Source of the DNA: Microbacterium schleiferi | GTDB taxonomy: Bacteria; Actinomycetota; Actinomycetes; Actinomycetales; Microbacteriaceae | DNA: 64,000 bases | Direction: 5' to 3' | NCBI RefSeq assembly: GCF_015565955.1 | Contig: NZ_CP064760.1 | Location: 2,046,001-2,110,000, forward strand | Shown: in pieces, positions 1 to 64,000 of the stretch | How positions within the stretch are numbered: the first letter of the stretch is position 1 | Layout: every line of letters starts with the position of its first letter | The notes under the pieces: generated by a model | Databases searched by the model: none | The model's input: the letters and a program-made list of their open reading frames with translations, nothing else | What the model was told of the DNA's origin: nothing | Program-made: the position numbers and the translations under genes

Positions 1-1581
1 CTGGCCCGGCGTCACGGGCTCCTGCCGTTCCGCAAACTCGACTTCAGCTATGACCCCGCGACCGCCGAGGTTCGTGCACGCCAGGCACGCGGCCTGCGCG
101 AAGCGCTCGAAGAGGCCGGCGGCGGTTTCATCAAGGCCGGGCAGCTGCTCTCGACCCGCGATGACATCCTGCCGACTGAGTGGGTACGCGAGCTCTCACG
201 GCTGCAGAAAGAGGTCAATCCTGCACCCGCCGCGCAGATCGAGGAACTCCTCGAGCGCGAACTCGGCGAGCGCCGTGGTCGGTTCGCGACCTTCGACGTG
301 GATCCGCTGGCTGCGGCATCCATCGCCCAGGTGCACCGGGCGACACTGGATGACGGCACCGTCGTGGCCGTGAAGGTGCAGCGTCCTGGCATCCGTGCCC
401 TGCTGGACTGCGACATCGACATCATGCTGCGGCTTGCCGGCTGGGCGACCCGCCGCATCAAGCAGGCCCGCCAGTTCGGTGCGCTGGATATTGCGAAGCA
501 GTACGCCCAGGATCTGCGCAATCAGGCCGACTTCGCGCGCGAAGCGAGCAACCTCGAGAGTCTCGCCCAGTCCGCGCGGTCGGCCCGCGATGAGGTGCGC
601 ATCCCGCGGATCTTCCCCGACCTCTCCACCGACCGCGTCCTGACGATGGAGTTCATCGACGGCGAGACGATCACGGCACTGCGGCGCGAGGGGCAGACCG
701 ATGAGATCGAGGATGCCCTGCGCACGGTGCTGCGCAGTTTCTTGCGCCAGCTTGTGATCGACGGCGTCTTTCACGCCGACCTGCATCCGGGCAACGTCAT
801 CATCGATCCCGAGGGCACACCGGCACTCATCGATTTCGGCTCGGTCGGCCGGCTCGACAGGGACCTGCGGCAGACGGTTCAGGACCTCGCGATTGCGTTC
901 CTGCAGGGCGATACCCGTCGGGTCGCGGATGCCGCCCTGGCGATCATGCCGCTGGCAAACCCCGCCGACGAGCCCGGATTCCGACGGGCACTCGCCGAGT
1001 TCGTCACCCACGATCTCGGCAGCGGTTCCCGCGTCACCCTGCGCACGATCGACAACGCGAGCGACCTGTTCACCCGCTACGGCAGCGCGCTGCCTGCCGA
1101 TCTCGTCGCCGCGGGTCGCGCCTTCGCGATCCTTGAGGGGACCCTCCGCACCGCGGCACCGACGATGGATGTCATCGGCGAATCGCGCGACGCGGCGCAG
1201 GCGCTCATCCTCTCCCAGTTGCGTCCGCGCGCGCTCGCCGGCGCCATCGGACGTTCAGCCCTGGGCGCGTTCCCGCGCCTGCGGCGGCTTCCCGATCGTC
1301 TCGAGACCATCGTCGGCGATCTTGCCGACGGCAAACTCACCGTCAAGATCCGGCTGTTCGCCGACGACCGCGATCGCCGTGTCGTCACGGGCGTCATCCG
1401 TCGCGTCTCGACCGTGATTCTCGGCGGGATGCTGGCCGTCGCGTCGTTCGTCATGTTCGTGCTTCCACCGTTCGAGGGAGGATCACTCTCCCCTGTCGCA
1501 GCCGGCGTGGCGCTGGCGATTGGGGCTGCCGCATCCTTCGTCACCGCGTCGGTGGATGCCCTCCTAGGACGACGTCCGTAA
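1..1581 (+). CDS. AarF/UbiB (ABC1) family atypical kinase, 5' truncated by window
   Basis: The reading frame is open from base 1, so the true start lies before the window; 526 residues are visible. The ABC1/UbiB signature is clear: FIKAGQLLSTRDDILP at visible residues 43-58, ASIAQVHRATL, VAVKVQRPG, the catalytic-loop FHADLHPGNV and LIDFGSVGRL. Two hydrophobic helices close the C-terminus (about 473-492 and 500-520), the usual membrane anchor. Family members are protein-kinase-like ATPases linked to isoprenoid-lipid or quinone metabolism; the actinobacterial substrate is not known. It ends 43 bases before the amine oxidase, so the two may be cotranscribed. Confidence 0.93.
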   Translation: MARRHGLLPFRKLDFSYDPATAEVRARQARGLREALEEAGGGFIKAGQLLSTRDDILPTEWVRELSRLQKEVNPAPAAQIEELLERELGERRGRFATFDVDPLAAASIAQVHRATLDDGTVVAVKVQRPGIRALLDCDIDIMLRLAGWATRRIKQARQFGALDIAKQYAQDLRNQADFAREASNLESLAQSARSARDEVRIPRIFPDLSTDRVLTMEFIDGETITALRREGQTDEIEDALRTVLRSFLRQLVIDGVFHADLHPGNVIIDPEGTPALIDFGSVGRLDRDLRQTVQDLAIAFLQGDTRRVADAALAIMPLANPADEPGFRRALAEFVTHDLGSGSRVTLRTIDNASDLFTRYGSALPADLVAAGRAFAILEGTLRTAAPTMDVIGESRDAAQALILSQLRPRALAGAIGRSALGAFPRLRRLPDRLETIVGDLADGKLTVKIRLFADDRDRRVVTGVIRRVSTVILGGMLAVASFVMFVLPPFEGGSLSPVAAGVALAIGAAASFVTASVDALLGRRP

Positions 1582-1624
1582 CGGGGCACTGCCCGTGAGC
1601 ACCCGGACAGTGCAGAATCAGGGC

Positions 1625-2947
1625 ATGAAACGCTTCGACACTGTTGTCATCGGCGCCGGGATCTCTGGCCTGACCGCCGCGCGACTACTCGTGGCGGCCG
1701 GCCGCACCGTCGTCATCCTCGAGGCGCGCGACCGCGTTGGCGGCCGCGTACAGACCGATCGCACGGGCGGTGAAGTCACCGACCTCGGCGCGTCGTGGAT
1801 CCACGGCATCACCGGCAGCCCCGTCGCTGCAGCTGCGGACGCGTTCGGGATGCGCATGGTCGAGTTCACGGTCGGTGGATACCAGCCCGATAGCCGTCCG
1901 ATCGCCTACTACGGCCCGGACGGCGTTCGCCTCTCGGATGCCGAGGCTCGAGCCTTCGCCGACGACGTACACACGGTCGATGCGGCGCTGCTCGCCGTGA
2001 TCGCGGCATCCGCCCCCGACGCGTCGTATCGCGATGTCACCGAACAGGCGCTCGCGGACCAGGGGTGGGATGCCGAGCGGACCCAGCGGGTGCGCGAGTA
2101 CCTCGAGCACCGGGCGGAGGAGCAGTACGGCGCCTGGATCGAGGATCTTGCGGCGCACGGCCTCGACGATGACGCGATCGAGGGCGACGAGGTCGTCTTC
2201 CCGGATGGCTACGACGTGCTCGCTACGCGGCTGTCCGCGGGGCTCGATATCCGCCTCGAGCATGTCGTGACGCGGGTGGAGTGGTCGGATGACGGGGTCG
2301 TCGTCTCGACAGACCGGGGCGTGTTCGGCGGCGAGACCGCGGTCGTGACGGTGCCGGTCGGAGTCCTGCAGTCCGACGAGTTCGTCATCCATCCGCCGCT
2401 GCCTGAACCGGTCGCCGGTGCGCTCAGCCGCCTCACGATGAACGCGTTCGAAAAGGTGTTCCTCCGCTTCCCGACGAAGTTCTGGGATGAGGGTGTGTAC
2501 GCGATTCGTCAGCAGGGCCCCGAAGGGCGGGCCTGGCACTCGTGGTACGACCTGACCGCGCTGCACGGCACCCCGACCCTGCTGACCTTCGCGGCCGGAC
2601 CGACAGCACGACAGGTCGCCGGATGGGATGCCGAACGCATCGTCGCCGACATCCTCGTGCAGCTCCGCCGGCTCTACGGCGACCGCGTCGTCGAACCCAC
2701 GAGCGTGGCGATCACGTCGTGGCACGACGACCCGTTCACCCGAGGCTCCTATGCGTATATGACGCTCGGTTCGACCACGGCCGACCACGACGATCTCGCG
2801 ACACCGATCGGTGGCGTGCTGCATCTGGCCGGGGAGGCGACCTGGACCGACGATCCCGCGACGGTTCCCGCGGCGATGCTCTCGGGCCACCGCGCCGCCG
2901 AGCGGATCGCGAATCACGACATCCCGATTGACACGCTCTGGCGCTGA
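1625..2947 (+). CDS. FAD-dependent flavin monoamine oxidase family protein
   Basis: A 440-residue protein with an N-terminal Rossmann dinucleotide-binding motif (VIGAGISGLTAARLL, about residues 6-20), the following LEARDRVGGR motif, and a C-terminal FAD-closing segment HLAGEATWTDDPATVPAAM. This is the amine oxidase (polyamine/monoamine oxidase) fold, which oxidises C-N bonds and produces peroxide; the substrate cannot be told. There is no signal peptide, so it is probably cytoplasmic. The start is set at ATG 1625 because CAGAAT ends six bases before it, as at other leaderless-type starts in this window. A GTG at 1595 would add ten residues. Confidence 0.9.
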   Translation: MKRFDTVVIGAGISGLTAARLLVAAGRTVVILEARDRVGGRVQTDRTGGEVTDLGASWIHGITGSPVAAAADAFGMRMVEFTVGGYQPDSRPIAYYGPDGVRLSDAEARAFADDVHTVDAALLAVIAASAPDASYRDVTEQALADQGWDAERTQRVREYLEHRAEEQYGAWIEDLAAHGLDDDAIEGDEVVFPDGYDVLATRLSAGLDIRLEHVVTRVEWSDDGVVVSTDRGVFGGETAVVTVPVGVLQSDEFVIHPPLPEPVAGALSRLTMNAFEKVFLRFPTKFWDEGVYAIRQQGPEGRAWHSWYDLTALHGTPTLLTFAAGPTARQVAGWDAERIVADILVQLRRLYGDRVVEPTSVAITSWHDDPFTRGSYAYMTLGSTTADHDDLATPIGGVLHLAGEATWTDDPATVPAAMLSGHRAAERIANHDIPIDTLWR

Positions 2948-2963
2948 GCAGTTACGTCGAACC

Positions 2964-3033
2964 CTCACGCGAAGGGTCGCAACACGCCGTTGCAGGTCGA
3001 TGACGTACGGCGTGTTGCGACCCCTCGCGTGAG
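2964..3033. terminator. 27-bp inverted repeat between convergent genes
   Basis: Left arm 2964-2990 and right arm 3007-3033 are reverse complements over 27 bases with one mismatch, around a 16-base loop. It sits between the stops of the amine oxidase (+) and rskA (-), so it may act as a bidirectional terminator. There is no clear T run. It is longer than a usual hairpin and could be a member of a dispersed palindromic repeat family. Confidence 0.6.
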
Positions 3034-3043
3034 ACGGACGCCG

Positions 3044-3817
3044 CTAAATGCGCTGCAGCTCGCCGCGCACGATGGAGTCTCCGGAGTGCTCGGGCGGACC
3101 ATCATCGGGTTCGGCCGATACGTCCACGAGAACGAACTCATCCAGATCGATATCGGCAGGGATGGGGAAGGTCCCGGTCTGGCTGTCGAGCACTCCGAGG
3201 CTCACGATTTGCGTGGCATCCGCGGAGATCAACCAGACCTCGCGGAACGTGCCGGGAATCGGCGCAGCCTCCAGTGTCACCTCGACGGTCCGTTCGTCGC
3301 CGCGCTCCTCGACTACCGCTTCCCCGTGAGCACCGGGATGGTCAGGGAACGCGAGCAGCTCTGCGGATGCGATCGGGGTCGTCTGCGGCAAGGATGTCAG
3401 CGACCAGACGCCGCCGACAACCACCACGAGCACAACCGTAGCGGCCAATGCGAGCAGGCCGCGTGTCAGCCCGCCGGCCCGACGCCGGGGAGCTCGGTCA
3501 CGCGTTCGTGCGACGTGCTCACGCCGGGTCTGCGCCGGAGCCTCCTCGGATGCTGAAACTGTCGCGTCGTCCGCCGTCGAGGCAGTCGCACCGGGACTCA
3601 TACCGAGTTCATCGACAATGGCATCCCACACCCGCGGAGGCGGTGATTCGAGCGCGTCGATGACAATCGTCGACCGGCCGACGACAGCGGTTCGCTTCAG
3701 TGCGTCGACCTCCTCCGCGCACACCGGGCACTCTTCCAGGTGGGCACGGTCATCCGCCGTGAGCTCCTGCTCCCCCAGGGCGACAAGAGGAAGGATGTCG
3801 GGGTCAAGATGCGACAT
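3044..3817 (-). CDS. rskA: Anti-sigma-K factor RskA family protein
   Basis: A 257-residue membrane anti-sigma factor. A zinc-finger-like HxxxCxxC motif (HLEECPVC) lies near residue 26. One transmembrane helix (GLLALAATVVLVVVVGGVWSL) is in the middle, and a C-terminal extracytoplasmic RskA domain with paired beta segments follows. In this family the N-terminus holds the partner sigma factor at the membrane until proteolysis releases it. The start overlaps the end of the sigma gene by 14 bases, so the pair is translationally coupled. It is the last gene of the DUF4397-sortase-sigK-rskA operon. Confidence 0.9.
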   Translation of the reverse strand: MSHLDPDILPLVALGEQELTADDRAHLEECPVCAEEVDALKRTAVVGRSTIVIDALESPPPRVWDAIVDELGMSPGATASTADDATVSASEEAPAQTRREHVARTRDRAPRRRAGGLTRGLLALAATVVLVVVVGGVWSLTSLPQTTPIASAELLAFPDHPGAHGEAVVEERGDERTVEVTLEAAPIPGTFREVWLISADATQIVSLGVLDSQTGTFPIPADIDLDEFVLVDVSAEPDDGPPEHSGDSIVRGELQRI

Positions 3818-4382
3818 AACTCACCTCCAGTCGGTCGCGAAGTCTGGACAGACTTCGTCGGATATGGCTCTTGACGGTCCCGAGCGGCATGTCCAGCCGC
3901 TCGGAGATTTGTTGATGTGTGAGGTCATCGTAGAAGGCGAGCTTCACTACGGCCTTCGCATCGGGCTCGAGAAGGTCGATTTCTTCGGCCAGAAGGAGGG
4001 AATCGCCCAGGTCCACCTCCGCGCCGCTGATGTCCGGGCCTGCCACGCGCTCGAGCTCCTGTTGGAGGCGAGCCGCGCGAGAGCGCGCCTCGTGCGCATC
4101 GGCGATACGACGACGGGCGATCGAGACGAGCCACGTCGAGAGCATCGACCGGGACGGGTCGAACGAATCCCGAGAGCGCCACGCCGACACGAAGGTCTTC
4201 TGCGTGACATCCTCGGCATCGAGCCGGTCGCCAAGCGATCGCAGCGCGATGGTGTAGACCACGGCAGACCACCGCTCGTACATCTGCGCCAACGCCCGCT
4301 CGTCACCCGCGCGGAACCGGTCGCTCAGTTCGAGGTGTTCCTCGTCCTGCACCAGGGAGACCTCCCGCCTCATTGCGATCAC
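3804..4382 (-). CDS. sigK: ECF RNA polymerase sigma factor, SigK type
   Basis: A 192-residue ECF sigma factor. Region 2 contains YTIALRSLGDRLDAEDVTQK with the usual DAEDVTQ core, and region 4 is a helix-turn-helix (HQQISERLDMPLGTVKSHIR). It starts five bases after the sortase stop and overlaps rskA, the classical sigK-rskA order. A promoter-like GCATCC-N17-GGAATC before the operon resembles the mycobacterial SigK consensus, so autoregulation is likely. A second ATG nine bases downstream is equally possible as the start. Confidence 0.92.
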   Translation of the reverse strand: MIAMRREVSLVQDEEHLELSDRFRAGDERALAQMYERWSAVVYTIALRSLGDRLDAEDVTQKTFVSAWRSRDSFDPSRSMLSTWLVSIARRRIADAHEARSRAARLQQELERVAGPDISGAEVDLGDSLLLAEEIDLLEPDAKAVVKLAFYDDLTHQQISERLDMPLGTVKSHIRRSLSRLRDRLEVSYVAS

Positions 4383-4387
4383 CGCGC

Positions 4388-5041
4388 CTACGCATCTGCG
4401 GGGCCGGCGACGACGACAATGTTGTCTCGGTAATGTCCGAGCGCCGGATCGAAGGGTCCGCCGCAGGTGATGAGCACCAGCGTACGCTCCCCCGACCTGG
4501 CGAAGAGCTCATCGGGTAGCTCGCTCTTCACGTACTCGGTGACCGATTCGACGCGGTACGTAAAGTCGCGGCCCGACTCGTCAGCGACACTGACCTCGGC
4601 GCCGACTCCCAGGTCCCGGAGCCTGCTGAACGGGCCGATGCCGTACGTTGCGGAGTCGACGTGAGCCGCGATCACGGTGTTTCCTTCCTCGGATGCCGGT
4701 GCCGGCCCGAACCGGTACCACCCGGCGACCGCGGGATCTTCCGGGATCTCCATGAAGCCATCCGGGAGGACGCCGACCGCAACGACAGGAACGGATAGCG
4801 AGACGTCCGGAACGGTCAACAACTGCGGCTGCGGTGCTGGCGCAAGCGCCTGCGGTGCCGCCGAGACGACCGGCACATCGACCGCTGGCCGCGGAGGAGT
4901 CGGGACTGTCGCGCTCGGGCTCGGAGTAACCGGGGGCTGCGCCCCCACCCCGGAGGGGATGAGGGCGCAGCCCGAGAGCAGCGACAAGGCGACGACGGCA
5001 GCGGTGGCAGCCGCGGTACGCGCTCGCGCTGAGGCGGGCAT
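4388..5041 (-). CDS. Class F-like sortase
   Basis: A 217-residue lipoprotein-like sortase. The N-terminus has a hydrophobic segment ending in LLSGC (Cys25). A Pro-rich linker and a sortase fold follow. The catalytic set is visible: His in AAHVDS, Cys in LITCGGPFD and Arg in HYRDNIVV, the class F arrangement of actinobacteria. Sortases join LPxTG-type proteins to the wall or to each other, but the partner gene upstream ends in a membrane helix and RSVARR with no LPxTG motif, so the substrate is uncertain. ATG overlaps the TGA of the upstream gene, showing coupling. Confidence 0.88.
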   Translation of the reverse strand: MPASARARTAAATAAVVALSLLSGCALIPSGVGAQPPVTPSPSATVPTPPRPAVDVPVVSAAPQALAPAPQPQLLTVPDVSLSVPVVAVGVLPDGFMEIPEDPAVAGWYRFGPAPASEEGNTVIAAHVDSATYGIGPFSRLRDLGVGAEVSVADESGRDFTYRVESVTEYVKSELPDELFARSGERTLVLITCGGPFDPALGHYRDNIVVVAGPADA

Positions 5042-5868
5042 CAGCGGCGAGCGACCGAACGAGCGATCAGCACGCCACCGCCTGCGAGAACCGCGGCAGC
5101 GACGAGCCCGCCGATGAGCAGGCCTCCCTGCATCATGGCGTCCTGCTGGGCCAGCTGTCCGCCCGTGCCAGAGTTCACGCCGCCGGGCGCGGAGTACAGG
5201 CCATCGATGGTCTGCACGGCGAGGGCGAGGTTGTCGTCATCGAGGCTGCCCCACGCGTAGACGATCGTGAGCTGCCCGTCAGCGATCGTGACGTCGGCGG
5301 GTCCGAGCAGCGCCGGGCTGGTCGTTCCTGCCGCCACGACGGATGCCGACACCGTGCCCGCCGCGAGATCGAGAGTTGCCTCGTCGGGGTTGGCGAGACC
5401 CTCAACGACGGCTGTGTCGCCGGCGAGGATGTCGACAGCGGGCGCGGCAGCGACGTGACGAACCGTCAGACGGCCCTCGCCGGCGGCGGTCTCGCTGATG
5501 TCGTTGGTGAACAGCGTCGCCGTGGGGTCACCGGCCTCGGTCAGGTGCGCGACGGCGGTGTAGCTCGTGTTGGCTGCCAGCGTCAGCGTGATGGGTCCGA
5601 GCACAGGGCTGGACGCATCAGCGGCATCAGGCGCCGTCAGGGCGACCTCGTAGTCGCCCGCAGGAAGGTCGAGGGGACCAGCGAGGTCACCGGGCTGGAA
5701 GTCGTCGATCGTGAGCTCACCGTTCACGTAGACGTCGACAGGGGTGTCGGGGATGCCGTGCAACACCGACAGGTCGGCGCTGGTGTCGGAGATCGCCAAG
5801 GCCGGGGTGACGGCACCGAAAGCGAGTAGAGCGCCGGCCGTTGCGCCGGCGAGAAGTGTCTTGCGCAT
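5041..5868 (-). CDS. Secreted, membrane-anchored DUF4397 protein
   Basis: A 275-residue exported protein: signal peptide ending near ALA (about residue 25), two DUF4397 beta-sandwich repeats (LSVLHGIPDTPVDVYVNG and LTVRHVAAAPAVDIL), then a C-terminal transmembrane helix and a basic tail. GGAGG lies four bases before the ATG. It is the first gene of the sortase-sigK-rskA operon and so a likely member of the SigK regulon, as MPT70/83-type secreted proteins are in mycobacteria. The function of DUF4397 is not established; surface or adhesion roles are inferred from location only. Confidence 0.87.
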   Translation of the reverse strand: MRKTLLAGATAGALLAFGAVTPALAISDTSADLSVLHGIPDTPVDVYVNGELTIDDFQPGDLAGPLDLPAGDYEVALTAPDAADASSPVLGPITLTLAANTSYTAVAHLTEAGDPTATLFTNDISETAAGEGRLTVRHVAAAPAVDILAGDTAVVEGLANPDEATLDLAAGTVSASVVAAGTTSPALLGPADVTIADGQLTIVYAWGSLDDDNLALAVQTIDGLYSAPGGVNSGTGGQLAQQDAMMQGGLLIGGLVAAAVLAGGGVLIARSVARR

Positions 5869-5913
5869 CGTTCCTCCAGGGTCAGGTGGGTCGTTGTTGC
5901 CCCACTACCTAGT

Positions 5914-5942
5914 GATTCCTGGGGAAGGTGCGATTTGGATGC
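5914..5942 (-). promoter_or_regulatory. Candidate SigK-type promoter
   Basis: On the minus strand GCATCC (5942-5937) and GGAATC (5919-5914) are separated by exactly 17 bases and lie about 46 bases before the DUF4397 start codon. The mycobacterial SigK consensus is CCATCC-N16/17-CGAATA, so 9 of 12 positions agree. This supports autoregulation of the operon. Confidence 0.55.
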
Positions 5943-6054
5943 AGCGGAATGCAAAATTCTTTGAAGGGCGCGCCAAGGCACGGCGGCGGCGCGAAGAGAG
6001 ACCCAGTTCGCGCGGGCTATTGGCCCGCCGCGCACGATGACTATCTGGTGTGCC

Positions 6055-6897
6055 TCAGACTCCGGGCTGGGCGCCTATCGCGACAGGGCGATCCGGCGTA
6101 TTGGACCACTGACTCCACGATCCGGGATAGACAGCGACCTCCAGGCCTGCAGTTGCCCCGGCAAGCGCCGTGTGCGCCGCGGTCAGACCTGACCCGCAAT
6201 AGGCAGCGACGTGTGTGAGTTCGCTCACCCCGACACTCTCGAACGCTGAGCGAATCGCCGCGGGCGACGCGAAACCCTGTCCGTCCAGCACGGCATCCGC
6301 GGGCAGGTTCACCGCGCCCGGGATGTGTCCGGCGACCGGATCGTACGGCTCGGACTCTCCGCGGTAGCGCTCGGGTGCACGCGCGTCGAGCAGCACTCCG
6401 CGCTGCGGCCAGGCCGCGGCGTCGTCGATCGAGATGCCCTCATCCAGGTCATCGAACGCAATCGATCCCCGCTCGGGTGAGACCGCGCCCGTCTCGAGCG
6501 GAAACCCTGCCGACCGCCACGCCGACAGACCACCGTCGAGAACTCGGACACCCGCGACCCCTGCACCGCGAAGCAGCCACCAGGCGCGCGCTGCCGAGAC
6601 CGAGCGGTAGTCGTCGTAGACGACCACCGTGTCACCGGCGTTCAGCCCCCAGCGACGGGCGGCATCCTGAAGCGTCTCGCGCGATGGCAGCGGGTGCCGC
6701 CCTTCAGACGGCGCACCGTGCGTCGCCAGTTCCGTGTCCATATCGACGTAGACGGCATCGGGGAGATGCCCCGCGCGGTAGTCGTCACGACCGTCGGGCT
6801 TATCGAGGCGGTAGCGAACGTCGAGAAGGCGGATGCCGCTTCCCGTTTCGAGCAGACCGTGAAGTTCGTGGGCCGAGATGAGCGGGGAGCCGGGCAT
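6055..6897 (-). CDS. Thiosulfate/3-mercaptopyruvate sulfurtransferase
   Basis: A 280-residue protein with two rhodanese domains in tandem. The N-terminal domain is inactive-type (RLLDVRYRLDKPDGRDDY). The C-terminal domain has the active-site loop with Cys in AAYCGSGLTA. CGSGxTA is typical of the TST/MST family, which moves sulfur from thiosulfate or mercaptopyruvate to cyanide or thiol acceptors in the cytoplasm. It is the last chromosomal gene before the ssrA-associated islands: the first 67-bp att-like repeat begins 31 bases before its start. Confidence 0.9.
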   Translation of the reverse strand: MPGSPLISAHELHGLLETGSGIRLLDVRYRLDKPDGRDDYRAGHLPDAVYVDMDTELATHGAPSEGRHPLPSRETLQDAARRWGLNAGDTVVVYDDYRSVSAARAWWLLRGAGVAGVRVLDGGLSAWRSAGFPLETGAVSPERGSIAFDDLDEGISIDDAAAWPQRGVLLDARAPERYRGESEPYDPVAGHIPGAVNLPADAVLDGQGFASPAAIRSAFESVGVSELTHVAAYCGSGLTAAHTALAGATAGLEVAVYPGSWSQWSNTPDRPVAIGAQPGV

Positions 6898-6928
6898 ACC
6901 TGCATCCTCGCACGAGATATGCCATCGG

Positions 6929-6995
6929 AATCCGACAGTGTGACAGCGGCTTCGGCATCCATCTTCTGTGTGCCGTGGTGGAGATGGGGGGAATC
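6929..6995. repeat. 67-bp direct repeat with ssrA 3' end (outer att copy)
   Basis: Identical over 67 bases to 13656-13722. Its right end on the minus strand reads GATTCCCCCCATCTCCACCA, the T-arm and acceptor end of tmRNA including CCA, followed by about 47 bases of former ssrA downstream flank. It marks the chromosomal end of the ssrA islands. Confidence 0.85.
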
Positions 6996-7329
6996 CACAG
7001 AACCGGTCAATCTGTGCCAGAACGTCCTGATTTTATGCGGCTTTCCGTAGCCGGAAGGGGCGTGAAAGGCCTGAGGTCACACTATCGGTCACGCTATCTG
7101 CCGTTTCTTCGCTCCACGGCGCCAGCACTTTCGCTACGACCCATCCGACCAAGCCGCGAGCAGGTACCCGCGGATATCTATCGCCCAGAGCAGTACGGCT
7201 GCCCAGTCCATGATGCCCCCACCTGTCTCCACCACACCGTGGAGTCATTCTGGCAGGCGCGTCCCGCGCACCACGAGAACAGGGGGTGGCGAACCATCGC
7301 CGTCACCCGCTGCGCACCGTCAGAGGCAG

Positions 7330-7897
7330 TCACCCGGTGTATTGGAAATTGGTGATCACCCAGCCCCCACGAGCCTCATCCCACCCGAAGAAGGCGGCTG
7401 AGGAATGCTGGTAGTGGTTGGAGTAACGCAGCTTGGTGCCGTCTTCCAACGGGATAGGGTTGCCTGGGGCTGAGCCGATGCCGGAGAGGGAGTACCCGTT
7501 GCCGTCGTTGAACTCCGAGAAGCGTTCCCGCAGCTGCTCCTCTGTCTCATCCCACGAGATCCACTCAATGACGGTGGTGTCATCAAAGGGGTAGCTCCGT
7601 AGGTGGTGGTTGTCCACATATCGCGGTAGGAAGGCTTCGCAGCCGCCCACCGCGAGGGTCACGGCTTCCGCCTTCTCCGACAGGTACCTACAAGCCTCCG
7701 CATACTGACCCTCATAGGTAAGGGTCTGCCAGGAGAGGGCGGCTTCCTCCAACGTTGCCCACGCTGCGGTGTCAGGCTTCCGGCTGGGGCCGCTCCCCTC
7801 CTGTGGTGCCGGTGGAACTCGCTCCGCACCCGATGAGGGTGAACGCGAGGGAGATGGCTGCGATGGCGGTGACGGTTGCTATGCGTGCGCTTCTCAT
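7330..7897 (-). CDS. Lipoprotein of unknown family, single frameshift
   Basis: The ATG at 7897 opens a lipoprotein signal (MRSARIATVTAIAAISLAF, then LIGC). That frame ends at 7772, but a second frame carries on from just before it (PDTAAWATLEEAALSWQ...) to 7330. The joined product is about 188 residues. The shift lies in a C/G-rich stretch (about 7775-7795), so a sequencing indel or a true mutation would both explain it. The mature part has an AEACRYL segment and many Trp/Tyr residues; I do not recognise the family. It is divergent from the lipoprotein pair that follows. Confidence 0.6.
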
Positions 7898-8056
7898 GGT
7901 GACTTCCATTCGGTCATATCGGGCCTCCCGCACAGGTGGAGGCAACCGGATCGTACGGCCCCGAAGCAACATTCGGGCACCTCACGGGACCACTGGACCG
8001 TGCGTGCGCGATCGTTCAATGCGCACCCATTCTCCGGACGTCCCCGAGCCTGCCGC

Positions 8057-8062
8057 TATGCT
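8057..8062 (+). promoter_or_regulatory. -10 element of first lipoprotein copy
   Basis: TATGCT lies 46 bases before the ATG at 8109. The same element, in the same surrounding sequence (AGCCTGCCG-TATGCTCT), is found at 9078-9083 before the second copy. The duplicated unit therefore includes the promoter, and each gene is probably transcribed on its own. Confidence 0.45.
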
Positions 8063-8108
8063 CTCCGTGAGCTGGGCGGCTCTGCCAGAGGACATTGGGG
8101 GACTACAG

Positions 8109-9005
8109 ATGCGTTGGAAGAGCTTTGTTGCGATGGCGGCAGTTCCGGTGCTCGGGATCGGGATTGCTGGATGCGCCGCACCCTCAACTGAAGCGGAGAC
8201 CGGAACTACTTCGGCTGCTGAACTCGTTGATGTTGGCGATTACCTGCTCTACGAAGAGGATCCAGAAAACATGGATGACTGGTACACAGCATCCGCCGCC
8301 AAAGATGGATTCGTAGAAACGGATAGTGGTTCATATTACAGTTGGTGGGTTCCGTCCCCGGAAGAAGACGGAGCATCCATGTTCACCGACACCGTCTGGA
8401 ACAGCGGTAGCGATACATACAAACAGGAGCTACAACAAGCGGGGTACACAGAGGCAGATGTCTTTGAGGCGCGCCACCTCGCATACCAGATGATTCAGAT
8501 TGCTTTTGATTCCGAAATGGTAGACAAGTCACTCTCAGATTCTGAGAGGGCTGAGTGGGTAACAGCTGTCTCAGCCAACATCCCGCTATCGGATGAGGTT
8601 CAGTCGCTGATGAGCCAGAACAACACGCAGGTTGTACTGCTGGGCTTCAAAGACGGTGTTGGTCAGTTGCCGACGCTGATTCAAGATGGAGTACCCCGCT
8701 CTGTAACGACTACCGGCTTTCTGGCAACACCGTCAGGGTTCACTCTCAAAGATTCTGGCAATGGTCCATTCATGGATGCGGCTTTCAACGTTGACATCGC
8801 CTACCGCGTTTCAGATGAGTCCATGCGGGCTTATCTGGAAACCCAGGGGGCTTCCAACATCCCCCAGGATATTCTCGGTGATGGAGTAGGCACGAACCTT
8901 CTCCACGTGCGCGGCACTTACAATGTGGCAGTTCAGAAGCAACCGGACGGCTCACTCCAGATCGTAGGGCTCCAAGACACGTACGAGATCTCCACCGACT
9001 TCTGA
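8109..9005 (+). CDS. Lipoprotein of unknown family, tandem copy 1
   Basis: A 298-residue lipoprotein: basic start MRWKSF, hydrophobic segment and a GIAGC lipobox (Cys near 20). The mature part has conserved blocks shared with the next gene: KDGFVETDSGSYYSWWVP, LSDSERAEWV, IPQDILGDGVGTNLLHVRGTY and YEISTDF at the end. Base composition is visibly AT-richer than the surrounding genome, which suggests transfer. No catalytic motif or known domain is recognised. Start chosen at the ATG aligned with the paralogue; the open frame extends further upstream without coding character. Confidence 0.75.
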   Translation: MRWKSFVAMAAVPVLGIGIAGCAAPSTEAETGTTSAAELVDVGDYLLYEEDPENMDDWYTASAAKDGFVETDSGSYYSWWVPSPEEDGASMFTDTVWNSGSDTYKQELQQAGYTEADVFEARHLAYQMIQIAFDSEMVDKSLSDSERAEWVTAVSANIPLSDEVQSLMSQNNTQVVLLGFKDGVGQLPTLIQDGVPRSVTTTGFLATPSGFTLKDSGNGPFMDAAFNVDIAYRVSDESMRAYLETQGASNIPQDILGDGVGTNLLHVRGTYNVAVQKQPDGSLQIVGLQDTYEISTDF

Positions 9006-9077
9006 CCGGGACGTTCCAGCTTGCGTGTGCGTTTGGGCGTAGCGCACCCGTTCTCCAGGTGTCCCCTAGCCTGCCGA

Positions 9078-9083
9078 TATGCT
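9078..9083 (+). promoter_or_regulatory. -10 element of second lipoprotein copy
   Basis: TATGCT, in the same duplicated upstream context as 8057-8062, lies 43 bases before the ATG at 9127. Confidence 0.4.
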
Positions 9084-9126
9084 CTGCGTGAACGGACGGC
9101 TCCAATGGAGCAACCCTGGGGGACTG

Positions 9127-10035
9127 ATGAACACGCGTTGGAAGAGCTTTATTGCCGTGGCTGTTGTGCCGGTGCTGGCATTCGGCGTTGCTGGTTGCGC
9201 CCAGCCCGAGGAACCTTCCTCCGCTGCGTCAGAGCCTGCCGACGTCACAGCTGCGCCCCAACAGAAACCCACACTTGACGACTTTGGCGATTACCTCTCC
9301 TACTCGGAAGAGGTTGACGGGGACTCCTACTACGGCTTCCTCGCCAAGGATGGGCTGGTGGAAACCGCAGATGGTTCCTACTATCGGTGGTTCGTCCCCA
9401 CGCAAGAGAACTCGTCTGGCGTGTACGACAGCTGGGGAACGGACCTGGGGGTTTTCACAGACAACGGCTGGACCGATCAGCAGATCGTGGCAGCGAAGCA
9501 ACTCGCCTTCCAGATGGCGACCCTCGCTTTTGACTCCGACGCTGCCGACCGCACATTCAGCGATAGTGAACGAGCGGAATGGGTGAATACGGTCGCAGCC
9601 AGTCTCCCCATGTCTGATGAGATCAAGGGGCTGCTCTCCCAACCAGACAACCAAGTTGTCATCGAAGGCTACGCCGATGGCCTCGGGCAACTACCGCAGC
9701 TCCTTCACGACGGAGGACCACGTTCGGTAACGCGCAACTTCGGCAACTACCTGACGCCGACCGATTTCAAGCTGGTTCAGAACGACGCGGGTACCGTCTT
9801 CGGGAACGCTTCTTTCCGCATGGATGTGTCGTATCGGGTGTCTGACGAGGCTATGGCGGCGTACCTGGAAGCGATCGGTTCGTCCAACATCCCCGAGGAC
9901 ATCCTCGGTGATGGCACGGGCACGAACCTGCTTCATGTGCGCGGCACGTACGAGGTCGGCGTCCAGAACCAGCCTGACGGTTCAGTCCGGATCGTCGGGC
10001 TTGAAGACAAATACGAGATCTCCACCGACTACTGA
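9127..10035 (+). CDS. Lipoprotein of unknown family, tandem copy 2
   Basis: A 302-residue paralogue of the preceding gene, aligned over its whole length. It starts MNTRWKSF, has the lipobox GVAGC, and shares KDGLVETADGSYYRWFVP, FSDSERAEWV, IPEDILGDGTGTNLLHVRGTYEVG and KYEISTDY. The two genes are 121 bases apart, and both 5' and 3' flanks are repeated, so a unit of about 1.03 kb has been duplicated. The start of a third unit follows this gene and is cut off near 10066. Function unknown; the strong conservation of the C-terminal half suggests it carries the activity. Confidence 0.75.
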   Translation: MNTRWKSFIAVAVVPVLAFGVAGCAQPEEPSSAASEPADVTAAPQQKPTLDDFGDYLSYSEEVDGDSYYGFLAKDGLVETADGSYYRWFVPTQENSSGVYDSWGTDLGVFTDNGWTDQQIVAAKQLAFQMATLAFDSDAADRTFSDSERAEWVNTVAASLPMSDEIKGLLSQPDNQVVIEGYADGLGQLPQLLHDGGPRSVTRNFGNYLTPTDFKLVQNDAGTVFGNASFRMDVSYRVSDEAMAAYLEAIGSSNIPEDILGDGTGTNLLHVRGTYEVGVQNQPDGSVRIVGLEDKYEISTDY

Positions 10036-10069
10036 CCGGGACGCCCCGATGTGCGTGTGCGATTGAGGA

Positions 10070-11236
10070 TTGGAAACGCACACACGAGCGTCCCCCACCA
10101 GGTCATCTCTCGCGCCCGACGCCGCACCCACCGAAGACACCTCCGACGGGCACGGACACATCGCCACCGCAGCCGAGGTGGAAGAGCCACCGCTCGCCCT
10201 CATATCCGTAGACGGTGACGGCAACGTCGGCATGCTCGACCTGCTATCGGAGGAAGCCACAGATCTCGGATCCGTCGAGAAGCCGCGTGCACTGGCGACC
10301 GATGGCCGATATGCCTTTGTCAGCACCACGGACGGAGTCCAGATCGTTGACTCCGCCCGGTGGAGCTGGAATCACGGCGACCACTTTCACTACTACCTGG
10401 GTGCCCCGCAGATCTCCGGAACGGTCCCCGGGTCAGGTCCGGTCACCGTCACCTGGGGGATGCTCGCCACTGCGGGCTCCACCGCGATGCACTTCGAGGG
10501 ATCCGGCGAAGCCGTTCTGCTCGATAACCGCGCCCTCGGTGAAGGGGAGATCGTCGAGCGCTTCCGGGTGGACGCCGCGGCAGGGGCCGTCGTCGTCCCT
10601 CTCGGCGAGGGAGCAATTATCAGCGACGGGGACACGCTGGCGGCGTACGACTCCACGGGCACGAAGACCGGGCTGTCTGCGGTGTGCACCGAACCGGCGG
10701 GAGCGATCACGACGGTCGTCGGGCTCGTGATCGGCTGCGCCGAGGGTGCCGTTCTGGTCGGCGGAGACGACGAGACCGCCGAGTTCACGCTCATTGCCTA
10801 CCCGGACGATCTCGAGGCCCCTCGCGTACGTGAATTCGACGCCCGAAAGGGACGTCCGACGGTGGCAGGACTGACCGGTTCGTCAGGATTCTGGCTGCTC
10901 GACACTCGCGAGAAGTCGTGGACGTATGTCGCGACAGAAGACACACCGGTGCGCGTGAGCGCGGTCGACGACAAAGACGGTCACGTTGTCACGCTGGATG
11001 CCGACGGCCGCGTGCGGGTCTACGCTGCAGCAACCGGCGAAGAGATGGCTGTCACAGACACGCTCGTCGACCAACCTGGCGAGGGGACAGCGCTGGCAGT
11101 CGATGGCCAGCGCGCATACGTCAACGATGCAGTGGCCGGTGTGGTCTACGAGATCGACTACGCCGACGGAGCCCGCGTGGCCCGCTCTCTTGATACATCA
11201 ACGCTCCCTCTGTACATCGCGGAGGTGGGACGATGA
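10070..11236 (+). CDS. AztD-like zinc-binding propeller protein, probably 5' truncated
   Basis: A 388-residue beta-propeller-like protein with a His-rich loop (WNHGDHFHYYLG) matching the zinc site of AztD-type metallochaperones, which hand zinc to the AztC binding protein. AztD is exported, yet this frame opens with TTG and a Pro/Ser-rich stretch with no signal peptide. The start falls just after the third, broken copy of the lipoprotein repeat unit, so the 5' end was probably lost by recombination there. Its TGA overlaps the ATG of the AztC-like gene. It may be non-functional if not exported. Confidence 0.65.
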   Translation: METHTRASPTRSSLAPDAAPTEDTSDGHGHIATAAEVEEPPLALISVDGDGNVGMLDLLSEEATDLGSVEKPRALATDGRYAFVSTTDGVQIVDSARWSWNHGDHFHYYLGAPQISGTVPGSGPVTVTWGMLATAGSTAMHFEGSGEAVLLDNRALGEGEIVERFRVDAAAGAVVVPLGEGAIISDGDTLAAYDSTGTKTGLSAVCTEPAGAITTVVGLVIGCAEGAVLVGGDDETAEFTLIAYPDDLEAPRVREFDARKGRPTVAGLTGSSGFWLLDTREKSWTYVATEDTPVRVSAVDDKDGHVVTLDADGRVRVYAAATGEEMAVTDTLVDQPGEGTALAVDGQRAYVNDAVAGVVYEIDYADGARVARSLDTSTLPLYIAEVGR

Positions 11237-12150
11237 TGCCGTCACGCGCGCTCGCCATGGCTGGTGCCGCTCTGGCAGCACTCGCCCTCGCGGGTTGCAC
11301 CCCAAGCGCGGTGGACATCCGGCCCCACGTCGTCGTCACGACCAACATCCTTGGCGACGTCGTGGCGGAGATCGCGGGCGACCAGGCAGAGGTCATCAAG
11401 CTCATGAAGCCGAACGCCGACCCGCATTCGTTCGAGATATCTGCGCAGCAGGCGGCAGCGATGGAACACGCTGACCTCCTCGTCGCGAACGGGCTGGGCC
11501 TCGAGGAAGGGCTGCAGCAGCACGTCGACCGGGCGCGTTCGGCAGGGGTAGCGATGGTCGTCGCCGGTGAGGTCATCGAGGTGCTTGACTATGCCTCCGG
11601 AGAAACCGCCGGGGTGCCTGATCCGCACTTCTGGACAGACCCGGCGCGTGTGGTCGACGTGGTCGAGGCAGTCGAAGCGGCGCTGATCGAGGTCGACGGC
11701 GTCGACGCGGCGGCCGTTGGAGCGAACGCGGATGCCTACCTCGCCGAGCTCGGCGAGCTCGACCACGAGATGGTCTCAGCTTTCGCTGCCATCCCGGCCG
11801 CTCAGCGCGCTCTCGTCACGAATCATCATGTCTTCGGCTACCTCGCCGACCGGTTCGACTTCGAGATCGTCGGCACCGTCATCCCCGGCGGGACGACCCT
11901 TGCGGCGCCGAGTGCGGCAGACCTCCGCGACCTGGCGAACGCAATCGAGACCGCCGGCGCGCCGACGATCTTCGCCGAGTCTTCGCAGCCAGACCGGCTC
12001 GTTCAGGTTCTGGCGCGCGAGGTCGGCCTCGACGTCGACGTCGTCGAGCTGTTCACCGAGTCCCTCACCGACCCCGGCGAAGGCGCCGACACCTACCTCG
12101 CGATGATGCGCGAGAACACTGCGCGCATCTCCGACGGCCTCACTCGCTGA
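11233..12150 (+). CDS. AztC/ZnuA-like zinc-binding lipoprotein
   Basis: A 305-residue metal-binding solute receptor of the ZnuA/TroA family. Lipoprotein signal ends ALAGC (Cys about 22). Ligand motifs are in order: NADPHSFEIS (His), VPDPHFWTDP (His), LVTNHHVFGYLADRF (His) and IFAESSQPDRL (acidic). The long His-rich loop of classical ZnuA is missing, as in AztC proteins that receive zinc from AztD. It overlaps the upstream AztD-like gene (ATGA), and a second AztD-like gene follows. No permease or ATPase gene is nearby, so it would need a transporter encoded elsewhere. Confidence 0.85.
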   Translation: MMPSRALAMAGAALAALALAGCTPSAVDIRPHVVVTTNILGDVVAEIAGDQAEVIKLMKPNADPHSFEISAQQAAAMEHADLLVANGLGLEEGLQQHVDRARSAGVAMVVAGEVIEVLDYASGETAGVPDPHFWTDPARVVDVVEAVEAALIEVDGVDAAAVGANADAYLAELGELDHEMVSAFAAIPAAQRALVTNHHVFGYLADRFDFEIVGTVIPGGTTLAAPSAADLRDLANAIETAGAPTIFAESSQPDRLVQVLAREVGLDVDVVELFTESLTDPGEGADTYLAMMRENTARISDGLTR

Positions 12151-12172
12151 GGCAACAATGAAAGGAAACACC

Positions 12173-13150
12173 ATGACACAGCACAAGCGCCGCGTCGCCT
12201 TCGCCGCGACCGTGGCAGGCATCTCGCTGCTCGCGGCGGGATGCGCGAGCGGAACGACCGAGAGTCCTCGCGAATCGGATGCGTCGAGCAACTCCGTCGA
12301 TGCGGCTGAAGGACGCATCGCGGTCGGCTATGAGGGCGGCGTCGCCGTCCTCGATCCGGAGACCCTCGAAGTCGTCGGAGAATTCGCATCGGAGGACTTC
12401 GTCCGCCTCAACGCGTTCGGCGACGGCCGCACCGTCGCCGTGACCACCTCCGAGGGCTTCCAGATCCTCGACACGGCCGAGCCTGCCCTCACCGATCTCG
12501 TCTTCGACGCGACGGCCGCTGGCCACGTGGTCATCCACGGGGGAAAGACCGTCCTGTTCGACGACGGAACGGGAACAACGACCATCGTCGACACCGATGC
12601 CTTCGCGGACGGATACGGTTCGCTCCCCGAGGCGACCGCTTACACGTCCGACGCGCCCCACCACGGCGTGTCGATCGTCCTCGAAGACGGCCTGCTTCTT
12701 ACAACCGTCGGTGATGAGAACGGCCGTACCGTCATCGTCGGTGACTACAAGAACGATCCCGATGACGAGAGCTACCTCTTGAACGCGGTCGCTCTCATCG
12801 ACACTGCCGCGCACAGCTACGAGGTCATCGACCTCCCCGACGAGGTGCAGTACACCTGGCGCGACGTCGCTCGCGGCCCCGGCGACCGTGCCTACATCCT
12901 CTCGACGGACGGCCAGATCCATGTGCTCGACCCCGAGACCGGAGAGATCACCGACGCGTATCCGGTCATCGAGGCATGGGAGGGTCCCGCCGAATGGCAG
13001 AACCCTCACCCGGCCATCAAGGTCGACGGCACCATCGCGTATGTCACCGAGCCGGCGAAGAACTCGATTCACGCGATCGACCTGACCACTGGCGAGGTCC
13101 TCTCCAGCGTCGAGCTCGACCACACCCCGAACGAGATCGCGATCAGCTGA
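12173..13150 (+). CDS. Second AztD-like zinc-binding lipoprotein
   Basis: A 325-residue lipoprotein (signal ending LLAAGC) with repeated propeller blades such as VAVLDPETLEVVGEF and IHVLDPETGEITDAY, and the His pair in TSDAPHHGVSIVLEDG. It resembles the AztD zinc chaperone family but is shorter and less His-rich than the upstream relative. AAAGGA lies six bases before the ATG at 12173; an earlier in-frame ATG at 12158 is less likely. It is the third gene of the zinc-binding set, followed by a strong hairpin. Confidence 0.75.
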   Translation: MTQHKRRVAFAATVAGISLLAAGCASGTTESPRESDASSNSVDAAEGRIAVGYEGGVAVLDPETLEVVGEFASEDFVRLNAFGDGRTVAVTTSEGFQILDTAEPALTDLVFDATAAGHVVIHGGKTVLFDDGTGTTTIVDTDAFADGYGSLPEATAYTSDAPHHGVSIVLEDGLLLTTVGDENGRTVIVGDYKNDPDDESYLLNAVALIDTAAHSYEVIDLPDEVQYTWRDVARGPGDRAYILSTDGQIHVLDPETGEITDAYPVIEAWEGPAEWQNPHPAIKVDGTIAYVTEPAKNSIHAIDLTTGEVLSSVELDHTPNEIAIS

Positions 13151-13171
13151 TCTCGTTCGACTCATGAGACA

Positions 13172-13212
13172 GGCACCGGTGCGGAACCCTCGGGGGGATC
13201 CGCACCGGTGCC
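13172..13212. terminator. Perfect 14-bp stem hairpin after the zinc set
   Basis: GGCACCGGTGCGGA (13172-13185) pairs perfectly with 13199-13212 around a 13-base loop. It lies between the AztD-like gene and the Fur-type regulator. There is no long T run. It may end the zinc operon, or act as a regulatory hairpin before the regulator. Confidence 0.6.
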
Positions 13213-13252
13213 CTCGTCCCCCGTCGACGTTTCCCGTGTGCAAGGAGGCACC

Positions 13253-13744
13253 GTGACCGAATCCACGAGCGATCAGGCACCCACTCGGGAGAGCGCGAAA
13301 CGGGAGACGGTACGCGAGGCCCTCGCCCGGGCCGACGGGTTCGTCTCAGCCCAGCAGCTACACCTGCAGATCACGCGCCATGGCGAGTCCATCGGGCTTG
13401 CCACCGTCTACCGGCATCTCGGGTCTCTCGCAGACATGGGCGAGGCTGACACGGTAACGGTGAGCGCTGGCCAGCTCTTTCGCACGTGCCACAGGCCGAA
13501 GGACCATCATCATCACCTCATCTGCGAGGCGTGCGGAAACGCGGCCGATATCGACCCTCCCGATGAGGACTGGATCCGTGCGGCCGCCGTTGAGCACGGC
13601 TTCACGGTCACCCATCACCGCATCGAGGTATTCGGCCGATGCCGCGAGTGCGGGAAATCCGACAGTGTGACAGCGGCTTCGGCATCCATCTTCTGTGTGC
13701 CGTGGTGGAGATGGGGGGAATCGAATGAGGCTTGGGGCATGTGA
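13253..13744 (+). CDS. Fur family regulator (Zur-like), 3' end replaced by att sequence
   Basis: A 163-residue Fur-type repressor: winged helix (FVSAQQLHLQITRHGESIGLATVYRHL), the metal site CHRPKDHHHHLICEAC and the second structural zinc pair CRECG. The neighbouring zinc genes suggest Zur. The start GTG has AAGGAGG six bases before it. From residue 136 onward (SDSVTAASAS... to the stop) the protein is encoded by the 67-bp ssrA att repeat and the bases beyond it, so the natural C-terminus was lost when the island formed. The core domains are complete and may still work. Confidence 0.85.
   Translation: MTESTSDQAPTRESAKRETVREALARADGFVSAQQLHLQITRHGESIGLATVYRHLGSLADMGEADTVTVSAGQLFRTCHRPKDHHHHLICEACGNAADIDPPDEDWIRAAAVEHGFTVTHHRIEVFGRCRECGKSDSVTAASASIFCVPWWRWGESNEAWGM
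13656..13722. repeat. 67-bp direct repeat with ssrA 3' end (inner att copy)
   Basis: Identical to 6929-6995. It keeps three more bases of the tmRNA T-loop (TTC before GATTCC on the minus strand). It lies within the 3' end of the Fur-type gene and separates island 1 from island 2. Confidence 0.85.
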
Positions 13745-13822
13745 ACGACCCGCATTCGGCGCCGAAAACCGCTGAATCCTGCGGCTGTCGAGGGCATGCG
13801 CCGACAGGAACATGCAAGAAGA

Positions 13823-13864
13823 ATCGCCCACATTCATGGCAAATGCGGGCGATATGTGGGCGAT
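13823..13864. repeat. Arm-type integrase repeats, left end of island 2
   Basis: TGCGGGCGAT (13844-13853) and TGTGGGCGAT (13855-13864) repeat with an 11-bp period. An inverted copy is at 13823-13832. The same motif with the same period occurs at 36100-36120 next to the integrase gene, as expected for arm-binding sites of a tyrosine integrase. The rest of 13745-14011 holds no convincing gene. Confidence 0.6.
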
Positions 13865-14011
13865 CCGACGGAGGAGATTCTCAACATCGAATCGATGGAG
13901 ATCGGGGAGTTGACCAAGGCCGCAAACGCCGCCGCGTGGCTGATCCCCGGCTTCAGTCAAGGCTACGCCGCTCGCGCTCGCGAATCCATCCGAGTCGCAG
14001 CGACGCGGGAA

Positions 14012-14635
14012 TCACATGCCGATCGAGGGGCCGGAACGCGAGGGGCTCGAGCCCGGCACCCGGTGTGGCCCCGTCATCCGTCGCTGCTCGTCCTGCTGCA
14101 TGCGGTTGTAGGTCTCACGGGTGATCAGATCTGCAGCCAGCCCCTGCTGGCGCGCCCGAGCCATCATCCGGGTCGCAGTGCTGACGCTCACGTTGAGGTA
14201 GTCCGAGACGAACTTGAGCGGAGCGAGATTGATGGTGGATGCAATCCGGTACAGGACGATCGCCTGGTCGCGAGCCTCGGTCGGCGTGCGATCGCTGTGT
14301 GCCCTCACGTCTGCGAGATAGGACGACAGCGGCTGGAACTCGCCGCCCTCTCGTGCGACCGTGACAATCCGGAACGCGGATGCCGCGACGAGCCACTGGA
14401 CCCGCGCTTCGCGCAGCACCTGCGCCGTGACCTCATCGCCCTCGCCGACGCGGTCGACACGAACTGTCGCGGCTACCGCGCGACGCAGGGCGTGGTCGTA
14501 TTCGCCGTGGAGTCGGATGGCGCCAGGCACGCCGGGCTCACCCGTCACGATGACGTCCCAGGCAGTCGGGATGCTGATGCCATCGCCTACCTCGACTCGC
14601 TCGGGCGCGATCGACTCGACGACAAGTTCGGTCAT
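14012..14635 (-). CDS. Helix-turn-helix protein of unknown family
   Basis: A 207-residue protein. The N-terminal half is predicted alpha/beta without known motifs. The C-terminal half has a helix-turn-helix-like segment (LKFVSDYLNVSVSTATRMMARAR) and a charged tail. It is divergent from a short excisionase-like gene, and three copies of GTCRCGCAYTGC lie between the two starts, so it is probably the local repressor. The start MTELVVES at 14635 was chosen over a longer frame to 14743, which would run through the operator region. Confidence 0.65.
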   Translation of the reverse strand: MTELVVESIAPERVEVGDGISIPTAWDVIVTGEPGVPGAIRLHGEYDHALRRAVAATVRVDRVGEGDEVTAQVLREARVQWLVAASAFRIVTVAREGGEFQPLSSYLADVRAHSDRTPTEARDQAIVLYRIASTINLAPLKFVSDYLNVSVSTATRMMARARQQGLAADLITRETYNRMQQDEQRRMTGPHRVPGSSPSRSGPSIGM

Positions 14636-14666
14636 GCGGCGAGTCTGCCATGCGCATTTCTGGAGG

Positions 14667-14746
14667 GCAATGCGTGACGTGAAGAATTCATGTCGCGCAT
14701 TGCTCACTTCGGGTGTACGGTGTGCGCAAGTGCTGTCACGCACTGC
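14667..14746. promoter_or_regulatory. Three operator-like 12-mers between divergent regulators
   Basis: GTCACGCATTGC (14678-14667, minus), GTCGCGCATTGC (14692-14703) and GTCACGCACTGC (14735-14746) fit GTCRCGCAYTGC. They fill the gap between the divergent HTH gene and the excisionase-like gene and are likely binding sites for one of the two products. Confidence 0.55.
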
Positions 14747-14770
14747 GCAAACACCATGGGAGATGGAACG

Positions 14771-14950
14771 ATGAACCAGACATCGACGTCGCTCGCGTTG
14801 ACGATGAAGGCTGCTGCAGAACTCGTCGGCGTGGACTACCGCACGATCAAGCTCGGCATCGACAGCGGGACGATCCCGACTGTCCAGCTGGGCCCCCGGC
14901 GAATGATCCCGAGGGCTGCATTGCTGAGGATCTTCGGCGTCGAGCCCTGA
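14771..14950 (+). CDS. Small MerR-like helix-turn-helix (excisionase-type) protein
   Basis: A 59-residue protein that is almost wholly a winged helix: MKAAAELVGVDYRTIKLGIDSG then TVQLGPRRMIPRAALLRIF, the layout of excisionase/HTH-17 proteins that bend DNA at att sites or activate element genes. GGGAGATGG precedes the ATG. An in-frame ATG at 14756 would add five residues. Its place beside the repressor-like gene at the left end of island 2 fits a role in excision control, although the integrase is at the far end. Confidence 0.7.
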   Translation: MNQTSTSLALTMKAAAELVGVDYRTIKLGIDSGTIPTVQLGPRRMIPRAALLRIFGVEP

Positions 14951-14959
14951 CTACTCGGG

Positions 14960-15889
14960 TCAGCCTTCGCCGGCGAGCATGCTCACGAGAAGAGCGATCA
15001 TCAGTTCCTTCTCTTTCGGGTCGCTCATCGCGACCATGAGCGTGATCGCTGCCAGCGCGTTGTTGGAGATCCGCGCCACGCCGCGCGCGTCATCGAGCAC
15101 CTGGTTACGGGCGAGGAAGTGCACGAACAGCGCCGCCGCGCTGCGCTTGTTCCCGTCGGTGAGCGGGTGGTCCTTCACGACGAGGTAGAGCAGATTCGCC
15201 GCCTTCTCCTGCACCGTCGGGTACAGATCCACTCCCCCGAATCCCTGATAGATCGTCGCCACCACACCGCGCAGCGCGTCGCCCCGTTCGCCGCCGAACA
15301 GCGCGTCGACCGGAAACTCCGCCCCGACTTCGTCAATCACCGCCCGCGCCTCGTCATAAGTCAGCGTCCAGGTCGGCACATCGCCGTCAACAACCGGGAT
15401 CTCGCCCTCGTCGTAGTCGCGGAGCGCGCGCAGGCTCGGCAGATATCTGGCGACGACTTCGGCTACCCCGGCAACGAGCTGATCAGTCGACCGCGACAGA
15501 ACCTTCACAAGCGAGTCGAGCTCCAGGAGCCGGCGCTCGTTGGTCGCGACTCCCTTCAGCATGTATCTCTTGAGCACATCGGTCGACCAGCGGCGGAACT
15601 CCACAGCGCGGGCGGAGTTTGCGCGATACCCGACTGCGAGGACGACGTCGAGGCTGTAGAACGTCACCGGCCTGGCGACCCCAGCAATATGCACTTTTTG
15701 CATATTGCTCTCGGAGTCCACCTCATCCGACCGCAGGATGTTGCGGATGTGGCGCGAGACGCCCGACTGATCGATCCCGAACAGCTGCTCGATGTCAGCC
15801 TGCGACGCCCACACGGCCTCACCCTCCGTGCGCAGCTCGAGGGACACCACACCATCCATGGACTCGAAGATCTCGATCGCCGACGTCAT
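14960..15889 (-). CDS. RhuM-Fic/Doc fusion protein
   Basis: A 309-residue protein. The N-terminal half is the RhuM domain (WASQADIEQLFGIDQSGVSRHI, later YRANSARAVEFRRWSTDVLKRYM). The C-terminal third is a Fic/Doc fold with the active-site motif HPLTDGNKRSAA, which matches HPFxxGNKR apart from Leu for Phe. Fic/Doc proteins transfer phosphate or AMP to target proteins, and Doc is a toxin. RhuM is a DNA-binding-like domain of genomic islands. No separate antitoxin gene is adjacent, so the RhuM part may restrain the Fic part in cis; that is inference. It follows the relaxase, 112 bases downstream on the same strand. Confidence 0.85.
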   Translation of the reverse strand: MTSAIEIFESMDGVVSLELRTEGEAVWASQADIEQLFGIDQSGVSRHIRNILRSDEVDSESNMQKVHIAGVARPVTFYSLDVVLAVGYRANSARAVEFRRWSTDVLKRYMLKGVATNERRLLELDSLVKVLSRSTDQLVAGVAEVVARYLPSLRALRDYDEGEIPVVDGDVPTWTLTYDEARAVIDEVGAEFPVDALFGGERGDALRGVVATIYQGFGGVDLYPTVQEKAANLLYLVVKDHPLTDGNKRSAAALFVHFLARNQVLDDARGVARISNNALAAITLMVAMSDPKEKELMIALLVSMLAGEG

Positions 15890-16001
15890 TCGCCTAGTTC
15901 ACCATGAGCGGCCGACAACGGAGCGCGATCGCACCGGGTCTGTTGCTCCGACGTCTTTCGCGCGGGCGATGGCATCGGTACGCGAGTCAGGACTGCCTCC
16001 G

Positions 16002-18746
16002 TCAGATCGACATCCCACGCCCCGCGCTCGGCGCAACGTGAGGCCCGCGGGTGAAGGCCTCGTGTCGATCTCGAACCTGCGCAGCCCGCTGCATCTCTGC
16101 CTGGGCTGCGCGCACGGCGTCCTGCATCGTCAGCTCCGTGGTGCCGCGCAGCATGCAAGTCGCGACGTTCGCGCGCGCGGCGCGGCCGGTGGGTGCGACA
16201 GTGACCACCTCGTTGTGCTCGCGTCCACGGGTGAGGCCGACGTAGAGGCCGGCGGCGTCCACGTCAGGGCCGACGATCGAGGCATCCACCGTCTCGCCCT
16301 GGATGCCGTGCACGGTCGACGCGTACGCGAGTTGCACGTGCTCGAGCGCGTAGACGCGTGTGACCTTCCGCACGTCGCCGCTGTCGTTGACGGATCGCAG
16401 CAGCAGCGAGTCTTCGGCGATCTTGCTGACGACCCAGGTGGCGCGATTCTCCACCCCCACACGACGATCGTTGCGGCGCGTCTGAACGGTGTCGCCGACG
16501 AGGATGCGCTGCTCCCCCATGCCCCACGCGAGAACGGTCGGGTCCAGTTCCCCGCGATCGACCCGCCGCTGCTGGATCTCGTCGTTGAGTGCGCCGGCGT
16601 CGCTATTGGCGCCGGTGACGAGCGCGACACGCTTGCCGCGCGCCTGCCATGCGAAGTAGGCGTCGATCATGTGCCGATGGGCATCCTCCGCATGGTCGAC
16701 TCGTGTCAGGTGCCCGCGTTCGTCCAGTCGGCTCGCGATACGCGCCGCGTGCTCGGCATCGTCGGGATGCCGCAGCTCGAGCGTGAGGGCCGCGTACTCG
16801 GCATCCGCAAATCGGTGCACCGCGTCCAGCTCGACCGCGGCGCAAGCGTGCCGGACGGCGGCAGCCATGGCACCCACGTGTCCGACGGGGAGAGCTTGAT
16901 AAGGGTCGCCGACCATGGCGACGCCGACACCGCGCTCGTGGGCGAGTTCTGCGAGCGCGTTCGCGACCTGCAGGTCGACCATGCCGGCCTCGTCGACGAC
17001 AATGCGGTCCCGCGCGCGCAGGACGAAGCTCGTCGGGCCGTCGTAGATCGCTCCGGTAGCAGCATCCACGTCGCCGATCGACAGTCGATGCCAGGTCGTG
17101 GCACCCGCGGCATCCGTGCCCCACCGGAATCCGTGATCCGCGAGGAGCGCGTGGATGCTGGTTGCGGCCGCGCCGACCTCGCGCGCTGCAACCGAAGCCG
17201 CCTTGCGCGTGGGCGCGACGATGAGCATGCGTCGGCGTTGCGCGCTCAGCGCGCGAAAGACGACCCGCAGCATGGTCGTCTTGCCTGCACCGGCCGGCCC
17301 GGTGACGGCGACCAGGCCGTCGCTTCCGGCGATCGCGGCTGCGGCGACGAATTGCGCCGAGTCCAGTTGGCCGCACTCCCCACCGGCCTGCTTTCGCAGT
17401 TCGGTGGGGAGGAGGGAGCGTCCGGGCGTTGCGATTCGGTCGAGCCGGTGCGAGAGGAAGATCTTCGACCTCATCGTTTCGGTCGCCATGAAGACCTTGA
17501 CGTGCGCGGGGGCGTCGGCCCCGCCTCCGAGGTCGACCGACTCGCGCAGCGCTCGTGCGGTGACGTCGTCGATCACCTGATCGAGGTCGGCACGCGCGGC
17601 GACGATTCCACTGCGTGAGAGCGCGCGGATGGCGCCGGCGCGCACGTCGAAAGCACTGAATCGCCCACTGGAGCCCACAGAGCGCCCGTCCGCGTCGACG
17701 ATCGCCATCGCCGCGAGCAGGTCACGATCGAGCACCGCAGGATCGACGTGATCGAGTTCGACCGTGGCGCGCTCCTGGCGCAGGGTCTGATCGATCTCGG
17801 CGATCTCGTCGCGCACGACTGCTTCCCACGAGCCTTCATCGAGGCCCTGGGGCTTGTTCGGCCTCGACACCGCCCACGCGCGCCGATCGATCTGCGTCAG
17901 CGCGTCCATGCTGGGCGCGGACCCGCCGTGAGCAGACGTCCATTCAGCGATCAGGCGTGCACGGTTGGCTTCGATCTGCGCGGACCGACGAGACAGCGGG
18001 CGCACGGTAGCGGCCAGCTCAGCGATCTCGCCGTCGATCCCGATCGTGTAGCCGTGGCGGGCCAGCGCTGCGATCCACTCAGGATCGGTGCGCGCAGCAA
18101 GCTCACCTTCGGCATTCACAACGGTGTGCAGCTTCATCGCGACTCGGGAGTCGACGTTCGACCACCTGCCGTCGGCGCCGAGCACCTTCACGTTGAGCCA
18201 CAGATGACGATGGATGTGCGGGTCAAGCGCGCGCGAACGGCGGTGCTGCAACTCGACAACCTCGAGCCGGGTGATGTCTTCGCGGATGAGCCCGTTGTGT
18301 CCACGTCGGGCATTGAGTTGCCGCTGCCAGGTGAGGAGCACTTGGTCTCTCAGCCGGTCCTGCAGCGCTTCGAACTCTCGTGCGAGCCCAGGATGCAGAA
18401 GCGCGGCGATGCTGTAGGACTTCGGGTGATTGATCGTCCCGTCGAGCACCAAGTCAGCGTCGGGACTCAACCGCTGACGGCCTCGTTCCTCCCCCGTGAT
18501 CGGATCGTGGCCGGTCAGCCATACGCGGAGTCCACCGGCGGTCAACTCGTCGCTCGAGATGGCACCGTTCTCCACGATGAATCTCGATACGGTCGCACCT
18601 GAGACATCGCTGTAGTTCTCGAGCGCTTCGACACCGTAAAGGTGCGGGAGGTGAGCATCGCAGGTGCCCTCCATCGCGTACGCGATCGCGTGGCGGACCC
18701 CGCGCGAATTAGCACCCCGTTTCCAACGCTCCAGGCCACCTCTCAT
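16002..18746 (-). CDS. MobF-family conjugative relaxase/helicase
   Basis: A 914-residue TraA/TrwC-like protein. The N-terminal relaxase has the three-His metal site DPHIHRHLWLN near residue 175. The C-terminal half is a RecD-like helicase: Walker A GPAGAGKTTM, Walker B RIVVDEAG, GDPYQALPVG, and AYASTVHGIQGETVDASI with GLTRGREHN. It nicks one strand at oriT and unwinds it for transfer. The N-terminus (MRGGLERWKRGANSRGVRHAI) lacks an obvious early Tyr motif; Tyr23 and Tyr37 are candidates. No coupling protein or secretion genes are present. The start has no strong RBS. Confidence 0.88.
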   Translation of the reverse strand: MRGGLERWKRGANSRGVRHAIAYAMEGTCDAHLPHLYGVEALENYSDVSGATVSRFIVENGAISSDELTAGGLRVWLTGHDPITGEERGRQRLSPDADLVLDGTINHPKSYSIAALLHPGLAREFEALQDRLRDQVLLTWQRQLNARRGHNGLIREDITRLEVVELQHRRSRALDPHIHRHLWLNVKVLGADGRWSNVDSRVAMKLHTVVNAEGELAARTDPEWIAALARHGYTIGIDGEIAELAATVRPLSRRSAQIEANRARLIAEWTSAHGGSAPSMDALTQIDRRAWAVSRPNKPQGLDEGSWEAVVRDEIAEIDQTLRQERATVELDHVDPAVLDRDLLAAMAIVDADGRSVGSSGRFSAFDVRAGAIRALSRSGIVAARADLDQVIDDVTARALRESVDLGGGADAPAHVKVFMATETMRSKIFLSHRLDRIATPGRSLLPTELRKQAGGECGQLDSAQFVAAAAIAGSDGLVAVTGPAGAGKTTMLRVVFRALSAQRRRMLIVAPTRKAASVAAREVGAAATSIHALLADHGFRWGTDAAGATTWHRLSIGDVDAATGAIYDGPTSFVLRARDRIVVDEAGMVDLQVANALAELAHERGVGVAMVGDPYQALPVGHVGAMAAAVRHACAAVELDAVHRFADAEYAALTLELRHPDDAEHAARIASRLDERGHLTRVDHAEDAHRHMIDAYFAWQARGKRVALVTGANSDAGALNDEIQQRRVDRGELDPTVLAWGMGEQRILVGDTVQTRRNDRRVGVENRATWVVSKIAEDSLLLRSVNDSGDVRKVTRVYALEHVQLAYASTVHGIQGETVDASIVGPDVDAAGLYVGLTRGREHNEVVTVAPTGRAARANVATCMLRGTTELTMQDAVRAAQAEMQRAAQVRDRHEAFTRGPHVAPSAGRGMSI

Positions 18747-19256
18747 GGCGCCAGGGTACGACCGGTTTTCTCGATTATCCAGGGATTTTTCCGAAGTGTA
18801 GCCAAGTGGCGGCGGATGCAGATTTGTGCATGCGGACCGGCCGCGGTCATCCCGTGATGCCTGCGTGCATCGTCATTCGCCAGGTGATCAGTTCGATGCT
18901 CGTCTTCGCCGTTCGGTCACCTCGTCGCGGCACTGCGTCGCGATGTGTCGGAGCCCCCTGTCTCGCAGCGGCGAGTCCGTTCGGAAGCCTAGAGCGATCA
19001 TCTCGCGGTCGCGTTTCGGTAGCTCGGCAGCGGGGAGGCCCACTCATTGCTCCAGCGAGGTGCCCGCAGTCGCCCGGAGCAGGGCGGGCACTCCATCGGC
19101 CGGGCAATAGCAACGCGGCACTGGGACGACGCGGCGACGGTGTCGCGGCGGATCTGGCGACCGAAGTCGCCCATCGCCGGCATGCCCTTGCCGACCCCCT
19201 CCACGCGCCCGGTCAAGGACCCTCCACTAGTTCAACGCACGGATGGGTAACACTGC
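18747..19256. other. 510-bp stretch upstream of the relaxase, oriT candidate region
   Basis: Apart from one possible small ORF (18888-19043, minus) nothing firm is seen here. The position just upstream of a MobF relaxase start is where oriT usually lies. I could not identify a nic site or clear inverted repeats by eye. Confidence 0.3.
18888..19043 (-). CDS. Possible 51-residue basic protein
   Basis: GTG at 19043 has GGAG six bases before it. The frame codes a charged, Arg-rich 51-residue peptide (LPKRDREMIALGFR ... RDEVTERRRRASN). Codons are only moderately GC3-rich. It lies on the relaxase strand 141 bases upstream and could be a small mobilisation accessory. No family recognised. Confidence 0.3.
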   Translation of the reverse strand: MGLPAAELPKRDREMIALGFRTDSPLRDRGLRHIATQCRDEVTERRRRASN

Positions 19257-19322
19257 CTAGCAGCAGTCCTGGTCACACAGTTCAGGCGGGCAGCTGAAGG
19301 GCTCGCAACAGTAACTAATCAC
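19257..19322 (-). CDS. 21-residue six-cysteine peptide coupled to the CDF exporter
   Basis: A very short ORF whose GTG (19322-19320) overlaps the TGA of the CDF gene (19321-19319), with GGAGG five bases before the start. It codes 21 residues with Cys at 5, 6, 11, 16, 20 and 21 (CC-x4-C-x4-C-x3-CC), plus Asp/Glu. The overlap, the RBS and the cysteine density suggest a genuine metal-binding peptide made with the exporter, like a minimal metallothionein or a metal chaperone. The family is unknown; the function is inferred from composition and operon. Confidence 0.6.
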   Translation of the reverse strand: MISYCCEPFSCPPELCDQDCC

Positions 19323-19990
19323 GACACCTCCTCTGCTTCGAATTCTTGATCGCCGTCGTCGTTCTGGAGCAATTCGAACGGTGATTCGATGTCGCCGCGC
19401 CAGGCCTCGATTCCCTCGCGCATCGCGAGCGCAGCGATGATCAGTGCGGCGATCGAGTCGGCCCACGTCCAGCCGAAGAGCGAGTTCAGCAGCAGGCCGA
19501 TCAGCACGGTGCCGGACAGGTAGATGCACAGCAGCAGTTGCTTGGCGTCTGCCTGGACGCTCTTGGACCCGAGTTCGCGGCCGGTCCGGAATTGGAACCA
19601 CGCGAGTGCGGGCATGACGACAAGGCTCGCGACCGCGATACCGATGCCAAGCGGGCTGTGCTCAACCGGTTCGACGCCGGCGAGGGCGATGATCGCGTCG
19701 ACGGTGACGTACACGGCAAGCGCGAAGAACGCGATGCCGATCGCCCGGACGGTCGGCTTCTCCCACCGTTCGGGATTCTTCCGGGTGAACTGCCATGCCA
19801 CCGCCACGGCCGAGAGGACCTCGATGAATGAGTCCAGACCGAACCCGATCAGCGCAGCCGACGACGCGGCCGCACCCGCAGCGACCGCGATAATGCCCTC
19901 GAGGATGTTGTAGGTGATCGTGAACGCGACGATCAGTCGCACCCGCCGGTGCAGCGTCACGCGGCGATCAGCCGTGATCGCCGCGCTCAT
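19319..19990 (-). CDS. CDF-family heavy-metal cation exporter
   Basis: A 223-residue cation diffusion facilitator with about six membrane segments. The metal site helices are FGLDSFIEVLSA and a second one containing WADSIAALIIAALAMREGI, matching the Asp-rich CDF pattern with Asp in each. A long C-terminal cytoplasmic domain is absent; the protein ends in an acidic tail. It exports divalent metals against protons. The ATG overlaps the TGA of the CmtR-like regulator (ATGA), so the two are coupled. The cognate sensor suggests cadmium or lead as substrate. An upstream frame extension lies inside the regulator and was rejected. Confidence 0.88.
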   Translation of the reverse strand: MSAAITADRRVTLHRRVRLIVAFTITYNILEGIIAVAAGAAASSAALIGFGLDSFIEVLSAVAVAWQFTRKNPERWEKPTVRAIGIAFFALAVYVTVDAIIALAGVEPVEHSPLGIGIAVASLVVMPALAWFQFRTGRELGSKSVQADAKQLLLCIYLSGTVLIGLLLNSLFGWTWADSIAALIIAALAMREGIEAWRGDIESPFELLQNDDGDQEFEAEEVS

Positions 19991-20343
19991 TGGACATCCT
20001 GCACACAGCAGCCAGGAACGGTACAGGCCGGGTCGATACACGGTGCGCTCTCGTCCACCGCGAGCGTCACTTCGAGCAACGAGGTCAGCGCGTGGGAAAG
20101 ATGCGGATCGGCGATCTCGTACCGGGTCTGCCGGCCCTCAGGCTCGGCGACCACGATGCCACAGTCACGCAAACACGCCAGGTGGTTGGACACATTTGAC
20201 CGGGTCAGCTCAAGCTCCCGCGCAAGCACAGCCGTGTAGCTTGGCCCATTCAGCAGAGTCATCAGGATCCGTGAACGCGTCGGGTCCGCCATGGCCCTGC
20301 CGAGCCGGTTCATCACATCCACTCGCGTGGCAATAGTCAGCAC
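19987..20343 (-). CDS. cmtR: CmtR-like ArsR/SmtB cadmium/lead-sensing repressor
   Basis: A 118-residue ArsR-type repressor, the same length as mycobacterial CmtR and close to it in LGRAMADPTRSRIL, LTRSNVSNHLACLRDCGIVV and EGRQTRYEIADPHL. The Cys in LACLRDCG corresponds to the CmtR metal ligand, and the C-terminus carries extra cysteines (CIDPACTVPGCC). It would release DNA on binding Cd or Pb and allow expression of the CDF exporter. GTG start with TATAGT six bases upstream, so the mRNA is probably leaderless. Confidence 0.88.
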   Translation of the reverse strand: MLTIATRVDVMNRLGRAMADPTRSRILMTLLNGPSYTAVLARELELTRSNVSNHLACLRDCGIVVAEPEGRQTRYEIADPHLSHALTSLLEVTLAVDESAPCIDPACTVPGCCVQDVQ

Positions 20344-20349
20344 GCGATG

Positions 20350-20355
20350 ACTATA
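20350..20355 (-). promoter_or_regulatory. -10 element of the cmtR operon
   Basis: TATAGT on the minus strand, six bases before the GTG start. GACTA/TAGTC inverted halves at 20349-20353 and 20379-20383 surround the promoter and may be part of the operator. Confidence 0.5.
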
Positions 20356-20452
20356 CAGTTTGTGCTGACCTATCACGTAGTCGCACTTCAGCCGGCTGGC
20401 AGAGTGAATCGGCTGCACTTTCGTTCCGTTCTTCAAGCAAGGATGGAACTCG

Positions 20453-20758
20453 ATGAACAGGAAGTACTCGCCGGAGATGCGTGAGCGTGCGTTGCGGGTG
20501 TTCGCGGAGGCGCGGCCGGAGCACCCGAACATGATGAGCGCGGTCCGTCATGTCGCCGGTCTGCTCGGGATGAGCCCGGAGACGCTGCGCCTCTGGCGGC
20601 GCCGCTACGAGGTCGACGCCGGCACCAAGCCAGGCGTCTCGACCGACGCCGCTCAACGGATCAAGCAGCTGGAGAAGGAAGTCTCGGAGTTGCGGAAGGC
20701 GAACGAGATCCTCAAGGCTGCGAGCGTGTTTTTCGCGAAGGAGCTCGACCGCCCCTGA
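20453..20758 (+). CDS. IS3-family transposase, OrfA
   Basis: A 101-residue OrfA: N-terminal helix-turn-helix (LRVFAEARPEHPNMMSAVRHVAGLLGMSPETLRLWRRRYE) and a C-terminal leucine-zipper-like coil (RIKQLEKEVSELRKANEILKAA) ending SVFFAKELDRP, standard for IS3. In active elements a -1 frameshift fuses it to OrfB. The reading frame is complete, but the OrfB that follows is degraded, so it cannot act alone. Terminal repeats were not identified. Confidence 0.88.
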   Translation: MNRKYSPEMRERALRVFAEARPEHPNMMSAVRHVAGLLGMSPETLRLWRRRYEVDAGTKPGVSTDAAQRIKQLEKEVSELRKANEILKAASVFFAKELDRP

Positions 20759-20995
20759 CCGAGATGATCCGGTTCATCGACGAGTACCGGGATCGCTTCG
20801 GGTCGAGCTCATCTGCCGTGTCCTGCGACCGGCAGTGCAGGGCTTCCTCACCTCCCGCGGCTACCGCGCGGCGCGAAAGACCGCGCCCCGTCGGCCCGAC
20901 AGCTGAAGGACGAACTGCTGGTGCCGGAGGTCGCGAGGCTGCATGCGGAGAACTACGGCGTCTATGGGCGCCGTTCACCACGCGGTCCGACAAGA
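20755..20995 (+). pseudogene. IS3-family OrfB remnant
   Basis: After OrfA the translation MIRFIDEYRDRFG begins in one frame, continues as VELICRVLRPAVQGFLTSRGYRAA in a second, and as LKDELLVPEVARLHAENYGVYG in a third, then homology stops near 20975. The DDE core is missing. At least two frameshifts and a large 3' deletion are needed to explain this. Confidence 0.75.
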
Positions 20996-21053
20996 CGACG
21001 CCGCTGCCGAGTGATCTCGTGAACCGAGGGTCCAGACACCTCCGTCTCCAGCT

Positions 21054-21381
21054 CTTCCCAAACTCTTCCCAAGCGGCCGCTGGAACAGCAAGAACTGCGG
21101 AATCTCGCGGGAGAGCTCCCGATTGAGAAGCGCGATCCCTTCGTCTTTGAAATCTCAAACGGCCAGATTAGCGCTAGTTTCCGTCGTCGAGCGTGACCGA
21201 GCAATGCTCTGAAATGTCGGAAAGGGCTTTCATGGCGGAGACGGAGGGATTTGAACTCTGAAGGTTCGACATTTCCAACATTTCGACGGCCACAGTCCCG
21301 CATGATTCCGCGGAATCACTGCATTCCACGCTGTGCTCAGTGACGGTCGTTTGCGGTCGATTCTTCCCAAACGTTTCCCAC
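21054..21381. repeat. tRNA-Ser 3' fragment flanked by arm-like repeats (att remnant)
   Basis: Bases 21233-21258 read, on the minus strand, as the last 26 bases of a tRNA-Ser including CCA; the rest of the tRNA is missing. CTTCCCAA pairs with 11-bp period lie on both sides (21054/21065 and 21363/21374 with one change). A tRNA end between two sets of arm sites is the layout of an attP, or of the junction of two tandem elements. Bases 20996-21615 contain no convincing gene. Confidence 0.6.
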
Positions 21382-21546
21382 GTGCCGGAGCCGTTCGGGC
21401 GAGCGATCCCGGGGATGTGCGGCCAGGCTACCACCCGCGTCGATCACGTCTCCGGCCACTCAGTGTTAGCCCGTGCGCGGCCGCAGGTCGGGACGTTCGT
21501 CCCGACCTGCGCCGTCCGTATCGGACGTAGGGTGGACGTGTCCTCG

Positions 21547-21563
21547 ATACCCACCCAGGGTAT
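21547..21563. promoter_or_regulatory. CsoR-type operator before the SHOCT-oxidase operon
   Basis: ATACCC-N5-GGGTAT, a perfect 6+6 inverted repeat, 53 bases before the SHOCT gene. It matches the GC-rich CsoR/CstR operator form and predicts copper-induced expression of the multicopper oxidase operon. Confidence 0.65.
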
Positions 21564-21615
21564 GCGCGAGGTCATCGCAGGTCTTGGTGACCTGTCCAGA
21601 AGGAGTGGTGTTCTG

Positions 21616-21918
21616 ATGATGTGGGATGACGGCGACGGCGGCTACGACATGGGCTTCGGGATGGGCATGGGCTGGGGCTGGGGTTGGCTGTGGGTCATCC
21701 TCATCCTGATCGGGATCGGGCTGCTGGTGTTCGTGGCGATCCGGCTGAGCACGCGCACGAACGCGGCCCCGCCCGCCGCCGCACCTCCCGCGGTCGGCAC
21801 GCCGGCCCCAGTGGCTGAGGTGTCGTCGGCGCGGCGGATCCTCGAGGAGCGGTACGCGCGCGGTGAGATCGACACGGATGAGTTCAACGAACGTATGCGT
21901 ACTCTCAACGGCGCATGA
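21616..21918 (+). CDS. Small membrane SHOCT-domain protein
   Basis: A 100-residue protein. The N-terminus is Met/Gly/Trp-rich (MGFGMGMGWGWGW), with one transmembrane helix (LWVILILIGIGLLVFVAIRL), an Ala/Pro linker, and a C-terminal SHOCT motif (ARRILEERYARGEIDTDEFNERM). The Met-rich start may touch copper. AGAAGGAG lies upstream of the paired ATGs at 21616/21619. Its TGA overlaps the oxidase ATG, so the two genes are coupled; a small SHOCT protein before a multicopper oxidase is common in actinobacterial copper islands. Confidence 0.85.
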   Translation: MMWDDGDGGYDMGFGMGMGWGWGWLWVILILIGIGLLVFVAIRLSTRTNAAPPAAAPPAVGTPAPVAEVSSARRILEERYARGEIDTDEFNERMRTLNGA

Positions 21919-23374
21919 GCGGGGGGATCACACGCCGGCAGGCTCTGACGATCGGCGCTCTCGGTGTGGGCGCGCTCGGCATCGGCGCGACCGGGTTGGT
22001 GTGGACGACGGTCGGATCGCAGACCTCCGGGAGCGGAACGGCGACCGCGACGTCGGGGGCGGCCGGGTGGGTCGAGCCGTCGGTGCTGGAGTCGGTCGAC
22101 GGTGTGCTCGATGTCACGTTGCAGGCGGCCGAGCGGGAGGTGGAGGTCGGTGGCGCGTCGGTGCGGATGCTGACCTACAACGGCACCGTTCCCGGACCCA
22201 CGCTTCACCTCCGTCCCGGTGATCTCCTGCGGGTGCGGCTGCAGAACGACCTCACCGACCCGACGAATCTGCACACGCACGGTCTGCTGGTGTCGGCATC
22301 CGACAACAGCGACAACCCGTTCCTGCGCATCGGTGCCGGGGAGAGCTTCGACTACGAGATCCAGCTCCCGGACGATCACCCGGCCGGAGTGTTCTGGTAC
22401 CACCCGCATCATCACGAGCTGGTCGCCGATCAGGTGTTCGCAGGCCTGTACGGGGCGATCGTCGTGGACGAGGAGGACTGGACGGTCACGCCCCCGCGGG
22501 TCGTGGTCGTCTCGGACGTGACCGTCTCAGGCGGCGCTGTCGCATCGGTGTCGGGAGTCGAGCGGATGCTGGGACGCACCGGCGAGGTGCTGCTGGTCAA
22601 CGGCCAGCCCTCCCCGACGCTTCCCGCGCCCGCGGAATCGGAGCAGCGACTCCTGATCGTCAACGCGTGCACGAGCCGCTACCTCGACCTGCGACTGGGC
22701 GATCTGGACGCCCGGGTGCGCGGTATCGACTCACACCGCCGCACCCCGCAGTCCGCGGATCGGCTGGTCCTCGCCCCGGGGAACCGCGCCGATGTCGTGA
22801 TCACCACTCCCACAGCGGCGACGGACCTGATCGCCGCCGCCTACGACCGAGGGCAGGCGGGGATGGGGATGATGGGCGGTGGTTCCACGACGTCTTCCGA
22901 GGCTGTCGTGCTCACCGTGGTCCCGGATGCCGGAGCGACGCCCCCGTGGTCGCCGACCCGGTCGTCAGTGCCCGCCGCGACCTTCGCGAGACCGCGGTCG
23001 ACGGCACGCGGACGCTCACGATGAGCATGGGCATGGGCGGCGGCGCGGGCATGCGGTTCCTGATCGACGGGCGCGCGTTCGATGCGGGCCGGACCGATCA
23101 GAGTGTGACGATCGGGACCGTCGAGGACTGGACGATCGTGAACGTGTCGCCGATGGACCACCCGTTCCACCTGCATGTCTGGCCGATGCAGGTCCTCCGC
23201 ACGGGAGGCGCCGACGTTACCGGTCTCGACGTCCGAGACGTCGTCGACGTGCCCGCGGGGACGTCGGTCACGGTGCGGATCGCGTTCGACCGGTTCCCCG
23301 GCCAGACGGTCTACCACTGCCACATCCTCGACCACGAAGACCTCGGCATGATGGGCGTCGTCGACGCCGCGTAA
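21915..23374 (+). CDS. Multicopper oxidase (CueO/CopA-like), single frameshift
   Basis: Twin-arginine signal (TRRQALTIGALG), then cupredoxin domains with copper ligands HTHGLLVSASDN and WYHPHHHEL in the N-terminal part, and HPFHLHVWPMQVL plus YHCHILDHEDLGMMG at the C-terminus. Met-rich loops (MGMMGGG, MSMGMGGG) suggest a cuprous oxidase, which detoxifies Cu(I) outside the membrane. The first frame runs to 23024; the C-terminal frame carries on to 23374. The shift is next to a C5 run at 22941-22945, so one base is probably missing there. The gene would be about 486 residues if intact. Confidence 0.85.
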
Positions 23375-23429
23375 CCCCGCGCTCGCCCCGCGGGCTCGCC
23401 CGCCGGCCGAGCGCGGTTACGATGGCTGG

Positions 23430-23915
23430 GTGCCGAAGGGGCAGCGGATGAACGAGTGGTCGAACGCAGCGGGTGGCGGCAGCGCCTACCGCCGGTGGTT
23501 CGCCGTGATCGTGGTGTCGCTGCTGATGGCCGGGCTGGTCGGCATGCACGCATTGTGGACCGGGTCCTCGACAGCACACGCCGGAACGACGTCGACGCTG
23601 ATCGCGGTCGACTCGACCGGGGGAGACCACGACGCCGCTGCCACGTCGGCATCCGTGGCCGCGTCGGCACCGTTGTCGGCGCCCGCCGATCTCAGCGCCG
23701 ACTGCGCGGGGTGTGCGACGGTCGGCAGCCATGATGTCGCGGCGATGTGCGTGACCGCGCTGATCCTCATCGTTCTGCTCGCCGTTCGAGCTCTGCCCAG
23801 AGAGGTGCGCATCGAAGTCGCTGCGATGGCCCTCAGCCGGCTGCGGGGCGCGATGCGCGCGAGTGCGCGCCCCTCCTCGCCGGATCTGACGGCGCTTTCG
23901 ATCAGCCGCACGTGA
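23430..23915 (+). CDS. DUF6153-like membrane protein
   Basis: A 161-residue protein with two hydrophobic helices (WFAVIVVSLLMAGLVGMHALW and AAMCVTALILIVLLAVRAL) around an extracytoplasmic loop containing DCAGC and His. This fits the small DUF6153 family seen next to copper oxidases; the function is unknown. The start GTG 23430 has TACGAT six bases before it (leaderless type); ATG at 23448 is the alternative. It lies 55 bases after the oxidase. Confidence 0.65.
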   Translation: MPKGQRMNEWSNAAGGGSAYRRWFAVIVVSLLMAGLVGMHALWTGSSTAHAGTTSTLIAVDSTGGDHDAAATSASVAASAPLSAPADLSADCAGCATVGSHDVAAMCVTALILIVLLAVRALPREVRIEVAAMALSRLRGAMRASARPSSPDLTALSISRT

Positions 23916-23994
23916 GGGGAGTGCCCGACGTGTCGGGCCCACCCGGTCTTCGCCGTTTCGGCGCCACCCCTTCACATTGATAGAGAGAAACCCC

Positions 23995-24831
23995 ATGCAC
24001 TTCCGCGTTCGCGCGGCGGCGGCTCTTGCCGCTGTCGCCACCCTCACCCTCACCGCCTGCACCGCACAGACCACGACCGCGGGCGACTCCCACTCGTCCG
24101 CCCTGTCCACACACATCCACGCGATCATCACCGACCCGGCCACCGGCACCACGATCCTCGGCACCCACGACGGTCTCCTCCCGGTCGATGCCGACGGCGG
24201 CGTCGGGGACCCGATCGGCGGGTACGAATTCGACGCGATGGGGCTCGCCGTCACCGGCGACGCCTTCGTCGCGTCCGGCCACCCCGGCGCGAACACCCCC
24301 GCAGAGTGGGGATCCCCGCACCTCGGCATCATCCGCAGCGACGACGCCGGCCAGACCTGGTCCCCCATCGCGTACACGAGCGAGAAGGACTTCCACGCCC
24401 TGACCGCCGGACCCGACGGCACCCTGTACGGGCTCTCCACCGACGAGCCGGCTGTGCTGACCAGCACAGACGGCGGTTCGACCTGGACAGCGGCAGGCGC
24501 GAACATCTCCGCGTACGCGCTCACCGTCGACGACACCGGCACCGTCTACGCCACCACCCCCGGCGGGGTTCTGTTCAGCGTTGACGGCGCAGCCACCTTC
24601 GCGCCCATCGCGGATGCGCCGGCACTGTATCTGCTCTCGGCAGCCCCCGACCACTCGACACTGGTCGGCGTCGACGTCGAGGGCACGATCTGGACCAGCG
24701 CGGACGCCGCCGCATCGTGGGTCGAAGCGGGCAGTGCGGACGGTCAGGCGCAGGCGGTCGCTCTCACCTCGTCGGGAGAGATCGCCGTGGCCGACGACAG
24801 CGGGCTCCGGCTCCTCGGCGGCGACCAGTAA
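23995..24831 (+). CDS. F510_1955-type BNR-repeat lipoprotein
   Basis: A 278-residue lipoprotein (lipobox LTLTAC, Cys about 20). The mature part has sialidase/BNR-like blades with Asp-box motifs: SDDAGQTWSP, STDGGSTWTAA, SVDGAATFAPI and SADAAASWVEA. A HIHAI segment follows the signal. Proteins annotated as F510_1955 family glycosylhydrolase look like this and often sit in copper islands; no sugar-cleaving activity has been shown, to my knowledge. GAGAGAAA before the ATG acts as a weak RBS. It is followed 28 bases later by a permease. Confidence 0.75.
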   Translation: MHFRVRAAAALAAVATLTLTACTAQTTTAGDSHSSALSTHIHAIITDPATGTTILGTHDGLLPVDADGGVGDPIGGYEFDAMGLAVTGDAFVASGHPGANTPAEWGSPHLGIIRSDDAGQTWSPIAYTSEKDFHALTAGPDGTLYGLSTDEPAVLTSTDGGSTWTAAGANISAYALTVDDTGTVYATTPGGVLFSVDGAATFAPIADAPALYLLSAAPDHSTLVGVDVEGTIWTSADAAASWVEAGSADGQAQAVALTSSGEIAVADDSGLRLLGGDQ

Positions 24832-24859
24832 TCCGGAACCTGCGAATCGGGAGGCGCAC

Positions 24860-26158
24860 GTGAGCGAGCAGGACACGAAGATCAGCCTCGTCGGCTCGGT
24901 GGCGCTCGGCACGGGAGTGATGATCGGCGCGGGCATCTTCGCGCTCGTCGGACAGGTCGCCGGACTCGCCGGCGACTGGTTCCCGGTGGCGTTCATCGCC
25001 GGCGCCGCCGTCGCCGGTGTCAGCTCGTACGCCTACGCACGGTACTCGAGCGTGAACCCGTCGGCGGGCGGCATCGCGATGCTGCTGAAAGACGCCTACG
25101 GACCGGGCGTGGTCGCCGGGTCGTTCTCGCTGTTCATGTACGTGTCGATGGTGGTCGCCGAGAGCCTCCTCGCCCGCACCTTCGGCACCTACCTGCTGCG
25201 GCCCTTCGGGCTCCAGGACTCCGTCGTGCTGGTGCCGCTGCTGGGCATCGTCGCGATCGCGGCCGCCGCGGCGGTCAACCTCGTCGGCAACCAGCTCGTC
25301 GAACGCTCCGCACTCGTCACCGCCGTCCTGAAGATCGTCGGCATCGCGGTGCTCGCAGCGGCCGGTCTCATCGGTGCAGCAGCGACCGGGGCGGGGTTCT
25401 TCTCGCACAGCTCGGACAGCGGCGACGGCATGCTCGGGGTGGTGGCCGCCGTCGCGCTGTGTGTGCTGGCGTACAAGGGCTTCACCACGATCACCAACCA
25501 GGGCGATGACCTGAAGGACGCCAAACGGAATATCGCCCGGTCCATCACGATCTCGATCGCGATCTGCGCCGTGCTGTACCTGCTGATCACCCTGTCGGTC
25601 GGGGCGAGCATCGGAGCATCCGGCGCGATCGACGCCCGCGACTACGCCCTCGCCGAAGCAGCCGACCCGCTGTTCGGCGCGTGGGGCGTCGGCATCACCG
25701 TGGCCGTCGCGGTGATCGCGACCCTCTCCGGACTGCTCGCCAGCCTGTTCTCCGTGTCGCGCCTGTACGGGATGCTGCAGGACATGAAGCAGGCACCCGC
25801 GCTGCCCGCGCGGGTGCCCCACCAGCCCCTGCTGATCACCGCCGCGGCCGCGATCGTCCTCACCGCGGTGTTCGACCTGGGCCGCATCGCAGCGCTGGGC
25901 GTGTTCCTCTACCTCACGATGGACATCGCCGTGCAATGGGGAGTGCTCCGTCGCCTGCGCGACAAGATCGACGCGCACCGCTGGCTGCCCATCGCCACCA
26001 TCGTGCTGGACGTCGCGATCCTCGCCGCGTTCACGATCAGCAAGGTGCAGTCCGACCTGCTCACCGTCGGCGTCGCGGCAGGCCTCGCCGCCGTGATCTT
26101 CGCCGCACAGGCATGGGTCGTCACCCGTCGGCACCGAACCGAGACGAGCGACCGATGA
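24860..26158 (+). CDS. APC-superfamily amino acid permease
   Basis: A 432-residue permease with about 12 membrane segments. The first helix has the APC consensus GTGVMIGAGIFALVG, and the amphipathic segment AYKGFTTITNQGDDLKDAKRNIARSI is the usual conserved loop. It should import amino acids or amines with protons. The GTG start has GGGAGG seven bases before it. The TGA overlaps the ATG of the TlpA gene, so it is read in the same operon as the thiol genes; its part in copper resistance is unclear. Confidence 0.85.
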   Translation: MSEQDTKISLVGSVALGTGVMIGAGIFALVGQVAGLAGDWFPVAFIAGAAVAGVSSYAYARYSSVNPSAGGIAMLLKDAYGPGVVAGSFSLFMYVSMVVAESLLARTFGTYLLRPFGLQDSVVLVPLLGIVAIAAAAAVNLVGNQLVERSALVTAVLKIVGIAVLAAAGLIGAAATGAGFFSHSSDSGDGMLGVVAAVALCVLAYKGFTTITNQGDDLKDAKRNIARSITISIAICAVLYLLITLSVGASIGASGAIDARDYALAEAADPLFGAWGVGITVAVAVIATLSGLLASLFSVSRLYGMLQDMKQAPALPARVPHQPLLITAAAAIVLTAVFDLGRIAALGVFLYLTMDIAVQWGVLRRLRDKIDAHRWLPIATIVLDVAILAAFTISKVQSDLLTVGVAAGLAAVIFAAQAWVVTRRHRTETSDR

Positions 26159-26768
26159 CCCGACGCACACCGACGACACTGCGGCGTCTCACCGCCGCCA
26201 GCGTTGCCCTCGTCCTCACAGCCTCCCTGGCATCCTGCTCCGACAACCCCTCTCCGACCAGTACCGGGCGGGCGACAACAAGGGGTTCATCGCCGCCGAC
26301 GGCTTCCGAGTCGTCGAGATCCCCACAGCAGACCGCAGTCGACCCGTCACGTTCCAGGGAGTGCTCGACACCGGCGACACCGTCACCAGCGACGAGTACG
26401 CCGGCGATGTCGTGGTCGTGAACTTCTGGTACGCCGCATGCGCGCCGTGCCGTGTCGAGGCGCCGGAGCTCGAAGCCGCGCACGAGGCGTTCGCAGACGA
26501 TGACGTGTCCTTCCTCGGCGTGAACATCTACGACAGCGCCGCCGCCGCGACCGCGTTCGCCGACACCTACGGCATCACCTACCCCAGCGCCCTCGCGACC
26601 GTGGATGGGTCCGTGAAACTCGCATTCGCGGAAGAGACACCGTTGAACGCCGTCCCGACGACGATCGTGCTGGACCGCAAGGGCAGGGTCGCCGCCCGCA
26701 TCATCGGCCAGCTCAGCAGCGCCTCGATCCTCAAAACACTCATCTCCGAGACACTGGACGAATCGTGA
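26155..26768 (+). CDS. TlpA/ResA-like thioredoxin lipoprotein, single frameshift
   Basis: The ATG frame gives a lipoprotein signal (LVLTASLASC), then must change frame near the C4 run at 26247-26250 to continue LSDQYRAGDNKGFIAADGF and the thioredoxin fold with WYAACAPCRVE (CxxC) and the cis-Pro segment NAVPTTIVLDRKG. The whole is about 203 residues. Such extracytoplasmic reductases pass electrons from CcdA to cytochrome c or copper-protein thiols. The GTG of ccdA overlaps its TGA. Confidence 0.82.
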
Positions 26769-27621
26769 CCCTCGTCGACGCCGTCGCCGGCGGATCCCTG
26801 CTCGTCGCCATCCCGATCGCCGTGCTCGCCGGGCTGGTGTCCTTCCTCTCCCCCTGCGTCCTTCCCCTGGTGCCCGGCTACCTCGGCTACATCGGCGCCG
26901 CCGCAGCACCCCGCACGACACACACACCCGCGCCTCGAGCACACCTCGACGAGCCGGACAGCACCACCGACGCGGAGTGCCACGACCCGACCGCGGCCGC
27001 CCCGGTATCCGCCGCTCCGACCCCGACCGCGACTCTCACGACCGGTCGGCACCGTGTTGTGATCGGCGTGGTGCTGTTCATCGCCGGATTCACCGTCGTG
27101 TTCATCAGCGTGGCTATGCTCGGCGGCACCGCCGGAAGGCTCCTCCTGGAATACGCCGACCCGATCACCCGCGTCCTCGGCGCGTTCATCATCATCATGG
27201 GCGTGGTCTTCATCGGCGGCCTCCGGTTCGCGCAACGCACCATGCGGCCACGCGTGCGCGGAAGGATCGGATTGGCGGGAGCCCCCTGCTGGGCATCGCT
27301 CTCGGCATAGGTTGGACACCCTGCATCGGCCCCACCCTCGCCGTCATCCTCGGGATGTCCTTCGATCAGGCATCCGCTGCACGCGGCGCGCTCCTCGGCC
27401 TCGCATACTCGCTCGGTCTCGGCATCCCGTTCATCCTCCTCGCCTTCGGATTCGGCTGGGCGACCCGATCCGTCGGAGTGATGCGCCGCCACATCCGCCT
27501 GATCAACATCATCGGCGGCACACTCCTCATCGCGCTCGGCACGCTCATGGTCACGGGCCTGTGGACCGCGCTGATGTCGAACCTGCAAGGCGTGTTCTTG
27601 AGCGTCCCCCTCCCCATCTGA
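26765..27621 (+). CDS. ccdA: CcdA/DsbD-like thiol electron transporter, single frameshift
   Basis: Six-helix CcdA protein. The first helix has SFLSPCVLPLVPGYLGY (Cys-Pro pair), the fourth has GIGWTPCIGPTLAVIL (second Cys), and a Thr/Pro/His-rich cytoplasmic loop joins helices 1 and 2. It carries reducing power from cytoplasmic thioredoxin to the adjacent TlpA. The first frame stops at 27310, while the true continuation is in another frame; the shift lies near GCGGGAGCCCCC at 27276-27286. About 285 residues when joined. Confidence 0.85.
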
Positions 27622-27666
27622 CGACACAGCAGTCCCCGCACCCGACGTGGATCCCCTCCCGAGGGA

Positions 27667-27683
27667 ATACCCCTAGGGGGTAT
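27667..27683. promoter_or_regulatory. CsoR-type operator before the ATPase block
   Basis: ATACCCCTAGGGGGTAT, the strongest CsoR-like box in the window. It lies 46 bases after ccdA and before the IS110 insertion, so it originally faced the copper ATPase gene that now starts 1.5 kb away. Confidence 0.75.
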
Positions 27684-27766
27684 CGTGGTTGGGGTGAGCA
27701 AGTCTTGTGAGGGACGAGTGGGCATCACCCATCCCACTCCAAAGCGAGGGAGTCTCAATGAAGATG

Positions 27767-28990
27767 TCAAGCCGCGGTCGCGGTCTTCGCTGGGTCCTCG
27801 ATCGTGAATGTGCGGTTGTCTCGCAGAAGCGCGTAGAGGACGTCGACTCGTCTGCGGGCGAGTGCGAGGAGCGCGGAGACGTGCTTGCTGCCTTCGGCGC
27901 GTTTCTTCAGGTAGAAGTCGCGGTTTGGTCCGTCTCGGACGATCGCGGTCTGCGCGGACAGGTAGAACACGCGTCTCAGGGTCCGGTTGTAGCGCTTCGG
28001 GCGGTGCATGTTGCCGGTGCGGCGGCCGGAGTCCCGGGGAACGGGGACCAGGCCGGCAGCCGACGCGAGCCGGCCCGCGTCGGCGTAGGCGCTCAGGTCG
28101 CCGGCCGCGACGATGAGTTCCGCGCCGAGGATCGGGCCGATGCCGGGCATCGATTCGATGATCGCGGCCTGCGGGTGGGCGTGGAACGTGTCATCGACTT
28201 GGGCGTCGATCGTGGTGATCCGGGCGTCCAGGGCAAGCAGGGCGCGAGCGTGTTCGGCCACGATCTGCGCGGCGATCTTCTGCCCTGGGACGGTGGTGTG
28301 CTGAGCGTCTGCGGCGTCCAGCGCGGTGTCGGCGATCTCCGCCGCCGAGCGGACCTTCCGTTTCGCGAGCCAGGACGCGACCCGGACGCGACCTGCCCGG
28401 CGCAGTCCGTCCGGGGTCTGATATCGGGTCAGCAGCACGATCGCTCCCTTGCGTCGACCGAAATCGAACGCGCGCTCCAGGCCCGGGAAGTACCCGGTGA
28501 GGGTGTCCCGGAGGCGGTTGATCAGCCGCACCCGGTCGGCGACGAGGTCCGCGCGCAGCGCGACCAGCAGCCGCAGCTCGGCGACGATCTCCGCGGGAAC
28601 CTCCACCGGCGCCAGGTCGGATCGATGGCGGACGGTCTCGGCGATGACGTAGGCGTCACGAGCATCGGTCTTCGCCTCACCCCGATAGGCGCCAGACATC
28701 CGGTTAACCGTGCGCCCGGGCACGTACCGGACGGTCTGCGCATGCGCGGCCAGCAACGTCAACAGCAGCCCGGACGCAGTACCAGTGATGTCGATGCCCC
28801 ACGTGATCTCACCCCCGAGCGCGACGACCGCTCCCAGGGTGTCGAGGATCACCGTCTCATCGTTGATCACCTTCCCCGACCACACGGTCTCCCCGGCGCC
28901 GTCGACCACGCACACCCAGTGATGACCCTTGCCCGCATCGATACCCGCCCACAAACGGGGCCCTGCTGCCTCCAGTTCAGCGGCCATCAT
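27767..28990 (-). CDS. IS110-family transposase (DEDD type)
   Basis: A 407-residue transposase. The N-terminal RuvC-like DEDD domain begins with GIDAGKGHHW (Asp) and includes TDARDAYVIAE. The C-terminal transposase-20 domain has MPGIGPILGAELI and SAAGLVPVPRDSGRRTGNMHR, with the Ser-containing loop. GAGGAGG lies five bases before the ATG at 28990; ATG 29017 is less likely. IS110 elements lack long terminal inverted repeats and use a bridge RNA. The copy looks intact and separates the CsoR box from the ATPase gene. Confidence 0.92.
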   Translation of the reverse strand: MMAAELEAAGPRLWAGIDAGKGHHWVCVVDGAGETVWSGKVINDETVILDTLGAVVALGGEITWGIDITGTASGLLLTLLAAHAQTVRYVPGRTVNRMSGAYRGEAKTDARDAYVIAETVRHRSDLAPVEVPAEIVAELRLLVALRADLVADRVRLINRLRDTLTGYFPGLERAFDFGRRKGAIVLLTRYQTPDGLRRAGRVRVASWLAKRKVRSAAEIADTALDAADAQHTTVPGQKIAAQIVAEHARALLALDARITTIDAQVDDTFHAHPQAAIIESMPGIGPILGAELIVAAGDLSAYADAGRLASAAGLVPVPRDSGRRTGNMHRPKRYNRTLRRVFYLSAQTAIVRDGPNRDFYLKKRAEGSKHVSALLALARRRVDVLYALLRDNRTFTIEDPAKTATAA

Positions 28991-29160
28991 CCGAACCTCC
29001 TCGTTCTCGGCCACCATCGGTCAGCCCGAGGAACGCCCCGCCGACATCTCCGTAAACAGCGACCAGAACGCGGATCTCAATCAGCGGCCAGAGCGCCCCG
29101 GAGAGCCGGACGGCCACTCCCTCGGAGCCACCAAGGACAAAACACCATCAGCCACATCCG
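28991..29160 (-). ncRNA. Candidate IS110 bridge RNA region
   Basis: In IS110 elements the non-coding end upstream of the transposase encodes the bridge RNA that pairs with target and donor DNA. Here that end is the 170-odd bases between the transposase start and the ATPase leader. It is GC-rich and can form several short hairpins by eye, but loops matching the target were not proven. Confidence 0.3.
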
Positions 29161-29197
29161 ACCCACCCGGGCCGACTAACAACTTACGGAGCACACC

Positions 29198-31440
29198 ATG
29201 ACCGACCCACACGCGCACCACCACCACGCGCGCACCACCACCGACCACCCAGACCCGGCGGCCAAGCCGACCGACGCGGCCGTCCACGACGAGCACGCCC
29301 GACACGGCGGCCATGAGGCGCACGCCGACCACGGTGCGCACGCCGACCACGACGCGCACGCCGACCACGGTGCACATGACAGCCACGGGGAGCATGCCGG
29401 TCATGACAGCCACGCCGACCACGGGGAGCATGCGGGCCATGGCGGGCACGCCGGACATGGCGCACATCATGTCGCCCAGTTCCGGCGGCTGTTCTGGATC
29501 AACCTGATCCTCGCCGTCCCGGTCGTGGCGTTCTCCGGCATGTTCGGGATGGTCCTGGGCTACTCGGTTCCCTCGTTCCCCGGAGCACAGCTGATCTCTC
29601 CCGTGCTGGGCACCGTGATGTACTTCTGGGGCGGCTGGCCGTTCCTCAGCGGCGCGGTCAGCGAACTCCGAGCCCGCAAACCCGCGATGATGCTCCTCAT
29701 CGGTCTCGCGATCACCGTCGCATTCTTCGCATCCTGGGGCGCCACCCTCGGACTCCTCCACCGTGAGCTCGAGTTCTGGTGGGAGCTCGCGCTGCTGATC
29801 GTGATCATGCTGCTCGGCCACTGGATCGAGATGCGGTCCCTCGCGCAGACCACCTCCGCACTGGACTCCCTCGCCGCGCTCCTGCCCGACGAAGCGGAAC
29901 GCGTCGAAGGCGACCAGGTCGTCACCGTCTCCCCCGCCGACCTCCGACTCGGCGATGTGGTCGTCGTCCGCCCCGGCGGCAGCGTCCCCGCGGACGGCAG
30001 GGTCGTGGAGGGCCGCGCCGACATGGACGAATCCATGGTCACCGGCGAATCCCGCCCCGTCAGCCGGACCGCGGGCGACACGGTGACCGCCGGAACCGTC
30101 GCAACAGATTCAGGCTTGCGGGTCGAGGTCACCGCTACGGGCGATGACACCACCCTCGCCGGCATCCAGCGGTTGGTCGCCGACGCGCAGAACTCGACCT
30201 CGAGGGCGCAGCGGATCGCCGACCGCGCCGCCGGCTGGCTGTTCTGGTTCGCGCTGGGTGCCGCCGCACTCACCGCGCTCGTCTGGACGCTCGTCGGAGA
30301 CCCGGACACCGCGGTGATCCGGACGATCACCGTGCTGGTGATCGCGTGCCCCCACGCGCTGGGTCTGGCCATCCCCCTGGTCGTGTCGATCGCCACCGAG
30401 CGCGCGGCCCGCGGCGGTGTTCTCGTCAAGGACCGCCTCGCCCTGGAGAGCATGCGGACCATCGACGCGGTCCTGTTCGACAAGACCGGCACCCTCACCA
30501 AGGGCGAGCCGACCGTCACCGGCATCTCCACCGCCGATTCCGACTCCGCCGAGACCGTTCTGGCACTCGCGGCCGCCGCCGAAGCCGACAGCGAACACCC
30601 CCTCGCCAAGGCCATCGTGCGAGCTGCCCGCGAGAAGGATCTGACCATCCCGTCCGCTGCCGGCTTCACCTCGTCCCCGCGGTCGGGGTGACCGCGACCG
30701 TCGAGAACCATGAAGTCCGCGTCGGCGGCCCCGCTCTCCTCGAAGAGCTCGGCCTCAACGAGATCGAGGATGCCGACGCGTGGCGAGCGGAAGGCGCGAT
30801 CATCCTCCACGTCGTCCGAGACGGTCGGGCCATCGGCGGCCTCAAGCTCGCCGACGAGGTCCGTCCCGAGTCGCGCGATGCCGTCGACGCGCTCCATGCC
30901 CTCGGCATCGAGGTCGTGATGATCACCGGCGACGCCGAAGCCGTCGCCCACGCGGTCGGCGAGGACCTCGGCGTCGACCGGGTGTTCGCGCGCGTGCGCC
31001 CCGAGGACAAGTCCGCCAAGATCGCCGAGCTGCAGGCCGAAGGCAAGCGCGTCGCGATGGTCGGAGACGGCGTCAACGACGCGCCCGCCCTCGCCCGAGC
31101 GGACGTCGGCATCGCGATCGGCGCCGGCACCGACGTCGCCATCGCCTCCGCGGGCGTGATCCTCGCCAGCGACGATCCCCGGTCCGTGCTGTCGGTGATC
31201 GAGCTGTCCCGAGCGAGCTACCGGAAGATGAAGCAGAACCTGTGGTGGGCGGCCGGCTACAACCTCATCTCCGTGCCCCTCGCCGCCGGCGTCCTCGCTC
31301 CCATCGGATTCGTCCTCCCCGTGTCCGTCGGGGCGATCCTGATGTCGCTGTCCACGGTGGTGGTCGCCCTCAACGCGCAGCTGCTGCGGCGCCTCGACCT
31401 CACCCCGGCGAACAGCGCCCGCACGATCCTCGGCCGCTGA
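29198..31440 (+). CDS. copB: CopB-type copper P1B ATPase, His-rich N-terminus, single frameshift
   Basis: The first 90 or so residues are a His/Asp/Gly-rich metal-binding tail (repeats such as HADHGAH and HAGHGGH). Then come eight membrane segments with the CPH motif (IACPHALGLAIP), TGES actuator, DKTGTLTKGE phosphorylation site and GDGVNDAPALARAD hinge. CPH plus a His-rich tail is the CopB/P1B-3 form, exporting Cu(I)/Cu(II) or Ag. The first frame ends at 30691, and the rest is read in another frame; the indel is near 30671-30690. About 747 residues when joined. A weak GGAG precedes the ATG. Confidence 0.9.
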
Positions 31441-31470
31441 CGCCACCCGGCGAATCACCACGCAGACGGC

Positions 31471-31513
31471 AACGGCGCTCCCCTCAGGCAAAGATCCCGA
31501 GGGGAGCGCCGTT
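31471..31513. terminator. 15-bp stem terminator after the copper ATPase
   Basis: Arms 31471-31485 and 31499-31513 are perfect reverse complements over 15 bases with a 13-base loop. It lies between the convergent ATPase and CopZ-like genes and probably ends both transcripts. Confidence 0.75.
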
Positions 31514-31596
31514 CGTCGAGTCAGCCCGTGGTCGCCATCACTGAACAGCCCGCGGAGTCACCCCGTTGCTGTGGAGACCGCATCACCGACCCGTGC

Positions 31597-31953
31597 TCAT
31601 GACGTGGACGCAAGGCTGTACCCGGCCTCCTCGACCGCATGCCGCACCTGCACCGCATCCACCGGCGCCGTGCTGGTCACGGTCACCGTCGATACGCCGC
31701 CCGCCTTCAGATCGACGTCGACACCGGAGACACCATCGATCGCGGACACCTCCTCGGTGACGCTGCGCACGCAGTGCGAGCAGGTCATGCCCTCGACCAG
31801 GAACTGAGCCGACACCTCGTCGCCCTCGATCGGCTCCGCAACGAGGGCGGCCGCGTCCTTGGTCGCAGTGCTGTGGGAGGTGGGGCTGCAGCACGCGCAG
31901 CCGCCACCGTTGGTCGACCGCAGTCCGAGGTCCCGCAATCCCTGTCCGGCCAT
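31597..31953 (-). CDS. copZ: CopZ-like heavy-metal-associated domain protein
   Basis: A 118-residue cytoplasmic protein. The C-terminal two thirds are an HMA fold with the copper site GMTCSHC and the ending VRHAVEEAGYSL. The N-terminal extension has an extra Cys-rich patch (GGCACCSPTSHS), unusual for CopZ and possibly a second metal site. It should carry Cu(I) to the ATPase or to CsoR. It lies 46 bases after csoR on the same strand. Confidence 0.88.
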   Translation of the reverse strand: MAGQGLRDLGLRSTNGGGCACCSPTSHSTATKDAAALVAEPIEGDEVSAQFLVEGMTCSHCVRSVTEEVSAIDGVSGVDVDLKAGGVSTVTVTSTAPVDAVQVRHAVEEAGYSLASTS

Positions 31954-31999
31954 GATGTGCTCCCTTCGCGAGCGTTGAGTGAATGTGAGATGCGCGCTT

Positions 32000-32284
32000 C
32001 TATGAGCGCACCAGGCGCGCGATGGCCGCGTTCGCCTCACGCAGCTTCTCCTGCGCGACCGGCCCGCCTTCGCCGACGGCTTCCGCGACGCAATGTCCGA
32101 GGTGGTCTTCCAGCAGAGTCAGCGCAACCGACTCCAACGCCTACGTGACCGCGGAGACCTGGGTGAGGACGTCGATACAGTGGGCCTCCTCGTCGACCAT
32201 TCGCGCGATCCCGCGCACCTGGCCCTCGGCCCGACGCAACCTCATCAGCAGCGCCTGCTTGTCGCCCGAATATCCGTGTGCCAT
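32000..32284 (-). pseudogene. csoR: CsoR copper-sensing repressor with in-frame TAG
   Basis: The frame from ATG 32284 codes MAHGYSGDKQALLMRLRRAEGQVRGI, then CIDVLTQVSAVT, a TAG stop, then ALESVALTLLEDHLGHCV and the tail to 32000. The Cys-His-Cys copper ligands (C in HCIDVL, H and C in DHLGHC) are all in frame around the stop. The stop stands where relatives have a Lys-type codon (AAG to TAG). Frame is kept, so this is a nonsense substitution or a base-call error rather than an indel. If real, the island's copper genes are no longer repressed by this protein. Confidence 0.8.
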
Positions 32285-32310
32285 CCCGCACCTCCGTCGC
32301 ACCATCCAAT

Positions 32311-32327
32311 GTACCCGCTAGGGGTAT
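32311..32327. promoter_or_regulatory. CsoR-type operator before csoR-copZ
   Basis: GTACCC-N5-GGGTAT, 27 bases before the csoR start on the minus strand: an autoregulatory position. Confidence 0.65.
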
Positions 32328-32416
32328 GGGGTATAAAGAGGCGCGACTGGGCGGATCCGAGTCAGAGCCTGTTGTCGACGGAAACAGCCATTGCCGCATC
32401 CCACCCACGATGTGGG

Positions 32417-32440
32417 TATATCTAGATAGGTAGATATACT
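32417..32440 (+). promoter_or_regulatory. ArsR-type operator and -10 element
   Basis: TATATCTA (32417-32424) and TAGATATA (32431-32438) form a perfect 8+8 inverted repeat with a 6-base spacer, overlapping a -10-like TATACT at 32435-32440, 21 bases before the ArsR gene. This is the usual autoregulatory operator form of ArsR/SmtB repressors. Confidence 0.7.
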
Positions 32441-32461
32441 TATGCCCTTGAGGAGCACACT

Positions 32462-32794
32462 GTGACGATGAAGACGACGCCCGTTCGCGGGAACGAGCCG
32501 ATGGCGGCGGGCCAGGCGTCCGCCCTGGCCGAGTTCCTGCGCACCCTGGGCGACGCGACCCGGTTGCGGATCCTGACCGCCTTGGACGGCGTGTGCGTGC
32601 CGGTCACCGCGATCGTCGAGGCCACCGGGGAACGCCAGCCGACCGTGTCTCACCACCTGCGCATCCTGCGCGACCGCGGTCTCGTGGTCGGGGAGCGGCG
32701 CGGCGGATACGTCTACTACTGCCTCGCGACCGAGGGCATCCGCGACGCTCTTGACGTCCTCCAAGGTCTGGCCGGCGGCGAGCCAGCCGAGTGA
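32462..32794 (+). CDS. ArsR/SmtB family repressor
   Basis: A 110-residue winged-helix repressor: EFLRTLGDATRLRILTAL, TGERQPTVSHHLRILRDRGLVVGERRGGYVYY. The SHHL recognition helix follows the ArsR/SmtB pattern; a Cys (GVCVPV) lies before it. GAGGAG precedes the GTG start by six bases; ATG 32468 is an alternative. It heads a unit with a cysteine-rich small protein and an MFS exporter, so it probably senses the metal or metalloid those genes remove. The ligand cannot be told. Confidence 0.85.
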   Translation: MTMKTTPVRGNEPMAAGQASALAEFLRTLGDATRLRILTALDGVCVPVTAIVEATGERQPTVSHHLRILRDRGLVVGERRGGYVYYCLATEGIRDALDVLQGLAGGEPAE

Positions 32795-32847
32795 TCTCGA
32801 TCTCCCCCACCGCCGACCCCGAACACCAGCCGAAAGGGAACCATCCG

Positions 32848-33116
32848 ATGACCGCCCAGATCTCGCCGACTGCTCTCACCGTCGACGGAGGCGTCGACCT
32901 GCTCCTCCCCGTGAGACACCGCTGGAGGTACTGGACGCGTTCGTGGCCTCGTGCAACGTCGGCGCGTGCGGGTGCGGCGACACCTTCGTCTCGCGCATCA
33001 CCAATGTGGAACTGCACGACGAACCCGGACGCCGCAGGGTTCGGATCAGCGGCGACATCACCCCCGACGAGGTCCTCAGCGAGCTTGCCACCACCTCGCT
33101 GTCGCAACAGTCCTGA
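32848..33116 (+). CDS. Small cysteine-rich protein, single frameshift
   Basis: GAAAGGGA lies eight bases before the ATG. The first frame reads MTAQISPTALTVDGGVDLLLP; after the C4 run at 32907-32910 the frame must change to continue ETPLEVLDAFVASCNVGACGCGDTFVSRI and end at 33116. The joined product is about 89 residues. The CNVGACGC cluster suggests metal binding. I do not recognise the family. It lies between the ArsR regulator and the MFS gene and is probably part of that unit. Confidence 0.6.
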
Positions 33117-33168
33117 CGACCCGACTGCGACTCGAGACCACCCCTCAGAAGCAACCCACGAGGCCCCC

Positions 33169-33321
33169 TTGTTCGACTACGCCCAGCCTCCCCGCACAAC
33201 AGGCGCCTCCCCCGCCGCATCCCGCTCCGCAGCTGACTGCTCGCCCATCATGGCGGACTCCGCGCGCCGAGCACCCAGCGGGAAGCCCGCGGGCAGACGA
33301 GTGCCGCGACGAATCGCATGA
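33169..33321 (+). CDS. Possible 50-residue leader coupled to the MFS gene
   Basis: A TTG-started frame of 50 residues rich in Ala, Arg, Ser and Pro with no known motif. Its TGA overlaps the ATG of the MFS gene (ATGA), which is the main support. It may only serve translational coupling. Confidence 0.3.
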   Translation: MFDYAQPPRTTGASPAASRSAADCSPIMADSARRAPSGKPAGRRVPRRIA

Positions 33322-34598
33322 CCGCCGCTACGCCGCCGCCGCGCCTCGGATTGCGGGAGAACGCTCCGCAGTTCGCGCTGCTCGTCGCCGTGAACGCACT
33401 CGTCGGGGGCATGGTCGGTCAAGAGCAGACCGTCCTGCCGTTGCTCGCGCGCGACGTGTTCGGGATCACCGGATACACCATGGTGCTCAGCTACGTCGCC
33501 GTGTTCGGAGTCACCAAGGCGATCTCGAACTGGTTCGCCGGCACCCTCTCGGACAGATTCGGACGCAAACCGGTGCTCCTGGCCGGGTGGCTCGTCGCAG
33601 TGCCCGTCCCGCTGATGCTGATCTGGGCACCCGACTGGGGATGGGTCGTCGCCGCGAACGCGCTCCTCGGGGTGAGCCAGGGCCTGACCTGGTCCACGAC
33701 CGTGGTCATGAAGATCGACCTCGTCGGCCCCCGCCAGCGCGGTCTCGCGATGGGACTGAACGAAGCCGCCGGCTACGGCGCCGTCGCCGTCTCCTCCCTC
33801 CTGGCCGGGTACCTCGCCAGCGAGTACGGGCTGCGTCCCGCACCGTTCCTGCTCGGCATCGCCTACACCGCCCTCGCGCTCATCATCACGGGCATCTTCG
33901 TCCGGGAGACCCACGGGCACGCTCGCGCCGAGGCCGCACAGCTCGCACCCGCCACCAGCCGGCCCCGCCAGGACGCGGACCTGACGCACCGGCGAATCTG
34001 GTTCCTCGCGAGCATCCGCGAACCCGCCCTCGCCTCCGCGAGCGCCGCCGGGCTCGTGAACAACCTGAACTTCGGCCTCTCATGGGGGCTGTTTCCGCTG
34101 CTGTTCGCCACCCGCGACCTCTCCACCGCGCAGATCGCGCTCCTGTTCGCGCTGTACCCGGGCGTGTGGGGCATCGGGCAGCTGTTCACCGGCGCCCTGT
34201 CGGACCGCATCGGCCGCAAGCACCTCGTCACCGGCGGCATGGCCCTCCAGGCCATCGCCCTGATCATCATCGGCGCGGGCAGCGGGCTCGGTGCCTGGGC
34301 CACCGGGACGATCCTTCTCGGCCTGGGCACGGCGATGGTCTACCCGACCCTCCTCGCCGTCGTCGGCGACGTCGCGCACCCCGCGTGGCGCGCACGCGCC
34401 GTCGGCGTCTACCGCGTCTGGCGGGACCTCGGCTACGCCGTCGGCGCAGTCATCGGCGGAATCGTCGCCGACCTCCTCAGCCTGCAGGCCGCACTGTGGG
34501 TCGCCGCAGCGATCTCCGCGGTCGTCGCCGCGATCGTCGCCGGGAGGATGTACGAGACTCTCTCCACACAACACCGCAACGGAGCATCGGCCACCTGA
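33318..34598 (+). CDS. MFS efflux transporter
   Basis: A 426-residue major facilitator with 12 predicted helices. The MFS A-motif is seen twice, GTLSDRFGRKPVL (helix 2-3) and GALSDRIGRKHLV (helix 8-9). A charged His-containing loop joins the two halves (RETHGHARAEAAQ). It lies downstream of the ArsR regulator and the Cys-rich small protein, so export of a metal or metalloid compound is likely, but the substrate is not shown by sequence. It is unshifted, unlike several neighbours. Confidence 0.88.
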   Translation: MTAATPPPRLGLRENAPQFALLVAVNALVGGMVGQEQTVLPLLARDVFGITGYTMVLSYVAVFGVTKAISNWFAGTLSDRFGRKPVLLAGWLVAVPVPLMLIWAPDWGWVVAANALLGVSQGLTWSTTVVMKIDLVGPRQRGLAMGLNEAAGYGAVAVSSLLAGYLASEYGLRPAPFLLGIAYTALALIITGIFVRETHGHARAEAAQLAPATSRPRQDADLTHRRIWFLASIREPALASASAAGLVNNLNFGLSWGLFPLLFATRDLSTAQIALLFALYPGVWGIGQLFTGALSDRIGRKHLVTGGMALQAIALIIIGAGSGLGAWATGTILLGLGTAMVYPTLLAVVGDVAHPAWRARAVGVYRVWRDLGYAVGAVIGGIVADLLSLQAALWVAAAISAVVAAIVAGRMYETLSTQHRNGASAT

Positions 34599-34831
34599 GC
34601 CCTCTGCGGTGCTCCCAACGCGCCCTCTCCGACGCCGATCCGAGCGCGCACGACGGAGCCTCAATCGTGCACCATCCTGGCCGTACCCCACCCACCTCTT
34701 CCGGGCCACTACCCGAGGTCACCGGTCGCCCATCATGCAAATACCGACAGTTGTCCGCAAGACACGCTGGTGCAGCTCGAGCGCACCCGCCAGCGTCCGC
34801 GGTCGGCGCTACCCTGACCCCGAGGTCACCC

Positions 34832-35998
34832 ATGGGAAGCATCACGGCGTACGAGATCGCGGCGGGCAAGCGCTACCGCGTGCGCTGGCGCGATGACCAG
34901 CAGAAGCAGGTCGAGAAGAAGGGCTTCCGCACCAAGAAGGACGCCGAGCTCTACCTCGCGCACACCGAGGTCTCGCGCTCGAACGGCTCCTATACCGACC
35001 CCGGTGAGGCGCGTATCACTGTCGGAGCGCTGGGCGTCGAGTGGCTGCGCAACAAGAAGCACGCACTCAAGGCTTCCTCGTTCAGCTCCTTGAACACGTC
35101 GTGGCGGGTGTATGTCCTCCCCCGCTGGGGCGACGTTCGGATCGGAGACATTCGCGCGTCGCACGTGGAGCAGTGGATCCGAGAGCTGTCGGAGGGCACC
35201 GCGACGACGACGCGGACGAAGAGCGCGAAGGCCGGCGCAAGCCCCCGGTCTGCAAGCGTCGTCTATCGCGCGCTCGGCGTGCTCGCCGGCATCCTTGACA
35301 CAGCTGTGCGCGACGGACGCATCCCTCGAAACGTCGCTCGCGGCGCTCAGAATCTGCCCCCGAAACAGTCCCAGAAGCCGCGTCGCTACCTGACCCACAG
35401 CGAGGTCGTTCGCCTCGCCGAGGCGACCAACAACGACACGCATAGGACGCTGATCCTTCTGCTCTCGTACTGCGGCCTCCGGTGGAGCGAAGCGATCGGC
35501 ATGCACGTGAGCGACATCATCTTCCCGAGACACCGAATTCAGGTGCAGCGAGCGGCGGTCGAGGTCGAAGGCAAGATCGTGCTCGGCACACCGAAGAACT
35601 GGGAGCGCCGGCTGGTGCCATTCCCGGCCTTCCTGGAAGAGCCGCTGGAGCAGCTGTGTCGCGGCAAGCGCGCCGACGATCTGGTCTTCACCGATCTGCA
35701 GGGCAAGCATCTGCGCCGCGCGAAGACGCAGCACGGCGTGAACTCGTGGTTCACCACGGCGCTCGACCTCGCCGACATCGAGCGGCTGACTCCGCACGAC
35801 CTGCGTCACACCGCCGCGAGCCTCGCGATCTCGTCGGGTGCGAACGTCAAGGCCGTGCAGCGGATGCTGGGACACAAGTCGGCGGCGATGACGCTCGACA
35901 CCTACGCCGACCTCTTCGACGACGACCTCGCCGACGTGGCCGAACGGATGAATCAGGGTGGGCTCAACGCGAACGTCGCGCGGCTCTGGGAGACCTGA
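34832..35998 (+). CDS. int: Tyrosine-type site-specific integrase
   Basis: A 388-residue phage-type integrase. The N-terminal AP2-like arm-binding part (RVRWRDDQQKQVEKKGFRTKKDAELYL) is followed by a SAM-like core-binding domain and the catalytic domain with Arg in YCGLRWSEA, HxxR in TPHDLRHTAA, LGHKS and the nucleophile Tyr in TLDTYADLF. It ends about 215 bases from the ssrA 3' end, where arm-type repeats lie, so ssrA is its probable target. Bases 34599-34831 hold no convincing gene. Confidence 0.92.
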   Translation: MGSITAYEIAAGKRYRVRWRDDQQKQVEKKGFRTKKDAELYLAHTEVSRSNGSYTDPGEARITVGALGVEWLRNKKHALKASSFSSLNTSWRVYVLPRWGDVRIGDIRASHVEQWIRELSEGTATTTRTKSAKAGASPRSASVVYRALGVLAGILDTAVRDGRIPRNVARGAQNLPPKQSQKPRRYLTHSEVVRLAEATNNDTHRTLILLLSYCGLRWSEAIGMHVSDIIFPRHRIQVQRAAVEVEGKIVLGTPKNWERRLVPFPAFLEEPLEQLCRGKRADDLVFTDLQGKHLRRAKTQHGVNSWFTTALDLADIERLTPHDLRHTAASLAISSGANVKAVQRMLGHKSAAMTLDTYADLFDDDLADVAERMNQGGLNANVARLWET

Positions 35999-36099
35999 CG
36001 GGGCGTTTCGTCTCGCTGCGCTCGCTCAACGACCGACGGCGCATGAACTGCAACTAGCGGCTTTCGGACACGCTTTTCGACCTATATGCGCCAGAAGCT

Positions 36100-36120
36100 T
36101 GTGGGCGATTTGTGGGCGAC
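36100..36120. repeat. Arm-type integrase repeats, right end of island 2
   Basis: TGTGGGCGAT (36100-36109) and TGTGGGCGAC (36111-36120), 11-bp period, matching 13844-13864 at the other end of the island. Confidence 0.6.
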
Positions 36121-36152
36121 TCGGTATCGCGCCGCTCATCCACGGGCGAAGA

Positions 36153-36195
36153 AAAGCCCCGCGATCCCTACTCTCGTAAGGGATCGCGGGGGCTT
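36153..36195 (-). terminator. Rho-independent terminator of ssrA
   Basis: On the minus strand AAGCCCCCGCGATCCC, an 11-base loop and GGGATCGCGGGGCTTTTC form a long stem with one bulge followed by a short T run, starting 18 bases after the tmRNA acceptor end. Confidence 0.8.
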
Positions 36196-36213
36196 CAACT
36201 CCGTGACAGCGGC

Positions 36214-36583
36214 AGTGGAGATGGGGGAATCGAACCCCCGTCCATCGCTGGGTCATCGCGCCTTCTCCGGGCGCATTCTGTGAAAGCGTTCTACTCGGCT
36301 CCGACCTTTGTCACAGACACCTAAGTCGACAAGCCCAGCCTGGATAAAGTCCCGCGTGACGTCCAGGCGCCGTCACGCAGCAAGATCCCTTAGATGACGC
36401 TAGGAACCGTAGCGGGATCGCCTACGGGCTAACGGACTCGGGCTCGCTGCTTAGGCAGCGAGGGCGAAGTCAGACTGCTTCTTATTGGCAGTTATTTGTT
36501 TGCAGGGGGCGTTTACGAGATAACCCCGCATCCTCGGCCCGCTTCTCGCGAATTCGCAGACGATGTCGAAACCGATCATCCCC
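36214..36583 (-). ncRNA. ssrA: Transfer-messenger RNA (tmRNA)
   Basis: Minus strand. The 5' end GGGGATGATCGGTTTCGAC and the 3' end GGTTCGATTCCCCCATCTCC form the tRNA-like domain (GGGGATG pairs with CATCTCC). The tag reading frame at 36489-36451 codes ANKKQSDFALAA followed by TAA. The length, about 370 bases, is usual. The genomic sequence after the acceptor is ACTG rather than ACCA, so CCA must be added after transcription; the displaced copies at 6.98 and 13.7 kb do encode CCA. smpB lies nearby. Confidence 0.95.
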
Positions 36584-36605
36584 ATGTGCCTCAAGAGAGG
36601 CTGTT

Positions 36606-36619
36606 CCCTCACGTGAGGG
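36606..36619. promoter_or_regulatory. 14-bp palindrome upstream of ssrA
   Basis: CCCTCACGTGAGGG is a perfect palindrome 23-36 bases before the tmRNA 5' end, near the expected -35 position. A role in ssrA control is only inferred from position. Confidence 0.35.
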
Positions 36620-36746
36620 GCCGCTGTCACACTGTGGAGTTTCGAAGGTTCGCAGATGCCGTGGCATCCGAGCTTCCCAGGATACAACGGATGCCGCATG
36701 CGGCGCATTCCCCGCGCGCACAGTCGCACGACGTAGAGTCGCAGTC

Positions 36747-37412
36747 ATGCGCGATGTCATCATCACCGTCCGCGGCGAACACCAGACCCGGGTCGCTCCC
36801 GAGGAGGCCGTGGCGCGGCTCACCATCCGCACGGAGGGCGAGGAGCGGACCTCGGTCATGACGCAGGCGACGGATGCCGCGAGCATCCTTCGTACCGCGC
36901 TCACCGCTCGCCAGGACGCCGGTGAGGTGCGCGAGTGGTCGACCGGCCGCGTCAGCGTCCGCTCCGAGCGCCCGTGGAATAACGAGGGCAAGCAGCTGCC
37001 ACTCGTCCACCACGCCTCGCTCGATGTCTCGGCGACCTTCGCCGATCTCGACGCGCTCTCGGGGTGGCTCGGTGAAGTCTCCGAACTCGACGCGATCCAC
37101 GTCGATGGGGTGCGGTGGATGCTGACAGAGGCGACACGAGCTGCCGTCGAAGCCGATGTGTCGGCGAATGCCGTCCGCGTCGCGATGACACGGGCTACCG
37201 CCTATGCCGCAGCCCTCGGGCTCGCCGAGGTCACGGCTGTCGAGGTCGCCGACGTGGGCCTTCTCGGTGGCGGTGCGCCGGTCGCGGCATCCGGACCCGC
37301 TCCACGGATGATGATGGCGGCAAGCCCGATGGACGCGGGGGTCTCACTCGAGCTGCAGCCGGCGGACATCGTCGTCACCGCCGCCGTGGAAGCGCGGTTC
37401 AGCGCCCGCTGA
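36747..37412 (+). CDS. SIMPL (DUF541) domain protein
   Basis: A 221-residue SIMPL/DUF541 protein without a signal peptide, unlike the periplasmic members. It opens IITVRGEHQTRVAPEEAVARLTIRTEG and shows the long helical middle and the C-terminal ITVTAAVEARF-like strand (here IVVTAAVEARFSAR). Function unknown; some relatives affect stress tolerance. TAGAGT ends seven bases before the ATG, so the mRNA is probably leaderless. It is divergent from ssrA and convergent with smpB. Confidence 0.82.
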   Translation: MRDVIITVRGEHQTRVAPEEAVARLTIRTEGEERTSVMTQATDAASILRTALTARQDAGEVREWSTGRVSVRSERPWNNEGKQLPLVHHASLDVSATFADLDALSGWLGEVSELDAIHVDGVRWMLTEATRAAVEADVSANAVRVAMTRATAYAAALGLAEVTAVEVADVGLLGGGAPVAASGPAPRMMMAASPMDAGVSLELQPADIVVTAAVEARFSAR

Positions 37413-37428
37413 CGGGCACCGGCGCCGC

Positions 37429-37905
37429 CTACTCCCCCAGGCGGTTCTTGGTGCGCATGGCGCGCTCTGCCTCGCGCTTGTCTTGCCGCTCCCGCAGGGT
37501 CTGACGCTTGTCGTACTCCGCCTTACCCTTGGCGACGGCGATCTCCACCTTCGCGCGCCCGTCCGAGAAGTACAGCTTCATCGGGATGAGCGTGTAGCCG
37601 CCGGCCGAGACGGCGTGGCTGAGCTTGATGATCTCGTCTTTATGCAGCAGCAGCTTGCGTACCCGCTTGGCCGAGTGGTTGGTCCAATGCCCCTGCGAGT
37701 ACTCGGGGATGTGCACCGAATCCAGGAACGCCTGACCGCCATCGATATAGGCGTATCCGTCGCTGAGGTTCGCGCGCCCCTGGCGCAGCGACTTGACCTC
37801 GGTGCCGGTGAGGACAAGTCCCGCCTCGTACGTCTTCTCGATGGAGTACTCGTGTCGCGCACGACGATTGGTCGCGATGACCTTTTCTCCGCGTTCGCGT
37901 GGCAT
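37429..37905 (-). CDS. smpB: SsrA-binding protein SmpB
   Basis: A 158-residue SmpB: VIATNRRARHEYSIEKTYEAGLVLTGTEVKSLRQGRANLSDGYAYI is the conserved N-terminal barrel, and KRQTLRERQDKREAERAMR the basic C-terminal helix that enters the mRNA channel. It binds tmRNA and delivers it to stalled ribosomes. AAGGAGGAGCC precedes the ATG. The ssrA gene is 0.9 kb away, the normal actinobacterial neighbourhood. Confidence 0.96.
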   Translation of the reverse strand: MPRERGEKVIATNRRARHEYSIEKTYEAGLVLTGTEVKSLRQGRANLSDGYAYIDGGQAFLDSVHIPEYSQGHWTNHSAKRVRKLLLHKDEIIKLSHAVSAGGYTLIPMKLYFSDGRAKVEIAVAKGKAEYDKRQTLRERQDKREAERAMRTKNRLGE

Positions 37906-37984
37906 GGCTCCTCCTTTCGACGCAGCCCACCAGTGTACCAAGCCGTCGTCCGCGGACGAGCGGTCAGCCCTCGCCGGCTGCGGG

Positions 37985-38317
37985 TTAGAGCGGGCCGTTG
38001 CCGAACTGGATGGCCAGCAGTGCGAGGAAAAGCCATAGGAGGTATCCCACGACGCCGGCGAAGATCGTGACGGCGGCCACCGAATAGCCCCAGCCGATCT
38101 GCCGGGCACGCAGCAGGCGACGGATAACGAGTATGGCGAACACGGTGGTCGCGAGAACCGGGATCCCGAACACCGCTACCGAGATGAGCGGACCACCGAG
38201 GTTTGCCAGCGCGGCTACCGCGAACAGCAGCAGCGGGCCGAGCCCGAGAAGGATCCCTGCGATACCCCAGGCGGGCGCGGAACGCACCGGCTGTGCCGCT
38301 CGCGAGTCCGGTGCCAT
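37985..38317 (-). CDS. Small integral membrane protein
   Basis: A 110-residue protein with three or four hydrophobic helices (GIAGILLGLGPLLLFAVAALANL, LISVAVFGIPVLATTVFAIL, YSVAAVTIFAGVVGYLLWLF). No known motif. It lies between ftsX and smpB on the same strand, 25 bases after ftsX, so it is probably in the same operon. Confidence 0.7.
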   Translation of the reverse strand: MAPDSRAAQPVRSAPAWGIAGILLGLGPLLLFAVAALANLGGPLISVAVFGIPVLATTVFAILVIRRLLRARQIGWGYSVAAVTIFAGVVGYLLWLFLALLAIQFGNGPL

Positions 38318-38342
38318 CGACCTGCCCCCTCTCGGTGCCGAC

Positions 38343-39256
38343 TCAGGCCCGAAGCCAGCGTCTGATCGCGAAGCCCGCCGAGAACGCGGCCAACACGATG
38401 CCGATGCCGATGAGGACGGGAATGACGATCAGGACGTCGGCGGTGTCGACCCACGTCGCCACGAACGTTATGCGCGAGCGCAGGTATTCCTGCACGCCGA
38501 ACTGCACGCCCGCCACGACGGCCACGCTCGCCAGCACCGAGCCGATAAGCGCGGCTAGCACTCCCTCGAGGATGAACGGCGTCTGGATGAACCGGTTGGA
38601 TGCCCCCACGAGCCGCATGATGCCGAGTTCACGCCGTCGCGCATACGCGGACAATCGGATCGTCGTCGAGATGAGCAGCACGGCAGCGATGAGCATGAGT
38701 CCGGCGATCCCCACCGCGACGTAGGTCGCGACGGTGAGGGCGGAGAACAACGGCTCAAGGTACTGAAGCTGGTCCTTGACCTCTTCAATGCCATCCCTCC
38801 CCCGAACGCTTCGGAGATGACGGCTGACTTGCTCGGATCGGCAAGAGTGATGCGGAATCTCGCTCCGAACTGGTCCTCGCTGAGGATGCCGTCATACTCG
38901 TCTCCGAGAACGCTCAGCGCATCCTCGTAGACCTGCTCGGAACTGTCGAACTGCAGATCGCTGATCAGCGGAGCAAGCGAGTCGGAGTCGAGCTCGGCCT
39001 GAACCGCGTCGATCTGTTCCTGGGTGGCGACTCCGTTCGCGCACGTGTCGACCTGCGACAGCGAACTGCACATGTAGATCTGCACCTGGGCGCGGTCGGC
39101 CCAGAACGTGCGCATTGTGCCGATCTGCAGCTGCATGAGCATCGCGGCGCCGACGAAGGTGAGAGACACGAAGGTGACGAGGACGACCGAGATCACCATC
39201 GACGCGTTGCGGCGCAGGCCGCTGAACGCCTCACCGAGGACAAGCCCGGCCCTCAT
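38343..39256 (-). CDS. ftsX: Cell-division permease FtsX, single frameshift
   Basis: The N-terminal part (MRAGLVLGEAFSGLRRNASM, helix, extracellular loop) is in one frame; the C-terminal part with three helices and ARRRELGIMRLVGASNRFIQ, the FtsX signature, is in another. The change is needed near the C3TC5 run at 38795-38803. About 304 residues when joined. FtsX and FtsE activate cell-wall hydrolases at division, and loss is harmful in most bacteria, so a missing or extra base in the assembly is the likelier cause. Its ATG overlaps the ftsE stop. Confidence 0.9.
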
Positions 39257-40461
39257 GAGGTCGGCCCGACTTCATCGTCGCGATGCTCGGCATCCAGACC
39301 CAGACGTTCGGCGAGTCCGAGCTCCTCGACGTCGACCTCGGGGATGTCGATGACGGGTACGGGCTGGGTTGCGGCACGCGGGGCCGGCTGCGCGGCAGGC
39401 GGCTGTGCGGCTGGCTGCTGGGGCGACTGCGCGGCCGGCACCTGCCACTCCGGCGGAACGGATGCGGCACGCGGTGCGGCCGCGGAATCGTCGGCCTGCG
39501 CGGGCGCGGCTGCGTCGCCGGATGGGGCTTCAGCGACGGCGGGAGCGGGGGTTTCTGGATCCACAGGTGCGGCGCGCACCTCGGCGAGCGCCGAGGCGAA
39601 CGGCGCCGTCGCCGGGTCGTCGACGACGTCCACGGCAGCTGCCACAGCGATCTCGGCATCCGTGACGGTGGGCTCGATCCCGACCTCGCGCTGCAGTTCG
39701 AGCACCGCCGTGAGTGCTGCAGCCGCCGCAGCACCGCGCACCTGCTCGGGCTGAAGGCGTGGCAGACCCGACGTGTCGCCGTACCCACCGTGCCGCTCAT
39801 CACGCATCATCTGGCCGCCGCGCAGTTCGATGACGCGGCGCTTCATCTGGTCGACGAATCCGGCCTCGTGCGTGGCCATCACGATCGTGGTGCCACCGGC
39901 GTTGATCCGCGCCAACAGCTGCATGATGTCGATTGAGGTTCCCGGGTCGAGGTTTCCCGTGGGCTCGTCGGCCAGCAGCACCTGGGGGCGGTTCACCAGT
40001 GCACGGGCGATCGCGACGCGCTGCTGCTCACCACCGGAGAGCTCGTGCGGCATCCGCTTCTGCTTGTCGGCGAGACCGACGAGGGCGAGCGCCTCGGGCA
40101 CAGCCTGCTTGATGAAGCCGCGCGATGACCCGATGACCTGCAGCGTGAACGCGACGTTCTGGAAGACCGTCTTGTTCGGCAGCAACCGGAAGTCCTGAAA
40201 GACCGCGCCGACGTGGCGCCGGAAGTAGGGAACCTTGCGGTTGGCGAGGGTGCGCAGGTCGCGTCCGAGCACGAGCACGTTGCCGGAGGTGGCGACATCC
40301 TCACGCAGAATCAGGCGCAGACACGAGGACTTGCCAGACCCCGACGCGCCAACGAGGAACACGAACTCGCCGCGGAGCACTTCGAAGCTCACCTGGTCGA
40401 GGGCGGGTTTCGCGGTGCCCCGGTATCTCTTGGTGACGTTCTCGAACCGGATCATGGCCAT
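39253..40461 (-). CDS. ftsE: Cell-division ATP-binding protein FtsE with long C-terminal extension
   Basis: Residues 1-225 are a complete ABC ATPase: Walker A GASGSGKS, LSGGEQQRVAIARAL signature, Walker B VLLADEPTGNLD and the switch His in MATHE. A further 175 or so residues follow, rich in Ala, Pro and Gln and of low complexity, ending with an acidic piece (DIPEVDVEELGLAERLGLDAE). Typical FtsE has about 230 residues, so this is nearly doubled. The tail may tether FtsE to partners; that is inference. Confidence 0.93.
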   Translation of the reverse strand: MAMIRFENVTKRYRGTAKPALDQVSFEVLRGEFVFLVGASGSGKSSCLRLILREDVATSGNVLVLGRDLRTLANRKVPYFRRHVGAVFQDFRLLPNKTVFQNVAFTLQVIGSSRGFIKQAVPEALALVGLADKQKRMPHELSGGEQQRVAIARALVNRPQVLLADEPTGNLDPGTSIDIMQLLARINAGGTTIVMATHEAGFVDQMKRRVIELRGGQMMRDERHGGYGDTSGLPRLQPEQVRGAAAAAALTAVLELQREVGIEPTVTDAEIAVAAAVDVVDDPATAPFASALAEVRAAPVDPETPAPAVAEAPSGDAAAPAQADDSAAAPRAASVPPEWQVPAAQSPQQPAAQPPAAQPAPRAATQPVPVIDIPEVDVEELGLAERLGLDAEHRDDEVGPTS

Positions 40462-40535
40462 CTGAGCCTAAGCGCGAGGGCGATCAGCGCCGGGTGCGAC
40501 ACCCGCCGCGGCAGCACTCCGCGTCGGATCGGTTT

Positions 40536-40584
40536 CGATCAGACGATGCCGTGACGAATTCGATCAGACGGATGCCGTGACGAA
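40536..40584. repeat. Short tandem repeat upstream of ftsE
   Basis: CGATCAGACGATGCCGTGAC... (40536-40558) is repeated at 40561-40584 with one inserted G. It lies in the 127-base gap between prfB and ftsE. Confidence 0.6.
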
Positions 40585-40588
40585 CGAC

Positions 40589-41701
40589 TTAGTCGTCGTC
40601 ATCCTTGCGCTTGCGCCACCGGATGCCGGCCGCGATGAATCCGTCGAGGTCGCCGTCGAAGACGACCGCGGGGTTTCCGACCTCGTGGCCGGTACGCAGA
40701 TCCTTCACGAGCTGCTGACCGTAGAGGAAGTAGGAGCGCATCTGGTCGCCCCAGCTGGCCGTGATGACGCCCGCCAGCTCCTTCTTCTTCGCTGCTTCCT
40801 CTTCACGCTGCAAGAGCATGAGGCGCGTCTGCAGCACGCGCATCGCTGCAGCGCGGTTCTGGATCTGGCTCTTCTCGTTCTGCATCGACACGACGATGCC
40901 CGTCGGAATGTGGGTGATGCGCACTGCCGAGTCGGTGGTGTTGACCGACTGACCACCGGGACCGGACGAACGGAACACGTCGACGCGGATGTCGCTTTCG
41001 GGCACCTCGACCTCGACGGCTTCCTCCATCACCGGGATCACCTCGACGGCGGCGAACGACGTCTGCCGCTTGTCGGCCGAACCGAACGGGCTGATGCGAG
41101 CGAGGCGGTGCGTTCCCGCCTCGACCGAGAGCGTGCCGTAGGCGTAGGGGGCGTCGATCTCGAACGTCGCGGACTTGATGCCCGCGCCCTCGGCGTAGGA
41201 GGTGTCCATGACCTTCACGGGGTACTTGTGACGCTCTGCCCACCGCAAATACATGCGCAGGAGCATCTCGGCGAAGTCGGTTGCGTCGTCTCCCCCAGCA
41301 CCCGAGCGGATGGTCACGACTGCCGAGCGATCGTCGTACTCCCCGTCGAGAAGGGTCTGCACTTCGAGGTCACCGATGACCTGCTCGAGTTCGGCCAGTT
41401 CGCGTCGGGCCTCACCTGCCGACTCTTCGTCGTCCATCTCGTTGGCAAGCTCCACGAGCACCTCGAGGTCATCGAGACGCTGCGCGACGGCGTTGATCCG
41501 AGACATCTCAGACTGCCGATGGCTGAGGGCGCTGGTGACCTTCTGCGCCTTCTCTGGGTCGTCCCACAGGTCGGGCGCACCGGCCTCCTCGCTCAGCCGG
41601 GCGATCTCCGCAGCGAGCGCGTCGACGTCGACAACCGAGCGGATGTCGTTGAATGTGGAGCGCAGGGCCTGGATGTCGGCGGACAGATCGAGTTCGAGCA
41701 T
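40589..41701 (-). CDS. prfB: Peptide chain release factor 2
   Basis: A 370-residue class-I release factor. The stop-codon-reading tripeptide SPF is in [13 protein letters not shown] and the catalytic GGQ in [15 protein letters not shown], so it is RF2 (UGA/UAA). No in-frame stop requiring the +1 programmed frameshift of enteric prfB is present. The order prfB-ftsE-ftsX-smpB is the conserved actinobacterial one. Confidence 0.96.
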
Positions 41702-41726
41702 GACAGTCCAGACTAACGTGGAACCG

Positions 41727-43046
41727 ATGACCGATCCCCCCGTCCCGATCCGCGCGCGGGATGTGCTGTGGCGGTTCGGTCCGATGGTCTACCTCCCCAC
41801 GGTGCTGTTCGCGCTCGGCGAGGGCGCTGTCATCCCCCTGATTCCGGTCATCGCGGCCCAGTTGGGCGCGGATGTCGCGGGGGCAGCCCTTGTCGCGTCG
41901 GCCCTGGTCGTCGGACAGCTCGCGGGAAACCTCCCAGCGGGCTGGGCGGTCGCGCGCTTCGGCGAGCGCATCACGATGGGAGTGGCTGGCGGGCTCGCGA
42001 TGGTCGGGGTGGCCGGCATGATCGTGGCGCCGATGCTCGGCGTGTTCGCGGCATCCGTGCTGCTCATCGGGCTGTGCGCGGCGGCGTTCGGGCTTGCTCG
42101 CCACTCGTTCATGACCACACGCGTGCCTCTCTCCTTCCGATCGCGCGGGATGTCGCTGCTGGGCGGCACGTTCCGGCTGGGGATGTTCGTCGGCCCGTTC
42201 GTGGCAGCGGCGCTGCTCGCGATCTTCGGCGACGAACACGCCGCCATCTGGTTCTTCGGCGTGTGCCTGGCCGCGACCGTGATCCTCGTGGTGTTCGGCC
42301 CCGATCCCGAACAACGCTTCGCCGCGCCTCCCGTCGAGGTGTCCTCCGAGGCTGAGCGCGAGCGAGAGGTGCGCGAACTCGAAGGCGAGGACACGGGCGA
42401 GGCGATCACGGGCAGCATCCGCGTACCGGGGCGACGCGAGAGCGTCTTCGTGGTCGCGTGGCGATACCGCGAGGTCCTCTCGCGCCTCGGCGTCGCAGCC
42501 GCGTCCTTGTCTGCTGTGCGCTCGGCGCGCCAAGTGGTTCTGCCGCTGTGGGGCGTCTCGATCGGGCTCGACGCGCAGACGATTGCTCTTGTCGTCGGCA
42601 TCTCCGGAGCGATCGACTTCGCGCTCTTCTACGCGAGCGGACAGGTCATGGACCGTTTCGGGCGGCTCTGGGCAGCACTTCCGGCGATGCTCCTCATGAG
42701 CCTGGGCTTTCTCGCGCTCTCGTTCACACACGAGCTCGACTCGTCGGCGATGTGGTTCGCGGTGTTCGCAGCGGTGCTCGGTGTCGGCAATGGGCTCTCC
42801 AGCGGCATCCTGCTCACTCTGGGCGCCGATGTCGCGCCCCGGACCGACCCGGCACCGTTCCTGGGGTCCTGGCGCATGTTCACCGATGCCGGCGGGGCCG
42901 CGGCGCCATTGCTGGTCTCGGGGATCGCGGCGCTGTCGACCCTGTCAGTCGCGACCGGCGCGGTGGGTGTGCTCGGCCTCCTCGGTGCTGCGGCCTTCGT
43001 CCGCTGGGTTCCGCGGTTCGTTCCGCGTTCGGGGCGAGCGGGCTGA
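41727..43046 (+). CDS. MFS transporter
   Basis: A 439-residue major facilitator with about 12 helices. The A-motif-like [11 protein letters not shown] follows helix 2, and a long acidic cytoplasmic loop ([20 protein letters not shown]) joins the halves. The substrate is unknown; DHA1-type drug exporters look alike. TAACGT ends seven bases before the ATG and there is no Shine-Dalgarno, so the transcript is probably leaderless. It is divergent from prfB. Confidence 0.85.
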
Positions 43047-43051
43047 AACCG

Positions 43052-43420
43052 TCAGCCCGTGACGATCGGGATGCCGGTAGCCGAGGATGCCTCGGTGATG
43101 CCGCCGGCATCCGTGACATCGGTGAAGCCCAGCTCGGTCATGATCGAGGCGGCCTGCGCGGATCGGTTTCCGGACCGGCAATAGACCACGTAGGCCCCGT
43201 CGAGGGGCTGCTCGGCGATCTCCTGGTCGAACGAGCCCGACTGGAGATTGACGTTGATAGCGCCCTCGAGGTGACCCTCCGCGTACTCTTCGGGTGCGCG
43301 CACATCGATGATCACCGCGTCGTCGGCAACCTCGACCGACGGGGTCGTTGAGCACGCCGCGAGACTCGTGACGAGCACGGCAGCGGCAAGCGCGGCGAAG
43401 AGAATGCGGATGCGTCGCAT
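43052..43420 (-). CDS. Rhodanese-domain lipoprotein
   Basis: A 122-residue single-domain rhodanese with a lipoprotein signal (LVTSLAAC, Cys about 23). The active-site loop is YCRSGNRSAQA with the persulfide Cys. It works outside the membrane. It is divergent from the thioredoxin gene across 66 bases holding one CsoR/CstR-type operator, which suggests sulfane-sulfur control of both sides. Confidence 0.88.
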   Translation of the reverse strand: MRRIRILFAALAAAVLVTSLAACSTTPSVEVADDAVIIDVRAPEEYAEGHLEGAINVNLQSGSFDQEIAEQPLDGAYVVYCRSGNRSAQAASIMTELGFTDVTDAGGITEASSATGIPIVTG

Positions 43421-43460
43421 GGAGGGTCCTTTCCAGACGGGACGATAGACGACCGATGTG

Positions 43461-43479
43461 ATACCCCCTAGGGTATACT
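43461..43479. promoter_or_regulatory. CsoR/CstR-type operator and thioredoxin -10
   Basis: ATACCCCCTAGGGTAT (43461-43476) overlaps the -10 element TATACT (43474-43479), which ends seven bases before the thioredoxin ATG. With rhodanese and thioredoxin genes on either side, the persulfide sensor CstR is a better guess than copper CsoR. Confidence 0.6.
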
Positions 43480-43486
43480 ACTGTCC

Positions 43487-43873
43487 ATGGCAACACGTGA
43501 GATCACCCTCGAGACGATCGAGAAGACCATCAGCGAACCCGGGATCGTGCTCCTCGACTTCTGGGCAGCCTGGTGCGGTCCGTGCCGCATGTTCGGGCCG
43601 GTGTTCGAGAGCTCCTCCGAGGCTCACCCCGACATCGTCTTCGGGAAAGTGGACACCGAAGCGCAGCAACAGCTGGCAGCCGGCTTTCGCATCACCTCAA
43701 TCCCGACGCTCATGGCTTTTCGCGACGGCATCCTCGTGTTCTCTCAGCCCGGCGCACTCGCTGCACCCCAGCTCGAACAGGTGATCACCGCCGTCGAGGG
43801 TCTCGACATGGACGACGTGCGCCGGCAGGTCGCGGAGCAGAACGCTGCGCAGGACGCCCCGAGCACGCCGTGA
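43487..43873 (+). CDS. trxA: Thioredoxin
   Basis: A 128-residue cytoplasmic thioredoxin with the active site FWAAWCGPCRMFGP and cis-Pro segment TSIPTLMAF, plus a 20-residue C-terminal tail. It reduces disulfides or persulfides. Probably leaderless. The GTG of the DUF2892 gene overlaps its TGA. The operator upstream links it with the divergent rhodanese. Confidence 0.93.
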   Translation: MATREITLETIEKTISEPGIVLLDFWAAWCGPCRMFGPVFESSSEAHPDIVFGKVDTEAQQQLAAGFRITSIPTLMAFRDGILVFSQPGALAAPQLEQVITAVEGLDMDDVRRQVAEQNAAQDAPSTP

Positions 43874-44133
43874 GCCTCTTCCGGGTCTGCGCCATCTCGC
43901 GTGCTGAACGGGTCGCGCGGTGGGTGGCGGCAGTCTTCGTGGCAGCGGTCGCCGGAAGCGCGGTCACCGCTGGCGCATGGGCACTCGCGGTTCCCGCCAC
44001 GATCGGCGCGCTCGGCCTTGTGGCGATGGCGATCACCGGGTGGTGCCCGGGGATACCGGCGAGCAGGTCAGCGGATGCTGCACCGAATGCGCTGGGCATC
44101 CCGGAGGCACGCCAGAGCATCGACCTCGACTGA
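43870..44133 (+). CDS. DUF2892-like small membrane protein
   Basis: An 87-residue protein with two helices (WVAAVFVAAVAGSAVTAGAWAL, IGALGLVAMAITGWCPGIPA). The TGWCP turn is typical of DUF2892/YgaP membrane parts, which accompany rhodaneses in sulfur operons. GTGA overlap couples it to trxA. The start was set by this overlap. Confidence 0.75.
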   Translation: MSLFRVCAISRAERVARWVAAVFVAAVAGSAVTAGAWALAVPATIGALGLVAMAITGWCPGIPASRSADAAPNALGIPEARQSIDLD

Positions 44134-44167
44134 CGCCAACCAGCCAAGAGGGCCGGTCTGCCATCGG

Positions 44168-44899
44168 TCAGACCGAGCTCAGCGCCCGCGTCGGCGCTCG
44201 CAGCACGTCCTCGAGCGCGTCCAGCAACGCCTCCGGCTTGAGCAGCTGCATTTCGTGACGGCTGAGGAATTCGCGCACGTCCCACCCGGCTGCCTTCAGC
44301 CGCTCAAGATAGCGTTCCCGAAGCAGCCGCGACTTCGTCGCCTTCACGACCGTGGACGGGACCGGTGGCGGCGCGGGCTCAACCCGATGCGCATCCAGTT
44401 CCTGCACGACCGAGAGAGCCATGAAGCGGTCCCACCGGCGCGTACTCGCGCGGAGCCTGCGACGCAGGGGCGCCGGGACCGCGGGATCGACGACCGACAG
44501 CATCCGTGCCACGACGGGGCCCGCCATCCGGTAGGTGAGCAGTCGGCGTCCGGCAACACCGGCGTCCACGTCAAGCGCGGGGTCGAGATAGATGGCGTGA
44601 CGCGGCTGCAGGTGCTCAGCCGCGTCCGCGAGCGCCCGGCCTCCCAGCGAGTGGCCGATGGCGAGGTCGAGATCGCTCGGCAGCGTCTCGATCAGATCGT
44701 CGGTGAAGTCGCTCAGCCGGTAATGCTCTGCCCGGGGGCTGGATCCGTGGCCGCGCAGGTCGACGGCGAGCACGCGCATCCGGTGGCGACGCGAGAGCCG
44801 CTCGGCGAAGTCCTGCCAGAGAAGACCCGAACCGCTGATGCCATGAACGATGGCCGCGGTACGGTCACCGCTGCCGAACTCGTGTACTGCCAGACGCAC
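44168..44899 (-). CDS. Alpha/beta hydrolase
   Basis: A 243-residue alpha/beta-hydrolase. The oxyanion region is VHGISGSG, the nucleophile elbow GHSLGGRA (Ser), with the strand motif DLRGHGSS before it; the catalytic His is probably in LSRHEMQLL near the C-terminus. Substrate unknown. GTG at 44899 has TACCGT six bases upstream (leaderless type). The longer open frame upstream lies in antisense to the ATPase and was rejected. Confidence 0.85.
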   Translation of the reverse strand: MRLAVHEFGSGDRTAAIVHGISGSGLLWQDFAERLSRRHRMRVLAVDLRGHGSSPRAEHYRLSDFTDDLIETLPSDLDLAIGHSLGGRALADAAEHLQPRHAIYLDPALDVDAGVAGRRLLTYRMAGPVVARMLSVVDPAVPAPLRRRLRASTRRWDRFMALSVVQELDAHRVEPAPPPVPSTVVKATKSRLLRERYLERLKAAGWDVREFLSRHEMQLLKPEALLDALEDVLRAPTRALSSV

Positions 44900-45041
44900 A
44901 CTTCGACGGTACGTCCGACGGTTATGAGGAGGCTCGGAACCATGCCGTGAGATTGCTGGGCATTCGCTCCACCGGTGCGCGCCCAGGCCTGTCGGCGAAC
45001 CCGCACCGCTCGATAGGATCGGGCGCGGCGAAGGGACCGGC

Positions 45042-47764
45042 ATGACCGAGCAGACCAAAGCACAATCCACCCAGAACAGGCCCGTGCGGGCATCCGACAC
45101 CACCGCGTGGTGGACCCTCGATACGGATGCCGTCGTGCGCAGCCTCGGGACGGATGCCGCGAACGGCCTGACCTCGGCCGATGCCGCACGGCGTCTGGCC
45201 ACCGGTGGACCCAACACGATCCCCGCTCCCCCGGCCCCGAGCGCGTGGACGATCGCGCTGCGGATGCTCGCCGACCCCATGAACCTCATGCTCGTTGCGG
45301 TCGTGGTGGTGAGCCTGATCATCGCCCAGTTCGCCGTCGGGTTCATCGTCGCCGCCCTCATCGTGCTCAACGTCGTGCTCGGCACGCGGCAAGAACTCGC
45401 CGCCCGCGCGAGCGTCGACGGTCTCTCCAAACTCCAGATCCCCCATGTGAAGGTGATCCGCGACGGATCGCTGCGCGAGGTCCCCGCTCCCGAAATCGTG
45501 CCCGGTGATCTCGTGCAACTCGAGGCCGGCGATCTCGTTCCGGCAGACGGCCGCATCCTGCGCTCCGCGAACCTGCAGACACAGGAGGCAGCCCTCACCG
45601 GCGAGAGCGCACCGGTCGACAAAGACGTCACGACGATCGACGGGCACGACGTCGCTCTCGGCGACCGCGCGAACATGCTGTGGCAGAACACGACGGTCAC
45701 GCGAGGGACCGCCGCGATGGTCATCACCGGAACCGGGATGTCGACCCAGATGGGTCAGATCGCGGCGATGCTGACCGCCGTCGCTCCCTCGAAGTCGCCG
45801 CTGCAGCGCGAACTCGACGGCCTCACGAAGGTGCTCGGCTTCGTCGCGTGGGGTGCCGTGGCGATCATGATCATCTTGGGTCTGCTGCGCGGCGAGACGA
45901 TCGCGACAGTCCTTCTGGTCGGTATCGCGATGGCTGTGTCCGCGATTCCGTCAGCCCTGCCCACCTTCGTGCAGGGGATGCTCGCGTACGGAGCCCGGCA
46001 GCTCGCCGAGCACCGCGCGGTGGTCAAGAACCTCAGCGATGTCGAGACGCTGGGAGCGACATCCGCCATCAACTCCGACAAGACCGGCACGCTCACGCTC
46101 AACCAGATGACCGCGACCAAGCTGTATGCGCTCGGTCAGTGGTTCACCGTCGAGGGCGAGGGCTACCGCAAGACCGGGGCACTGCGGCACGCCGCCGGCA
46201 AGGATGTTCCCGATTTCACGCCGCTGGCCTACGGCCTGTGCCTGAACTCCGACGCGACGGTCTCGGATGCCGGGGTCGTCGTCGGCGATCCCACCGAGGC
46301 CGCCCTCGTCGTGCTGGCCGCGAAGCTGGGCGTCGACGCAGAGGAGAGCCGGCGCGCCTATCCGCGCGAAGCCGAAGTGCCCTTCGACTCCGCCTACAAG
46401 TTCATGGTGACCTTCCACCACGCGCCGCTGCAGGGCACCGAGACGTTCCTCGCGACGATGAAGGGCGGGCCGGATGTCGTCATCGACCGGTGCTCGCACG
46501 TCGTGACTGCTGACGGTGTCGTGCCGATTGCTGACGCGAAAGACAGCATCCTGGAGGCCAATGCGGAGCTCAGCCGCAACGGCCTGCGGGTCCTCGCGAT
46601 CGCGGTGCGTGACCTGGCGGGTCAGGAGGCCGCGGCGAAGTCCGATCCGATGAGCCTGGCCGAGGACTTCACCTTCGTGGCGCTCGTCGGCATCATCGAC
46701 CCCCTGCGGCCCGAGGCGATCGAGGCCGTGCGCATCGCGGGCGAGGCGGGCATCGAGGTGCGCATGATCACCGGCGACCACGCCGTGACCGCCGCCGCCA
46801 TCGGCGCCCAGCTCGGTCTTGGCCCCGGCGCGATCAGCGGCCCCGAACTGCGCGCGCTCAGCGACGAGGAACTCACGGAACGCCTCCCCGAACTGCACGT
46901 GTTCGGCCGGGTCACCCCCGAAGACAAGCTGCGGATCGCCCGGCTCATGCAGGAGCGCGGCGACGTGGTGGCGATGACCGGGGATGCCGTCAACGACGCC
47001 GCAGCCCTCAAGCAGGCCGACATCGGCGTTGCGATGGGATCGGGCAGCGAGGTGACGAAGCAGGCCGGCAAGATGATCCTCACCGACGACAACTTCGGCA
47101 CCCTCGTCGAGGCGATCCGGCTCGGCCGCACGATCTACGACAAGATCGTCAGCTATGTCCGCTACCAGATGGCGACGCTGTTCTCCCTCGTGCTGCTGTT
47201 CCTCGTTTCGAGCCTGCTCGACATCAACAACGGCACCCCGATCACGCCGCTCATGGTGCTGTTCCTGAGCTTTTTCATCACCTTCTTCCCCGTCATCGTC
47301 ATCACCCTCGACCCGAGTCCCACGGGGCTCATGAGCCAGCCTCCGCGCGACACGAAGATCCCGCTCGCGAACGCGCGCTCGATTGGCCAGTGGCTGCTGT
47401 ACGGCGTCGCGATCTTCGCCGTCGCGCTGGCGGCGATGCTCCTCTCCCCCGGTACCCCGAGTCAGACCGAACCGACGGTTCCCGTCACGATGACCTTCGT
47501 CGTGCTGAGTCTCGGGTCGGTGCTCGCGGGCTTCGCGATGCGCCGCGATCCGGGTTCGGGCCTTGCCGCACCGATCACCAACGCTCTGAAGTGGATGTGG
47601 ATCCCCATCGTGCTCACAGTGCTCTCGGTCGAGCTGGACTTCATGAACGCCCTGCTGATGACGACGCCGCTGGATGCCGCGCAGTGGTGGCTCGCGATCG
47701 GACTCGCCCTGATCCCCCGATCGTGGTCGAGGTCGACAAGCTCATCCGCCGCTCACTCAGGTGA
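45042..47764 (+). CDS. P-type cation ATPase (P2-like), 3' frameshift
   Basis: An ATPase of about 907 residues: N-terminal cation domain (GLTSADAARRLATGGPN), actuator LTGES, phosphorylation site NSDKTGTLTLNQ, and hinge TGDAVNDAAALKQADIGVAMG. Membrane helix 4 has AMAVSAIPSALP in place of the CPx of metal ATPases, so it is of the Ca/Mg/Na/K-type group. The last 16 residues (PPIVVEVDKLIRRSLR) are in another frame after the C5 run at 47714-47718, and the intended TGA is at 47762. Without correction the frame would run 650 bases into the convergent SDR gene. Confidence 0.9.
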
Positions 47765-48770
47765 GGCCTGTGCGCACCCCGAAAAAGTCGGTGACACCGG
47801 TGGTTGCCAGGCTCGTCTCCCAGAGGATCTTCTCCGAGGCGGGATCACGCTCGGGCTCCATCAGCACCGGCGGGCCTGGCTCGCCGCGACCGGCGGGACC
47901 GTAGAATTCGCCGGTCTGAGCGGCCGGATCGAAGGAGGCGCGGATGATGCCGAGCGCCCCGTCCTCCACAGAATGCGCGACCTTGAGCGTGCGATTCAGG
48001 ATGGCGCGGTCGAGCATCCGCGTGCCGCCGGCGCGTCCCGTCTTGGCCTGAAGTCCGGAGTTTGTCGGGCCGGGATGAGCGGTGAGCACCTGGATGCCGC
48101 GGGCCTGGTCTTCTGCCGGCATCCGTTCGAGGAGGGCGTAAGAGAACAGCAGGTTCGCGAGCTTGGACTGCTGATAGCGGCGCCACTTTCCGAAGCCGGG
48201 GAATCCGTCGCCGCCCAGATGGCCGCCGCGGCGCTCGAGGTACTCGGCCTTCAGTGCGGGACCGCGCCGCGCGCCGCTGGAGTGGCTCACGACACGTGCG
48301 CGTCCTCGGGCCTCGGCGCCCCGTTGGAGGACGGGCCACACCAGCGAGGTCAGCAGGAAGTGCGAGAGGTGGTTGGTCTGCATCTGCACATCGCAGCCGT
48401 CCGGGGTCGCCTGGTCGGGTAGCCCCATGACGCCCGCGTTGTTGCACAGCACGTCGAGTCCTCCGACGGCGACCGCACGCACCTGCTCCCCCGCGTCCCG
48501 CACGCTTTCGAAGCTCTGCAGGTCACACGCGACCGGCACCACGTCGACGCCTCCGTCGCGCAGGCGGTCGGTGGCGGCATCCGCGCGGGCCGAGGGCCGG
48601 TTCAGCACGATGACACGCGCGCCGAGCCGACCGGCGGTGCGTGCGTAGACCTCGCCGGTGCCGCTGGTCGAACCGGTGACGGCCACAGTCAGCCCGTCGA
48701 GGCGGGGAAGCGTCTCGACGACCTGGTCGTAGTAGCGGGACGGCGGGGGCGGATAGTCGCGAGGGGTCAT
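47757..48770 (-). CDS. Short-chain dehydrogenase/reductase
   Basis: A 337-residue SDR: the cofactor motif TGSTSGTGE, NNAG in VLCNNAGVMG, catalytic Ser in VVSHSSGARR and Tyr/Lys in YQQSKLANLL. The form is close to the retinol-dehydrogenase/WWOX-like group. An NAD(P)-dependent oxidoreductase of unknown substrate. Start at the ATG of MTPRDYPPPP. It is divergent from a TetR gene with two palindromic operators between, so the TetR protein probably controls it. Confidence 0.88.
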   Translation of the reverse strand: MTPRDYPPPPSRYYDQVVETLPRLDGLTVAVTGSTSGTGEVYARTAGRLGARVIVLNRPSARADAATDRLRDGGVDVVPVACDLQSFESVRDAGEQVRAVAVGGLDVLCNNAGVMGLPDQATPDGCDVQMQTNHLSHFLLTSLVWPVLQRGAEARGRARVVSHSSGARRGPALKAEYLERRGGHLGGDGFPGFGKWRRYQQSKLANLLFSYALLERMPAEDQARGIQVLTAHPGPTNSGLQAKTGRAGGTRMLDRAILNRTLKVAHSVEDGALGIIRASFDPAAQTGEFYGPAGRGEPGPPVLMEPERDPASEKILWETSLATTGVTDFFGVRTGLT

Positions 48771-48791
48771 GAGTGCTCCGAGTCGTCGGTT

Positions 48792-48843
48792 ACTGAGCAC
48801 TGCTCAGTGCGGGGTGCTGCCATACTACTGAGCAGTGATCAGT
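48792..48843. promoter_or_regulatory. Two TetR-type operators
   Basis: ACTGAGCA-C-TGCTCAGT (48792-48808) is a perfect 17-bp palindrome; ACTGAGCA-G-TGATCAGT (48827-48843) has one mismatch. Centres are 35 bp apart, between the divergent SDR and TetR genes. Confidence 0.8.
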
Positions 48844-48889
48844 TTCACCAGCCCCGGCATGGGCTGAGGCTCATGAGAGAGGAGTTGCC

Positions 48890-49492
48890 ATGTCGGCGAG
48901 CACCACCGCCGAGCGTGCGGACGGACGCGAGCGGATCGTCGCCTGTGCGCTCGAACTCCTCCACCGCGACCACCCCGACGACCTCTCGATCCGCGAGGTG
49001 AGCCGGCGCGCGGGCGTCTCCTCGGGCACGCCCTACCACCACTTCGGCGACAAGGCCGGGTTGCTCGCCGCGTGCGCGCGCGTGGGATGGGCAGACCTCA
49101 CCACCCGCATCCGCGCCGTCGACCGCGATGATCCGATCGCTGCGCAGCTGCGGCAGATCGCTCATGCCTACTTCGACTTCGCGCTGGCCAACCCGGGGTG
49201 CTACCGCCTCATGATGTCGCGGCTGTTTCATGACGCCGCACGCTTCGGCGACCTCGACACGCTCCGCGCGGAGGCGATGGGCGAGGTCACCAGCAGGATC
49301 CCTGTCCCGGATGCCCCACCCGCCGACCCGATCGCGGCCAAGTCGCGCGCCATGGGCCTGTGGTCGATGCTGCACGGATACGCGACCCTGCGCCTGGACG
49401 GCGCCGTCACCGGCGAACCCGATCCGGATGCGCAGCTCTCGGCCCTCGCCGATCTCTTCGTGAGGGTCGCTCTCCTGCCACCGCAGGACTGA
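48890..49492 (+). CDS. TetR/AcrR family regulator
   Basis: A 200-residue regulator with the N-terminal HTH (DLSIREVSRRAGVSSGTPYHHFGDKAGLL) and a C-terminal ligand domain including YFDFALANPGCYRLMMSRLF, the TetR_C_33/WHG-type. GAGAGGAG precedes the ATG. It probably represses itself and the divergent SDR through the two palindromes upstream. Ligand unknown. Confidence 0.9.
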   Translation: MSASTTAERADGRERIVACALELLHRDHPDDLSIREVSRRAGVSSGTPYHHFGDKAGLLAACARVGWADLTTRIRAVDRDDPIAAQLRQIAHAYFDFALANPGCYRLMMSRLFHDAARFGDLDTLRAEAMGEVTSRIPVPDAPPADPIAAKSRAMGLWSMLHGYATLRLDGAVTGEPDPDAQLSALADLFVRVALLPPQD

Positions 49493-49505
49493 GCCACTCG
49501 CGCGA

Positions 49506-49520
49506 AACGGTCGCACCGTT
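49506..49520. terminator. Short hairpin after the TetR gene
   Basis: AACGGT-CGC-ACCGTT, a perfect 6+3+6 hairpin 14 bases after the stop. It also resembles an arm of the inverted repeat at 2964-3033 (GCGAAxGGTCGCA core). Confidence 0.35.
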
Positions 49521-49553
49521 GTCGCAGCTCACCGCTGGGGATACAGTCGCGGC

Positions 49554-49949
49554 ATGAGCGGCCTTGTCCCCTACCTGCACTTCGACGGCACCGCGCGGAA
49601 CGCACTGACCTTCTATCAGTCCGTGTTCGGCGGCGAGCTCGAACTGTTCACGTATGGCGAGTTCTCGCGCACCGACGGACCGAAGGATGCGATCGCGCAC
49701 GGGTCCCTCTCGGGCCTCGTGACGCTGTTCGCCGCGGATGCCGCGCCCGGCGAAGCATCCGTGTCGATGGCCGGGATGGAGTTCTCATTGCTCGGCACCG
49801 CATCGCCCGATGAGCTCACGCGGTGGTTTGCCGCACTCGCCGACGGAGGCACGGTGCTAGATGCACTCCAGCTGCGCCCCTGGGGCGACCACGACGGCAT
49901 GGTGAAAGACCGCTTCGGCGTTGCCTGGCTGATCGGCTATCAGGGGTAG
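49554..49949 (+). CDS. VOC-superfamily (PhnB/glyoxalase-like) protein
   Basis: A 131-residue protein of the PhnB-like group: YLHFDGTARNALTFYQSVFGGELELFTYGEF and WGDHDGMVKDRFGVAWLI are characteristic. Members bind a divalent metal or are catalytically silent; substrate unknown. TACAGT ends six bases before the ATG (leaderless type). Confidence 0.88.
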   Translation: MSGLVPYLHFDGTARNALTFYQSVFGGELELFTYGEFSRTDGPKDAIAHGSLSGLVTLFAADAAPGEASVSMAGMEFSLLGTASPDELTRWFAALADGGTVLDALQLRPWGDHDGMVKDRFGVAWLIGYQG

Positions 49950-49964
49950 GGAACTCCCCTGCGC

Positions 49965-50942
49965 TCACAGCCCGAAGAGAGCCTCGGCATTCGCGTGGGC
50001 GAACGCTTCACGCGCCTCATCGTCGGGGAGGTGCGTGAGGAACTCGTCTATCTGCGCGGCCGTAGGCTGCTGAAACGGGTAGTCGGTCGAGAAGAGAATC
50101 CGATCCGACGTCGTGACGCTCAGGGCGTGAGCGAGCATCGCCGGATCGAGCATCCCCGAGGCCGTGATCCACACGTTCTGCTGCAGGTACTCCGTGACCG
50201 AGCGCTCGAGCTGCGCGGCGCGCGCGATACCGTTCGCGCGCTGATGCCAGAAGAGCAGCAGCTCACCCCAGTGGCCGAGGACCAGGCGCAGGCCCGGATA
50301 GCGGTCGAGCACTCCGCGAGCCATCAGGCGCAGTGCCGCCGTGCCCGCCTCGAGGTGCCACCCCCACGCGTAGGTCGCGAGCGCGAGGTCGGCGGATGCG
50401 TCGAGTCCGCGATAGACGGCGCCGCGCACGGTCTCAGCCGGGATCTGCGGATGGATGAAGACGGGTTGCCGCATCCGTTCGGCGACAGCCCACACATCGT
50501 CGAATCGGGGATCGTCCAGGAGCACGTCACCGACCCGGCCGTAGACCATGACCCCGGCAAGGCCGAGTCCGACCGCGCATTCGAGTTCAGCAGCCGCAGC
50601 CGCCGGGTCCGCCAGAGGCAGGGTGGCCATTGCACCGAACCGAGTCGGATGATCACGAACCACGGCAGCCACCGCGTCATTGGCATCCCGGCTCATGGCA
50701 ACGGCATCCGCGGCGCGAAGGCCCTGCGTGCCGGGCGGAGCCAGAGAGAGGATCTGCATGTCGACGCCCTGAGCCGCCATCACGGCCGCGCGTCCGGCGC
50801 CGAGGTCGGCGAGACGTCCCGCGCTATCGCCGTGCTCGTTGAGTGCGAGGCTCTCATCCACGTCTGTCGGCGGGAGGGCCCGCAAGGCCTCGTCAACACG
50901 GCCGAGGGTCCAGTGCTCTTCGATGCCGATGAGCTTCACCAT
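49965..50942 (-). CDS. Amidohydrolase-2 family metal-dependent hydrolase/decarboxylase
   Basis: A 325-residue TIM-barrel enzyme. The metal pair begins with IEEHW at the N-terminus; further ligands are FIHPQIP, LGHWGELL and FSTDYPF (Asp). This set is that of gamma-resorcylate decarboxylase/ACMSD relatives, which decarboxylate or hydrolyse aromatic acids. Start MVKLIGIEEHW chosen because the metal motif is normally at residues 6-10. It is divergent from a TetR regulator. Confidence 0.87.
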   Translation of the reverse strand: MVKLIGIEEHWTLGRVDEALRALPPTDVDESLALNEHGDSAGRLADLGAGRAAVMAAQGVDMQILSLAPPGTQGLRAADAVAMSRDANDAVAAVVRDHPTRFGAMATLPLADPAAAAAELECAVGLGLAGVMVYGRVGDVLLDDPRFDDVWAVAERMRQPVFIHPQIPAETVRGAVYRGLDASADLALATYAWGWHLEAGTAALRLMARGVLDRYPGLRLVLGHWGELLLFWHQRANGIARAAQLERSVTEYLQQNVWITASGMLDPAMLAHALSVTTSDRILFSTDYPFQQPTAAQIDEFLTHLPDDEAREAFAHANAEALFGL

Positions 50943-51091
50943 GCGAGCGCCTCCCCGTGCTGCGCATCGATCGGATCGACCAGGCGCAGGAGGTGAGGTA
51001 ATGCTGGCTGGGCCGTTCCGTTCATGGTGCTTCCCTTCCACGGAGAGGCGGTCGCGCGATTCGCTCATCACCTGTTGAGCGATCCTACACC

Positions 51092-51113
51092 TCACTCAAC
51101 ACATGTAGAGTGA
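51092..51113. promoter_or_regulatory. TetR-type operator over leaderless promoter
   Basis: TCACTC-N10-GAGTGA overlaps the -10 TAGAGT (51106-51111), which ends six bases before the TetR ATG. Autoregulation and control of the divergent amidohydrolase are likely. Confidence 0.6.
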
Positions 51114-51117
51114 AAAG

Positions 51118-51654
51118 ATGGAACCAGGGTTGACGCGGTCGGAGCGCCGTGCAGCGACAGCAGCGCGGATCCTTGACGCCGCGCAGGCCGAGTTCGGCGC
51201 TCATGGCGAGGACGGCGCGACGATCCGCGGCATCGCTCAGCGCGCGGGGGTCGATCCCTCCCTCGTGCTGCAGCACTACGGGTCGAAACAGGCGCTCTTT
51301 GCTCTGGCGGTCCGCCCCGCGCCCGATCTGAGCGCAGACGACGTCACCGCCCACCTGGCCGAGGTCATCCAGATCCGACTGAAAGAGCTCTCCCCCGCGA
51401 CACGCGCCCTCATGCGTTCGATGCTCACGTCTTCCGAAGCGGCTTCCGTGATGCGCGACTATCTGCGCGAGCGCACCGAGAACCTTGCCTCAGCGATGAC
51501 CGGCGACGATGCGGAACTGCGCGCGGCACTCATGGTCTCGAGCATCCTCGGCGTCACTCTCGCCCGTCACTTCTTCCACCTCGAGCCGCTCGTCGACGCC
51601 GACGAGGATGCCGTGGCCGCAGTGGCCGATGCGTGGCTTGCGCCCCTGAGCTGA
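51118..51654 (+). CDS. TetR family regulator
   Basis: A 178-residue regulator: HTH in GATIRGIAQRAGVDPSLVLQHYGSKQALF, and the C-terminal domain of the TetR_C_17/18 type (ALMRSMLTSSEAASVMRDYL, LGVTLARHFFHLEPL). It lies divergently to the amidohydrolase with one palindromic operator between. Ligand unknown, possibly the amidohydrolase substrate. Confidence 0.9.
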   Translation: MEPGLTRSERRAATAARILDAAQAEFGAHGEDGATIRGIAQRAGVDPSLVLQHYGSKQALFALAVRPAPDLSADDVTAHLAEVIQIRLKELSPATRALMRSMLTSSEAASVMRDYLRERTENLASAMTGDDAELRAALMVSSILGVTLARHFFHLEPLVDADEDAVAAVADAWLAPLS

Positions 51655-51707
51655 ACCGCCGCGCGCACACGCTGGTAGTCGTCGCCCGGCGCGCCTCCCG
51701 ATGCCTG

Positions 51708-52718
51708 CTAGACCGTCATCTCCACGTACGGCGACGCTGTCGTGAAGGGGACGTGTCGCAGGCCCTGCGAGTAATCAACCGTCGCGACGTCGATCGAGTA
51801 GAGACGGGGGTCACTCGGCGTGCGGTAGATGTACCGCTTGTCGGAGAGGTTGCTGATGGCTACCCAATCGGTGATCTCCGGAACCCGCCTCCCGTCCGGC
51901 AGGCTCTCTTCGATGATGCCCGCGGGGATGTCGAAGGCATTGAGCACGTGCATGGTCTGCAGCTCCGCGCCCTGGGAGTCCACGGGCTGCTCGGAGAGCG
52001 CAACGAATGCCGCAGCCCGAACGAAGCGCGACGGCCCGGTGTAGTCCCCCGGCAGGCCCATGAGTCCGCCGCCCTGACCAAACTGCGAGAGGCGCACGCC
52101 GAGAACATCCTCACCGGGTGCCACGTCGGGGCTCAGCCCCACGTAGTTGTTCAGGTTCGTCAGGTGCCAATCGAGGTACGGCGCGTTCGTGCCCACCCCT
52201 GTCGGGTTGTCGACGACATGGATGCCGTCCGGGTGAAACTCAATCGCCAGCGAACCCTCCTCGCTGTGCATCAGAATGTGCAGAGGAGGCACGAAACCCA
52301 CCCCGGGATCCCACCCCCACACGCTGATCGACTGGACTGCCTCCTTGACCTCATCAAGGGTTGCGCACGTGCCCAGGAGGAACGTGATGAGATCCTCCTC
52401 CGACAGGTCGTTGCCGTCACCAGCGAACTCGGCGTATGTGCAGAACCCATTGGGCATATACAGGCCGTGCGCGGACAGTCCCGCGGTGTTGATGCCGTCG
52501 TTGACCAGAAGCGGGTCGCCCAACGCGCAAATCCCGACGATTCCGTGCGTCGTGGTCCAGGTCTTCGACCGCTGCCCGGCCTTGGGAGTCCTGCCCCGCC
52601 CTTCCGTCCCCGGCGGAACCACCGCCAGCGACCAATCGATCAGGCCAGGGAACTCCATGCTCCGTCCCACAACCACGGAACCGTCCTTGGCCTGCTTCAT
52701 TTTGAAGTTCGTGCACAT
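51708..52718 (-). CDS. Choloylglycine hydrolase family (linear amide C-N hydrolase)
   Basis: A 336-residue Ntn hydrolase of the penicillin V acylase/bile salt hydrolase family. Cys2 becomes the N-terminal nucleophile after Met removal. The conserved Arg is in VVVGRSMEFPG, and the Asn sites are probably in NDGINTAGLSAHGLY and VVDNPTGVGTNAPYLDWH. No signal peptide. In soil actinobacteria such enzymes may cleave N-acyl homoserine lactones or penicillin V; substrate not shown here. Leaderless-type start (TACGTT seven bases upstream). Bases 52719-52885 hold nothing evident. Confidence 0.9.
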   Translation of the reverse strand: MCTNFKMKQAKDGSVVVGRSMEFPGLIDWSLAVVPPGTEGRGRTPKAGQRSKTWTTTHGIVGICALGDPLLVNDGINTAGLSAHGLYMPNGFCTYAEFAGDGNDLSEEDLITFLLGTCATLDEVKEAVQSISVWGWDPGVGFVPPLHILMHSEEGSLAIEFHPDGIHVVDNPTGVGTNAPYLDWHLTNLNNYVGLSPDVAPGEDVLGVRLSQFGQGGGLMGLPGDYTGPSRFVRAAAFVALSEQPVDSQGAELQTMHVLNAFDIPAGIIEESLPDGRRVPEITDWVAISNLSDKRYIYRTPSDPRLYSIDVATVDYSQGLRHVPFTTASPYVEMTV

Positions 52719-52885
52719 GCGTCGAAACGTAGCAGAGTCGCTGCGGTTCGTCCCCGGTGCGATGTCGTCCGGCTCGTGCTCCACCTCACCGTGCTCGAGT
52801 GGCGTCCGAATCGGGCGAAGCCTGCCGGGGCGGCATATCGCCGCGGGAAAGCCACTCTCGGGCGTCGCCGTGATACCTCTCGGCG

Positions 52886-53332
52886 TCACCGCAGGGCGTT
52901 GCGGCTGGTGGCGGTGGCCTGTAGCGCGACACCGTCGGGCACGAAGAGGCTGAACACCGGCGGGTGCCACTGCCCCGCAACCGTCACGCGCGCAGAGACT
53001 CCGTCGGGGGTGGATGCCGAGACCAGGTTCGCGTCGGCATCCGACTGCGCCAGCAGCGCGCTCGCCTGGGCGTACACATCGCCCGACGACAGTTCGGCGC
53101 GCGGCGCACCGGCCGTAATGGTGAGGGTGAATCCGTCGGCGCCGGCGAGCGCGGCGGCATCGGCAACACTGTCGAGCCGCTTCTGCGCGAGGTAGAGGCT
53201 CGTCGCATCCACCGTCACGAGGATCAGCACGATCGCGAGCATCGCGTACCCGAGAACGAGCGGCAGGATGCTGCCCTCGTCGTCGCTCCCGACCTCCGTT
53301 GCCCGGCGAAGCCGTCTCCGTAGCGCCGTCAT
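52886..53332 (-). CDS. TadG-like pilus-assembly protein
   Basis: A 148-residue protein with one N-terminal membrane helix (GSILPLVLGYAMLAIVLILVTVDATSLYLAQKRLDSVADAAALAGAD), the TadE/TadG putative Flp-pilus pattern with the SVADAAALAGA segment. The ATG overlaps the upstream TadE-like stop. It is the last gene of the Tad operon in this window. Confidence 0.82.
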   Translation of the reverse strand: MTALRRRLRRATEVGSDDEGSILPLVLGYAMLAIVLILVTVDATSLYLAQKRLDSVADAAALAGADGFTLTITAGAPRAELSSGDVYAQASALLAQSDADANLVSASTPDGVSARVTVAGQWHPPVFSLFVPDGVALQATATSRNALR

Positions 53333-53823
53333 CCCCCGCTCCAGAACCTCGACACCCGCTGCACCGCGCTTGCCTCGACCGGGACTGTCGCGATCTGATC
53401 GAGTCCCAGTACCGGCGGCGAGAGGGGCAACGAGACCCGCGTCGCGACGGAGACCCGGACGGTTGCCCCCGCGGTCGGGCATGAGCCCGACGCGGGGACA
53501 CACGAGATCGACAACGCTGTCGTGGACGCATCCAGGTCGTACTCGCGCATCACCGCGGACAGCACGTCGGATGCGCTCGACCGGGCGGATGCCGCATCCG
53601 TCGACAGCGAGATGGCTCGGGCGACGTGACGCGCGGCGGCTTCGGCGCCGAGCGCCTGGTGTTGTATCTGCCCGAGCGCGACGACGACGTAGATGAGGGG
53701 CACGAGCATGAGAAGCCCGACCGTGAGGAACTCCAGCGACGCCGAGCCTCGCTCCTCGCGGATCACTCGGGCAATACGGGTCCGCAGAGTACAGTCAGCG
53801 ATCGAACGACTCCAGCGGAGCAT
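53329..53823 (-). CDS. TadE-like minor pseudopilin
   Basis: A 164-residue protein: the segment EERGSASLEFLTVGLLMLVPLIYVVVALGQIQ has the TadE cleavage-like GSAxxEF motif and helix, followed by an extracytoplasmic domain with a Cys pair (SCVPASGSC). Start at ATG 53823 overlaps the upstream gene by 29 bases; an internal GTG at 53766 would avoid this. Confidence 0.82.
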   Translation of the reverse strand: MLRWSRSIADCTLRTRIARVIREERGSASLEFLTVGLLMLVPLIYVVVALGQIQHQALGAEAAARHVARAISLSTDAASARSSASDVLSAVMREYDLDASTTALSISCVPASGSCPTAGATVRVSVATRVSLPLSPPVLGLDQIATVPVEASAVQRVSRFWSGG

Positions 53824-54193
53824 GCGCGGTCACCTCCGTCTGCAGACCGCTCGGCCACAGTCCGACCAGCGGGATGCCGGTCCGCACTGTGACCTCAACG
53901 ACCGATTGCCCGTCGATCGCGATCACGCGTGTTCCCACATCAGCGCCGTACTCGGGCCCGATCGCGCGCGTGATGACCTCGCGCGTACGATCGGCCGCCG
54001 ACGCGGTCGAGGTGTCGGCGAGAGCACCGTGATAGGCACCTTCGACCGCCGCGTCGTGCACGACGTTTCGCACGTAGGTTGCGACGCCGAGCTGGATGAC
54101 GCCGAGGGTGAGGGCCGTGAGCAGGGCGGCGACCATGACGAACTCGACCGGAGCAGAGCCCCGATCCTCATCCCAGACGCCACGGTCACTCAC
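53795..54193 (-). CDS. TadE-like minor pseudopilin
   Basis: A 132-residue TadE-family protein: DRGSAPVEFVMVAALLTALTLGVIQLGVATYVRN (GSAxxEF then helix). A second TadE-type protein in the same operon as the one above, as is normal for Tad loci. It starts 11 bases after the Flp-like gene. Confidence 0.85.
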   Translation of the reverse strand: MSDRGVWDEDRGSAPVEFVMVAALLTALTLGVIQLGVATYVRNVVHDAAVEGAYHGALADTSTASAADRTREVITRAIGPEYGADVGTRVIAIDGQSVVEVTVRTGIPLVGLWPSGLQTEVTAHAPLESFDR

Positions 54194-54204
54194 AACGAGC
54201 AGCC

Positions 54205-54384
54205 TCAGAAGCCCGACACGCGCGCGATCGCCTGTTCGAACAGGCCCGAGAGCGCGGGCCCCGCGAGCGCCCAGATCAACACCACCAGCCCAGCCGTCAT
54301 CAGCGTGATCAACACCCAGCCAGGTACATCACCGACCTGGTCGTCGGCGAATTCTCGGAAGTAGGAACGGACTCTTTCAATCAT
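54205..54384 (-). CDS. Flp-like pilin
   Basis: A 59-residue small protein: an amphipathic start (MIERVRSYFREFADD), then DVPGWVLITLMTAGLVVLIW and LSGLFEQAIARVSGF. Size, single helix and position among Tad genes suit an Flp pilin or DUF4244-type subunit. Its DVPGWVLI block is shared with the truncated 46-residue ORF upstream. Confidence 0.75.
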   Translation of the reverse strand: MIERVRSYFREFADDQVGDVPGWVLITLMTAGLVVLIWALAGPALSGLFEQAIARVSGF

Positions 54385-54423
54385 GCATCGAGCCTGCACC
54401 GGCCAATCGATGGTCAGTTGAAG

Positions 54424-54846
54424 TTATCCACAGGTCAGAGGCGATTTTTTGCACACGGCAGCTACCTCTTCGTCACTCATCCAGCGAACCGACCAAGCGC
54501 CTACCGCGACGCCTTCCACCGAGAGCCTCGGGTCCGCCAAGTCGAGGTCGTCGATCTCATCCCAGCCGTCGGCATCCAGCCTCAGGACTCCTCTGTCGTC
54601 GAGCGACCAGTGCTTCTCCTCAACGACCAGTTCAGGAGCTACCCGACGGATACGACCAAGGAAGCGCCCTCGCTCCCAGGTGAATCCCGGCCCGCTTACG
54701 ACGACCTTGAACTGGACGTAGCCGGAGTCGCGAGAGCCATCCGAGAGCGCGAGCCATCGCCCATCCAGCCACTGCACGTCGTCGGGATACACAGGTAGAT
54801 TTTGCCAGCCACGATTCCATCGATGGACAGGTGGGTCAGGCGTCAT
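54424..54846 (-). CDS. Hypothetical protein in the Tad operon
   Basis: A 140-residue protein rich in Trp and Asp, with no signal peptide or helix. Segments such as NLPVYPDDVQWLDGRWLAL and VGAWSVRWMSDEEVAAVC are well ordered by composition, but no family is recognised. Its ATG overlaps the TGA of the preceding 46-residue ORF, so it is coupled to it. The last residues (CKKSPLTCG) carry two Cys. Confidence 0.65.
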   Translation of the reverse strand: MTPDPPVHRWNRGWQNLPVYPDDVQWLDGRWLALSDGSRDSGYVQFKVVVSGPGFTWERGRFLGRIRRVAPELVVEEKHWSLDDRGVLRLDADGWDEIDDLDLADPRLSVEGVAVGAWSVRWMSDEEVAAVCKKSPLTCG

Positions 54847-54983
54847 ATGTGGATTGCAATGAGCACCCATCCGGGAACATCGCCGCGATCTTCCCGCAGA
54901 GCGGCGGCCACGCCGGCATCCTCAAGATCGATCCCCTCGCGCGGCGCGATTGCTTCGCGCAGGCGGTCCAGCATCCGTCTCAT
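54843..54983 (-). CDS. Truncated Flp-like pilin ORF, 46 residues
   Basis: AAGGAG lies nine bases before ATG 54983. The product begins MRRMLDRLREAIAPREGIDLED and reaches REDRGDVPGWVLIAIHI before TGA. The block DVPGWVLI is the same as in the complete 59-residue pilin gene, but the rest of the membrane helix is missing. It looks like a pilin gene cut off at the helix start, with the stop placed exactly at the start of the next gene (ATGA). Confidence 0.55.
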   Translation of the reverse strand: MRRMLDRLREAIAPREGIDLEDAGVAAALREDRGDVPGWVLIAIHI

Positions 54984-55027
54984 CGTCATCATCTCCTTCG
55001 GTTTCGGTCTTCTCTTGTGGTGGGCAC

Positions 55028-55900
55028 TTATCCGAGGTCGAGCATCACGACGCCCGGGAAGATCGCGAACAGCACGCTCACGGGCAGGATCAGGAACACG
55101 AGCGGCACGAGCATTGCGATCTCCTTGCGCCCGGCCTGCTCGATGAGCTCCCGCTGTTCACCCGCCCGCGCGTCAGCGGCGTGGGCGTGCAGCACATCCG
55201 CGAGTGGCGTGCCCCGCTCCACCGCCGCCACGAGTTGATCGATAGCGCGGGAGAGCGCGGGGCTGTCTTCCCGACGCGCGAACGAGAGCAGGGCATCCGT
55301 GAGCGCCGATCCGGTGCCGACCTCGACGACGACCTCCCGGATGCCGGCGGCAAGCTCACCGGTTCCGCGGCTGCCCACGCGCCGCAGCGCATCCAGCAGC
55401 CCCTCCCCCGCAGACAAGCAGAGAGCAAGGAACTCCAAGACGACCGGCAGCTCTTCCTGCAGGCGACGTTCCCGTGCCCGCTCACCGGAACGTCGCAGAG
55501 ACTGCTCTCCCACCGCCGCGGCGGCAGCAGCGACAAGCGGCAGGGCGAGGAGAGCCGGATGCGGTCCCTGCGTCAGAGCAACGACCGTCGCCAGCGCTGC
55601 TCCCCCGCCGGCTCCCAGCAGTGCCCACACGACAGCGCGCGAACGGTGCCAGGAACTCCGGACACGTGCCAGCCCCTCGGCCGCGGCATCCCAGGCCGGG
55701 GCTGCAGCGCCCAGAACGGGGACCGTGATTGCGCTGAACGCGCGAGCGGGATCGCCGTCAGTGACATCGCGCAGATACGGGGCGAGGCGGGCAGTCAGGC
55801 CACGGGCGCGCCAGCGCGGCGACGCGGAGAACACGAGGAGCAGGCCTCCGGCCAGTCCTCCCCCGAGAACGACAGCGAGCGCGATGTCGGTGGGGTTCAC
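55028..55900 (-). CDS. tadC: TadC-like type II/IV secretion F-domain protein
   Basis: A 290-residue integral membrane protein with the T2SSF domain (LPVVLEFLALCLSAGEGLLDALRRV ... ALTDALLSFARR) and C-terminal helices (MLVPLVFLILPVSVLFAIFPGVV). The GTG at 55900 overlaps the TGA of tadB. With TadB it forms the inner-membrane platform of the pilus machine. Confidence 0.88.
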   Translation of the reverse strand: MNPTDIALAVVLGGGLAGGLLLVFSASPRWRARGLTARLAPYLRDVTDGDPARAFSAITVPVLGAAAPAWDAAAEGLARVRSSWHRSRAVVWALLGAGGGAALATVVALTQGPHPALLALPLVAAAAAAVGEQSLRRSGERARERRLQEELPVVLEFLALCLSAGEGLLDALRRVGSRGTGELAAGIREVVVEVGTGSALTDALLSFARREDSPALSRAIDQLVAAVERGTPLADVLHAHAADARAGEQRELIEQAGRKEIAMLVPLVFLILPVSVLFAIFPGVVMLDLG

Positions 55901-56757
55901 GCAAACCACCTCCGCGGCTCGGGAAGCCTACCCACGCGGAGCATGAGGCGAAACGCGACCACCGTCACAACCGCTCCGCCCAGGATCAGTGCGATCCCCT
56001 GCGGCGAGCCGTACGCGGCAGCAGCTTCCGGCCGAAGCGCCAGCAGCCCGAGGATCACCCACGGGGCGACGGCGCCGAGAACTGCGGCCGCGCGAATCCA
56101 CGACTGGCGTGCTTCGACCTCGGCCCGCAAGGTGGCGTCGGCGCGCACCGCCGACCCCAGAGCGCGCAGCGTTGGAACCAGTTCCGTGCCGCCGACCTCG
56201 CGCGCCATCCGCAGCGTCTCGACGATGCGGTCGGCAATCGGATCGGCCAGTCGGGTCTTGAGCCCAGCGAGTGCAGCATCCAGATGACCGGAGGCCGCGA
56301 CATCCCGCGCGAAACGGGCGAAGTCGGGTCGCAGGCGCTCCGGGCCCGAGACGGCAAGACTCGCGACGGCATCCGCGAGCGACATCCCGGCCCGAACCGA
56401 CGAGACCAGCAGGTCGCACACGTCGGGCCAGAGGCCACGGCGCTCTTTCGCGCGCCGCCGTGCCCGAGACTGCAGCCACGCAATCGGGGCGTATGCCCCG
56501 ACGAGACCAGCGAGACTCCACAGCGGCAGCACGGGGAAAATCAGCCACGCCAGCGCTGCGGCAACCGCACCACCAAAGGCCGCGCAGACCACGACGGTGC
56601 GTGCAGTCGCGCGCTCGGCGAACCCTGCCTCACCGATCAGTCGGGTCAGCGCCGAGGTCGTCGCAGGCGATGACGTGTCGCGCCGGGCAGGCCACAGCCA
56701 CGGCGAGAGAACAAGCAGCATCCCTGCGCCGAGCATCGCCCCGACGAGCAGCGTCAT
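55897..56757 (-). CDS. tadB: TadB-like F-domain protein
   Basis: A 286-residue membrane protein; two N-terminal helices, a T2SSF domain (WPDVCDLLVSSVRAGMSLADAVASLAVSGPERLRPDFARF, ARQSWIRAAAVLGAVAPW) and C-terminal helices. Its start overlaps tadA by four bases. Confidence 0.88.
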   Translation of the reverse strand: MTLLVGAMLGAGMLLVLSPWLWPARRDTSSPATTSALTRLIGEAGFAERATARTVVVCAAFGGAVAAALAWLIFPVLPLWSLAGLVGAYAPIAWLQSRARRRAKERRGLWPDVCDLLVSSVRAGMSLADAVASLAVSGPERLRPDFARFARDVAASGHLDAALAGLKTRLADPIADRIVETLRMAREVGGTELVPTLRALGSAVRADATLRAEVEARQSWIRAAAVLGAVAPWVILGLLALRPEAAAAYGSPQGIALILGGAVVTVVAFRLMLRVGRLPEPRRWFA

Positions 56758-57929
56758 CGGTCGTGACTCCTCGTCAGGGGCTGCGATGCGCGCCGAATGG
56801 CCGGACGGGTCTGGATGACGCCGTCTTCGACCCCCGTCGGCTCAACGATCTCGGCAATCCGCCGTCTACCTGTCGCATCGCGCTGACAGTGCACAACGAG
56901 GTCGACGGATGCCGCAACGGCCGGAACCACGAAACTGCTGTCGATATTGCGACCGGCCAGCAACGGCAGGGAGCAGAGCTTGCGGAGCGCGTCGGTCGCG
57001 GAGTTCGCGTGAATCGTTGCGGCGCCGGGCACCCCCGTGTTGAGTGCCAGGACGAGATCGAGGGCCTCTGCGTCGCGGACCTCTCCGATGACAAGCCGAT
57101 CTGGTCGCATCCGCAGCGCCTCCTTCGCCAGGCGACGCAGCGTGACCTCCCCTCCCCCTTCGAGGCTCGGCTGGCGCCCCTGCAACGCGACCAGATCGAC
57201 AGCTTCCACAGCGAGCTCGAATGTCTCCTCGACGGTGACGATGCGCTGCGACGGCGCGCACGCGGCGATGAGCGCTCCGAGCAGCGTCGTCTTGCCGGCG
57301 TGCGTAGCGCCCGACACGAGGATGCTTCTGCCGTCGCGCATCGCGATCGCGAGCAGATCGGCCTCAGCAGCCCCGACACTCCCCGCACGGACCAGATCGT
57401 CGAGCGACCGGTAGCGCGGGAGGAACTTGCGGATGTTCACGACCCAGTGCCGCCGCGTGATGTCGGGAATCACGACGTGTAAGCGACTTCCGTCGGGAAG
57501 CGAAGCATCCACGAACGGCTGACTCAGATCGACGCGGCGACCCGTCGCGTGCAGCATCCGTTCGACGAGGTCCCGCACCGCGGTATCGGTCAGCGCGAGT
57601 GGAACCCGTGATGCGACCCCGGCTCGGGCGATGAAGATGCGGTCGGGAGCGTTGATCCACAGTTCCTCGACCTCGGGATCGTCGAGGTAGGCCTGCAGCG
57701 GCCCGAATCCCGAGAGCTGGGCGAGGATGTCACGGACGTGAAGGGCCTCGTCATCGAGGGTTCGCTCGCCGCGCGCCAGCGCAAAGTCGTTGTGCCGGCG
57801 CACCTCAGACCTCGCGATCTGGCTCGCCCGATCCGGGTCGCGCTGCGGGTCGATTTGCGCCGCCCGGAGCGACTCACGGACCCGCGCGACGACCGAGACG
57901 GTCGGGTCGGCGGACGAGGTAAGGGTCAC
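56754..57929 (-). CDS. tadA: TadA/CpaF secretion ATPase
   Basis: A 391-residue hexameric ATPase: Walker A SGATHAGKTTLLGAL, Asp box and Walker B region RMRPDRLVIGEVRDAEALD. It powers pilus assembly in the cytoplasm. It is the first gene of this Tad operon here; TadZ and a prepilin peptidase are not seen in the window. The Ala/Thr-His in the P-loop (GATHAGKT) is a small deviation from GATGSGKT. Confidence 0.92.
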   Translation of the reverse strand: MTLTSSADPTVSVVARVRESLRAAQIDPQRDPDRASQIARSEVRRHNDFALARGERTLDDEALHVRDILAQLSGFGPLQAYLDDPEVEELWINAPDRIFIARAGVASRVPLALTDTAVRDLVERMLHATGRRVDLSQPFVDASLPDGSRLHVVIPDITRRHWVVNIRKFLPRYRSLDDLVRAGSVGAAEADLLAIAMRDGRSILVSGATHAGKTTLLGALIAACAPSQRIVTVEETFELAVEAVDLVALQGRQPSLEGGGEVTLRRLAKEALRMRPDRLVIGEVRDAEALDLVLALNTGVPGAATIHANSATDALRKLCSLPLLAGRNIDSSFVVPAVAASVDLVVHCQRDATGRRRIAEIVEPTGVEDGVIQTRPAIRRASQPLTRSHDR

Positions 57930-58018
57930 CCGTGCATCCTGACAAGGCCGCGCGCCTCGCCGCGGGAGTTATCCACAGCGAGGCGTCAGTCCCCTCAGCC
58001 TGCGGGCGGGAGACTGGG

Positions 58019-59869
58019 TCAGACAGCCGCGCGCGGTGCGCCGAGCGCCCTCAGCGCGTAGAGGATCGTCGCGACGTCGACGAGCTCCTGGGTGAGGGCG
58101 CCTGCGACAGCCGGGATCACGCCCGTCATGGCAACCAGCATCAGGGCGATGCTCAGCCCGATACCCACACCGATCGCGGTCAGCGCGACCCGAAGGGTGT
58201 GACGGGCGATCGCGACGGCGTCGGCGACCGGAGCGAGGGCATCCAACAGGATGACGACATCCGCCGCGTCCCCGGCAGCTGTCGCCCCCCGTGCGCCCAT
58301 GGCGACCCCGATATCGGATGCCGCGAGCACCGGCGCGTCGTTGACCCCGTCGCCGACCATCATCATCGGGCGGGGCTGCAGACCCGCGGCCAACTCGACC
58401 TTGTCGCCGGGCAGCAGCTCGGCGTGCACCTCATCAATCCCCACCGCTGCGGCAACCGACTGCGCAGTCGCGCTCACGTCACCCGTGAACATCGCGACCC
58501 GGCTCACGCCCGTCTCCCGCAGCCAGGAGACGACGCCCGCCGCGTCGGGTCTCGGGTCGTCGGCGAGGATGATCGTTCCCGCAAACCGTCGATCGACAGC
58601 GACATAGGCCGCGGCCTGGCCCGTCTCCAGACGCTCCTGGGCGGCAGTTCCCGTCAGCGCTGCGACATAGGCGGGCTTTCCGACAGTGATGGAGCGGCCC
58701 TGCACCGAGGCGCTCACGCCGTTGGTAGCTTCCTCGAAGGCATCCGTGGCGGGCAGAAGACTGAGCCCGCGCTCGACGGCGGCGCGACGCACGCTGTCTG
58801 CCAGCACGTGGGTGGAGTACTGCTCGGCGGATGCCGCCAATTGCAGCACCTCGTCGGCGGTGAAACCCGTCGCCGGCCGCACGTCGACCAAAGCGGGGCG
58901 TCCCCAGGTCAGCGTGCCGGTCTTGTCGAACGCCGCGGAGCGCACCCGAGCGAGTTGCTCGATGACCGCGCCGCTCTTGATGATCACTCCCGCCTTGGCC
59001 GCCCGCGACAGTCCCGCCAGGAACGCGACGGGTGCGGCGATCAGCAGCGGACACGGGGTCGCCAGCACCAGCACTTCGGCAAAGCGCACCGGGTCGCCCG
59101 AGAGAGCCCAGGCCGTGCCCGCCAGCACGAGCGAGACCGCCGTGAAGGGCACCGCGAACCGGTCGGCCAGGCGAACGACGGGTGCCCGGGAGTCTTCCGC
59201 AGCGTGGACGAGCGCGACGATCTGCTGGTATTGGCTGTCGGCGCTCCGCCGCGCCGCTCGCACCCGCACGGCCCGCGATCCATTGATCGCCCCCGAGAGC
59301 ACCTCGTCGCCTTCGCCACGCTGCACCGGAAGGCTCTCACCCGTCAGCGACGATTCGTCGAACTCCGCGTCTGCGCTCAGCAGCACGGCATCCACGGGCA
59401 CGATCTCGGCGGGACGCACGAGCAGGATGTCACCGACGGTCACTTCGTCGACGGGAACGTCTGTCATGACCTCGCCGCCGCCGAGCTGCCCGTCCGTGAC
59501 CACGTGCGCCGTCTGTGGTGACCGATCCAGAAGCGCGCGAAGATCCCGGCGCGCACGTCTGCCGGCAATGTCCTCGAGCGCGGCGCCGCCGGCGAGCATC
59601 AGCACGATGACGAGCGCCGCGAGGTACTCCCCGACAGCAAGCGTGGCGATCATCGCCGTGACCGCGAGCACGTCGAGCCCGACGTGACCGCGCAGCACGT
59701 CGCGCACCATGCCCACGAGAGTCCAAACGATGACGCCCGCGACCCAGATCGTCGCCACCCAGCGCGCCGGGTCGGGCAACCCGGACGCTTCCAGCACCCC
59801 GACGGTGAGAAGGATCAGCGCGGTAGCCGTGACCAGCGGATACGCCCAGATCCAGCGCAGATACCTCAT
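58019..59869 (-). CDS. P1B-like heavy-metal ATPase with TPC motif
   Basis: A 616-residue ATPase lacking an N-terminal HMA domain. Helix motif ATPCPLLIAAPVA (TPC in place of CPC), actuator LTGES, DKTGTLTWG and GDGVNDAPVLAASD. The conserved QELVDVATILYALRAL segment ends the protein. TPC is unlike the CPC of copper and CPC/SPC of zinc/cobalt types, so the metal is unclear. Bases 57930-58018 hold no gene. Confidence 0.88.
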   Translation of the reverse strand: MRYLRWIWAYPLVTATALILLTVGVLEASGLPDPARWVATIWVAGVIVWTLVGMVRDVLRGHVGLDVLAVTAMIATLAVGEYLAALVIVLMLAGGAALEDIAGRRARRDLRALLDRSPQTAHVVTDGQLGGGEVMTDVPVDEVTVGDILLVRPAEIVPVDAVLLSADAEFDESSLTGESLPVQRGEGDEVLSGAINGSRAVRVRAARRSADSQYQQIVALVHAAEDSRAPVVRLADRFAVPFTAVSLVLAGTAWALSGDPVRFAEVLVLATPCPLLIAAPVAFLAGLSRAAKAGVIIKSGAVIEQLARVRSAAFDKTGTLTWGRPALVDVRPATGFTADEVLQLAASAEQYSTHVLADSVRRAAVERGLSLLPATDAFEEATNGVSASVQGRSITVGKPAYVAALTGTAAQERLETGQAAAYVAVDRRFAGTIILADDPRPDAAGVVSWLRETGVSRVAMFTGDVSATAQSVAAAVGIDEVHAELLPGDKVELAAGLQPRPMMMVGDGVNDAPVLAASDIGVAMGARGATAAGDAADVVILLDALAPVADAVAIARHTLRVALTAIGVGIGLSIALMLVAMTGVIPAVAGALTQELVDVATILYALRALGAPRAAV

Positions 59870-60126
59870 GAGGACCTCCTGCGCGCCACGGGTTCGCCCG
59901 CCATCGCCGTGCTGGCTGCGCGCCGCATCCGTGTCGGCATCACGAGCCTAGGAGGGCACACCGCTGCACACCAGGGCAACTGGTCCCTCCGCTGCGCCGT
60001 CCAACGAGGAGCACCCCGCGGAGGATAGCGATGGCCCCGGCCGGCGCGCTACCGCTGTCGCCGAGACCGCAGCCGTTGCACAATGGCACGAGAACGAACG
60101 CGCGCGGGCACGAGGGGATGGACAGC

Positions 60127-60351
60127 ATGACGATCAAGACACCGAGCCAAGTGGCACGCAAGACCGGCACCGGAATCGTCGGCGGACTGGTCGGGGGCGT
60201 CATCCGTGCTGCGTGGGCGGGACTGGCGTTCTGGGACCTCTATCTGCGCCCCGACAACAAGATCAACGGCAAGAAGCCGCTGTGGGCGTTCGTGATCCTG
60301 CTCGGCGGAATCGGGCCGCTCATCTACTTCTTCTTCGCACCGAAACGCTGA
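60127..60351 (+). CDS. Small PLDc_N-like membrane protein
   Basis: A 74-residue protein. The segment AFWDLYLRPDNKINGKKPLWAFVILLGGIGPLIYFFF resembles the phospholipase D-nuclease N-terminal (PLDc_N) helix pair. GAGGGG lies nine bases before the ATG at 60127; ATG 60118 is also possible. Function unknown. Bases 59870-60126 hold no gene. Confidence 0.75.
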   Translation: MTIKTPSQVARKTGTGIVGGLVGGVIRAAWAGLAFWDLYLRPDNKINGKKPLWAFVILLGGIGPLIYFFFAPKR

Positions 60352-60375
60352 TCGCCGCGCCGCCGGCGACAGCCA

Positions 60376-61386
60376 TCACCGTCGTTTCAGCCGCGACCAG
60401 GCGTCGAAGCCGACAGCGAGCAGGATGATGGCTCCCAGCGCAATTCCCTGGAACAGCGGATCGATCCTCAGCAGCGTGAAGCCGTTGTAGAGCATCGCAA
60501 TGAACAGGATGCCCAGCACCGTCCGCCACACCGCCCCTTCCCCGCCGAGGATGGACGTGCCGCCGACGACGATGCCCGCCAGCACGGTGAAGGTCAGCGT
60601 CGTCGCGATCGCGTCGTTCTCAGGAACAGACGGGGTGCGAGCCAGATCGATCACACCGGCGAGGCCGGCACCGAGACCGGTGAGGGCGAAGGTGGCGATC
60701 CGCACGAGGTTGACCCGGATGCCCGCCAGCCGCGCCGCCTCCGCATTGCCACCCGCGGCATAGACATACCGGCCGAACGTCGTGCGCCACAGCACAATGC
60801 CCAGGGCCACGACGACGACCAGGGCGATCCAGATCGGCAGCGACATCCCGAGCGGCTCGGTCTTGGCGATCCAGGTGAACTCCGGCACATCGACGCGGAT
60901 CTGTCCGATCCCCTCCTTGCCCGCCTGCGAGACGAGCTTGGTCGCACCCAGGATGATGAAGCTCATCGCCAGGGTTGCGATCAAGGGGTTGATGCGCAGA
61001 TACGTGCTGATCACGCCGTTGATGATGCCGACCGCGAGTCCCGAGAGCACCCCCGCGAGGATGCCGAGCACGGCTCCCTCGGTTCCGCCCACCTTGATGA
61101 TCACGGTGCCGCACACCACGGCGGTGAACATGTAGGTGGCTCCGACCGAGAGATCGATGCCGCCGGCGATGAGCACGAGCGTGCTGGCTGCGGCAATGAT
61201 CAGGATGCCGGACTGACGGTCGAGGACGTTCCCGATGTTCTGGAACGACAAGAACGCGGGGCTGCCGATGGAGAGGGCGATGAAGACCGCGAGGAAGGGA
61301 ACGACGATCGCCACCGACCGCCACGGTATGCGCGACAGGGCGCTTTGCTGGGCTTGGGTGGGCACGGTGCCGGTGGTCAGTGTCAT
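60376..61386 (-). CDS. Sugar-type ABC transporter permease
   Basis: A 336-residue permease of the RbsC/XylH (BPD_transp_2) family with about 8-10 helices. The coupling motif is in AAGGNAEAARLAGIRVNLVR and LAGIVVGGTSILGG. It takes substrate from the binding protein encoded two genes upstream. Its start overlaps the ATPase gene by four bases. Confidence 0.9.
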   Translation of the reverse strand: MTLTTGTVPTQAQQSALSRIPWRSVAIVVPFLAVFIALSIGSPAFLSFQNIGNVLDRQSGILIIAAASTLVLIAGGIDLSVGATYMFTAVVCGTVIIKVGGTEGAVLGILAGVLSGLAVGIINGVISTYLRINPLIATLAMSFIILGATKLVSQAGKEGIGQIRVDVPEFTWIAKTEPLGMSLPIWIALVVVVALGIVLWRTTFGRYVYAAGGNAEAARLAGIRVNLVRIATFALTGLGAGLAGVIDLARTPSVPENDAIATTLTFTVLAGIVVGGTSILGGEGAVWRTVLGILFIAMLYNGFTLLRIDPLFQGIALGAIILLAVGFDAWSRLKRR

Positions 61387-62939
61387 TGTTTCCCACTCGT
61401 GATCGGATCCGCGAAAGCCGCGGTGAGGACGTTTTGTTCGGTGCGGTCCGTGCCGGTGAGTTCGGCGACGATCCGACCGCTGCGGATGACGAGGATGCGG
61501 TGTGCGAGCCCGAGCACTTCTTCGACATCCGACGACACGACGATCACGCCGATGCCGCGTGCGGCCTCCGCGACGATGAGGTCGTAGATCGCGCGGCGCG
61601 AGCCGACATCCACGCCCCGTGTGGGCTCGTCGGCGATCAGGACCTTCCGGGGGCGCTGCAGCGCTCGGGCAAACAGCACCTTCTGCTGATTGCCACCCGA
61701 CAGGCTCGAGACGTTGCGGCGGTCATCACCGGCGACGGTGACCTGGTCGAGCATCGCCCGGGCATCCTGTCTCTCGGCGCGCGTGCGTACCCAGCCACCG
61801 CGCGCAAACGCGGCAAGGTTCGACAGGGTGACGTTCTCTCGAATCGGTCGGCCGAGCACGAGCCCCTGCTCTTTACGGGACTCGGGGATGAGGAACAGGC
61901 CGGCCTGCAGGGCAGCGGGCACCGACTGCCCCACCGCCGCGCCTTTCCCGGTCTGTCCGGCGCCGGGCTCGAGGATCTCGACCGTGCCGCCGTGGCGCCC
62001 CGCGGCACCGAAGATCGCGTGCACGATCTCGCTGCGCCCGGCACCGACAAGGCCCGCCAGGCCCACGATCTCGCCGGGCCGCACCGAGAACGAGACCCCG
62101 CGCACTCCCGGCGCGACCAGGTCAGAGACAGTCAGCACCGGTTCGATATCGGTCGGCGCCGGTGACTGTTCGGGGAACACCGCGCCCAGGGTCCGGCCGA
62201 GCATCGCCTCGATGAGGCTTGCCTCGGTTTCGTCCGCCGCAGGCGCCGTGCGAATCAGGCGACCGTCGCGAAGAACCGTGATCTCGTCGGCCAGATCGAG
62301 TACCTCGCCGAGGAAGTGCGAGATGAGTACAACCGTGTGACCGGATGCCGCCAACTGCCTCACCACGGTGTGCAGGAGGTCGGCGTCAGCGCCCGAGAGG
62401 GCAGCCGTGGGCTCATCCATGATGATCACCGACGCGCCCCGAGCCAGGGCACGCAGGATCTCGACCTTCTGCTGGTCGGCGGTGCGCAACGCACCGACGG
62501 GCACGTCCGGGGGCAGCCCGAATCCGGTGCGTTCGCTCAACGCTCGGTACTCGGCGGCCAGGCGCTTGCGCCCGATGAATCCGACGCGCTGCGGCTCGCG
62601 CCCGAGGAAGACGTTCTCGGCCACCGACAGGGCCGGCACGAGAGCGAGTTCCTGGGCGATCGTCGCGATCCCGCGGTCCAATGCCTCCCGTGGCGATCCG
62701 AAGTGCACGCCTTCGCCGTTGACCAGAACCTCGCCGTCATCCGCGCTGTACAGACCCGCGATGATCTTGGCGAGCGTGGACTTGCCCGCACCGTTCTCGC
62801 CGACCAGGGCGTGTACGGTCCCGGGACGGATCGTGAGGTCGATGTGGCGGAGGACGGGCAGTCCGCCGAAGGACTTGCCGACGTCCCGCAGCTCGACGGT
62901 GAGCTGCGGGACGCCGGCGTCAGCCGGTTGGTGCGGCAT
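61383..62939 (-). CDS. Sugar-type ABC transporter ATPase, double domain
   Basis: A 518-residue protein with two nucleotide-binding domains, as in RbsA/MglA. The first has GENGAGKSTLAK and MDEPTAALSGAD; the second has a degenerate Walker A (GLVGAGRSE), LSGGNQQKVLFARAL and IADEPTRGVDVGS. It starts three bases after the binding-protein stop. Confidence 0.93.
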   Translation of the reverse strand: MPHQPADAGVPQLTVELRDVGKSFGGLPVLRHIDLTIRPGTVHALVGENGAGKSTLAKIIAGLYSADDGEVLVNGEGVHFGSPREALDRGIATIAQELALVPALSVAENVFLGREPQRVGFIGRKRLAAEYRALSERTGFGLPPDVPVGALRTADQQKVEILRALARGASVIIMDEPTAALSGADADLLHTVVRQLAASGHTVVLISHFLGEVLDLADEITVLRDGRLIRTAPAADETEASLIEAMLGRTLGAVFPEQSPAPTDIEPVLTVSDLVAPGVRGVSFSVRPGEIVGLAGLVGAGRSEIVHAIFGAAGRHGGTVEILEPGAGQTGKGAAVGQSVPAALQAGLFLIPESRKEQGLVLGRPIRENVTLSNLAAFARGGWVRTRAERQDARAMLDQVTVAGDDRRNVSSLSGGNQQKVLFARALQRPRKVLIADEPTRGVDVGSRRAIYDLIVAEAARGIGVIVVSSDVEEVLGLAHRILVIRSGRIVAELTGTDRTEQNVLTAAFADPITSGKQ

Positions 62940-62942
62940 GGA

Positions 62943-63995
62943 TCAACCAGGCCACTCGCCAGTGAACTGGGTGACGGTGTCGGGCGTCATGACCCCGTTG
63001 TTGGGGAAGTCGGCGAAGGGATCGACATCTCCCATGTCTGTGCCGTCTCGGAGGGCCGCGATCATCGCTTCCATCCCGAGGCGACCCGTTGTCGCGGGAG
63101 CCATGATCACGTCGGAGTACACCATGCCGTCCGAAATCGCGTCGAGCGCCCATTGCGAGCCGCCGTAGCCGACCAGCAGGTAGTCACCGACTGCAGCTCC
63201 CGAGTCTCCGATCGCCAGAACGGCACCCTGCAACCCCTGGTCCGAGGTGACGATCGCATCGATGTCCGGGTTGGCCGTCAGGATGTCGGCGACCGCGGTC
63301 TGTGCCGCTGCCGGGTTCCAGAACGTCTCTCCCTCGGCAACGACCGTGACGGGTGTTCCCGCCGTCGCCTCGCTGAAGGCATCCCACAGGGCGATGCTCA
63401 CGCTCGAGGTCTTCAGGTCGTGCAAATAGGCGACGTTGCACGGGTCGAGGTTCATCGAGGCGCACGCCTCGACGGTCTGCTCGCCGAGCTTCTGACCGAG
63501 GATGGTCGGAACGAAGACGATGTTCGATGCCAAGCCCGGCAACTGCGTGGCACCGGAGGTGAAGTCCTCACCGAGGATCTGGTCGATGTTGACCACCGTG
63601 AGACCGGCATCCATGGCCTCGGCCACCACGTCCATGATCGCCGGCCCGTAGATCGGCTGGACGATCATGCCGTCGTAGTCGCCGGAGGCGATGACATCTT
63701 CGATCAGCGTTGCCTGCGTCGCGGGGTCGAGGTTTCCGTCGAACACGGTGATCTCGGCGTTGTTGGCGGCGGCGACCTCCTCTGCGGCTGCCAACATCGG
63801 CTCGTCGTAGGTGTTGGCGACGGCGAACGAGATGTACGCGATCTGCAAGGTCTCGTCAGTGGGCGCCGACGACTCGCCGGAGCCGGACGTGTCGGTGGTC
63901 CCCGACGAACAGGCCGCCAAGGCGAGGGCGGCAACGGCAATCCCCGCCCCGGCGAGAACTCCCCTGCGCCGTGGGGATGCTGTGCTGAATGGCAT
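62943..63995 (-). CDS. Periplasmic-type sugar-binding lipoprotein of ABC transporter
   Basis: A 350-residue substrate-binding lipoprotein (lipobox LALAAC, Cys about 29; a Ser/Thr/Gly linker follows) of the RbsB/LacI-like fold (LQIAYISFAVANTYDEPML, IVTSDQGLQGAVLAI). The first gene of the three-gene operon; only five bases of its upstream region are inside the window. The bound sugar is unknown. Confidence 0.9.
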   Translation of the reverse strand: MPFSTASPRRRGVLAGAGIAVAALALAACSSGTTDTSGSGESSAPTDETLQIAYISFAVANTYDEPMLAAAEEVAAANNAEITVFDGNLDPATQATLIEDVIASGDYDGMIVQPIYGPAIMDVVAEAMDAGLTVVNIDQILGEDFTSGATQLPGLASNIVFVPTILGQKLGEQTVEACASMNLDPCNVAYLHDLKTSSVSIALWDAFSEATAGTPVTVVAEGETFWNPAAAQTAVADILTANPDIDAIVTSDQGLQGAVLAIGDSGAAVGDYLLVGYGGSQWALDAISDGMVYSDVIMAPATTGRLGMEAMIAALRDGTDMGDVDPFADFPNNGVMTPDTVTQFTGEWPG

Positions 63996-64000
63996 GACTT

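Follow-up and report, generated by a model that had tools for sequence, protein, structure and literature searches.

SmtA, a cyanobacterial metallothionein, has about 56 residues, uses histidine ligands and is encoded divergently from its repressor. In the smtB-smtA system, as presented in PMC7387436, a metal-sensing repressor of the ArsR/SmtB family is paired with a small cysteine-rich protein, an arrangement resembling the one analyzed here. Unlike SmtA, the peptides described here counted 19 to 27 residues, matched no Pfam family at E ≤ 10 (16 members submitted, of which 13 were long enough for the scan) and, at CmtR loci, were encoded after the repressor and in the same orientation. A second parallel is the cmtR-pacL2-ctpG operon of Mycobacterium tuberculosis, another CmtR operon, where a small accessory protein accompanies a Cd exporter; in PMC13043812, PacL proteins are described with a transmembrane helix and cytoplasmic Ala/Glu repeats, PacL2 as binding neither Cd nor Zn, and the CmtR operons of M. 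tuberculosis as cadmium-induced. In contrast, the peptide encoded in the window (i.e., the whole stretch of 64,000 nucleotides of Microbacterium schleiferi DNA analyzed) was thiol-rich and displayed neither a transmembrane helix nor Ala/Glu repeats, and is not of the PacL type.

ArsD, an arsenic metallochaperone working with ArsA, shares with these peptides its vicinal cysteine pairs and its place in arsenic operons, but is folded and longer (more than 100 residues). Short Cys-rich ORFs also occur elsewhere in actinobacteria, and Canestrari et al. in 2020, as cited in PMC9031893, are said to have described mycobacterial polycysteine ORFs as leaderless Cys attenuators of operonic genes. The smallest fungal copper metallothioneins, found in Neurospora (about 25 residues), are eukaryotic, bind copper and harbor a CxC pattern; they are comparable in size and Cys content, and no homology is claimed. 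In functional terms, the peptides reported here would represent the pairing of repressor and metallothionein on a miniature scale.

Judged by its sequence, the window ORF is a member of a family, so far without annotation, of very short Cys-rich peptides from Cd/Pb and arsenic operons of Microbacteriaceae. The features of the locus were the following:

20336..20369, minus strand: probable CmtR operator and promoter, an inverted repeat GTCAGCAC/GTGCTGAC flanking a TATAGT -10-like box
19987..20346, minus strand: CmtR, Cd(II)/Pb(II)-sensing ArsR/SmtB-family repressor of 119 residues (NF047906, PDB 2jsc, PF01022)
19319..19990, minus strand: CDF-type cation transporter of 223 residues (PF01545), membrane domain only, with an acidic tail devoid of Cys and His
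19327..19332, minus strand: Shine-Dalgarno motif AGGAGG for the peptide, read from the sequence, within the 3' end of the CDF gene
19257..19322, minus strand: 21-codon gene of the six-Cys peptide, with a GTG start and a GTGA overlap with the CDF stop

Genes followed one another on the minus strand in the order CmtR, CDF and peptide, with successive 4-nt stop/start overlaps. The CDF ATG at 19990 overlapped the CmtR stop as ATGA, and the peptide GTG (19322-19320) overlapped the CDF stop TGA (19321-19319) as GTGA. The operon and this last overlap (GTGA at 19322-19319), put forward in the preliminary description, were read directly, as was the peptide it had reported (21 residues, six Cys, CC-x4-C-x4-C-x3-CC), whose minus-strand codons GTG ATT AGT TAC TGT TGC GAG CCC TTC AGC TGC CCG CCT GAA CTG TGT GAC CAG GAC TGC TGC TAG give M-I-S-Y-CC-EPFS-C-PPEL-C-DQD-CC. 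Its claim of a good ribosome-binding site held for the motif, AGGAGG being strong, and less so for its position, as 4 nt before GTG is a short spacing. In addition, codon comparison displayed that the ATG codon of Agromyces is ATT in the window copy, which therefore has to start either from the closely spaced GTG, 4 nt after the motif, or from ATT, a rare start codon.

A TrwC-type relaxase with a helicase domain was encoded downstream of the operon (window 16002-18746) and a phage-type integrase at 32951-35998, which together suggest a mobile metal-resistance island. Directly upstream of the CmtR promoter, a small transposase-like ORF (20453-20758; IS3-type first frame, by eye) was followed by degenerate sequence. 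Two further genes looked frame-broken, namely a multicopper oxidase (21915-23374), whose C-terminal part was seen by eye in another frame, and a copper-type P-ATPase (29198-31440), with partial profile coverage and a further ORF overlapping in another frame. A RhuM-like protein with a Fic domain was located at 14960-15889.

The window CmtR scored 174.6 bits against the NCBIfam equivalog NF047906 (cut-off 150), and its best PDB match was 2jsc (Rv1994c, 8.4e-34), in addition to PF01022. Aligned to 2jsc, it kept HLxCLRxCG and the near-terminal C of ...PC, i.e., the metal-ligand cysteines (C57, C61 and C102 in M. tuberculosis CmtR). It also harbored an extra C-terminal Cys cluster, CIDPACTVPGCC, and the CmtR proteins inspected at CmtR-peptide loci had a C-terminal Cys tail of their own (e.g., CxxxxCxxxGCC). 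The CmtR of one other locus (L111) reached 175.5 bits with NF047906, and remaining CmtR-type neighbors were assigned by tblastn alone, at 68-78% identity to the window CmtR.

The motif CTGTATAGTCA preceded the CmtR start exactly at 9 of the 13 loci counted (L117, L121 and L128 being left out), with one mismatch at two (L125, L127); it was diverged in L123 and absent from L120. The TGCTGAC arm of the inverted repeat partly encodes CmtR residues. Since the GTG start of CmtR sits inside the operator/promoter repeat, the mRNA is probably leaderless or nearly so. The window CmtR would presumably release this operator in response to Cd or Pb.

The six-Cys ORF is not a chance occurrence. Among 7,517 short-ORF segments from 127 sequences (758,447 bases, repeat places counted repeatedly), 41 had at least six Cys and 25% Cys, of which 39 were family members (repeats included) and two were unrelated to it (one in L018, within a CDF gene but in another frame, and one in L077, an ArsR tail), compared with one such segment per 49,713 in a third-order Markov simulation. 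Amino-acid sequence was constrained, also at residues between the cysteines, with pN/pS of 0.281 for 14 eight-Cys sequences and 0.291 for five six-Cys sequences (counted pairwise without correction, over 18-21 codons, among rows that are related). Purine-rich Shine-Dalgarno motifs preceded most members and were weaker in L124 and L125. A frameshift fusion of the peptide to the CDF was set aside, no slippery sequence being seen by eye, and the Shine-Dalgarno motif before the peptide favors re-initiation over such a fusion.

Membership in a known family was rejected, as neither the Pfam nor the PDB profile search gave a convincing match; the latter yielded no metallothionein, the best E value (0.66) being for alpha-amylase inhibitor peptides. 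A tblastn search of plasmids with the window peptide and one eight-Cys peptide returned no match, but is uninformative (21-aa queries, low-complexity filter on). Among the papers listed in a literature search, which covered few subscription papers, none dealt with such a peptide as judged by title and opening of the abstract; this is weak evidence for novelty.

The family encompassed 22 distinct places, with peptides of 19-27 residues and 6-8 Cys; "family" covers two Cys patterns here and does not imply a single origin of both. A six-Cys pattern, CCDPxxCPPELCxxxCC, was found in the window, L006, Agromyces and G190, with an eight-Cys cousin of 27 residues in G032, whose start codon was picked by its Shine-Dalgarno motif. 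The eight-Cys pattern, CCDxSCCxxxCADGCxCC, accounted for 15 of the 22 places, L111 displaying seven Cys. In the Naasia genome (G308/L062), the CDF-linked peptide equals the CmtR-linked one, and 155 bp including leader and hairpin align at 93%, indicating that the cassette was copied.

Distribution was sparse within the family of the host, and the order and phylum samples yielded no further convincing member. The peptide was present in 16 of 398 sampled Microbacteriaceae genomes and 11 of 85 genera, the window's own genome included, in addition to Agromyces and a MAG; a 16-peptide profile at E ≤ 0.01 accounted for 15 genomes and 10 genera, and G190 was added from a five-peptide profile alone. 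At E ≤ 0.1, the five-peptide profile matched in 24 of the 398 genomes, partly by chance: weak matches L099, L101, L103, L104 and L106 were non-members on inspection, and L100, L107, L108 and L109 were uninspected. Beyond the own genome, profile A3 at E ≤ 0.01 gave no hit in samples of 396 genomes from the order and 396 from the phylum. As a control, 16 chosen genomes were searched with A3, which picked up 13 of them and missed one real member (G190) and two weak uninspected matches of the five-peptide profile (G071, G323). The six-Cys profile A4 at E ≤ 0.05 added nothing in a second order sample (198 genomes) and gave three weak matches in a second phylum sample (188 genomes), of which the two inspected were not such peptides and the third was L132. 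All of these samples contain same-genus and same-family genomes and were searched with a word-limited first pass.

Neighborhoods of the 22 places, searched by tblastn up to 2.5 kb per side as far as the DNA extended, showed that metal genes accompany the peptide almost everywhere. A CmtR lay directly upstream, without CDF within 2.5 kb, in 12 places (68-78% identical to the window CmtR; its match split over two frames in L128). The order CmtR-CDF-peptide was found in five, the window and L006 having identical sequence. The peptide followed a CDF with an ArsR farther off (47%) in one place (L062), and three had arsR/arsC company (L114, L115, L116). CmtR, CDF/ArsR or arsR/arsC thus stood beside the peptide in 21 of the 22 places; for L126, no metal gene was found within range, which counts against a metallothionein role. 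An arsC match was within range in six places, and in L117 the genes that followed encoded a flavin oxidoreductase with a sub-cut-off ArsO match (52.6 bits against 425) and a fused ArsR-ArsC protein. Since 15 of the 22 places had no CDF within 2.5 kb, a partner restricted to CDF transporters was rejected. The preliminary description had suggested a metal-binding peptide working with a Cd/Pb exporter; the CmtR-type operon and the conservation and constraint of the peptide bear this out in part, but the CDF pairing is a special case beside the 12 CmtR places without CDF and the three arsenic ones.

CmtR being the commonest partner, and carrying its own C-terminal Cys tail, the peptide might bind or load the sensor, removing or delivering metal and so setting the induction threshold. 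This feedback is improbable as its main role, as co-transcription alone would give the same pattern and the three arsenic-operon members adjoin an ArsR type different from CmtR.

Sequences around the peptide also bear on a regulatory role, in which the translation of Cys codons, rather than the product, would control a downstream gene as in the mycobacterial leaders. The peptide precedes arsC in L114 and L116 and may act as an attenuator there; in L114, a strong, attenuator-like hairpin lies between peptide and arsC, which counts against a metallothionein role. Nevertheless, the peptide was behind a regulator or transporter in 18 of 22 places, and the next gene was on the opposite strand in 9 of 21 (L008, L111, L115, L118, L119, L120, L122, L124 and L128, according to a rough GC-based gene picker). 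Unlike the leaderless mycobacterial ORFs, most members have a Shine-Dalgarno motif, and their inter-Cys residues are constrained, so that attenuation is very unlikely for the family.

Strong hairpins after the stop codon (z ≤ -2.5 against mononucleotide shuffles) were found in 11 of 21 places, and long stems with weaker z in L119 and L127; none was strong in the window, L008, L011, L115-L117, L123 and L126. Upstream, most of the eight-Cys loci L111, L118-L122, L124, L125, L127 and L128 had a short GC-paired hairpin whose loop contains ACAA, located about 40 bases before the peptide, between CmtR and the Shine-Dalgarno motif. It is not claimed as a conserved CmtR-peptide hairpin: it was seen by eye in most of 11 leaders, and RNAalifold found only three pairs (-1.4 kcal/mol).

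Two other kinds of ligand-rich tails were observed. Next to a CDF, L077 encoded (at about 2391-2975) an ArsR-type regulator with about ten Cys in its C-terminal tail, CCSCAEHCGCTPGTCACPCC, like a sensor-fused peptide. Near the peptide of L114 and L124 there was a transporter, judged by eye to be of the drug/metabolite type, with a long C-terminal tail rich in His; in L124 it lay upstream of CmtR.

The window CDF consisted of the membrane domain only, without the usual cytosolic C-terminal domain. With a query beginning at 19996, two codons upstream of the true start (as in the search for relatives), it scored 56.9 bits for the cation-efflux membrane domain PF01545 (cut-off 26.6) and 60.3 bits for TIGR01297, under the cut-off of 82.35; the latter match covered 6-196 of 285 and was not full-length. 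An AlphaFold2 model (mean pLDDT 84.5, 22 aligned sequences) displayed six long helices and a low-confidence tail, and nearest PDB relatives were FieF/YiiP. The canonical CDF transport-site residues are HxxxD in the fifth helix. Here Q151 and C155 replaced the H and D of FieF/YiiP, a substitution without exception among the 22 aligned relatives and in keeping with transport of a soft metal.

The preliminary description had proposed a search for the ORF behind related CDF genes. In a search of genome contigs with the CDF, a peptide overlapped the CDF stop in 5 of the best 80 of 119 CDF relatives, namely L006 (a MAG), L008, L010, L011 (Agromyces) and L062 (Naasia); the ORF is therefore conserved in this position, but uncommon. 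The L006 peptide, on a separate MAG contig, was identical to that of the window, and related peptides were found in L008, L010, L011 and L114. In a tree of 85 CDFs, the window, L006, L008, L010 and L011 fell in one clade of seven (support 100/99), with Naasia apart. The remaining two rows of the clade (L007 and L035, Microbacterium) carry the same element, 94.7-99.5% identical DNA over aligned stretches, with a shared 237-bp deletion (window 19135-19371) that abolished the peptide and removed or replaced the CDF tail. The peptide is hence dispensable in these strains.

This loss, along with the GTG at 4-nt spacing, would also fit a decayed or unused window ORF, i.e., a copy with a weak start gone out of use on a mobile element, in a family real elsewhere. 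Such decay is quite improbable, the six Cys, the stop and the Shine-Dalgarno motif being intact and identical in the separate MAG contig.

CDF tails may point to a different function for the sub-group of the window. At least three Cys/His were present in the tails of 56 of 68 other CDFs (L007 included, since the deletion altered its tail) versus none of the 16 of the ESP-tail group, to which the window CDF with its acidic tail belongs, and some CDF ends resemble the peptide (...CDCC in Curtobacterium, CADGCC in L082). The peptide could then be a detached regulatory tail, supplying Cys/His ligands in trans to a CDF that lacks both the cytosolic domain and tail ligands, and so loading the pump or acting as its metal sensor. 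Of the five peptides overlapping a CDF, four fall together with that of the window in one supported clade. Lack of tail ligands makes this a reasonable rival for the ESP-tail sub-group. As a general account it is unlikely, given the 15 places without CDF, the absence of the peptide from 12 of the 16 ESP-tail CDFs (deletion strain L035 among them) and its loss in L007 and L035.

A metal-binding role appeared to be the likeliest reading of the peptide. We give a probability of roughly 0.6 to the window ORF being a translated gene and to the family being cytosolic Cys-rich peptides that serve as minimal metallothioneins of operons responding to metal(loid)s. Conservation across genera, amino-acid constraint, Shine-Dalgarno motifs, operon company, the promoter motif and post-stop hairpins count for it, while the weak start in the window, the loss in L007 and L035 and the presence at only 5 of the best 80 CDF relatives count against it. 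Members are small and very Cys-rich (6-8 Cys in 19-27 residues) and in 21 of 22 places sit in metal operons whose regulation would extend to them, but they do not match the sequences of metallothionein families of the SmtA/PsdMT type. With so many Cys in so few residues and no hydrophobic stretch, cytosolic thiolate binding would be the simplest role, as for SmtA under SmtB. As CmtR operons are cadmium-induced in M. tuberculosis, the peptide should be made on soft-metal entry, and its presence in arsenic operons fits an As(III) ligand.

On our best reading, the peptide would be de-repressed with its sensor and act as a buffer for Cd, Pb or As(III), a scaled-down counterpart of SmtB/SmtA. Binding of Cd(II) or Pb(II) to CmtR would release its own operator. 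One transcript would then provide CmtR, the CDF exporter (in the lineage of the window) and last the peptide, through coupled re-initiation at GTGA. Paired and central cysteines of the peptide would bind the thiophilic ion and lower its free concentration until export, possibly by hand-over to the exporter, or sequestration. Where the operon is an arsenic one, a peptide of this type would retain the As(III) that ArsC produces. Buffering alone would call for high expression, given the small number of ions that six cysteines can bind.

A more far-reaching and tentative proposal is that these are the smallest gene-encoded bacterial metallothioneins known to date. A portable unit made of a ribosome-binding site and a Cys peptide of 19-27 codons, often with a terminator-like hairpin, would have been placed behind CmtR, behind a thiolate-site CDF without cytosolic domain, and beside arsenate reductases, and would pass soft metal(loid)s to the adjacent detoxification step.

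Should the minimal-metallothionein reading be correct, peptides of about 20 residues would form a layer of metal resistance that has gone unnoticed, ORFs so short being rarely reported by gene callers. The family also provides loci in soil actinobacteria where the peptide can be removed and tested alone. It raises the questions of the minimum size at which a metallothionein still works and of whether a CDF without cytosolic domain can borrow ligands in trans, and it suggests a common type of peptide for Cd/Pb and arsenic operons.
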